Origin: a virus
DNA length: 32,244 bases
Strand: one strand, 5' to 3'
IMG/VR virus record: IMGVR_UViG_3300040810_000454
Coordinates: 1 to 32,244 of that record
The first letter of the stretch is position 1. Every line of letters begins with the position of its first letter. The notes beneath the pieces were generated by a model. That model worked only from the letters and a program-made list of their open reading frames with translations. It was not told where the DNA came from and ran no database searches. This document shows, one piece after another, positions 1 through 32,244 of this stretch. The translations under genes were made by a program, and so were the position numbers.

Positions 1-3000
1 CAATATGATGGAAATGATGCTGTTTGGTCTATTGATGGTGTTGGAATTAGCACGTTTAACCTAGGTCAAAGAATTATACAAGTTTATCCAAAAAGAGTCT
101 ACATAGGTGGTGGCGGACTTCCAATATATAACTTTAGTGCAGGCACACAAGCTTATGTTTCAGACTTTGTATCTTATGCTGGTACATGTAAATATCCATC
201 TGCCTTTGAAGGTTCTACTTTTTCTCCCCCAAGTTCTCAATATGACATTGAAACTGATTCTTTAAAAAACTTTGTAAGTATAGCAGCAACATTTACTGGT
301 TCAGAAGGATCTAATACACATAATTACTATAGAACAAAAAGATATACTAGTGTTCCTACATCCTCTCAAGTTGCATATGGGGATTCTAATTATAAAAATT
401 TGGCTTTATTGTCAAACTTTAATGGAGATCTCACATATCATTCATATGGAGCAGAAGATTATTTTTATCCTTTAGATTTAAGTTCTGTTGTTACTGGAAG
501 TATAGTACAACTTCACAAATTTGATAATAAATTTGTAGCTCTTGGGGATTATGGTTTTGTCGGAGTTTCTTCTGATGGAAATTATTGGGATGTAGCTTCT
601 AGAAGAGGAAGAGCCAACCTTACTTCAAGAACTCCCTCAGGAATAACTAGTTTCTTTACACCAAACAATACTCAATTTTATGATATTGTTTCGATTGGGT
701 CTACAATTGTTACCACTGCTCCAGGTGGTGTCACTCTATTTTCTGAAGACTCTGGTGCAGATGAGTTTAGAAAATCTTGGGTTGGAAACAGTTTAGTTCG
801 TCCCAACAGTGCTAATATTTATTCAAATTCAGTAAATGGTGGATACACTATCGCATATAATCCTAACACACAAGAATGGTTGCGTAATGATAGGTATAGT
901 TATACTTATACTGGATGGAGTAACTTATACAGCACATATTATGCAAAAGGAATGCCAAATGTTGGATTAGGAACAACGACTCCATATAATTGGACTAGTA
1001 TTGGTCAAAGATTCTTTGGTTTGCTTGGTGAATCTGGAAAAACTATAAACAAAATTAAATATGAAGATAATAAGTGGATTCTTATTGGATCTGTTGCAAC
1101 AGGATCAAGTTATTATAGAATAGGAATTGCAACAGATTTGCTTAATATTGATGATAATATGAAATTGACATCATTCTCATCTAAGAAGTTTAAGGATATT
1201 CAATACGATCCTGATAAAGATGCTTTTATAATTACAAGTCAACAACCAGAAAATAGAAATTCTTTAGGAAAGGATATTCTTATTCAAGATATTGGATTTA
1301 ATACAGTATATAATGATACACAAACTCAAAGACAGTTTATGGATGATAGATACCGTAGTGTTTCTGGATTTGGAGTTACTGATAGGGCTTTCTCTGGAAA
1401 ATCCTATGTCCATAGTTTGCAATTTCCAATTAGCACTAGTCCATATCTATTGTATGATCAAATTTCTCAACAACAAACTGGAAGAGGTCCATGGATAAAA
1501 AGTGCTAGAATAGAAGGATATTTTAAACCTGCTGTTGTTGGTATTCATACATTTAAATTAGTCGGTAATAATCTTTGGACCAATAGCATGGAATTTTCCT
1601 TTGATGATATGGCAGCAACACTTGCTGGAACTCTAGATACATATACCACAGAATCACTGGACACATCGACATATTATAGATTCTCTATTGATTCAAGATA
1701 CTTGTGGAGTACTGGTGGACTTCAATATGCATCTCCAAATACTGATTTTACATATGATGTTACTGGACTTGTTTTTGCTCAAGCTGGAGTTGGAACAACA
1801 GGAGCATTATTGAATGAAGTTCCATATTATGAATATGGAGATGTTATTACTAATCAATATTCATCGACCGATGTAATTTACACCCATAAACCTTTAAATG
1901 GAACACTAAAAGGACCAGATGGATATGTTTTATACGGTGATAGAGGATTTGTTGGATTTGGAACGAACTTAGAAAATATTCGTAATTTCAAGAGAGAATC
2001 ATATAAATCAGTCAACAATCTAACATCAAGTGGAATAGGAACAGTAATTTATAATATTTTTGGTACAAACAATATTATTTCTGGAATTTATACTGGTGGT
2101 AAATATGTTTTGTTTGATTCTGCTGGAACGTCAGGAATCTCCACAAATGGTGTGGATTGGGAGTCTTCTAGTGTAAGTGAGGTAACGGCAGGTAATATTA
2201 CATCTGTAGGAATTTCTTCATCTGGAAAAATTATTTTAGCTGGAAGTGATAATTTAGTTGGAATAACTACAGATTTTTCCACCTATACGGTTGGACATGC
2301 TACAACGTCTGTGACTGATGTAGATTTTGATGTTGTTTCTGGTGGTATTGCCGTTTCTGCTGCTTCTTCGGCATATGGTGGATCTAGCGTATTCTTCAAT
2401 AATGCAGGTACATTAAAACTTAATACAAATCCTCTTTCCAATCTTGGAACTGGAGACTTTACCATTGAAGGTTGGTTTAATGCTTTAGATGCTGGAAGCA
2501 GACATGTTATAAGTGCTGGTGGATATGGAAATGGCTACTCAGATCATTTAATTTATAGGACTAGCGGTACTTGGTATTATTATTCTACAACTGCTTCAGG
2601 ATCTTGGAATACTGCCAGCGCACAATCATTCGGTGCTGTTGCGAATGACACTTGGGTTCATTTAGCAGTAGAGAAAAAAGGATCAACCTTTAGACTTTAT
2701 AGAGATGGTGTTGGTGTAACTACATTTACAGCAAGTCCTTCATATTCTGGTGTGAGACCACTTCGGATCAGTACGTATGATGATACTAATGCTCCTCATT
2801 ATGGATATATTCAAGATTTTAGGATCTATACTAAAGCAAAATACAATTCCTCAGGATCAGGAGTAGGAAACACATTTACTCCACCAACATCTTTTGTTGA
2901 TGTACTATCAGATCCTGATTCTTCAAATGTTGCCGTAGCAGCATCATTCTCTGGTACATCTGGTTCAACTCCAGTATATGATAAATTTGGAAGGGTTTCT

Positions 3001-4029
3001 AACTTAAGTAGTATTCCTTCTAGTTCTACTGTAACTGCAGTTGGTGGAATTGGAACTGTGAATATGATAGGATTATCAAATGGAATTATCCATACAACTG
3101 ATGATACGCTCGGAACCTCCTCAGCTCTATTTCCATATACCGATTCATATGCTGAAAATACTCCATATCTTTCTTCTTACGGAGGTGTTCCTACATTATC
3201 ATCTGCTCAAACTAAGTTCCAACCAACTAGTTTATATTTAAATGGTGGCGTTAATATGAGAGTGAATTTGACTAATATTTTTACACTACAAAATGATTTC
3301 TGTATCGAATGGTGGTCATATTATACTGGTGGTAATACCATGGTGGAATACATTCAATACAACACCGGTTTTATGATAAGAAGTAATGCATATTATGGTG
3401 ATGGTAGTGGAGGATCTGCCAACACTTGGAATCATCATGCTGTTATTAGAAAAGGTGGAAGCAAATATTTCTATGTAAATGGAGTAAGTGCAGGTGCTGC
3501 TCCTTATCTTAGTGGTTCTAGTGGATATCTTCAAATTGGATCATCTTCACATACTACGGGTCAATATGTATCTGGTTATATGTCGGACTTGGTTATAACT
3601 GTAGGAAACTCAAGGTACGATGTTACTGGTGGAGCATCCTTCACACCCCCAAGTGCTGCATACGATTCAAGCACTGATGCATATATTGATTATGTGGTAC
3701 ATTATTCAACATTCACTGGTGTTGATGGAACAACTGGATATCCAACTTATGCATCTGGACTAACAAGAGTTTATAGTCCAGATCCATTTGCAGGAAACCA
3801 GATTAATAAGATAGTTGGAATCGGATCTTATGTTGTTGGTATTGCTAGTAATGGATACTATGCATATGCACGTCAAGATAATATTAATAAGTGGTATTCT
3901 GGTAAAATGGGAGATTCTGATTTAGTTGGAGTTACTGGTATAGGAATAAGTACTATTGGCATTTCTACAAATGCGTCTGTAGCAGCTATAAGTACTACTG
4001 GAAATATTTACATTTCTGGATTGGATTAA
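1..4029 (+). CDS. Large adhesin-like tail fibre/structural protein, 5' end outside window
   Basis: The reading frame is open from the first base to the TAA at 4027-4029, about 1342 codons, so the gene starts upstream of the window. The first in-frame ATG is not needed: coding-type sequence continues left of it. Three laminin-G/concanavalin-like jellyroll repeats are visible: the end of one at 1-330, one at about 2380-2900 (motif GDFTIEGWF, then WVHLAVEKKG and LYRDGVGV), and one at about 3230-3720 (NDFCIEWW, then WNHHAVIRKG). Each ends in a similar TFTPPSS.YD segment. A PA14/GLEYA-like segment lies at about 1340-1770 (VVGIHTFKLVG, then a DD pair). Between them are repeated GVSSDG/GISTNG..W segments resembling BNR-type beta-propeller strands. 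These domains are usually carbohydrate binding, so a role in host-surface recognition is inferred. The gene is AT-rich with many ATA and TTA codons, as in the other late genes here. Confidence 0.8.
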   Translation, partial: QYDGNDAVWSIDGVGISTFNLGQRIIQVYPKRVYIGGGGLPIYNFSAGTQAYVSDFVSYAGTCKYPSAFEGSTFSPPSSQYDIETDSLKNFVSIAATFTGSEGSNTHNYYRTKRYTSVPTSSQVAYGDSNYKNLALLSNFNGDLTYHSYGAEDYFYPLDLSSVVTGSIVQLHKFDNKFVALGDYGFVGVSSDGNYWDVASRRGRANLTSRTPSGITSFFTPNNTQFYDIVSIGSTIVTTAPGGVTLFSEDSGADEFRKSWVGNSLVRPNSANIYSNSVNGGYTIAYNPNTQEWLRNDRYSYTYTGWSNLYSTYYAKGMPNVGLGTTTPYNWTSIGQRFFGLLGESGKTINKIKYEDNKWILIGSVATGSSYYRIGIATDLLNIDDNMKLTSFSSKKFKDIQYDPDKDAFIITSQQPENRNSLGKDILIQDIGFNTVYNDTQTQRQFMDDRYRSVSGFGVTDRAFSGKSYVHSLQFPISTSPYLLYDQISQQQTGRGPWIKSARIEGYFKPAVVGIHTFKLVGNNLWTNSMEFSFDDMAATLAGTLDTYTTESLDTSTYYRFSIDSRYLWSTGGLQYASPNTDFTYDVTGLVFAQAGVGTTGALLNEVPYYEYGDVITNQYSSTDVIYTHKPLNGTLKGPDGYVLYGDRGFVGFGTNLENIRNFKRESYKSVNNLTSSGIGTVIYNIFGTNNIISGIYTGGKYVLFDSAGTSGISTNGVDWESSSVSEVTAGNITSVGISSSGKIILAGSDNLVGITTDFSTYTVGHATTSVTDVDFDVVSGGIAVSAASSAYGGSSVFFNNAGTLKLNTNPLSNLGTGDFTIEGWFNALDAGSRHVISAGGYGNGYSDHLIYRTSGTWYYYSTTASGSWNTASAQSFGAVANDTWVHLAVEKKGSTFRLYRDGVGVTTFTASPSYSGVRPLRISTYDDTNAPHYGYIQDFRIYTKAKYNSSGSGVGNTFTPPTSFVDVLSDPDSSNVAVAASFSGTSGSTPVYDKFGRVSNLSSIPSSSTVTAVGGIGTVNMIGLSNGIIHTTDDTLGTSSALFPYTDSYAENTPYLSSYGGVPTLSSAQTKFQPTSLYLNGGVNMRVNLTNIFTLQNDFCIEWWSYYTGGNTMVEYIQYNTGFMIRSNAYYGDGSGGSANTWNHHAVIRKGGSKYFYVNGVSAGAAPYLSGSSGYLQIGSSSHTTGQYVSGYMSDLVITVGNSRYDVTGGASFTPPSAAYDSSTDAYIDYVVHYSTFTGVDGTTGYPTYASGLTRVYSPDPFAGNQINKIVGIGSYVVGIASNGYYAYARQDNINKWYSGKMGDSDLVGVTGIGISTIGISTNASVAAISTTGNIYISGLD

Positions 4030-4030
4030 A

Positions 4031-4039
4031 AATAAATAC
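4031..4039 (+). promoter_or_regulatory. T4-type late promoter box (AATAAATAC)
   Basis: ATAAATA at 4032-4038 lies between the TAA of the fibre gene and the ATG at 4055. It matches the T4 late -10 element TATAAATA as relaxed in cyanophages. It would start a transcript around 4044, just ahead of the next gene. Confidence 0.55.
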
Positions 4040-4054
4040 TAAAAAAGATTAAAT

Positions 4055-4528
4055 ATGTCTATTACACACGACTGGTCAATTAATTCTGTCCTTAAGTTTC
4101 TTGATAATGAAGGGACTGTTTATCGAGTATTTTTTGAATTATATTCATATGATGAAGAAGATCCTAAAATTTTACAAATAAAAACTTTATCATTTGTAGA
4201 TTTAGATATACATCATATAGATAATTTTATTCCATTTGATGAGTTGACAAAATCACAAGTTCTTCAATGGGTTTTTGATAAATTAGTAAAATATCAAATT
4301 GTCAATGATGATTCCGATGAAACAAAGTATGAATATGAAATATATCATGAAAAATATATAGAAAATATTAAAAATCCTACTTATCTCACACCAGAACTTC
4401 CAAACACTGTTATTGGGTATATAAATGAATCTCCTCCATCAGAGTTAATAACTGAACAAGATTCTGAGGACAGTAGTGTTGCTCCACAAATCCAATCAGA
4501 TCCAACACCAGAGTCTTCATCACCCTAG
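4055..4528 (+). CDS. Hypothetical acidic protein, 157 aa
   Basis: I do not recognise a named family. The protein is acidic and appears soluble. The N-terminal two thirds read as a folded domain with alternating hydrophobic strands (VYRVFFELYSYDEEDP, then KILQIKTLSFVDLDIHHI). The last 30 residues are low-complexity Ser/Pro/Glu (ending TPESSSP), probably a disordered tail. It sits directly behind the large fibre gene, under its own late promoter box, so a virion or fibre-assembly role is plausible but unproven. The ATG at 4055 is preceded by an A/G-rich stretch (aaaaaag) rather than a clear Shine-Dalgarno. Codon use is AT-rich, like the late genes. Confidence 0.75.
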   Translation: MSITHDWSINSVLKFLDNEGTVYRVFFELYSYDEEDPKILQIKTLSFVDLDIHHIDNFIPFDELTKSQVLQWVFDKLVKYQIVNDDSDETKYEYEIYHEKYIENIKNPTYLTPELPNTVIGYINESPPSELITEQDSEDSSVAPQIQSDPTPESSSP

Positions 4529-4556
4529 TATCTTTGGAACTGAATACTCTTTTTGC

Positions 4557-4604
4557 GGGGAAAAGGTGTTATAATAATGAGGATAATACCATCCCCCCCT
4601 TTTA
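4557..4604 (+). terminator. Composite hairpin ending in a short T run, likely terminator of the late fibre operon
   Basis: An inner stem GGTGTTAT (4565-4572) pairs with ATAATACC (4583-4590) with one G-U wobble and a 10-nt loop. It is flanked by GGGG (4557-4560) and a run of seven C (4593-4599), which can form an outer stem, and then TTTT at 4600-4603. It lies between the fibre-associated gene and the glutaredoxin gene, where late transcription should end. The T run is short. A TATAAT string at 4570-4575 lies inside the 5' arm, but no -35 sits at proper spacing. Confidence 0.45.
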
Positions 4605-4635
4605 TATAAATTATTGTAAATCTTATTAATCTCTT

Positions 4636-4878
4636 ATGAATTTTGCTGTATATTCAAAAGACAACTGCCCATATTGCTATAAGGTCAAGCAGGTATTAGA
4701 ATTGACAAACAGCAACTATGTGGTCTATAATCTTGGTGAACATTTTACTAAGGAAGAATTTTATTCTGAGTTTGGAAAAGGTTCCACATTCCCACAGGTA
4801 GTATGTGACGACAAAAAATTGGGAGGTTCTGTTGACACAATCAAATTCCTCAAAGAGCAACAAGTCATCAAGTCCTAA
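4636..4878 (+). CDS. grx: Glutaredoxin
   Basis: An 80-aa protein with the full glutaredoxin fold signature: CPYC active site at residues 12-15, TFPQV (cis-proline loop) near residues 51-55, and the LGGSVD glutathione-binding segment near 62-67. Length is typical of phage glutaredoxins such as T4 NrdC (87 aa). The usual role is reducing disulfides with glutathione, in phages most often those of ribonucleotide reductase during dNTP synthesis; no nrdA/nrdB is present in this window. The ATG at 4636 follows an AT-rich leader with no strong Shine-Dalgarno. It opens the block of small early/middle genes. Confidence 0.92.
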   Translation: MNFAVYSKDNCPYCYKVKQVLELTNSNYVVYNLGEHFTKEEFYSEFGKGSTFPQVVCDDKKLGGSVDTIKFLKEQQVIKS

Positions 4879-4879
4879 C

Positions 4880-4886
4880 ATAAATA
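4880..4886 (+). promoter_or_regulatory. T4-type late promoter box (ATAAATA)
   Basis: ATAAATA lies 2 nt after the stop of the glutaredoxin gene, within ACATAAATAAATC. The next convincing gene starts at 5070, so the leader would be long (about 180 nt) and include the hairpin at 4940-4992. Confidence 0.4.
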
Positions 4887-4939
4887 AATCAGATAACCAC
4901 AGAAATCGTGGTATTGAGTTTCTACTTAATGGAGGTAAG

Positions 4940-4992
4940 AGAAAGCAAACCAACCCATTTCACATCATCTTCGAAAAGATGGTTTGCTTTCT
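4940..4992 (+). repeat. 13-bp perfect inverted repeat with nested CGAA tetraloop stem in the grx-5070 gap
   Basis: AGAAAGCAAACCA (4940-4952) is the exact reverse complement of TGGTTTGCTTTCT (4980-4992). Inside, TCTT-CGAA-AAGA (4968-4979) can stack directly on the 3' arm, leaving a bulge of about 15 nt on the 5' side. No T run follows, so it is not a standard terminator. The gap 4879-5069 otherwise holds a small hairpin (ACCAC 4896-4900 with GTGGT 4908-4912) and a 21-codon micro-ORF at 4929-4994, whose coding status is uncertain. Confidence 0.6.
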
Positions 4993-5069
4993 GAACAGGG
5001 AAGTTACTATCTATTTCGAATTTTCCTTTAAGTCAAGGAAGAGAAAAGTAATTCCCAGGAGAAAGAAAA

Positions 5070-5300
5070 ATGTTAGCAGTTAGTCTAGTCTTTGGTTCAT
5101 TTTTGACTATTCTATTTCTTGTAGTGGGTCTTGTGATTGGGTGGACTGCTAGAGAATATATGATGAACTATCGGGAAGTACCAAGACCTCACCCCGAAAT
5201 GTTTGATAACCAAGGAAACTTGATTCCAGATGAGGTGATTGCATTTAACTTTGAGAACTATCATGACTACGAAATCAACGACGACGAAGACGACGAGTAA
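5070..5300 (+). CDS. Small single-pass membrane protein, 76 aa
   Basis: The N-terminus is one hydrophobic segment (residues 3-26, LAVSLVFGSF through VGLVIGW), followed by a short basic/aromatic stretch (REYMMNYREVPRP) and an acidic C-terminal tail (INDDEDDE). This suits an inner-membrane protein with a cytoplasmic tail. The ATG at 5070 has a good Shine-Dalgarno (CCAGGAG) about 9 nt upstream. Its end overlaps the start of the next gene by 38 nt, so the two are probably translated together. I know this type as a conserved cyanophage hypothetical; no function is known to me. Confidence 0.75.
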   Translation: MLAVSLVFGSFLTILFLVVGLVIGWTAREYMMNYREVPRPHPEMFDNQGNLIPDEVIAFNFENYHDYEINDDEDDE

Positions 5301-5874
5301 ACCAAAGGCGGAAGTTGTTAAAGGTCCATCACAGACTCTTCCCAATCTTCCAAAAAATCCTTTTGTTTTTGAAATTTTGGATATTGTTTCCAAACAAAAA
5401 ACTAAGGCAAAGAAAATTGCTGCACTCAAAAAATATGAGGAAGTTCCTCTCAAGACTATCTTAATTTGGAATTTTGATGAAAGTGTGGTGTCTGCTCTCC
5501 CACCTGGGGATGTACCTTACTCTCAATATGATGAACAGACGACACAAAGTGGAACTTTAAGCACAAAGTTGACGGAAGAGATTCGTCGTATGCATGAGAC
5601 TGGATCTTTCTCCCTTGGTGTTAGTGATAAACAAGGGCGAACAACAATTCGTAGGGAATTTAAAAGATTTTATCACTTTGTCAAAGGCGGTAATCCTGCT
5701 CTGAAGTCTCTTCGTAGGGAGTCTATGTTTATCAATCTTCTTGAAGGTCTTCATCCTCTTGAAGCTGAGATTATGTGTCTTGTGAAAGACAAAAAACTTT
5801 CTGATATGTATAACATTACACGGGAAATTGTTGCTGAAGCATATCCCGATATTAAGTGGGGTGGTCGTTCCTGA
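5263..5874 (+). CDS. Conserved cyanophage protein, DUF6433-like, 203 aa
   Basis: The chosen start is the ATG at 5263 (MTTKSTTTKTTSKPKAEVV), inside the end of the preceding gene; a TTG at 5239 is possible but less likely. The N-terminal 25 residues are Thr/Lys-rich and probably disordered. The rest is a folded domain with conserved-looking blocks FVFEILD, ILIWNFDESVVSALPPGDVPY, RREFKRFYHFVKGGNPAL and a C-terminal EAYPDIKWGGRS. I associate this pattern with the DUF6433 family of T4-like cyanophages, whose function is unknown. The regular helices and basic patches would fit a nucleic-acid or replication accessory role, but that is speculation. The stop codon overlaps the next ATG (TGATG). Confidence 0.75.
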   Translation: MTTKSTTTKTTSKPKAEVVKGPSQTLPNLPKNPFVFEILDIVSKQKTKAKKIAALKKYEEVPLKTILIWNFDESVVSALPPGDVPYSQYDEQTTQSGTLSTKLTEEIRRMHETGSFSLGVSDKQGRTTIRREFKRFYHFVKGGNPALKSLRRESMFINLLEGLHPLEAEIMCLVKDKKLSDMYNITREIVAEAYPDIKWGGRS

Positions 5875-6134
5875 TGGGAAAGGGTATCAATATTATTCAT
5901 ACAAATTGTGACCCAATTGCTGCTGATGACAAGAGTCTTCCAAGAGATTCTTATTTGGTGACTTATGGCGATAATGAGCAGCAAAAATATGATGTTGTCC
6001 AAGGACTTCAATCTGATATCTTTGATCATTATTGGGATAAGTATCGTGATGTGAGAGGATTGAAATGGACAGAGGGAACAATTAATCCTAAGATGTGGGG
6101 TTATAAACCTTCTGATTCCAAAAAGAAGAAGTAA
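5874..6134 (+). CDS. Conserved cyanophage hypothetical protein, 86 aa
   Basis: The start ATG at 5874 shares its A with the TGA of the upstream gene, a typical coupling. The product (MGKGINIIHTNCDPI..., ending KPSDSKKKK) is soluble and rich in Asp, Tyr and Trp, with a lysine-rich end. No domain is recognised. The compact arrangement with the upstream gene suggests they are made together. A weak hairpin (CGGA 6148-6151 with TCCG 6158-6161, then aaaattttt) follows about 15 nt after the stop and might end the transcript. Confidence 0.7.
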   Translation: MGKGINIIHTNCDPIAADDKSLPRDSYLVTYGDNEQQKYDVVQGLQSDIFDHYWDKYRDVRGLKWTEGTINPKMWGYKPSDSKKKK

Positions 6135-6187
6135 TTTCCCAGATCGTCGGAAAAAACTCCGGTAAAATTTTTGACTCGTAGGGTCGC

Positions 6188-6216
6188 TTGACTAAATACC
6201 AATAACGAGGTACAAT
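6188..6216 (+). promoter_or_regulatory. Sigma70-type early promoter, TTGACT-N17-TACAAT, with a late box in the spacer
   Basis: -35 TTGACT at 6188-6193, 17-nt spacer, -10 TACAAT at 6211-6216. The predicted start, about 6223, falls right at the first conserved bases of the riboswitch-like RNA (CGTTCATCC from 6224). A late-type box CTAAATAC (6192-6199) sits between the two hexamers, so the site might work in both phases. A second TTGACT at 6171-6176 lies 16 nt upstream of TAAATA (6193-6198). Confidence 0.7.
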
Positions 6217-6233
6217 ACCTCTACGTTCATCCT

Positions 6234-6419
6234 ATGATATTACCTCTACTGCTGGCACTGTCCTCTCCAAAACCATCATTACTTCTTACTTGTGAGCAGT
6301 TTGATTGGTTGGTAGAAAGAACTTTGGATACTAAGTCTCTTTCTCTTCCACAGAAAGTAGACTTTATTCAGAGTTATTCTAAATGGACAGATCCCTCATG
6401 TTTTGAGGTAAAGGAATAG
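6234..6419 (+). CDS. Small protein with signal-peptide-like N-terminus, 61 aa, inside the riboswitch P2 loop
   Basis: The N-terminus is strongly hydrophobic (MILPLLLALSSP) and followed by a Cys (LLLTCEQ), which looks like a short secretion signal or anchor. The mature part has two Cys (residues about 20 and 56) and the segment SKWTDPSCFE, a pattern I associate with small exported cyanophage proteins of unknown function. There is no Shine-Dalgarno: the ATG at 6234 lies only about 10 nt after the predicted transcript start. Both ATG and TAG lie in the predicted P2 stem, so translation may compete with folding of the aptamer. The coding status is likely but not certain. Confidence 0.6.
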   Translation: MILPLLLALSSPKPSLLLTCEQFDWLVERTLDTKSLSLPQKVDFIQSYSKWTDPSCFEVKE

Positions 6420-6440
6420 GACGCAAGTAGGACGACGCGC

Positions 6441-6477
6441 AACGGATCCGTTGATTCGCTATTCGCAAATAGCGAAC
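6441..6477 (+). repeat. Two adjacent palindromes in the riboswitch 3' region
   Basis: CAACGGATCCGTTG (6441-6454) is a perfect 14-bp palindrome. One base later TTCGCTATT (6456-6464) pairs perfectly with AATAGCGAA (6469-6477) around a CGCA loop. They fall between the conserved AAGTAGG and GAAGGAACG pieces and look like extra arms added to the P3 region. The stretch is clearly more GC-rich than its surroundings. Confidence 0.8.
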
Positions 6478-6534
6478 GCAAACGCCGCCCGAAGGAACGG
6501 GATTTAACACATCTCATTTCTTTGGAGTAAAACC

Positions 6535-6681
6535 ATGTCCCAAGTTACTTATCGTGGCAACAAGTACGATACCGAACAACACAATGCTGAGGTTCTTGCC
6601 GAAGCAAAGCGTGTTCGTGAACAGGAGAACTTTGCTCTCATGTATCGTGGCGTAAAAGTCAATCGTACAATGGTAAAGTAA
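6535..6681 (+). CDS. DUF4278-like small protein, 48 aa
   Basis: Starts MSQVTYRGNKYDTEQ and contains a second MYRGVK segment near residues 36-41. The TYRG.KYD opening and the repeated YRG motif match the short DUF4278 proteins of cyanobacteria and cyanophages, of unknown function. A good Shine-Dalgarno GGAG (6524-6527) lies 7 nt before the ATG. Codon use is balanced and closer to gp32 than to the AT-rich late genes, suggesting strong expression. It is the first gene downstream of the riboswitch-like element, so it is the likely regulated gene. Confidence 0.75.
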   Translation: MSQVTYRGNKYDTEQHNAEVLAEAKRVREQENFALMYRGVKVNRTMVK

Positions 6682-6682
6682 A

Positions 6683-6772
6683 ATGATTGCAGGAATAGTG
6701 GGTTCATTCACTGCATTTTCTGCAGCATTTATGCTTCTAATCTATGCGGAAGTTAAATTACTGAGTAAGTAA
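6683..6772 (+). CDS. 29-aa single-span membrane peptide
   Basis: The ORF begins 1 nt after the stop of the DUF4278-like gene and reads MIAGIVGSFTAFSAAFMLL then IYAEVKLLSK. Residues 2-21 form one membrane span with a short basic end. The tight coupling to the gene before and the strong terminator 6 nt behind the stop support it as the last gene of this short operon. Function unknown. Confidence 0.6.
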   Translation: MIAGIVGSFTAFSAAFMLLIYAEVKLLSK

Positions 6773-6778
6773 GATACA

Positions 6779-6806
6779 GAGGGTTCTTGACGAACCCTCT
6801 TTTTTT
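6779..6806 (+). terminator. Strong intrinsic terminator
   Basis: GAGGGTTC (6779-6786), loop TTGAC, GAACCCTC (6792-6799), then seven T (6800-6806): a textbook rho-independent terminator for the riboswitch operon. Confidence 0.92.
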
Positions 6807-6815
6807 GTGTAAAAT
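6787..6815 (+). promoter_or_regulatory. Sigma70-type promoter embedded in the terminator, TTGACG-N17-TAAAAT
   Basis: TTGACG (6787-6792) occupies the terminator loop and the first base of its 3' arm. The 3' arm and T tract supply the 17-nt spacer and TAAAAT (6810-6815) is the -10. The predicted start is near 6822, which favours the ATG at 6837 over the one at 6819 for the next gene. Confidence 0.6.
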
Positions 6816-6836
6816 GAGATGAGAGAACACTATCTT

Positions 6837-7001
6837 ATGGACAAAGACAAACTAAAACTGATTGTCCGTAATCTAGAGTTGTTGGTTGATTCTCTGAAAG
6901 CGGAAGTGTATTCTGATACACAGAGTTATTTGGAATACAAAGACCAAACACTACATGATTACGACGAAATCTTTGATGACGATGATGGGTATCCAGACTA
7001 A
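6837..7001 (+). CDS. Conserved cyanophage hypothetical, acidic, 54 aa
   Basis: Begins MDKDKLKLIVRNLELLVDSL, an amphipathic helix, and ends in an acidic tail FDDDDGYPD. I know this pattern (a helical KLK..V.N.ELLV segment plus a DDDDGYPD tail) from many cyanophage genomes, always without a function. I chose the ATG at 6837 because the promoter at 6787-6815 would start transcription near 6822, after the alternative ATG at 6819. Its TAA overlaps the ATG of the next gene at 7001. Confidence 0.75.
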   Translation: MDKDKLKLIVRNLELLVDSLKAEVYSDTQSYLEYKDQTLHDYDEIFDDDDGYPD

Positions 7002-7165
7002 TGGTTAGTAGAGCAAAAAAACTTGTAAAGCTGCTTGAGCGACTAATCAAGCAAGATCATCTCTATACTGACGATAAGATTCGTGAGATGAAAGTCCAAC
7101 TTAGGGAGTTGAAAGAGCAACTCGCAGAAATCGAAAAGAAAACATCAAAAGGATTTGGAGAATGA
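7001..7165 (+). CDS. Small coiled-coil protein, 54 aa
   Basis: Reads MVSRAKKLVKLLERLIKQD through YTDDKIREMKVQLRELKEQLAEIEKK and ends KTSKGFGE. Heptad-like Leu/Ile spacing through residues 8-48 predicts a coiled coil. It is basic at the start. It overlaps the gene before by one base and thyX by four bases (ATGA), so it is part of the thyX operon. Function unknown; a conserved small protein in cyanophages as far as I recall. Confidence 0.75.
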   Translation: MVSRAKKLVKLLERLIKQDHLYTDDKIREMKVQLRELKEQLAEIEKKTSKGFGE

Positions 7166-7797
7166 GCGTAAAACTGGTTAGTGTAACTCCTGATGCGGAG
7201 CAGACGATGGCATATGTTGCTAGAGTCTCTAATCCAAATAATCAGGAAAACCCCAACTATGCAAAACTGTTGGGTTATTGTATCAAGCACAACCACTGGT
7301 CTGTGTTTGAGCAGAGTTTTATGACTCTGGAGATTGAAACTACTCGTGGACTGGCAGCTCAGATCCTCCGGCATCGGAGCTTCACATATCAAGAATTTTC
7401 ACAACGCTATGCTGATTCTTCCCTACTCGCGGAGACGATTCCAGTCCCAGAACTTCGTCGTCAGGACACCAAGAATCGTCAGAATTCTATTGATGACTTG
7501 GATCCAGAGTTTGTGGAGTTGACTAACAAGCAGATTGAAACTTACTTTGCTCAAGGTATGAGTTTGTATCAGCACTTGCTTGATAATGGTGTTGCAAAAG
7601 AGTGTGCTCGTTTTGTGCTTCCTCTGGCAACTCCTACTCGCTTGTATATGTCAGGATCTTGCCGAAGCTGGATTCATTACATTCAACTGCGTTCTGCTAA
7701 TGGTACCCAGAAGGAACATATGGAGATTGCAGAGGCATGTAAGCAAATCTTTGCAGAACAATTTCCCACAGTTGCAGAAGCACTGGAATGGGTCTAA
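7162..7797 (+). CDS. thyX: FAD-dependent thymidylate synthase ThyX
   Basis: 211 aa, the normal ThyX length. The hallmark motif RHRSFTYQEFSQRY at about residues 72-85 carries the RHR-x7-S signature that binds FAD and dUMP. C-terminal residues (SCRSWIHYIQLR...) fit the substrate-binding helix of the family. The enzyme makes dTMP from dUMP using methylene-tetrahydrofolate and reduced FAD, supplying thymidine for phage DNA replication; marine cyanobacteria also use ThyX. Start ATG 7162 overlaps the preceding gene by 4 nt. Confidence 0.95.
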   Translation: MSVKLVSVTPDAEQTMAYVARVSNPNNQENPNYAKLLGYCIKHNHWSVFEQSFMTLEIETTRGLAAQILRHRSFTYQEFSQRYADSSLLAETIPVPELRRQDTKNRQNSIDDLDPEFVELTNKQIETYFAQGMSLYQHLLDNGVAKECARFVLPLATPTRLYMSGSCRSWIHYIQLRSANGTQKEHMEIAEACKQIFAEQFPTVAEALEWV

Positions 7798-7801
7798 ATA
7801 C
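7794..7801 (+). promoter_or_regulatory. Late promoter box (CTAAATAC)
   Basis: CTAAATAC overlaps the TAA of thyX and lies 21 nt before the ATG at 7822, so the genes from 7822 onward could also be transcribed late. Confidence 0.5.
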
Positions 7802-7821
7802 AATATCTTGAATTTCTAACA

Positions 7822-8070
7822 ATGGCAACATATCCCGTAGTGAATAAGACCACTGGTGAGCAAAAAGAAGTTGTGATGAGTATTCACGACTGGAATCAGT
7901 GGTTAGAAGATAATCCAGACTGGACACGCGATTGGTCCGATCCATCCACTGCACCGATGGCTACCGACGTTGGTGAATGGAGAGATAGACTCGTCGCAAA
8001 GAATCCTGGATGGAACGATGTGCTTGGAAAAGCAGCACAAATGCCTGGTTCTAAAGTTAAAAAAATCTAA
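7822..8070 (+). CDS. Conserved cyanophage hypothetical, Trp-rich, 82 aa
   Basis: Begins MATYPVVNKTTGEQKEVVMS and contains a Trp-rich block HDWNQWLEDNPDWTRDW followed by STAPMATDVGEWRDRL and NPGWNDVLGKA. The opening resembles the start of FmdB-like regulatory proteins (.TY.V...TGE), but the FmdB cysteines are absent, so no zinc ribbon can form. The stop overlaps the phoH start (TAATG), which ties the two genes together. Function unknown. Confidence 0.75.
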   Translation: MATYPVVNKTTGEQKEVVMSIHDWNQWLEDNPDWTRDWSDPSTAPMATDVGEWRDRLVAKNPGWNDVLGKAAQMPGSKVKKI

Positions 8071-8828
8071 TGGCAAGAAGAAAAAGAGCATCTGCAGAGC
8101 AACCTATTGGGGTTGGACTCACGACAAAGCAGATGAAGAGAAAGAAACCTCTGAGTTCTGAGTACTTGGTGGAAATTGATCCACTTACTGACAATCAAAA
8201 AACTCTTTTCGATTCATACCGAGAAGGAAAGCACTTGATTGCTTATGGTTGTGCAGGTACAGGAAAGACGTTTATTACCCTCTACAATGCACTTCGTGAT
8301 GTATTGGATGAAAGAACACCTTATGAGCGTATCTACCTTGTACGTTCGCTTGTAGCGACCAGAGAGATTGGTTTCCTTCCTGGTTCACATGAAGATAAGG
8401 CAGACATTTACCAGATTCCATATAAGAATATGGTGAAGTATATGTTCCAGATGCCTTCTGATGCTGACTTTGAGATGCTCTATGGAAATCTCAAATCACA
8501 AGAAACCATCAAGTTCTGGTCTACTTCATTTCTTCGTGGAACCACTCTTGATAATGCAATTGTGATTGTTGACGAATTCCAGAATCTTAACTTCCACGAA
8601 CTTGACAGTATTATCACCCGTGTTGGTGAAAATACCAAAATTTGTTTCTGTGGTGATGCTGTTCAGTCAGACTTACAGAAGACAAATGAGCGTAATGGTA
8701 TCGTAGACTTTATGAATATATTGCGTAAAATGCCATCGTTTGATATAATTGAATTTGGTGTAAATGACATCGTTCGCTCTGGACTTGTCAAAGAGTATAT
8801 TCTAGCAAAAATGGATTCTGGGTTTTAA
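8070..8828 (+). CDS. phoH: PhoH-like P-loop ATPase
   Basis: 252 aa. Walker A GCAGTGKT at about residues 60-67, Walker B IVIVDEFQN near 164-172, and the conserved FCGDAVQSDL block near 192-201, all typical of PhoH-like proteins with a superfamily-1-type ATPase fold. The N-terminal 30 residues are basic (MARRKRAS...KRKK). PhoH is common in marine phages and was named for the phosphate-starvation gene of E. coli; its real role is not settled. No PHO box was identified here. It lies between a Trp-rich hypothetical gene and an oxygenase-like gene. Confidence 0.93.
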   Translation: MARRKRASAEQPIGVGLTTKQMKRKKPLSSEYLVEIDPLTDNQKTLFDSYREGKHLIAYGCAGTGKTFITLYNALRDVLDERTPYERIYLVRSLVATREIGFLPGSHEDKADIYQIPYKNMVKYMFQMPSDADFEMLYGNLKSQETIKFWSTSFLRGTTLDNAIVIVDEFQNLNFHELDSIITRVGENTKICFCGDAVQSDLQKTNERNGIVDFMNILRKMPSFDIIEFGVNDIVRSGLVKEYILAKMDSGF

Positions 8829-8829
8829 T

Positions 8830-9531
8830 ATGTTTTTTCCTGTAACATGTGTGGATGATTTTTATGATGATGTTGACAACGTTAGGGATTTTGCTCTCTC
8901 GTTAAAATACTCAAAAAATTTTAATGATAATTTTCCAGGAGAAAGAACTGAGTGTTTATCTACCATAGATAAAACTTTTTTTGATTATTTTTGCACTAAA
9001 CTTTTTTCTTTATTTTTTGATCTTAATCAAACTGAGATTAATTGGGAATTAAATACACATTTTCAAAAGACATATCAATATGATTCACCTGAAAAATATT
9101 TTTTAGATGTAAACTCTGGATGGTGTCATTTAGATATACGATGCATATTGGGAGGAGTAATTTATTTAAATCAAAATCCTAACCCAGATGCAGGTACTAT
9201 CATTTGCAAATTAAACAATAATAATTATAAACCTTTTGAAAATACAGAATGGGTAAGTGCCAGAAACAATTTTTATAATAAAAAATCAAATGATATTGAA
9301 AAATACGTAAACGTAAAGAAAAATCATCATAAAAATTTTGATACAACTTTGGAGTTTAAAAATGAGTATAACAGAATGATCTGTTATGATTCAGATTACT
9401 GGCATAGAGAATCTCAATTTTCAATGCCAGATGAAGATTTTAGATTAACTCAAGTTTTTTTTATTACAGAAATGCAGTGCAAAAACCCGACTCTTCCACC
9501 CTATTTGAGATCTAAAAAATATGTCATTTAA
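8830..9531 (+). CDS. 2OG-Fe(II) oxygenase-like (DUF6445-type) protein
   Basis: 233 aa. A WCHLDIR segment (about residues 97-103) supplies an H-x-D pair, followed by GGVIYLNQNPNPDAGTI, then a distal WHRESQF histidine (about residue 197) and FRLTQVFFI with an arginine. This H-x-D...H...R order and the beta strands fit the double-stranded beta-helix of 2-oxoglutarate/Fe(II) oxygenases, as in DUF6445 proteins of marine phages. The substrate is unknown. The gene is strikingly AT-rich, with runs of T and A and many AAT, TTT and ATA codons, unlike phoH before it, which suggests a separate acquisition. It overlaps the next gene by 11 nt. Confidence 0.65.
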   Translation: MFFPVTCVDDFYDDVDNVRDFALSLKYSKNFNDNFPGERTECLSTIDKTFFDYFCTKLFSLFFDLNQTEINWELNTHFQKTYQYDSPEKYFLDVNSGWCHLDIRCILGGVIYLNQNPNPDAGTIICKLNNNNYKPFENTEWVSARNNFYNKKSNDIEKYVNVKKNHHKNFDTTLEFKNEYNRMICYDSDYWHRESQFSMPDEDFRLTQVFFITEMQCKNPTLPPYLRSKKYVI

Positions 9532-10204
9532 TCATGTTGATATTAGTCTCCCTCAACTTGAGAGGGAGACCATTGATGGGGTCAGATATTACTCTGTTCC
9601 CGATGAAGAAGAACTTCTCCGACTGGTCTCCATCACTTCGGTGACCAGTCATTTTAATAAGGAGATCTTTGTCAAATGGCGCAAGAAAGTTGGTAATGAA
9701 GAAGCAGACCGTATCACGAAAGCAGCAACAAGTCGTGGTACAGACATGCACACACTAGTAGAACATCACCTTAAAAACGAGGATCTACCAAAAGTCCAAC
9801 CGATTTCCGATTTTCTTTTTAAGATTGCAAAATCAGACCTCAATCGTATAAATAATATATACGCACTTGAAGGTTCCCTATATAGTAAGCAACTAGGCAT
9901 TGCTGGAACCGTTGATTGTATTGCTGAATATGATGACGAACTAGCAATAATCGACTTTAAGACTTCCAAAAAACCAAAACCACGCGAGTGGATCGACCAC
10001 TATTTTGTACAGTGCATGGCATATGGTTGTATGCTGTACGAACTGACAGGAATTTCTGTCAAAAAACTTGTAATCATTATGGCTTGTGAAAATGGAGAAT
10101 GCGTCGTCTATGAAGAACGAGACAAAACAAAGTACATCAAACTTCTCACCCAATATATTGGAAAGTTTGTTAGAGATAAACTGGAACTCTATGGAACAGA
10201 ATAA
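9521..10204 (+). CDS. PD-(D/E)XK superfamily exonuclease
   Basis: 227 aa. Core motif: GTVDCIAEYDDELAIIDFKT at about residues 127-146, giving the metal-binding D and the later D-F-K of a PD-(D/E)XK nuclease (RecB/Cas4-like). An upstream GTDMHTLVEHH helix (about residues 73-83) matches the H of this group. Downstream QCMAYG fits the RecB-family Q...Y motif. T4-like cyanophages usually carry this gene in the replication/recombination block, probably trimming DNA ends. Starts within the previous gene and ends overlapping the gp33 start. Confidence 0.82.
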   Translation: MSFNHVDISLPQLERETIDGVRYYSVPDEEELLRLVSITSVTSHFNKEIFVKWRKKVGNEEADRITKAATSRGTDMHTLVEHHLKNEDLPKVQPISDFLFKIAKSDLNRINNIYALEGSLYSKQLGIAGTVDCIAEYDDELAIIDFKTSKKPKPREWIDHYFVQCMAYGCMLYELTGISVKKLVIIMACENGECVVYEERDKTKYIKLLTQYIGKFVRDKLELYGTE

Positions 10205-10451
10205 AGAACTAGAACAGGCTATCGAAAGCAAATTTTTAACACCTTCTAAGTTTGCTTTGGAGATTGAAAAGATTGTAATTGAGGAAAACTTTAACTACAT
10301 CGATGCTATTTGTCACTATTGCGAAATCAATAGTCTTGAAGTAGAATCGGTGACGAAACTGATTTCTAAACCACTGAAAGAAAAGTTGAAATGGGATGCT
10401 ACCCGTCTTAACTTTATGAAAAAAACTTCGAGAGCAAAGCTTCCTCTATGA
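10191..10451 (+). CDS. 33: gp33-like late promoter transcription accessory protein
   Basis: 86 aa from ATG 10191, which overlaps the end of the nuclease gene by 14 nt. The body FALEIEKIVIEENFNYIDAI then CHYCEIN and KLISKPLKEKLKWDATRLN matches what I know of cyanophage gp33, which is shorter than T4 gp33 (112 aa). In T4, gp33 links RNA polymerase to the sliding clamp and, with sigma gp55, activates late promoters; late boxes of that type are abundant in this window. The sigma gene is not in the window. The end overlaps the next start as ATGA. Confidence 0.75.
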   Translation: MEQNKELEQAIESKFLTPSKFALEIEKIVIEENFNYIDAICHYCEINSLEVESVTKLISKPLKEKLKWDATRLNFMKKTSRAKLPL

Positions 10452-11044
10452 CCGTGACACCCTTTGAAACCTACCAACATTATTTGTCACTAAAAAATCA
10501 TTTCACAAACCCAAAATACGACTTCTTTAAGTACGGTGCAAAGACTCGCGCCAGTGTTACTTCTTTCAACAAACGGAAGGACAAATACTGGTTCGAAAAG
10601 ACTTCCCGCAAGTATTCTGATAAAGAAGTCGTAGATTTTTTAGTATCTAATTTCACTGCCACCGATAACCCGCAAAACCTATGGATTGGAGAAATTATCA
10701 ATTCTGGCGAAAGAAATTACGCAGATTGGATGAAACGCCAACAGAGTTTGACATACTTGTTCAAAGAGCAAAGCAACGAATTGTTATCGGAGAACGAGTT
10801 AGAGACTTTGTTCAACTGTACCAAGGGACATCCTCTAATACTCAAAAAATTTCTAAGCGGGAGCGTATCGCTAGAAACCTTGACAATCTTCGACAAAGTA
10901 TTCCATTTCTCAAAAAACTTTGATAAGAAGTTAGATGATCCGGTGTGGGAATCCGTCAGTCTGAAAATGAAGAAGTATTCTCCGTTTCTAAATATTGATA
11001 TGTTCCAATACAAGAAAATTTTACGGTCTATTATCAATGAGTGA
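10448..11044 (+). CDS. 59: gp59 loader of the replicative helicase
   Basis: 198 aa versus 217 in T4. Shared features: N-terminal YQHYLSLKNHF and YDFFKYG, then FNKRKDKYWFEKTSRKYSDKE, and a C-terminal WESVSLKMKKYSPFLNID matching the T4 order. gp59 binds fork DNA and gp32 and loads the gp41 helicase. It sits between gp33 and a DUF1825 gene, with gp32 close by, consistent with the T4 interaction. Both ends overlap neighbouring genes, so it is tightly coupled. Confidence 0.88.
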   Translation: MTVTPFETYQHYLSLKNHFTNPKYDFFKYGAKTRASVTSFNKRKDKYWFEKTSRKYSDKEVVDFLVSNFTATDNPQNLWIGEIINSGERNYADWMKRQQSLTYLFKEQSNELLSENELETLFNCTKGHPLILKKFLSGSVSLETLTIFDKVFHFSKNFDKKLDDPVWESVSLKMKKYSPFLNIDMFQYKKILRSIINE

Positions 11045-11369
11045 CTTTTTTAAATCTGATATTATCCAAGACGAACTAACTGAGATTAATAATCTTCAGG
11101 AGGAAATCTATGGTAGCATCCTAACCTTTGGTGGTATGGATAATGAGACCAAAAGGGAACATGTTGAGATGTTACAGACCTTGCTAGAAAAGCAAAGGAT
11201 CATGTATACTAGATTGTCCCTTTCAGACGACCCACAAGCGGTTGAGATGAAAGAGAACCTACGCAAATCAGTAGCACTGATGGGTTTCCCACCAGACACT
11301 GATATGTCAATTTTATTCGACAGTATGAAAGAAACAATTGAATCCCTCAAAGACTATCTTGACGACTGA
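11037..11369 (+). CDS. DUF1825-like protein, 110 aa
   Basis: Start ATG 11037, overlapping gp59 by 8 nt. The product MSDFFKSDIIQDELTEINNL, with LLEKQRIMYTRLSLSDDP and LMGFPPDTDMSILFDSM later on, matches the DUF1825 pattern (F.S..VQ.E...., RY.....RL.LS.D, ..G..P..M). DUF1825 is found almost only in cyanobacteria and their phages; function unknown. Mostly helical and acidic. The -35 element of the gp32 promoter lies in its last codons. Confidence 0.75.
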   Translation: MSDFFKSDIIQDELTEINNLQEEIYGSILTFGGMDNETKREHVEMLQTLLEKQRIMYTRLSLSDDPQAVEMKENLRKSVALMGFPPDTDMSILFDSMKETIESLKDYLDD

Positions 11370-11387
11370 GGGCATCCTTGCTATACT
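11359..11387 (+). promoter_or_regulatory. Sigma70-type promoter of gp32, TTGACG-N17-TATACT
   Basis: TTGACG (11359-11364) overlaps the last codons of the DUF1825 gene; TATACT is at 11382-11387 with a 17-nt spacer. The predicted start near 11394 gives a 39-nt leader for gp32. The leader contains repeated AATCC/CCGA strings (11398-11430) and a GAGG (11422-11425) before the ATG. Confidence 0.78.
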
Positions 11388-11432
11388 ATCCGAGTAAATC
11401 CCCCGAATCCAAACTAATCCGAGGTAATCCAA

Positions 11433-12362
11433 ATGTCTTTCGCAGACCTTAAAAAGCAATCCAAACTGGGCTCCCTGACCGCAAAACTGGTCAAGGAAGT
11501 CGAAAAGATGAATAACAATAGCGGTTCCAGCGGCGATGATCGCTTGTGGAAACTGGAATGTGATAAGAGCGGCAACGGTTATGCCGTTATCCGTTTCCTC
11601 CCTGCTCCCGAAGGAGAGGACCTTCCTTTCGTGAAACTCTACAGTCACGCCTTCCAAGGTCCTGGTGGTTGGTATATTGAGAACTCCCTGACCACTCTTG
11701 GTCAGAAGGATCCTGTGTCTGAGTACAACACGATGCTGTGGAACAACGGCACCGATGCTGGTAAGGAAGCAGCACGCAAGCAGAAGCGCAAACTGACCTA
11801 CATCGCTAACATCTATGTGGTCAAGGACCCTGCTAACCCTGCTAACGAGGGTAAGGTGTTCCTGTTCAAGTTCGGTAAGAAGATCTTCGACAAACTCACT
11901 GCTGCCATGCAACCTGAGTTTGAAGATGAGGAAGCAATTGATCCCTTTGACTTCTGGCAAGGTGCTAACTTCAAACTGAAAGCAAAGAACGTTGCTGGTT
12001 ACCGTAACTATGACTCTTCCGAGTTCGCACGTCCTGATGCTCTCCTGGACGATGATGATGCTATGGAAGCAGTCTGGAAGAAGGAATATTCTCTCGCTGA
12101 ACTTGTTGCTGCTGACCAGTTCAAGGACTATGATGCTCTGAAGAAGCGTCTTGATTATGTTCTGGGTGTTCGTGGTGTTCCTAAGATGCAGGACCCCGAA
12201 ACTGTTGAGATGGAAGAGTCCTGGGAGCGTGAGCGTCGTGGTGAGTCTGCACCCGAGGTTCCCCAGTCTATGAAGGATGAACTGAGCAGTCTCTCTTCGA
12301 GTTCTTCTTCTGAAGAAGAAGATGATGCTCTGTCCTACTTCGCACGTCTTGCTGAAGATTGA
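11433..12362 (+). CDS. 32: gp32 single-stranded DNA-binding protein
   Basis: 309 aa (T4: 301). N-terminal basic LKKQSKLGSL for cooperative binding, core FLPAPEGEDLPFVKLYSHAF and GGWYIENSL as in the T4 OB fold, and an acidic Ser/Asp/Glu-rich C-terminus (SSSSSEEEDDALSYF) that recruits partners. The cysteines of the T4 zinc-binding loop are replaced (TTLGQKDPVSEYN), so no zinc site is expected; I believe this is usual for cyanophage gp32. Codon use is strongly biased to CTG, GGT, AAC and CGT with no ATA or TTA codons that I see, in line with very high expression. It has its own promoter. Confidence 0.95.
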   Translation: MSFADLKKQSKLGSLTAKLVKEVEKMNNNSGSSGDDRLWKLECDKSGNGYAVIRFLPAPEGEDLPFVKLYSHAFQGPGGWYIENSLTTLGQKDPVSEYNTMLWNNGTDAGKEAARKQKRKLTYIANIYVVKDPANPANEGKVFLFKFGKKIFDKLTAAMQPEFEDEEAIDPFDFWQGANFKLKAKNVAGYRNYDSSEFARPDALLDDDDAMEAVWKKEYSLAELVAADQFKDYDALKKRLDYVLGVRGVPKMQDPETVEMEESWERERRGESAPEVPQSMKDELSSLSSSSSSEEEDDALSYFARLAED

Positions 12363-12946
12363 AGTCTGATTACACAATAGACCGTGTAACCAAGTCTGAT
12401 GCCGCAGATTTACTTCTGCGGTATCATTATCTTAAAGATATTTCGAAAGGTTTCAAATCTGGTTATAATTACGGTCTATACAAGAAAAATGACTTTTCAC
12501 CTCTAAATATTGGAGGTATTCAGGGAGTCTGCATCTTTACTGGACTCCCTGTTCCAGAAATTGCAAAAGGCGCATTTGGACTAGAACGTAATGAGCAACA
12601 AGGACTCTTCGAACTCTCAAGACTCTGCATCCACCCCGATACTCAGCAGAGAGAGTATAATATCACTTCTTGGTTCGTTTCAAAGGCGATTAAGAGACTT
12701 AGAAAAGACACAGAAGTTAAAGCAATCATCTCATACGCTGATAGTGACCGCCATAGTGGTACAATCTATCGCGCTTGTAACTTTATGTATTGTGGATTAT
12801 CAGATGCAAAAAAAGATTTCTACTATGCAGACGGAACTAAGCACTCTCGTGGCAAAGTAAAAGGTGCTGAGGGAGAATGGAAAGACCGCTCCCGCAAACA
12901 CAGGTATGTGATGGTCTTTGATAAGAATCTTGACCTATTGTGGTGA
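12359..12946 (+). CDS. Mom-like DNA modification protein (GNAT fold)
   Basis: 195 aa. Starts at TTG 12359, overlapping the gp32 stop (GATTGA); no in-frame ATG lies nearby, so translation is probably coupled to gp32. Signature blocks: LLLRYHYLKDIS, GGIQGVCIFTGLPV, FELSRLCIHP, NITSWFVSKAIK and then AIISYADSDRHSGTIYRACN followed by YCG. These match Mu Mom-type proteins (adenine methylcarbamoylation), which adopt a GNAT-like fold and protect phage DNA from restriction. It could instead be another GNAT transferase. It ends convergently with gp53, overlapping it by 12 bp. Confidence 0.6.
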   Translation: MKSDYTIDRVTKSDAADLLLRYHYLKDISKGFKSGYNYGLYKKNDFSPLNIGGIQGVCIFTGLPVPEIAKGAFGLERNEQQGLFELSRLCIHPDTQQREYNITSWFVSKAIKRLRKDTEVKAIISYADSDRHSGTIYRACNFMYCGLSDAKKDFYYADGTKHSRGKVKGAEGEWKDRSRKHRYVMVFDKNLDLLW

Positions 12947-13585
12947 GGTATTTCTAGTATTCTCTGTTATAGCTAGTCTTCTATTGACAAACTGAGAAGA
13001 TTTTTCATAATGCATAATTCTTCTCATGTCACCAATATAGAGTTGTAAGTAATCTGGTTTTAAGATGTAAATGAATCTCTTATCATCATTCAATCTTGTC
13101 TCATATTCGTAGTTTGTAATTCCAGTTACTGGATTCAAATTCAATAATGTATTGCTTGGATTTGGAATAGTAAAGTTTGAGTCAACAACTTTACCTTTAG
13201 GAAGAATAACTCTTCCAGATGAATCTTTTACCTCAGTTGTCTCATAAAAACGAATCGCATTCAAATCTGTACCATACTTGTTCTCAGCGTAACGATATAA
13301 GTCTGCATCAGGAAGAGGCCACTGGTCATGCAAATTTACAATACCAGCAGACATCATAACAACCCAATCTAAATCACTAGACCCGTACAGTTGCTCAGCG
13401 ATTGTGTCGGGTCTTTCTCCATGTCCAATCTCATACTTATTAAACAGAGTAAAAACATTTTGTAAGTCATCACGAAGTTTGACTCTTCTGAATAAATTTT
13501 TAACTCTTACATACTCAGTCGAGGAAGTTTTAGTTGATAATGGTGACTGGTAATATAAGTCTGGTAGTTCTCTGAAGTAAGACAT
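12935..13585 (-). CDS. 53: Baseplate wedge subunit gp53
   Basis: 216 aa (T4 gp53: 196). N-terminal MSYFRELPDLYYQSPL and central FTLFNKYEIGHGERPDTIAE followed by YGSSDLDWVVMMSAGIVN are the typical gp53 opening, here with a LysM-like (Y.I..GERPDTIAE..YG...W) segment. gp53 joins neighbouring wedges in the T4 baseplate. Last gene of a four-gene minus-strand cluster; its start overlaps the stop of gp48 by one base. Confidence 0.9.
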   Translation of the reverse strand: MSYFRELPDLYYQSPLSTKTSSTEYVRVKNLFRRVKLRDDLQNVFTLFNKYEIGHGERPDTIAEQLYGSSDLDWVVMMSAGIVNLHDQWPLPDADLYRYAENKYGTDLNAIRFYETTEVKDSSGRVILPKGKVVDSNFTIPNPSNTLLNLNPVTGITNYEYETRLNDDKRFIYILKPDYLQLYIGDMRRIMHYEKSSQFVNRRLAITENTRNTSPQ

Positions 13586-14685
13586 TAGTAACCAACTCCT
13601 CCTACATTTTCATAATCTTCGGTATAAAGTGGGTTCAGTTCTTGGAAGTCAAGTTGCATCGTAATATGAACTGGTGTTCCATCATAATACGTTGCATATG
13701 TATTAGATCCTGTATAGTTAACGAGGACATTTGTGAGTGCCATCGGTAAAAACCTATTCAGGAATGGATGAGGACTATTTCCTTTTCTATACTCTAGTTG
13801 AAATACTTTCGGTGTCTTAATAAAGACTCCTTGCAAAGTAGATGACTCTGAAGTTTTTGATGGTGTCATAGACTTTTTCAAAGTTCTAATAATATTCTTT
13901 ATTTCTTCACCTTCCCTTACACTTCTAGCAACAAAGTTAAACGTAAAACTAAAGGTTCTAATATTGACACCCTGGAATAATAATTCCATATTTGGGTTAA
14001 ATACTTGACCAGTAGCCCTTGCGATTAGTCCAGTAGCACTTACATTGCCACCAAGAGCACCATAGGCTTGACCAGCGACAGCAGCAATTAAAGCATTTTT
14101 TGCTCCTGGGTCTTGCACTAGCTCATTTATTGCTGCTCCTCCCAACTCAAAATATTTTCTCACCGCAGCACCTGGATCCTTGAGAGCGTCAGCACCAAAA
14201 GCAAGACCAAAAGCAGATAATGGATCAAGACTATCTTCACCCCAAGTAACTGAGTTGGTATCAGTTAGATTTTGTGGTATTGGTAAGTATATGTATCCGT
14301 TTATTTTTTCTCCATTTTTTTGAAATCTTTCTGTTGCTGTTTGTGATGATAGATTTATTTTCCCAATATCTTCAGCAGTTACTGACTCATCAGTAATCTT
14401 TCCCTGTTTATCTTTTTTTACAATGTTTCCTTTTTCATTCTGACCAAAAGAAATACCACCTAAGTTTAATCCAACTTTTTCATAATCTAAGACCTTTATT
14501 TTCAAATAGTCTGTGCTATTGTCAAGTCTAGCAAGAGGATATCTGTATGAATATTTTTTTGGTCTAGAAGCACTACCACCTCCACCATTCACATTTCCAC
14601 TACTTGCGTTAGGTGCAGTATTTGTCTTTTTTGCAGGAGGATAACCCCTCCTTCTTGCTGCTTCTCTTGGGTCGGTTACTGCCAT
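13585..14685 (-). CDS. 48: Baseplate tail tube cap gp48
   Basis: 366 aa (T4: 364). N-terminal 40 residues are basic and Gly/Ser/Pro rich. A central hydrophobic Ala/Gly segment (about residues 150-230) is followed by NMELLFQGVNIRTFSFTFNF and by VFQLEYRKG, FLPMALTNVLVNYTG and HITMQLDFQELNPLYTEDY, a tail-tube-like beta fold. gp48 and gp54 form the platform on which the tail tube polymerises. It is preceded by a late box on its strand and lies next to gp53, as both are baseplate parts. Confidence 0.9.
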   Translation of the reverse strand: MAVTDPREAARRRGYPPAKKTNTAPNASSGNVNGGGGSASRPKKYSYRYPLARLDNSTDYLKIKVLDYEKVGLNLGGISFGQNEKGNIVKKDKQGKITDESVTAEDIGKINLSSQTATERFQKNGEKINGYIYLPIPQNLTDTNSVTWGEDSLDPLSAFGLAFGADALKDPGAAVRKYFELGGAAINELVQDPGAKNALIAAVAGQAYGALGGNVSATGLIARATGQVFNPNMELLFQGVNIRTFSFTFNFVARSVREGEEIKNIIRTLKKSMTPSKTSESSTLQGVFIKTPKVFQLEYRKGNSPHPFLNRFLPMALTNVLVNYTGSNTYATYYDGTPVHITMQLDFQELNPLYTEDYENVGGVGY

Positions 14686-14696
14686 TATAGGACTTT

Positions 14697-15113
14697 CTAG
14701 TTATTTAGACGAATGTTAGCAAAACTCAAAGCATTTAAATCTTTCACTTCTGCTGGATAAACCTCATAAAGACCACCAGCAACTTCACTCCAAGTGTATT
14801 GTCTCATTTGACGCCAGTGAAAGTTTTCCCCACGAAATCCCCAAGGAAAGATATCAGTTACAGCAACAAAAGGATTTTGGTCATAGTTTATCATAGGTGT
14901 TTTGGCATTATATACAAAAATGTATAACTTACCAGGTTGAACGGATTGTTTTGAAATCTCAGATTGTTTCAAGGTTTCCATCAATTCAACCATAATATCA
15001 TCAGGGTCTTCAATACCAATCAGGTCATTCACTATTCCACGAATACGATTACGATTAGTATCAGTATCTGTTGGTCTTTTAGTTTTTTGTTGGGTGACCT
15101 TTTTTCTAGGCAT
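14697..15113 (-). CDS. Hypothetical structural-cluster protein, 138 aa
   Basis: N-terminus strongly basic and Thr-rich (MPRKKVTQQKTKRPTDTDT), then a helix VNDLIGIEDPDDIMVELMET and a compact domain KLYIFVYNAKTPMINYDQNP, FVAVTDIFPWGFRGENFHW. The YD..PFVAV.D....GF.G.NFHW block is one I associate with small conserved T4-like phage proteins, but I cannot name a function. It lies between gp4 and gp48, with its start abutting the gp4 stop, so a head-completion or baseplate role is possible. Confidence 0.72.
   Translation of the reverse strand: MPRKKVTQQKTKRPTDTDTNRNRIRGIVNDLIGIEDPDDIMVELMETLKQSEISKQSVQPGKLYIFVYNAKTPMINYDQNPFVAVTDIFPWGFRGENFHWRQMRQYTWSEVAGGLYEVYPAEVKDLNALSFANIRLNN
14701..14708 (-). 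promoter_or_regulatory. Late promoter box for gp48-gp53 (CTAAATAA on minus strand)
   Basis: CTAAATAA reads leftward from 14708 to 14701, within the last codons of the upstream 138-aa gene and 15 nt before the gp48 ATG at 14685. Confidence 0.5.
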
Positions 15114-15550
15114 TATTTGATACCTAATTCTTTTTCTGTAAAGACCTTAAATTCAAATCCTCTATCCAAACACCATTCTCTTGCTGCTTCCCACTTTGCT
15201 TGATTTCTAGCATATTCATAAACCTCACGCAGATAACCTTTGGTTTGACTCTTTGGTTTCTCTGGTGGTAAAGTTTGTCTTTGAGGTTTGATTTCAATAA
15301 TATACTTTTTTACCTTTCCATTTGCTTCCTGGACTTTGATATAAAAATCTGGGAAATATCGATGTGCTTTATTATCTACTGGTGACCTATACCACACAAA
15401 CATTTCCTCACTACCCCATTCCAAGATACTTGGTGTCATGTCACAATATCTCATAAACTTACGCTCCCATAGAGAGCGATAGATGATATTCTGAGAATTA
15501 CCGATGTATTTTTTGGGGTATGATGGTTGATATTTTCCTTTATATGCCAT
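15113..15550 (-). CDS. 4: Head completion protein gp4
   Basis: 145 aa (T4: 150). Clear family pattern: KYIGNSQNIIYRSLWERKFM, RYCDMTPSILEWGSEE and then HRYFPDFYIKVQ and KKYIIEIKPQRQ. The DFY...YIIEIKP segment resembles a PD-(D/E)XK/TnsA-like core. gp4 (with gp50 and gp65 roles in T4 nomenclature) acts when filled heads are made ready for tail joining. First gene of the minus-strand cluster; ATG at 15550 lies 33 nt behind its late box. Confidence 0.92.
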   Translation of the reverse strand: MAYKGKYQPSYPKKYIGNSQNIIYRSLWERKFMRYCDMTPSILEWGSEEMFVWYRSPVDNKAHRYFPDFYIKVQEANGKVKKYIIEIKPQRQTLPPEKPKSQTKGYLREVYEYARNQAKWEAAREWCLDRGFEFKVFTEKELGIK

Positions 15551-15558
15551 CTAAATAC
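15551..15558 (+). promoter_or_regulatory. Late promoter box CTAAATAC (rightward)
   Basis: Drives the gp54-like gene at 15592. Together with the box at 15583-15590 it forms an inverted pair separated by 24 bp. Confidence 0.65.
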
Positions 15559-15582
15559 TTAATAATGTAATACTCGTATAAG

Positions 15583-15590
15583 GTATTTAG
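15583..15590 (-). promoter_or_regulatory. Late promoter box CTAAATAC (leftward)
   Basis: GTATTTAG on the plus strand, an exact reverse complement of the rightward box at 15551. It drives gp4 and the minus-strand cluster and lies immediately before the GTG of the opposite gene. Confidence 0.65.
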
Positions 15591-15591
15591 A

Positions 15592-16374
15592 GTGCCAGCA
15601 CCTAGACCAAGAAAGATATCAGATTTCAAACCAACTCTAACTAGACTCGCACAAACTTCTCATTATGAGTTGTCTTTTGGTGGGTTACCTACACCACTAA
15701 GACAACATTTAAATGTGAGAGGAGTTGGATATCGTTTTATTACTGAAACTTCAGGACTTCTTTGCAGTGCTGCTGTGATACCTGGAAGTTCTCTTGCAAC
15801 GGCAGATATCGTTGGAAACTTTATGGGTGTCTCTGAAAAGATGGCACATACAAGAGCATTTACAGAAATTCAATTAGAATTTTATGTTGACTATCAATAT
15901 AAAACTATAAAATTCTTTGAGCACTGGATGGAGTTTATTTCTAGTGGATCTGGTGAATCGCAAGCACAAGATGGATATTACTTCAGAATGGTATATCCAG
16001 ATGACTATAAGTGTAATCAGACTAAATTAATCAAGTTTGACAGGGATTATGATAATGCTATAGAATATACTTTCTATGGAATGTTCCCAGTTTCTATGAA
16101 TTCTATTCCTGTCAATTATGGAAACTCTGAGATATTGAAAGCCACAGTGACATTTAATGTTGATAGATATGTTGCTGGAAGGTATGATAGTTATTCCTTG
16201 TATAGAGGAAACTATGGTAACATAGAATCAAATGAGAATTCTGGAAGTGTTAATAATGACTTTGCAAACTACGAAGCAAGTAGAGCATTTATCAATCCAA
16301 CATATTCGGATTCTACCAATCAAATACTCACGGATGCTGGTAGAAACTTAATTGAGAACCCTCTGGGACAATAA
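15592..16374 (+). CDS. 54: gp54-like baseplate tail tube initiator
   Basis: 260 aa from GTG 15592 (AAGG at 15580-15583 serves as Shine-Dalgarno; no early ATG in frame). The N-terminus is basic and Pro-rich (MPAPRPRK). The body LLCSAAVIPGSSLATADI, FTEIQLEFYVDYQYKTIKFF, YFRMVYPDDYKCNQ and AIEYTFYGMFPVSMNSIPV has the tail-tube fold seen in gp19/gp48/gp54. gp54 in T4 is 320 aa and starts tube assembly above gp48, whose gene is close by. It could instead be another tube-like protein, since sequence similarity within this group is loose. Confidence 0.65.
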   Translation: MPAPRPRKISDFKPTLTRLAQTSHYELSFGGLPTPLRQHLNVRGVGYRFITETSGLLCSAAVIPGSSLATADIVGNFMGVSEKMAHTRAFTEIQLEFYVDYQYKTIKFFEHWMEFISSGSGESQAQDGYYFRMVYPDDYKCNQTKLIKFDRDYDNAIEYTFYGMFPVSMNSIPVNYGNSEILKATVTFNVDRYVAGRYDSYSLYRGNYGNIESNENSGSVNNDFANYEASRAFINPTYSDSTNQILTDAGRNLIENPLGQ

Positions 16375-16380
16375 TAAATA
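16374..16380 (+). promoter_or_regulatory. Late promoter box ATAAATA
   Basis: Shares one base with the TAA (16372-16374) of the gp54-like gene and lies 26 nt before the ATG at 16407. Confidence 0.6.
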
Positions 16381-16406
16381 ATCTTAACTGAACTTTTTGG
16401 GTTGTT

Positions 16407-17126
16407 ATGCCTTTACCAAAAATATCTACACCAACATATGAGTTGGAAATTCCTTCTAGTGGGAAGAAAATTAAGTATAGACCATTCCTAGTAAAGGAAG
16501 AAAAAATCCTCATCATAGCGATGGAAACTGAGGATAGTAAGCATATCGCTAATGCTGTAAAGGATGTAATTTCAAGTTGCATTCTAACCAGAGGTGTAAA
16601 GGTAGATCAACTATCTACTTTTGATATTGAGTATCTGTTCTTAAACATTCGTGGTAAATCTGTTGGAGAAGATGTTGAGGTTTTGATTACTTGTCCTGAT
16701 GATAATTTGACACAAGTACCAACCGTAATTAATCTTGACGATATTCACGTACAGATTTCTGAAGAACATAGTAAGGACATTTCACTTGGTAATGACATGA
16801 CTCTCAGGATGAAATATCCTTCTATGAGTGAATTCATCAAATCTAATTTTAGTTCTTCGGAAGAAATTGGTGTTGATGATACTTTTGATTTGATTTGTTC
16901 TTGTATCGAACAAGTATATAATGAAGAGGAGTCGTGGAGTGCTTCTGATTGTACTAAAAAAGAATTGAAAGAATTTTTGGAGCAACTAAGTTCCAAACAG
17001 TTCAAGGAAATTGAAAAATTCTTTGACACGATGCCAAAACTGTCTCATAAAATTAAAATCAAAAATCCAAATACTGGTGTTGAAAGTGAAGTTGTTCTTG
17101 AGGGTCTGACATCTTTTTTCGCGTAA
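16407..17126 (+). CDS. 26: gp26-like baseplate hub/tail assembly protein
   Basis: 239 aa (T4 gp26: 208). N-terminus PLPKISTPTYELEIPSSGKK and KYRPFLVKEEKILIIAME match the T4 baseplate protein family that includes gp26. Middle: DIEYLFLNIRGKSVGEDVEV. The C-terminal half is helical and acidic. In other phages the gene at this place, just ahead of the tape measure, encodes the tail assembly chaperone G. The gene ends in a TCT TTT TTC GCG TAA string that contains a canonical -1 slippery site, and the next small ORF lies in the -1 frame. Confidence 0.75.
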   Translation: MPLPKISTPTYELEIPSSGKKIKYRPFLVKEEKILIIAMETEDSKHIANAVKDVISSCILTRGVKVDQLSTFDIEYLFLNIRGKSVGEDVEVLITCPDDNLTQVPTVINLDDIHVQISEEHSKDISLGNDMTLRMKYPSMSEFIKSNFSSSEEIGVDDTFDLICSCIEQVYNEEESWSASDCTKKELKEFLEQLSSKQFKEIEKFFDTMPKLSHKIKIKNPNTGVESEVVLEGLTSFFA

Positions 17127-17140
17127 GTATGGCTCATACT
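17114..17140 (+). promoter_or_regulatory. Candidate programmed -1 frameshift site
   Basis: Slippery heptamer T TTT TTC at 17114-17120, in the correct phase of the gp26-like frame. A 5-nt spacer follows and then AGTATG (17126-17131) pairs with CATACT (17135-17140) over a GCT loop. The -1 frame has no stop between the heptamer and the ATG at 17129, so the product would be gp26 minus its last residues fused to the 57-aa ORF. Confidence 0.55.
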
Positions 17141-17302
17141 AATCTAGAGTCATACTTTAAGGTTAATTTTGCCCTTATGCAACATCATAAATATTCTTTG
17201 ACAGAACTAGAAAATATGATACCTTGGGAAAAGGAAGTATATCTTTCTCTTCTCCAACAATATATTGAGGAAGAAACACTAAAACAAAGAGCAAATGGCT
17301 GA
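17129..17302 (+). CDS. Small tail assembly chaperone-like ORF (T-type), 57 aa
   Basis: Reads MAHTNLESYFKVNFALMQHH then KYSLTELENMIPWEKEVYLS and LLQQYIEEE. The FALMQHHKYSL.ELE.MIPWE...YL.LL segment is typical of the short second part of tail assembly chaperones (the T part of G/GT), in which a P-W-E motif follows a short helix. It can start at its own ATG (17129, in the hairpin stem) or be reached by -1 frameshifting from the gp26-like gene. It ends overlapping the start of the first tape-measure-like gene (ATGGCTGA). Confidence 0.7.
   Translation: MAHTNLESYFKVNFALMQHHKYSLTELENMIPWEKEVYLSLLQQYIEEETLKQRANG
17187..17193 (+). promoter_or_regulatory. Possible internal late promoter box ATAAATA
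   Basis: Lies inside the 57-aa ORF about 100 nt before the first tape-measure-like gene at 17295. It may be chance in AT-rich DNA. Confidence 0.25.
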
Positions 17303-18671
17303 GATGCAATCACCCTTAGCGGGTGGACTAAGTGGGGCTAGAAGAACAGTATCAGCGTCTTCCGCATTAGGTCGCCCATACTTGAGCAGCTCACTTGCTA
17401 ATCAGATTGCACAAGCATCAGATAGAGAAACTGCTTCGGTTTTAGAGCAGAATCAAGTTGCTTTGCAGAACGTCACTAATTCAATATCACGAATTAGTGG
17501 TCAGATGATTCTGATTAATAATAATTTATTGACAATCTCGAATTTGCTTTCACAAAATTCTCAACTCGAGAATCTTAAATCTCAACAAGAAATAAACCAA
17601 GAAAGAATATTAGCAGAACAAAAACTTCGAGAAGGAAAAGAAAGTTTAATTGAGAGAAAAATGCAGTCTGTGCTGGCTGCTCCTGTGCAGAAGATTGGAG
17701 CAAAAGCACAATTCTCATTGATGAACTTAATGAGTTTCTTCAATCAATTATTCTTTGGGTGGTTATTAAATCAGGGTGTAGAGACTATTTCTGCACTTGC
17801 CACAGGTAATAGTGAAAAATTAAATGCGATTAAAGATAATCTTCTTAAGAACCTCAGAGATGTTGGTTTAACATTACTCGCTCTACAAACTGGATTTGGT
17901 TTTTTTAGAGGTGGTCTTTTAAGAATTGGTACAAGAATCGCTCAGGCGGTAGCACTTAAGTTGTTTAGTAGACCCATTACAGCGTTATTTGATGCTGTTA
18001 AAGGAATTGCAAAAGCAGTACTACCAGAACCAGTTCTTGGGTGGTTGAGAATAGCGTATCAGTACGCTACTGGACAAATACTAGGACCAGAAGAGAGTTC
18101 GACTGGTGCGGGTGAAGTTTCTTCTCCATCCACCGTTATTGGTGGTATGGCTAATAATATGATGCCTGGTCAGAAAGAAGAAAGCGCAGGTGAATTTTTA
18201 GCATCAGCTGGAGGTGCTCTAGTAGCATTTGAAGCAGGTTATAAGTATACACCTGGTCCTGCTTGGTTGAAAACAATAAGTGGATTGACTTTCTCAGTTG
18301 TTGGTTCTAATGTTGCTAAGGGAGTTCTGAATAGTCTCACTGGTTCATCAGATCAGGCAGCACAAACTACTTCTGATGCTTCAGCAAATGCTGAGTTAAA
18401 ACCAGCAGAATCAAGGACTGATGCCACAACGGAAATAAAGGCAACAATTTCAGCACCAGAACTGAAAGATAAATCACAGACTGTTCCAGAGTTACCGAAA
18501 CCAAAATCAAATGTAACTGTAATAGATGCTCCACAAGAGCAAGCATCATCAGGAACTCAGCAAAAGTTAGGTCTAGCAAATAGAACACCTAATGTTGCTA
18601 GTTCCAATGTAGACAATCCATTCCCATTATTTGGTGCTGTGACTTATAACGTACCCGCAGCGATAGGATAA
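17295..18671 (+). CDS. Tape-measure-like tail protein A, 458 aa
   Basis: N-terminal 130 residues are rich in Gln, Ser and Asn with a long coiled coil (ISRISGQMILINNNLLTISN through EINQERILAEQKLREGKESL). Next comes a hydrophobic helical region including FNQLFFGWLLNQGVETISAL, LTLLALQTGFGFFRGGLL and a PLSN-like Ala/Gly-rich stretch near residue 310, followed by a Ser/Pro/Thr-rich tail. Coiled coil plus membrane-active helices just behind the chaperone-like genes fits a tape measure or hub protein (T4 gp29 position). I cannot show direct similarity to gp29. It shares the GWLL helix with the following protein. Confidence 0.55.
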   Translation: MAEMQSPLAGGLSGARRTVSASSALGRPYLSSSLANQIAQASDRETASVLEQNQVALQNVTNSISRISGQMILINNNLLTISNLLSQNSQLENLKSQQEINQERILAEQKLREGKESLIERKMQSVLAAPVQKIGAKAQFSLMNLMSFFNQLFFGWLLNQGVETISALATGNSEKLNAIKDNLLKNLRDVGLTLLALQTGFGFFRGGLLRIGTRIAQAVALKLFSRPITALFDAVKGIAKAVLPEPVLGWLRIAYQYATGQILGPEESSTGAGEVSSPSTVIGGMANNMMPGQKEESAGEFLASAGGALVAFEAGYKYTPGPAWLKTISGLTFSVVGSNVAKGVLNSLTGSSDQAAQTTSDASANAELKPAESRTDATTEIKATISAPELKDKSQTVPELPKPKSNVTVIDAPQEQASSGTQQKLGLANRTPNVASSNVDNPFPLFGAVTYNVPAAIG

Positions 18672-18672
18672 T

Positions 18673-20520
18673 ATGGCAAGTACAACTCTAGCATACAGGT
18701 CATCTCTAAAAATATCTTCTTTATCGAGAACTATTGACTCGGTAAACAAAACATTTGGTAGTGTTGAAGAAACTACCAATACAATAGCAAAAACTTTAAC
18801 GGAAAGAAATCAACAAAAACAAAAACTCATATCAGATAAAACAAAATTTTTCTTAGCGAGAAGAGAAGCAGTTAGAAAGAGAGAACAAGAAAGTATCATA
18901 GAAGCATCTAGTATTGGTGGTACTATAAAACGCACCAATAAAGTTGTAATGGATAGTACCAAAGGATTCTTAGGTAGAATACTTGATTTTGCTGGTACAT
19001 TATTAGTTGGTTGGTTGTTATTAAATCTACCTAGAATTATTGATGGTACAAAAAAACTTATAGAAAGAATTCAAAAGTTAGTTACTACTTTATCTAATGC
19101 AGTTGGTAATGTAACAGACTTTTTGTTCACAATAGGAGACACATTGAGTGGTGTTTTAAGAGACGTTACATCTTTCAATTTTGGTAATATTAGAAATACA
19201 GTTGAAGATGGAATGAGTAAGATGAATCAGTCCATCAGAAAATTGGAAAATGATATTATATTTGCTATCAATCTTCTGCTAAGACCTCTTGATTTTGGAT
19301 TTGGTTTAGACGATAAGGTACCAGGTACAAAATCAGGTGTTGGTAGTGACTTTGGAGGATATACTGAACCCAGTGGTGGGATATCTAATGGTAGAGTTAA
19401 TCCTCAAGCAGTTTATCAATATTTGAGATCTCTTGGTGTATCCCACATTCATTCGATGGGTATTCTTGCAAATATTCAAGGTGAAAGTGGTTTTAGAGTA
19501 GCAGCAGATGAGGCTGGTGATGGTTCTAGAGGTATTGGTTTATTCCAATACACATATCCAACTAGAAAGAAAGCATTTTTAGAAGCAGTTCCAGACTATA
19601 AAACAAATTGGAAAGGTCAAGTAAGATTTGCTGTTGGTGAAAGTACAGCACCACAATATCTTGCATCATCATTTGGTAGTCCTGAAGCAGCAGCGGCTTG
19701 GTGGATGAGAAATTGGGAAAGACCCGATACTGCATTATATGGATCAAGAGATGATAAGCATAATAAGTTCATAGAATCATTTAAAGTACCACAACCTACC
19801 ACAGCAAAAGGTCCAATAAAACTTGGTCCAAAATTATCTAAGTATCAAGATGTTAGTGGAATGATTGCTAATGGTAGTGTTAGTGCTTCAGTAACAAGTC
19901 TTTATGGAATGCGTGGTGGTAAGATGCATAGGGGTATTGATATTGCTGCTCCTATGGGAACTCATATTGCACTTCGTGTTGATTGTGAGGTTATGGGTAC
20001 AGCAAATGACAGAAGTGGATATGGTTTAGTTATTGATGTCTGGGTTCCTCAGTATGGAGTACAACTTCGTTTTGGACACTGTAGTAAGTTCTTGATTACT
20101 TCTGGAAAAATTCCAGCAGGAAAATCATTTGCTACTGTCGGGTCTACTGGAAGATCTGATGGTCCACACATTCACTTTGAATACACCAGAGAAAAGGATA
20201 GTAGAAAAGGTGGTAGTGATGGTGATCCATCTCCTTATGTACCTCTCATCCTTCTTACCACTGGACCAAGTTCTTCTGGTTCATTTACAACATCATCCAA
20301 ACCAAGTGCTGCTCAGATATCTGTAACAAAGAATAATGAGGTTGCACAGAAGATAACCACAGAGAGAAAGGGTGATGAAGTTGTTGTTGTGAGAAGACAA
20401 CCTAGTGAACCAGTTTCACCAGCATCTGTTATATCATCTGGTTCTCAAATGATTACTGGTGGAAAGGGGTTAAATACATTTATCAAAGAAGTTCTATTCT
20501 TAAATCTAGCAAGTACTTAA
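18673..20520 (+). CDS. Tape-measure-like tail protein B with lysozyme and M23 peptidase domains
   Basis: 615 aa, starting 1 nt behind protein A. Residues 1-90: coiled coil. Residues about 97-135: hydrophobic helix GTLLVGWLLLNLPRIIDG, similar to the GWLL helix of protein A. Residues about 238-370: tail lysozyme domain (AVYQYLRSLGVSHIHSMGIL, then NIQGESGF with the catalytic-type Glu, GSRGIGLFQY, AAAAWWMRNWE). Residues about 405-535: M23 endopeptidase with MHRGIDIAAPMG (H...D), GYGLVIDV and GPHIHFE (HxH). Both walls of the murein, glycan and peptide, would be attacked during DNA injection. In T4 the tail lysozyme is part of gp5; here it has moved to this protein. Confidence 0.85.
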   Translation: MASTTLAYRSSLKISSLSRTIDSVNKTFGSVEETTNTIAKTLTERNQQKQKLISDKTKFFLARREAVRKREQESIIEASSIGGTIKRTNKVVMDSTKGFLGRILDFAGTLLVGWLLLNLPRIIDGTKKLIERIQKLVTTLSNAVGNVTDFLFTIGDTLSGVLRDVTSFNFGNIRNTVEDGMSKMNQSIRKLENDIIFAINLLLRPLDFGFGLDDKVPGTKSGVGSDFGGYTEPSGGISNGRVNPQAVYQYLRSLGVSHIHSMGILANIQGESGFRVAADEAGDGSRGIGLFQYTYPTRKKAFLEAVPDYKTNWKGQVRFAVGESTAPQYLASSFGSPEAAAAWWMRNWERPDTALYGSRDDKHNKFIESFKVPQPTTAKGPIKLGPKLSKYQDVSGMIANGSVSASVTSLYGMRGGKMHRGIDIAAPMGTHIALRVDCEVMGTANDRSGYGLVIDVWVPQYGVQLRFGHCSKFLITSGKIPAGKSFATVGSTGRSDGPHIHFEYTREKDSRKGGSDGDPSPYVPLILLTTGPSSSGSFTTSSKPSAAQISVTKNNEVAQKITTERKGDEVVVVRRQPSEPVSPASVISSGSQMITGGKGLNTFIKEVLFLNLAST

Positions 20521-21804
20521 ATGGCAGCAATAGATGCATCTCTATATGATGAAATAACAATTGAATCAATAGATGGAAATAAAACGGTTGATATTAGACT
20601 AGGTGTAGTTGGTGTAGATTATTATGAGGATCTTTTTTCACCAACTATAACCATGAAAATACTAGTCACAGCGACTGGTGGATTTCCTGGTGGTCTTTAT
20701 AGTGGACTACCTCTTCGTGGTGGTGAAAGAGTTTCTCTAAAAATAGAAGGTAATTCTGGTAGTAATGAAGGACTAGATTTCTCAAACAAAGAAGATTATC
20801 TTTATGTTTCAAGTATTACTAATGTAATTACGGATTCGCAAAAAGAAGTATTCACTCTAAATCTTGTATCTAAAGAAGCACTTACTAATGAGACTACAAG
20901 AGTTTATGAAAAGTATTCACCAGAAAGTAGAATTGATGTTTCAGTAAAGAAAATAGTTGAAGAAAAACTGAAGACTAATAAACCAGTAGACATTGATGTT
21001 TCATCTAACAAATATGGATTTCTAGGTAACCTGAAAAAACCATTTACAGTATTGGTTTGGTTAGCATCAAAAGCAGTTTCTGAGGATGGAAAATCCGCTG
21101 GTTTCTTCTTCTATCAAACACAAGATGGGTATAAATTCAAGTCAATAGACAATTTGATAACACAAAAACCTTTTCCACAAACTTATGTTTATAGTGAGGT
21201 GAATCAACATTCGAGTAAAGTTAACAATGATTTTAAAATTCTAAGTTACAACATTCAAAAGAATCAAAATCTGATTGAGAAACTCAGATTAGGTGCATAT
21301 TCCAGTTATCTTGCAGCATATAATCCACTTACTGGTGAATTCCCTTCTGGAACTGTAGGACCACAAAATACTGATATGAAGAATCTCGGTCAGGAACAAG
21401 AGTTTCCTGAAATTAGGACTGAAGGAAATAGAAGACTTGTCGATATACCAAGCAGAATTATGACACAAGTTGTAGATATTGGTACATTAAGTTCAGTGTC
21501 TAGCACTGATATGAATGCAGATCCATTTAATAATTTAAGACAATCTGTCATTCGTTACAATCTTTTGTTTAGTCAGACATTAGATATGACTGTTCCTCTG
21601 AATACAAATTTGAAAGCAGGTGATATTATTAGTTGTGAGTTTCCAAAAATAACAACTGATAAGAAAAAAGAAATAGATTCTGATAAGAGTGGTCTATATA
21701 TGATAAAAGAATTGTGTCATCATTTCGATACTGAAATGTCTGTGACATCAATGAAATTGATTAGAGATACATTCGGTGTTTACGGTACAAATAATAAGAA
21801 GTAA
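20521..21804 (+). CDS. 27: gp27-like baseplate hub protein
   Basis: 427 aa (T4 gp27: 391). The N-terminal half is beta-rich, with YDEITIESIDGNKTVDIRLG, YYEDLFSPTITMKILVTATG and LPLRGGERVSLKI, the tube-like hub fold. Later VVWLASK-type helix (FTVLVWLASKAV), SAGFFFYQTQDGYKFKSID and a C-terminal RYNLLFSQTLDMTVPLNTNL then KAGDIISCEFP with GLYMIKELCHHFDTE are typical of gp27/gpD hub proteins. It lies directly upstream of the gp5-like gene, its partner in the T4 hub. Starts right after the preceding TAA. Confidence 0.78.
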   Translation: MAAIDASLYDEITIESIDGNKTVDIRLGVVGVDYYEDLFSPTITMKILVTATGGFPGGLYSGLPLRGGERVSLKIEGNSGSNEGLDFSNKEDYLYVSSITNVITDSQKEVFTLNLVSKEALTNETTRVYEKYSPESRIDVSVKKIVEEKLKTNKPVDIDVSSNKYGFLGNLKKPFTVLVWLASKAVSEDGKSAGFFFYQTQDGYKFKSIDNLITQKPFPQTYVYSEVNQHSSKVNNDFKILSYNIQKNQNLIEKLRLGAYSSYLAAYNPLTGEFPSGTVGPQNTDMKNLGQEQEFPEIRTEGNRRLVDIPSRIMTQVVDIGTLSSVSSTDMNADPFNNLRQSVIRYNLLFSQTLDMTVPLNTNLKAGDIISCEFPKITTDKKKEIDSDKSGLYMIKELCHHFDTEMSVTSMKLIRDTFGVYGTNNKK

Positions 21805-23855
21805 TGGAAGAATCTTTACTTAAAACTAGTTTTATTGGAAGAGATGGTTTTCTCTGGTGGATAGGTCAAGTTGCCAGCGAAACATCCTGGAATTCTAATT
21901 CTAAGGATGGTGGATGGGGTGTGCGATATAAAGTTCGCATTATGGGGTATCATCCACCCAGCACAGCAGAACTAAAGGACGAAGATCTTCCTTGGGCTCA
22001 GGTTATGTTACCACCTGGATCTACTGGTGGTGCGATGATAGGTAGGACTATAAAATTCGCTCAGGGTGATGTTGTAGTTGGTTTCTTCCTTGATGGAGAT
22101 AATGCACAGATACCAGTTATCATGGGTGCATTTGGAAAAACGACATATGCTGCTCCGACCGCAGAACAAATTCCATTTGGTGTAAATTCTGGATTTTCTG
22201 ACTCATTTAAGAAAAAACCTAGTTCTGTAATCAAGAATGATGAAAGTAATCAGTCAACACCAGATTCTAGACCATCTCCAACAAAGAGAGGTGTAGCGCA
22301 AGCAAAAAGAACTAATCCAGATAACCCAGCAGCATATACAAGCACAGATGGATATACAATTCCACTTCCTTGTGGAAATGAAGAAGAAAAAAATAAAGGT
22401 TCAAAGGGAACAATCAATAAAGTTAAAATTGCTATTGAGCAGTTTACCAAATGGTTGCAAGATAAAAAAGCAAAATTTGATGAAGATATAGAATGGCTTA
22501 GAGATGAAATAGATAAAGAAATTGATGAAAGGGCAGAACAAATCACAAAAATTCTTTCTGGATTAATTTCTGGAATGGTAAACACTGTGATGGCAAGTCT
22601 TGCATCTTTATTCAACAAAGGAATGAAGATGCTTTATGCTAAGGTGTATGCAGAAACTCTTGCCGCTACAGGTAGTCCAATAGCAGCACATCTTGCAGGT
22701 GTTGCAGCACAACTCGGAATGGTTCCAGCACTCAAAACATTTCAGTGTTTAATTGAATGTTTGACAAATCAGATTGTTGGTAAGGTCACATCTCTGATTG
22801 CAGAAATACTTAAATCAGTAGCAAATAATGTATTAAACTTTGCACAATGTATCGCAGACCAAACAGTTGGAGCTATGATTAATGGTATTATCTCTTTGTT
22901 AGATAATGCAGTATTACCAGCTCTTCAAGGTGTAACAAAGATTCTCAGTTTCTTTGAGGACTTTAATTTTCAAAATCTATTAAGGAATAGTATTGATGCA
23001 ATTCTTGGATTAGTTGGACTGAGATCTTGCTTCAAACCACCAGTCAAAGATAAGTATGGTGCGTGTAAATATGTTCTTGGTTATGGTCCAGTTATGCAGG
23101 ATGAACCAGATTTAGACGGTTTAATTAAAAATGCAAACGTGGCAAAAGCAGCATCTGTTGCTGCACAAGTTTCTGGATTCCCATTAGATGGAGTTCAAGA
23201 TATTGTTGGTTCATTCGGTTTCTTTAGTGATGCTATTAAAGATCCAGCATCAGAATTTCTTGGAGATGTTGATTCTTGTTTCGCCGGTATTCCAACTCTT
23301 TGCGGACCACCAAAAATCAATATCTTTGGTGGTGGAGGAGAAGGTGGTACCGCAACAGCACTTATGGGTCTTATTGATGGTGAAGGAAGAAATAGGACTG
23401 GTAGTGTAATTGATATTCAGGTTACAAATCCTGGAAATGGATATACATTCCCACCGTTCGTGGAGGTTGTTGATAGTTGTGGTAAGGGATATGGTTGTGT
23501 TGCAAGATCTATTGTCAAAGATGGAAAATTAACAAATATCTATGTTGTTTCCGAAGGTGAGGGATATCCAGTTGAGGATGATACTCCATATATTGTTGAT
23601 ACTGTAACCGTTATAGATCCTGGAAGTGATTATGAAGATGGTGATATTGTCACCGACAATCTTGGAAATGAATATGAAGTAGAAATTTATCTTGGTGCTA
23701 TCATTAAGGTAACGCCAATAAATAGCAAAGATATAACTGCTATTCCAACTATTGAGGTCATATCTGATACTGGATCTGGAGCAATATTGTCAGCAAATCT
23801 TGGAGCAAGACCAGACCAAAGAGAAGTAAAACAAGTTATTGACTGTGTAATCTAA
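21804..23855 (+). CDS. 5: gp5-like baseplate hub with OB-fold, lacking lysozyme
   Basis: 683 aa. Residues about 10-115 form the Gp5 OB-fold: FLWWIGQVA, VRYKVRIMGYHPPST, LPWAQVMLPPGSTGG, GDVVVGFFLDGDNAQIPVIM. Residues about 195-470 are helical and hydrophobic with several Cys (FNKGMKMLYAKVYAETLAAT..., CLIECL) in place of the T4 lysozyme. Residues about 530-683 are beta-rich with two NPGNGYT/EGEGYP-type segments. No lysozyme catalytic motif and no beta-helix are visible. The helical insert is Ala-rich and could contact the tape measure. It starts on the last base of the gp27-like gene. Confidence 0.85.
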   Translation: MEESLLKTSFIGRDGFLWWIGQVASETSWNSNSKDGGWGVRYKVRIMGYHPPSTAELKDEDLPWAQVMLPPGSTGGAMIGRTIKFAQGDVVVGFFLDGDNAQIPVIMGAFGKTTYAAPTAEQIPFGVNSGFSDSFKKKPSSVIKNDESNQSTPDSRPSPTKRGVAQAKRTNPDNPAAYTSTDGYTIPLPCGNEEEKNKGSKGTINKVKIAIEQFTKWLQDKKAKFDEDIEWLRDEIDKEIDERAEQITKILSGLISGMVNTVMASLASLFNKGMKMLYAKVYAETLAATGSPIAAHLAGVAAQLGMVPALKTFQCLIECLTNQIVGKVTSLIAEILKSVANNVLNFAQCIADQTVGAMINGIISLLDNAVLPALQGVTKILSFFEDFNFQNLLRNSIDAILGLVGLRSCFKPPVKDKYGACKYVLGYGPVMQDEPDLDGLIKNANVAKAASVAAQVSGFPLDGVQDIVGSFGFFSDAIKDPASEFLGDVDSCFAGIPTLCGPPKINIFGGGGEGGTATALMGLIDGEGRNRTGSVIDIQVTNPGNGYTFPPFVEVVDSCGKGYGCVARSIVKDGKLTNIYVVSEGEGYPVEDDTPYIVDTVTVIDPGSDYEDGDIVTDNLGNEYEVEIYLGAIIKVTPINSKDITAIPTIEVISDTGSGAILSANLGARPDQREVKQVIDCVI

Positions 23856-24385
23856 TGGGAAGAGAGACTAACTCAAATAAAACATTTGTAGATTCTTATG
23901 GTCCATCTTGCAGAGTTACTATCGGTGACCAGCAAATGGGACTCGGTGGAATGGATGTCTATAGAGTTTATGGTGTAACAGAAGATAATAAAAAGTTTTC
24001 GTTTGGACTAAATCAATCTGGAAACGTAGAATTGAATAGTGATGTTTCTATTTCAATAATTGCTGGGGAAGAAAATCAAAGTAAAGCAGAAGACATTTTA
24101 ATTCATAGTAGACGTGGCAATATCTCCATTACCTGTGATAGAAATGGAAACGTAAAGATAAAGGGTGGTAATGTTACGATAGAAGCAGATGGAGATATGG
24201 ATATAATTGCTGGTCAGGAAATAAGAATGAAAGCGGATGCGATTATCATGGAAGCGAATACTGCAACCGCAGAAGCAATTAATGGAAATCTAGCACCAGA
24301 AGGAGAGACTTTCTTAGATAAAGCTCTTGAAGGTACATTTGTTGGTAATGATGTTATAAAAAATAATTTAAAGAAGGGTTGTTAA
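23855..24385 (+). CDS. Beta-helical central spike (gp5 C-terminal-like), 176 aa
   Basis: Overlaps the preceding stop by one base. Residues about 70-140 are short repeats of alternating hydrophobic residues (RRGNISITCDRNGNVKIKGG, NVTIEADGDMDIIAGQEIRM, KADAIIMEANT), the strand pattern of gp5/VgrG triple-stranded beta-helix needles. In T4 this is the C-terminal domain of gp5; here it is a separate gene. The last 30 residues are helical and end in KKGC. Expected at the membrane-piercing tip beneath the hub. Confidence 0.75.
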   Translation: MGRETNSNKTFVDSYGPSCRVTIGDQQMGLGGMDVYRVYGVTEDNKKFSFGLNQSGNVELNSDVSISIIAGEENQSKAEDILIHSRRGNISITCDRNGNVKIKGGNVTIEADGDMDIIAGQEIRMKADAIIMEANTATAEAINGNLAPEGETFLDKALEGTFVGNDVIKNNLKKGC

Positions 24386-24386
24386 G

Positions 24387-25016
24387 ATGCCAAATATTTA
24401 CGGAGAGGAAACTTGGTTTAATGGTAATGTCACCTTTTATAGTGATGTAGAGATTGGTGGTAACTTCAAGTATGATAATCTTTCAGTAAAAACATTATCT
24501 GTTGGAGATGATGTAAAAATATCTTCTGGTATCGTAACCGCAACAAAGTTTGTTGGGAATGGAGCAGACTTAACAGGAATTGTTACTATTCCAACTGGTG
24601 TGATTGTAATGTGGTCTGGAACTACAATACCTTCTGGATGGGCACTTTGTGATGGAACAAACAGCACACCAGATTTGAGAAATAGATTTATTGTTGGTGC
24701 TAATGATGCCAGCAAAACAGGGATTACAACGCAAACAGGACCAGGATTCAATGCTACTACTGGTGCCATCGATGATACTTATGAACCTGGTGATATTGGT
24801 GGAGAAACTTCTCATCAACTAACCGAAGATGAAATGCCATCTCACAATCATACTTACGACCGAACCACTGCTCCAAGCGGCGGGCAAGACCAAGCAGGTT
24901 CTGGTTCTGGTGATGCAGTAAATATTAATCAAACTAATACAGGTACTAAGGGTGGAGATGACTACCACGAAAACAGACCACCATATTATGCTCTTGCCTT
25001 CATTATGAAGACCTGA
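24387..25016 (+). CDS. Tail fibre protein with phage tail collar domain
   Basis: 209 aa. N-terminal 60 residues are fibre-like beta repeats (VTFYSDVEIGGNFKYDNLSV, SGIVTATKFVGNGADLTGI). A Phage_Collar domain starts about residue 70: GVIVMWSGTTIPSGWALCDG then TPDLRNRFIVG, followed by the usual HNH-like ending MPSHNHTY..., and ENRPPYYALAFIMK. Such short-fibre proteins trimerise and anchor at the baseplate. It closes the tail operon; a small hairpin follows the stop. Confidence 0.88.
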   Translation: MPNIYGEETWFNGNVTFYSDVEIGGNFKYDNLSVKTLSVGDDVKISSGIVTATKFVGNGADLTGIVTIPTGVIVMWSGTTIPSGWALCDGTNSTPDLRNRFIVGANDASKTGITTQTGPGFNATTGAIDDTYEPGDIGGETSHQLTEDEMPSHNHTYDRTTAPSGGQDQAGSGSGDAVNINQTNTGTKGGDDYHENRPPYYALAFIMKT

Positions 25017-25032
25017 CCAGTTTCCAGACTGG
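25017..25032 (+). terminator. Weak hairpin after the tail operon
   Basis: CCAGT (25017-25021), 6-nt loop, ACTGG (25028-25032), directly behind the stop at 25016 and 5 nt before the -35 of the next promoter. No T run, so a termination role is uncertain. Confidence 0.3.
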
Positions 25033-25037
25033 CACAG

Positions 25038-25066
25038 TTGACACCTGACCCCAGATGCCCTATAAT
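25038..25066 (+). promoter_or_regulatory. Perfect consensus sigma70 promoter, TTGACA-N17-TATAAT
   Basis: TTGACA (25038-25043), 17-nt spacer, TATAAT (25061-25066), identical to the sigma70 consensus. The predicted start near 25073 precedes the ATG at 25092; the transcript could run on through the next gene and the three tRNAs. Confidence 0.9.
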
Positions 25067-25091
25067 ACTAAGGTAATCAACGGAACACCCC

Positions 25092-25298
25092 ATGGGCACC
25101 GCACAAGAATCTGTTCTCGGCATCGTTATCGACGTTTGCACTCGCTCCTTCCTTCTGCTGAGCGATGAGGGTAATGAAAAGATGGTTCAGTGCGACACCG
25201 TTCAAGAGTTCATGAATGTTCTTGAAGTTGTGACTGCCAACCTTGATGAAGACCAGATTGAGTATGCTGACCTTGCTATTCAGGGAGAAGAATATTGA
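25092..25298 (+). CDS. Conserved cyanophage hypothetical, 68 aa
   Basis: Begins MGTAQESVLGIVIDVCTRSF and continues LLLSDEGNEKMVQCDTVQEF and ANLDEDQIEYADLAIQGEEY. Compact alpha/beta-looking and acidic. I recall very similar proteins from many T4-like cyanophages but no function. Its codons (GTT, CTG, ATC, GGC, AAC; no ATA or TTA) and GC content resemble gp32 rather than the fibre genes around it. With a perfect consensus promoter, this points to very strong early expression. The stop overlaps the next ATG (TGATG). No Shine-Dalgarno is obvious beyond GGAA at 25082-25085. Confidence 0.8.
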   Translation: MGTAQESVLGIVIDVCTRSFLLLSDEGNEKMVQCDTVQEFMNVLEVVTANLDEDQIEYADLAIQGEEY

Positions 25299-25471
25299 TG
25301 GAAGTATTTACGGTTAAGGAATGGGAAGAGAACTTTGATTCTCTTCTCGTAAGGGTAGAAAATGGAGAGCACATAGGTATTATGGGAGATGATGGTAAGG
25401 CAGCAGTTATGATGCCAGCAGATGATGAACTTTACCGAATATACACTGAGAATAATAACGAAGCTCAGTAA
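25298..25471 (+). CDS. Phd/YefM-like antitoxin-type small protein, 57 aa
   Basis: Reads MEVFTVKEWEENFDSLLVRV followed by ENGEHIGIMGDDGKAAVMMP and ending ENNNEAQ. This follows the prevent-host-death (Phd/YefM) pattern: a short strand, a helix with ..F..LL..VE.GE, and strands I.I....G..A.M.P. In bacteria these proteins bind DNA and neutralise a toxin. Here it is shorter than most and has no adjacent toxin gene, so it may be a stand-alone repressor or a decoy against a host toxin. Its ATG overlaps the previous stop; the tRNAs begin 11 nt behind its stop. Confidence 0.6.
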   Translation: MEVFTVKEWEENFDSLLVRVENGEHIGIMGDDGKAAVMMPADDELYRIYTENNNEAQ

Positions 25472-25482
25472 GTTCATCATTT

Positions 25483-25554
25483 GGGAGTATAGCTTAATGG
25501 TTAGAGCGCCCTGCTTATAACGGGGTAGTCTGAGTTCAACTCTCAGTACTCCTA
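25483..25554 (+). tRNA. tRNA-Ile (anticodon UAU)
   Basis: Acceptor GGGAGTA pairs with TACTCCT (one G-U at the first pair). D arm GCTTAATGGTTAGAGC. Anticodon stem CCCTG/CGGGG with loop CTTATAA, anticodon TAT. T arm TGAG-TTCAACT-CTCA. No CCA encoded. It would read the AUA codon. Confidence 0.88.
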
Positions 25555-25558
25555 TCGT

Positions 25559-25632
25559 GCTGGTTTAGCTCTCTGGTTGAAAGCAGCGAACTCATAATTC
25601 GCCTAAGGTGGGTTCGATCCCCACAACCAGCA
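25559..25632 (+). tRNA. tRNA with CAU anticodon (Met, or Ile if lysidine-modified)
   Basis: Acceptor GCTGGTT/AACCAGC, discriminator A followed by CC. Anticodon stem GCGAA/TTCGC with loop CTCATAA, anticodon CAT. T arm GTGGG-TTCGATC-CCCAC. An elongator Met tRNA is the simplest reading; sequence alone cannot exclude lysidine-modified Ile. Confidence 0.85.
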
Positions 25633-25636
25633 CCTT

Positions 25637-25721
25637 GCGAGTATGGTGGAATCGGTAGACACACCAGACTTAAAATCTGTTGAGCATTGTGCTCGTGGGA
25701 GTTCAAGTCTCCCTACTCGCA
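25637..25721 (+). tRNA. tRNA-Leu (anticodon UAA)
   Basis: Acceptor GCGAGTA/TACTCGC, anticodon stem CCAGA/TCTGT with loop CTTAAAA, anticodon TAA. Long variable arm (GAGCATTGTGCTC), as expected for a class II tRNA. T arm GGGAG-TTCAAGT-CTCCC. It would read TTA and TTG. Confidence 0.92.
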
Positions 25722-25725
25722 TAAA

Positions 25726-25732
25726 ATAAATA
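25726..25732 (+). promoter_or_regulatory. Late promoter box ATAAATA
   Basis: Lies 5 nt after the last tRNA and 18 nt before the ATG at 25751. Confidence 0.55.
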
Positions 25733-25750
25733 AGACAAAACCCGTAAGTT

Positions 25751-26059
25751 ATGTCTTATAAGATTGACACTGCATACTGCTGGTATGATAATGGCAGTAT
25801 GATAGTGAAAATGTACTTTATCAATCAGGTTCCATTCACATTTGATGAATTACCTGACGGACACCTGTATGATAAAGATCTAGTAGAACTTGCAAATAAC
25901 GAAAGATCTTTTGAACCAGAAGACTTATACAGAAGTTCTTTCTATCTTATAGATGAAGAGGCACATCCTTGTCTGTTTCTTATGGATTTGGAAAATCCAG
26001 AGGATATGCCACAGGAAGAATTTGAGTTTCAATATGATGAGGAGGATTTGATGGGCTGA
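25751..26059 (+). CDS. Conserved cyanophage hypothetical, acidic, 102 aa
   Basis: Begins MSYKIDTAYCWYDNGSMIVK and is rich in aromatic and acidic residues; the tail ends QEEFEFQYDEEDLMG. No domain recognised. It has its own late box and stands directly before the giant fibre gene, so it may belong to the virion or assist fibre assembly, but this is only positional evidence. The ATG at 25751 follows a short leader with GTAAG. Codon use is intermediate. Confidence 0.75.
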   Translation: MSYKIDTAYCWYDNGSMIVKMYFINQVPFTFDELPDGHLYDKDLVELANNERSFEPEDLYRSSFYLIDEEAHPCLFLMDLENPEDMPQEEFEFQYDEEDLMG

Positions 26060-26065
26060 TAAATA
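26059..26065 (+). promoter_or_regulatory. Late promoter box ATAAATA
   Basis: Shares one base with the TGA of the preceding gene and lies 32 nt before the ATG at 26098. Confidence 0.6.
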
Positions 26066-26097
26066 AAACATAGAAATATATTGGCGATTATAATCCG

Positions 26098-29000
26098 ATG
26101 CCTCTCAATAAGCTGGAAAACTTTATAAAGAATACTGAGGGACGTATTCTTTATGTAAATCCTAACGATCTTGATGCTACTGATGCTGCCGAAAATCAAG
26201 GTAATTCATTAACAACACCCTTCAAGACTATTCAGAGGGCATTAGTTGAAGCTGCTAGATTTTCATATCTGAAAGGAAACAATAATGATCTGGTAGAGAA
26301 GACAACAATTCTTCTGTTTCCTGGGGAGCACGTAGTCGATAACCGTCCTGGTTATGGTATTAAAGATAATAGTGGTGCAAAAGCAGTAGACCAAACTGGT
26401 GGAGAGACTGTAGCAACCACAACTTTTGGTATTAAAAACACCTCTATCTTTGATTTAACGCAAGAAGATAATATTCTTTATAAGTTCAATAGTATTCATG
26501 GTGGCGTCATTGTACCTCGAGGTACTTCAATCGTTGGTCTAGACCTCAGAAAGACTAAAATTAGACCAAAATATGTACCTAATCCAACCGATAGCACTGT
26601 AAATTCATCAGCAATCTTTAGAGTTACTGGTGCTTGTTATTTCTGGCAGTTCTCTATTTTTGATGGTGATGAACTGGGATTGGTTTATACCGATGATTCT
26701 GATTTTGGTTCTGCTAACAAGTCAAAACCAACATTCTCTCACCACAAACTGACTTGTTTTGAGTATGCTGATGGTGTAAATGTCCCAACAGGGTACACTA
26801 TCACTGATTTGGACATGTATTATGCAAAGTTGTCTAATGCTTTCAATTCTGAAATTAGACCTATTGATGAAGATTGGCCATCTAATGAATTAGGATTTGC
26901 AAAACAACGTCCAGAATGGGAAATTGTTGGTGCTTTCGCAGCAGATCCTGTAAATATTTCTTCTTTAACTTCTCTTGGAAGAGTAGTTACCGTAACAACA
27001 TCTAGCGCACATGGTTTATCAACAGGAACTCCTATTAGAATTAGAGGAGTTTCTGGATCTGGAACAACATATCCTTATAATATATCCACAAAAGTAAACT
27101 CTGTAACTAGCGAAACACAGTTTACATATTTACTTGAGTTGGTTCCTGCTGGACTGAACACATCTCCATCTGCATCTGGTGCAACAGTAACTATTGAAAC
27201 TGATACCGTCACTGGTGCTTCTCCTTATATCTTCAACATCTCCATGCGTTCTGTATGGGGTATGAATGGAATGCACGCTGATGGTGGTAAAGCATCAGGT
27301 TTCCGTTCAATGGTTGTTGCACAGTTTACTGCTGTGTCACTTCAGAAAGATGATAGAGCATTTGTAAAATATAATGAATCATCTAGAGATTATGATAGCA
27401 ATTCGGCGGCAAAAGTATCTGGTGCTGAGTTATCGTCTGGTTCTTCACAGACTGATTCTACTAAGGTATATCATCTCGATGCAGAAGCAAAATATAGAAG
27501 CGGATGGGAAACATCACACATCAAAGCAAGTAATGATGCCTTCATTCAGATTGTTTCTGTTTTTGCCATCGGTTTTGCCAGACATTTTGATGCAAGAAGT
27601 GGTGCAGATTATAGCGTAACAAACTCCAACTCAAACTTTGGTCAACTTTCTCTTGCTTCGAGTGGATTTAAGAAAGAAGCATTTAATAAAGATAATACAG
27701 CATATATTACTTCGGTAATTACGCCAAAAGCAATCACAAGCACCGAAGAAGATGTTGATTGGATTTCGATTGATGTTGGATTAACAACTTCTGTTGGTAT
27801 TAGTAGCCACTTGTATCTCTATGGATTTAATGATAAAGATGATAAACCACCTGTAATTATTCAGGGATATAGGGTTGGTGCAAGAACAAACGATAAACTA
27901 TATCTTACTCAAGAAGGATCGACTTATTCTTCAAATATCTACATGGTAGATAATGAGATTAGTACAAGTGGTTTAACAACAGCAATAGGAACTAATACAG
28001 GATTTAAAGAATATAGTGTATCTTCCGTATCATCAAGTATTCTAACGATTGGTTCTCATGATTTAATAACAGGTGAAAAGATTAAATTAATTAGCGATAC
28101 TGGTGATGTTCCAGAAAATATTACTGAGCATCAAACTTATTATACTATTAGACATTCTGCAACACAAATCAAACTTGCATCGTCTTTAACAAATGCACAG
28201 AATGGTACTTCTATTACAATATATGGTGGTACTGAACTTAAAGTCTTAAGTAGAGTTTCTGATAAAGATTCTGGTGATATTGGTTCGCCAATTCAGTATG
28301 ATTCTTCTAATGGAAACTGGTTTATTCATACCGAAACCAATAGTGGTATATACAACTCACTCTCTACTCTGATTGGTGCTGGTGTAACTGACAGAACAAA
28401 TCCAGTATTTTTTAGAAGAATAGAAGACCCAAGAAGTATTGACGAAAAACTCTACAAGTTTAGAGTTGTAATTCCCAAAGAAGTACAGAATACTAAGAAT
28501 CCAGAAGAAGGATTTGTAATTCAGGAGTCTTCAACGACTTCTAATACATTATTCTCACCATCATCTATTACAGCATCTGATTATGATTATGATAGAAATC
28601 CAAGATTTATTAGCACTTGTTCAGTATTATCAAGCACTGTAACAGCAGTAACAGAACTACCTCACAATTTAAATGTAAGTGATAAAGTTATTGTTAGAGG
28701 TGTAACAAGTACAGATAACACTGCTGGAACAATTAATGTTGGTTATAATGGAACATTTACAGTAACTGGTGTATCTACAAACTCGTTCACATATTCAACG
28801 ACTGATGTTGATGGTAAAGTTCATACACCATCTACATTCACAAATGATACCTCAACTAGAAATACAAATCTTCCTAGATTTGAAAGAAATGACTCGAAGA
28901 GTAACTATTACATCTACAGAAGCGATGTAATTACTCCTCATGTATATCCCGACCAAGATGGTGTTTATCACCTCTATGTCTTAAATGCTGATAATGCTGT

Positions 29001-31209
29001 TGAGACACATTTCACAGACTCTAAGTTTAGTCAAAATGTAACGGATCTTTATCCACAACTGGATAGAGATAACATTGACGAGAACCCAAGAGCAGCAAAA
29101 ACATATGCAAAGAGATCACCTGTTGGAGATGTTGTAACTGATGACCTGAAGAAAAGCATCACCAGAGAAACAACTGACAAGATTTTAAGAGACTTCTCTA
29201 TTGGTATTCCTGTTTCTAGTGCTACTGCATCGTCTAGTGGTATCAGCACAATCACATTCTCCGAAGATCACAATCTCAGCGGTATTGTTACTTACAGTGC
29301 TCTTGCTGGTGGTAGTGGATACACTAATGGAACATATCAGAATGTCAAACTCTTTAACGATGGAACATCTATCTGGGATGGTGCTACTGCAAGGGTTACA
29401 GTTACTGGTGGTGCTGTAGTCAACGCTGAGATTATTGCTGGCGGTAGTGGATATACTGACGCAGAAGAGTTGGATTTTGATACTTCTATTATCGGTGGAG
29501 GAACTGGTGCTGGTGTTACTATTAGCACCTCTGGTATCTCCACGGTTGTAGGTAATACAATTCAAGTTACTGGTTCTGGATCCACAACTGGTGGTTATTA
29601 TCGTATTACTGGCGTTCCTGCTAAGAATCAGATTTCGATTGGTCTTACAAGTGGTGACCCAACGATTACATCAAGTCAGTATGTAATTAATACGGCACCA
29701 GAAGTTATTGTATCTTCTAAGTCTTTCTCTGGAACTACATCAACTTATACGACATCAAGAGCACATGGTTTAACCTCTGGAAATAAAGTTACAATTCTAG
29801 ACTCTTCCCATAACAATCTTGGTGAGTTCTTGGTTGCTACATCTCCAACACCAACAACTCTTACAGTTGTAACAACTACAGATATTAGTGCAAAGTATAT
29901 CTTGAAGCACGCATTATCTGCAAACAACAAATCATCTGATGTTTCTGATGAGAATTTAGGAGCAAGAGGTTATTCATTCTACGATAATGAGATTCTTACG
30001 TTAAGTGCAGAATCTGGGAAAGTAACAAACCTCGAGGTATCAATGGCTAGCAGTGGTATTTCTACCACTTCTAGATTCGAGATTGGTTCTTATATTCAAG
30101 TAGAAAATGAGATTATGAGAATTACTAGCAGTACCCTTAGTGGTTCTGCCAATAATGAAATCACAGTAATTCGTGGTGTATTTGGTACAACCAACGTAAA
30201 TCATGCTTCTGGTTCTTTAGTCAGGAAGATTAAACCACTTCCTATCGAGTTCCGTAGACCATCTTATGTTCGTGCCTCTGGTCATACATTTGAATATCTT
30301 GGATATGGTCCTGGTAATTATTCGACAGGTCTTCCACAAGTTCAGATAACCACCCTATCCGAAAAAGAAGAATATCTATCTCAATCACAAGAACGAGATT
30401 GTGGTATTGTTGTCTATACTGGAATGAACAATGATGGTGACTTCTTTATTGGTAACAAAAAAATCAGTTCTGCTACGGGTAAGGAAACAAACTTTGATAT
30501 TCCAGTTACAACAATAACTGGTCAAGATCCATCTAGATTGAGTGAAGTATTTGACGAGACTATCATCAAAGAAAGACTTCTTGTTGAGGGAGGAAACTCT
30601 GGAACAATCTTATCACAGTTTGATGGTCCAGTCAAATTCACCAATGAAGTTAGATTTAATGATTCTGTAACTATAGTCAATAATACAGATTCTACTAGCA
30701 CTGATACTGGCGCACTTGTAGTTGATAGTATCGGTGTTGGTAAAACCATAACAGCGAAGAATATTAAAGTTGGTAGAGTTCACATAAAAGAATCTCAAGT
30801 TACTACAACAACTGGTGATCTTGATTTGTGTGCTACTACTGGTTCTGTCGTTGCTATCTGCACCAATACTACAATTAGTGGTATTCTGAGTGTAACTGAT
30901 GACATCACTGCTTTCTGGACTTCTGACGAAAGACTGAAAGACAATGTTACTGCAATTGATGATCCTCTCGAAAAGGTTATCTCAATTAGTGGTAATACAT
31001 TCGATTGGAATGAGAAGTCTAATAAGTCTGGACATGATGTTGGATTGATTGCACAAGAGATTGAGAAAGTCCTTCCAGAAGCGGTTACAACAAGAGATAA
31101 TGGATACCTTGCTGTTGATTACCATAAGGTTGTTCCTCTCCTTGTAGAGGCAATCAAGGAACTCTCAGGTAAGGTAGAAGACTTGGAACAGAAACTATCT
31201 GATAAATAA
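26098..31209 (+). CDS. Giant tail fibre protein with C-terminal S74 chaperone domain
   Basis: 1703 aa. N-terminus KLENFIKNTEGRILYVNPND then TTPFKTIQRALVEAARF is a right-handed beta-helix (pectate-lyase-like) opening seen in cyanophage structural proteins. The middle holds at least five copies of a beta module of the form VVTVTTSSAHGLSTG..I.I.GV (also ILTIGSHDLITGEKI, VTAVTELPHNLNVSDK, YTTSRAHGLTSGNKV) and two GGSGYT repeats near residues 1070-1125. The C-terminal 95 residues form a Peptidase_S74 intramolecular chaperone: TSDERLKDNV (Ser about residue 1609 and Lys of the cleaving dyad), GHDVGLIAQEIEKVLPEAV, YHKVVPLLVEAI and a final coiled coil. Such domains fold the trimer and then cut themselves off. 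Own late promoter. Confidence 0.88.
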   Translation: MPLNKLENFIKNTEGRILYVNPNDLDATDAAENQGNSLTTPFKTIQRALVEAARFSYLKGNNNDLVEKTTILLFPGEHVVDNRPGYGIKDNSGAKAVDQTGGETVATTTFGIKNTSIFDLTQEDNILYKFNSIHGGVIVPRGTSIVGLDLRKTKIRPKYVPNPTDSTVNSSAIFRVTGACYFWQFSIFDGDELGLVYTDDSDFGSANKSKPTFSHHKLTCFEYADGVNVPTGYTITDLDMYYAKLSNAFNSEIRPIDEDWPSNELGFAKQRPEWEIVGAFAADPVNISSLTSLGRVVTVTTSSAHGLSTGTPIRIRGVSGSGTTYPYNISTKVNSVTSETQFTYLLELVPAGLNTSPSASGATVTIETDTVTGASPYIFNISMRSVWGMNGMHADGGKASGFRSMVVAQFTAVSLQKDDRAFVKYNESSRDYDSNSAAKVSGAELSSGSSQTDSTKVYHLDAEAKYRSGWETSHIKASNDAFIQIVSVFAIGFARHFDARSGADYSVTNSNSNFGQLSLASSGFKKEAFNKDNTAYITSVITPKAITSTEEDVDWISIDVGLTTSVGISSHLYLYGFNDKDDKPPVIIQGYRVGARTNDKLYLTQEGSTYSSNIYMVDNEISTSGLTTAIGTNTGFKEYSVSSVSSSILTIGSHDLITGEKIKLISDTGDVPENITEHQTYYTIRHSATQIKLASSLTNAQNGTSITIYGGTELKVLSRVSDKDSGDIGSPIQYDSSNGNWFIHTETNSGIYNSLSTLIGAGVTDRTNPVFFRRIEDPRSIDEKLYKFRVVIPKEVQNTKNPEEGFVIQESSTTSNTLFSPSSITASDYDYDRNPRFISTCSVLSSTVTAVTELPHNLNVSDKVIVRGVTSTDNTAGTINVGYNGTFTVTGVSTNSFTYSTTDVDGKVHTPSTFTNDTSTRNTNLPRFERNDSKSNYYIYRSDVITPHVYPDQDGVYHLYVLNADNAVETHFTDSKFSQNVTDLYPQLDRDNIDENPRAAKTYAKRSPVGDVVTDDLKKSITRETTDKILRDFSIGIPVSSATASSSGISTITFSEDHNLSGIVTYSALAGGSGYTNGTYQNVKLFNDGTSIWDGATARVTVTGGAVVNAEIIAGGSGYTDAEELDFDTSIIGGGTGAGVTISTSGISTVVGNTIQVTGSGSTTGGYYRITGVPAKNQISIGLTSGDPTITSSQYVINTAPEVIVSSKSFSGTTSTYTTSRAHGLTSGNKVTILDSSHNNLGEFLVATSPTPTTLTVVTTTDISAKYILKHALSANNKSSDVSDENLGARGYSFYDNEILTLSAESGKVTNLEVSMASSGISTTSRFEIGSYIQVENEIMRITSSTLSGSANNEITVIRGVFGTTNVNHASGSLVRKIKPLPIEFRRPSYVRASGHTFEYLGYGPGNYSTGLPQVQITTLSEKEEYLSQSQERDCGIVVYTGMNNDGDFFIGNKKISSATGKETNFDIPVTTITGQDPSRLSEVFDETIIKERLLVEGGNSGTILSQFDGPVKFTNEVRFNDSVTIVNNTDSTSTDTGALVVDSIGVGKTITAKNIKVGRVHIKESQVTTTTGDLDLCATTGSVVAICTNTTISGILSVTDDITAFWTSDERLKDNVTAIDDPLEKVISISGNTFDWNEKSNKSGHDVGLIAQEIEKVLPEAVTTRDNGYLAVDYHKVVPLLVEAIKELSGKVEDLEQKLSDK
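31202..31208 (+). promoter_or_regulatory. Late promoter box ATAAATA
   Basis: Overlaps the stop (31207-31209) of the giant fibre gene and lies 18 nt before the ATG at 31227. Confidence 0.6.
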
Positions 31210-31226
31210 CTCTAAAGCTTATAATA

Positions 31227-32244
31227 ATGACAAATTTTAGAAAGTCATTTAATTTTAGGAATGGTGTACAAGTTGATGATGATAATTTTGTAGTAAGTCC
31301 TAATGGGGCAGTAGGGATTGGAACATCAATTCCTACTGGTTATCTTTTAGATGTTCATGGAGATACTAGCGTAACTGGACTGATTACTAGCGCACAGTTA
31401 TATTCTGGAGTGGGAACAGTTGCAAACTTGACATCGACAAATGTCAATGTTGGTGTTCTTACAGTAACTCAATTGAAGGTGGGATCTTCACCAATAGTTG
31501 GAAATCTAGTTGGTTATGCATATACTGGATGGGTTACAGATGACCCTGTAGGTCTCACAACAACTGCTAGAGTTGGTATTGGAACTACAGCGATTCCTAG
31601 CGAACAATTGAAAGTTCAGGGTAACGCAAGAGTGGTTGGTGTATTAACAGCCACAACTTTCAGTGGTGCATTAAATGCGTCAAATCTCACTGGAACTATT
31701 GATAATGCAAGACTTCCTTCTGCAATATCTGTAACAAGCGTAGCTGCTACAACGATAACTGGAACTGCAAGTGCAGCAGCATCACTTACAGGAACACCAA
31801 ACATCAATGTTGGTATAGTAACAGCGACAAAAGTAGTTGCTGATTCCATCGAAGTTCCAAATACAGGTGTAACAACTGTCACCAAACTACTGCATGTTGG
31901 AACTGGTGGAACAATATTTTCTGCTGTAGAAGATGGTCGTGTTGGTGTCGGAACTGCACTACCAACATCAGAATTTCAAGTTAGAAAATCTAGTGGAACA
32001 CTAGCAGAAGTTGTTTCCGACAGTGGACAAGCGAGAATTAGTGTTGGAAATTCAGTTGGTGCAGGAAACAGTTCTGCTACATTGAGATTTGGAAACTCTG
32101 CTGGTGTATTAGACATCATCAATAATGACGTTGGTGACATTAAGACTATTATTCACGGTGGTACTGGTGCAGGAAGCACTGGCAACTTTAAGTGGGTTTA
32201 TGGTCAGACCAATGCTGAGAGAATGACCCTGACTTATGATGGAA
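31227..32244 (+). CDS. Tail fibre protein, 3' end outside window
   Basis: Starts MTNFRKSFNFRNGVQVDDDN and runs open to the window edge, 339 complete codons. It contains three copies of a fibre repeat, V(G)IGT..P...L.V.G....G.(L)TA (near 31310, 31570 and 31940), each with GTS/GTT/GTA followed by a proline, and FSG.LNASNLTGTID spacer segments. These repeats are common in phage fibres with a C-terminal S74 domain, which would be expected beyond the window. Own late promoter box just upstream. AT-rich with Thr/Val/Gly-dominated composition. Confidence 0.85.
   Translation, partial: MTNFRKSFNFRNGVQVDDDNFVVSPNGAVGIGTSIPTGYLLDVHGDTSVTGLITSAQLYSGVGTVANLTSTNVNVGVLTVTQLKVGSSPIVGNLVGYAYTGWVTDDPVGLTTTARVGIGTTAIPSEQLKVQGNARVVGVLTATTFSGALNASNLTGTIDNARLPSAISVTSVAATTITGTASAAASLTGTPNINVGIVTATKVVADSIEVPNTGVTTVTKLLHVGTGGTIFSAVEDGRVGVGTALPTSEFQVRKSSGTLAEVVSDSGQARISVGNSVGAGNSSATLRFGNSAGVLDIINNDVGDIKTIIHGGTGAGSTGNFKWVYGQTNAERMTLTYDG

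Follow-up and report, generated by a model that had tools for sequence, protein, structure and literature searches.

The IMG/VR virus record IMGVR_UViG_3300040810_000454, whose 32,244 bases constitute the window analyzed here and which is a fragment rather than a complete genome, appears to belong to a marine T4-like (cyanophage-related) myovirus whose tail-assembly-chaperone gene is translated with a programmed -1 ribosomal frameshift, a reading to which we assign a probability of about 93%. The signal lies at the 3' end of a gp26-like gene, and the -1 frame encodes the domain known as gp51. The features of the locus are the following:

15592..16374, plus strand: upstream neighbour, tail tube / tube-initiator-like gene (phrog_45, E=4.5e-40)
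16407..17126, plus strand: gp26-like gene, putative short tail-assembly chaperone (TAC-N), 239 aa (PF12322, phrog_150)
17114..17120, plus strand: slippery heptamer T_TTT_TTC, in phase
17120..17299, plus strand: -1 frame extension of 60 codons, the gp51 domain (TAC-C), with its stop at 17300-17302 (phrog_634 and the C-terminal end of phrog_150)
17121..17125, plus strand: 5-nt spacer from the heptamer to the conserved stem
17124..17126, plus strand: frame-0 stop codon of gp26, TAA
17126..17156, plus strand: predicted stem-loop, arms 17126-17135 and 17147-17156, 10 bp with one G-U pair (11 bp in the window), z -3.23; likely a frameshift stimulator and a cover of the gp51 ATG
17129..17131, plus strand: start codon (ATG) of gp51 where it is annotated as an ORF of its own; located in the 5' stem arm and not conserved
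17295..18671, plus strand: downstream neighbour, 458 aa, no family match
18673..20520, plus strand: downstream neighbour, 615 aa, peptidase domain and partial tape-measure match (phrog_3572 and phrog_9570 among others)

The gp26-like ORF ends with TCT TTT TTC GCG TAA, in which the heptamer is in phase as X_XXY_YYZ and stands 3 nt upstream of the stop codon. The -1 frame is uninterrupted across the small ORF at 17129-17302, and the predicted fusion has 238 + 60 = 298 aa. A preliminary description of this DNA had proposed a canonical -1 signal at the end of the gp26-like gene, a 5-nt spacer and a -1 frame open through a 57-aa ORF, and all three were found in place, the ORF being gp51. The locus sits between tail-tube-like and tape-measure-like genes, as in the lambda G/GT type. 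This equivalence to lambda, which had also been suggested from the position ahead of the tape-measure genes, agrees with the phrog_45 match upstream and the partial tape-measure match downstream.

Elsewhere in the window, positions 12359-12946 encode a 195-aa protein that matches phrog_1384 'Mom-like DNA modification protein' (E=1.2e-34) and has a 4-base overlap with the preceding ORF. On the minus strand, a 354-aa ORF with a TTG start (11313-12377) lies antisense to a 309-aa ORF (11433-12362); it is probably no gene but a mechanical by-product of codon usage.

The sequence TTTTTTC is of ordinary abundance in the window (14 found versus 14.0 expected), and thus, conservation was used to test whether its presence at the junction is more than chance. 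T_TTT_TTC in phase and an open -1 frame are present in 80/80 of the closest IMG/VR loci. When these are taken together with more distant loci and named phages, in-phase TTTTTT(C/T/G) is found in 253/255 related loci (C in 233, T in 19, and G in 1) and the -1 frame is open in 255/255, for at least 35 codons or up to the contig end, although these and kindred counts are not independent, since the loci are related and some are near-identical. The phages that keep the heptamer have hosts as diverse as Synechococcus (cyanophage), Pelagibacter, Sinorhizobium, Agrobacterium, Stenotrophomonas, Aeromonas, and Vibrio. The codon preceding the heptamer varies (AGT, TCT, GAT, GCT, AAT, GGT), yet its final T is invariant. 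The comparison across relatives that the preliminary description had called for was therefore favorable to it for both the heptamer and the frame and, as far as alignments can tell, the frameshift signal is genuine, with very strong conservation.

It could be argued that a common heptamer happens to lie where two independently expressed genes overlap in the -1 frame by accident, and the expected frequency of TTTTTTC across the window is compatible with this idea. However, the heptamer is kept in phase in phages whose hosts are as far apart as Synechococcus, Vibrio, and rhizobia, which already contradicts this idea, and so does the codon usage. The junction codon pairs are TTT-TTC in 233 loci, TTT-TTT in 19, and TTT-TTG (Phe-Leu) in 1, whereas in the remainder of these genes Phe-Phe is encoded by TTC-TTT 152 times, TTT-TTT 99 times, and TTT-TTC and TTC-TTC 10 times each, so that the pair prevailing at the junction is among the rarest Phe-Phe pairs outside it. 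We consider the probability of such an accident negligible.

The T run could also lead to the fusion by transcriptional slippage, which would generate mRNAs with an altered frame. Runs that cause polymerase slippage usually have 8-9 residues or more, but the run at this junction is exactly 6 in 234/253 loci and never longer than 8, which is short for that process. In addition, slippage of tandem tRNAs needs a run whose phase is fixed with respect to frame 0, as it is here. Slippage of the polymerase thus seems exceedingly improbable.

The reading of the -1 frame was analyzed in 219 distinct junctions, where ATG, GTG, and TTG starts were searched from 3 codons before to 14 codons after the slip. 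No start codon was found near the slip in 73/219 of them. The -1 sequence is conserved from the slip onward, following the pattern FFR[IVL]...H..L..[YF]..NF, and directly behind FF the -1 frame has Arg in 191/219 junctions, while frame 0 has Ala, Gly, Val, Glu, or a stop there, without conservation. The start-less junctions keep the -1 protein sequence upstream of any possible start. Judging from this pattern of conservation, coding in the -1 frame starts at the slip site, independently of a start codon of its own. The GenBank records of P-HM2 and ACG-2014a start gp51 well inside, and the S-MbCM100 record omits it.

These junctions also bear on the possibility that ribosomes terminate gp26 at 17124 and then initiate anew at the ATG at 17129, yielding a separate 57-aa gp51. 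An ATG is found close behind the frame-0 stop in the window and in 113/219 relatives, which have Met at the position of the window ATG. In the window this ATG lies 2 nt past the stop, and thus, some independent gp51 could arise there. Nevertheless, termination-reinitiation is very unlikely to explain the locus, because 73 of the 219 junctions have no start codon while their -1 protein is conserved upstream of the would-be start, 101 have Leu at the ATG position, and the ATG is located within the predicted stem. Moreover, reinitiation leaves the fixed heptamer, the fixed phase, and the T4 gp51 fusion described below unexplained. The preliminary description had argued that occlusion of the ATG of the small ORF favors expression by frameshifting; its place in the predicted 5' arm of the stem and the relatives that have no start codon make that argument stronger.

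The two loci out of 255 without an in-phase T6 heptamer belong to Vibrio phages K444 and BX-1. The junction reads ACG CTT TTT GCG TAATG in K444 (L085:2190-2230) and CAC GTT TTT CGC TAATG in BX-1 (L088:2211-2250); in both, the -1 frame is open and the ATG overlaps the stop. These phages may slip on the shorter T run or reinitiate. In three distant contigs (L255-L257), the heptamer is TTTTTTT, in phase and with CGATAA or CGGTAA behind it, and their -1 frame encodes the gp51 domain.

Concerning the RNA, the window is predicted to fold into an 11-bp stem (17126-17135/17147-17156 plus A17125-U17157; z = -3.2) that begins 5 nt past the heptamer and of which 10 bp are conserved. Among 62 close relatives, the 10 stem pairs are formed in 94.8% of the cells, compared with 24-49% if the pairing is slid by 1-3 columns, and at 17134/17148 a compensatory change has replaced UA by GC in 15 sequences. 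Covariation scored 0.164 versus 0.105 when shuffled (0/500 shuffles as high), with just 2 pairs changed on both sides. The support leans mainly on the single pair 17134/17148, and the relatedness of the sequences inflates such scores. The median z of the site is -3.6 in the clade of the window, -2.4 in an intermediate group, -0.5 in the S-RIM2-like group, and -0.8 in the Pelagibacter-like group; no stem is evident in these last two groups, where the degree of structure at the site is ordinary. No universal stimulatory structure was found by alifold across all clades, and an Rfam search gave only a chance-level match. From these comparisons, the heptamer is general and the stem clade-specific, and the conserved stem is likely a stimulator of frameshifting.

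The 6-bp hairpin that the preliminary description had placed after the spacer can indeed be formed (17126-17131/17135-17140), but it is not the minimum-energy fold and is not conserved, its 3' arm falling in the loop, which varies among relatives; the structure that is kept is the longer, different stem. The hairpin was rejected as a stimulator.

The gp26-like protein matches PF12322 (T4_baseplate) with E=5.6e-76 and 255.5 bits, the curated cut-off being 24.5 bits, and also matches phrog_150 'baseplate hub'. For the small ORF, the matches are to phrog_634 'baseplate hub assembly catalyst' (gp51), with E=6.8e-28, and to the C-terminal end of phrog_150 (231-278 of 282), whose N part matches gp26; the phrog_150 family thus already includes fused proteins. 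A fusion profile built from 218 gp26+gp51 products joined at the slip aligns end to end with T4 gp51 (12-285/298 against 5-247/249, 98.9% probability), whereas T4 gp26 matches the N part alone. The profile of the C part matches gp51 of T4 and Aes508 and not gp26. Thus, the small ORF, which had been taken for a separate chaperone-like ORF, corresponds instead to the C-terminal part of T4 gp51.

In T4, genes 26 and 51, whose products have 208 and 249 aa, respectively, lie on opposite strands, and both proteins score in PF12322. Among complete genomes, T4 and Aes508 have two PF12322 genes and each of 20 others has one; no separate full-length gp51 was found elsewhere in the genome in 20 complete relatives. 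The 32-kb fragment of the window contains one PF12322 match. T4 therefore has two genes for what these phages would make from one by frameshifting.

The AlphaFold model of gp26 has a pLDDT of 86.7. Its highest-probability match in the PDB is the HK97 chaperone 2ob9 (0.51), but with E=2.0 this match is not significant and is taken as a hint only; among predicted viral proteins, the model matches T4-type hub chaperones. The gp51 part modeled alone is helical, with low confidence, and a sequence search of solved structures found no relative.

The lambda G/GT system yields a short form, which coats the tape measure, and a rare long form, which binds tail-tube subunits as well (review PMC5009743). 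The locus described here differs from it in the heptamer, which is T_TTT_TTC, in an N part that belongs to PF12322, and in the clade-specific stem downstream. In the reading favored here, most ribosomes would terminate at 17124 and yield gp26 (TAC-N), and we infer that a minority would slip at T_TTT_TTC into the -1 frame, giving the 298-aa gp26-gp51 fusion (TAC-NC). In the clade of the window, slippage would be aided by the stem 5 nt downstream. By analogy with gpG/gpGT, the tape-measure protein would be coated by the N part, while tail-tube subunits would be brought in by the gp51 part.

The tail chaperone genes of T4-like phages were identified by Vladimirov, Gautam & Davidson (Vladimirov et al., 2022; Virology 566:9-15), according to the passages of PMC10885494 and PMC12846349 that cite this work. 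The former states, citing it, that some T4-like phages have separate short and long chaperone genes in place of frameshifting. The latter (2025), with the same citation, uses the word 'known' of -1 frameshift signals of the poly-T type in the TAC-N genes of T4-like phages, and so the statement in the preliminary description that none had been described at the T4-like gp26 locus does not hold. In the light of these passages, the signal type is already reported for T4-like tail chaperone genes, and the one described here is a further instance. T4 gp26 and gp51 belong to the same protein families as the products of this locus, and the gp26+gp51 fusion aligns over the whole of T4 gp51; the difference is that T4 has a short gene 26 (N) and a fused long gene 51 (N+C), instead of one gene with a frameshift. 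Poly-T -1 frameshift sites are also found in the chaperone genes of Vandenendeviridae and Andersonviridae (PMC12846349), which share with this locus an invariant motif near the TAC-N end, a -1 frame that is always open, and a downstream ORF that is annotated separately. However, these are other phage families, and their motif is GTTTTT, whereas here it is TTTTTTC.

A 26-genome survey from 2010 (PMC3037559) reported that cyanophage gp51 has only ~20% of the length of T4 gp51, without ~200 N-terminal residues, and that Aeh1 is without gp51. The short cyanophage gp51 would be explained by its being the -1 half of a fusion. In Aeromonas phage Aeh1 (L254), the locus reads GA TTTTTTC GACTGA and is followed by a -1 ORF without an ATG before the conserved part, so that the apparent absence of gp51 would result from an ORF that is present but has no start codon. 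This unannotated ORF, homologous to gp51, is located at NC_005260 118834-119001 and follows the TTTTTTC in gp26.

It is conceivable, although we consider it rather doubtful, that TTTTTTC frameshifting is the ancestral and still the commonest two-chaperone route in the T4 superfamily, including the Straboviridae members Aeh1, PX29, and nt-1, that it was replaced by gene duplication and fusion only in the T4/Aes508-type lineage, and that its distribution, the start-less gp51, and the covarying stem are unpublished. For annotation, the finding means that gp51 is probably listed wrongly in hundreds of marine phage genomes. For the biology of these phages, it would mean that the problem of supplying both a short and a long chaperone has been solved in two ways within one phage group, i.e., by frameshifting, or by duplication and fusion.
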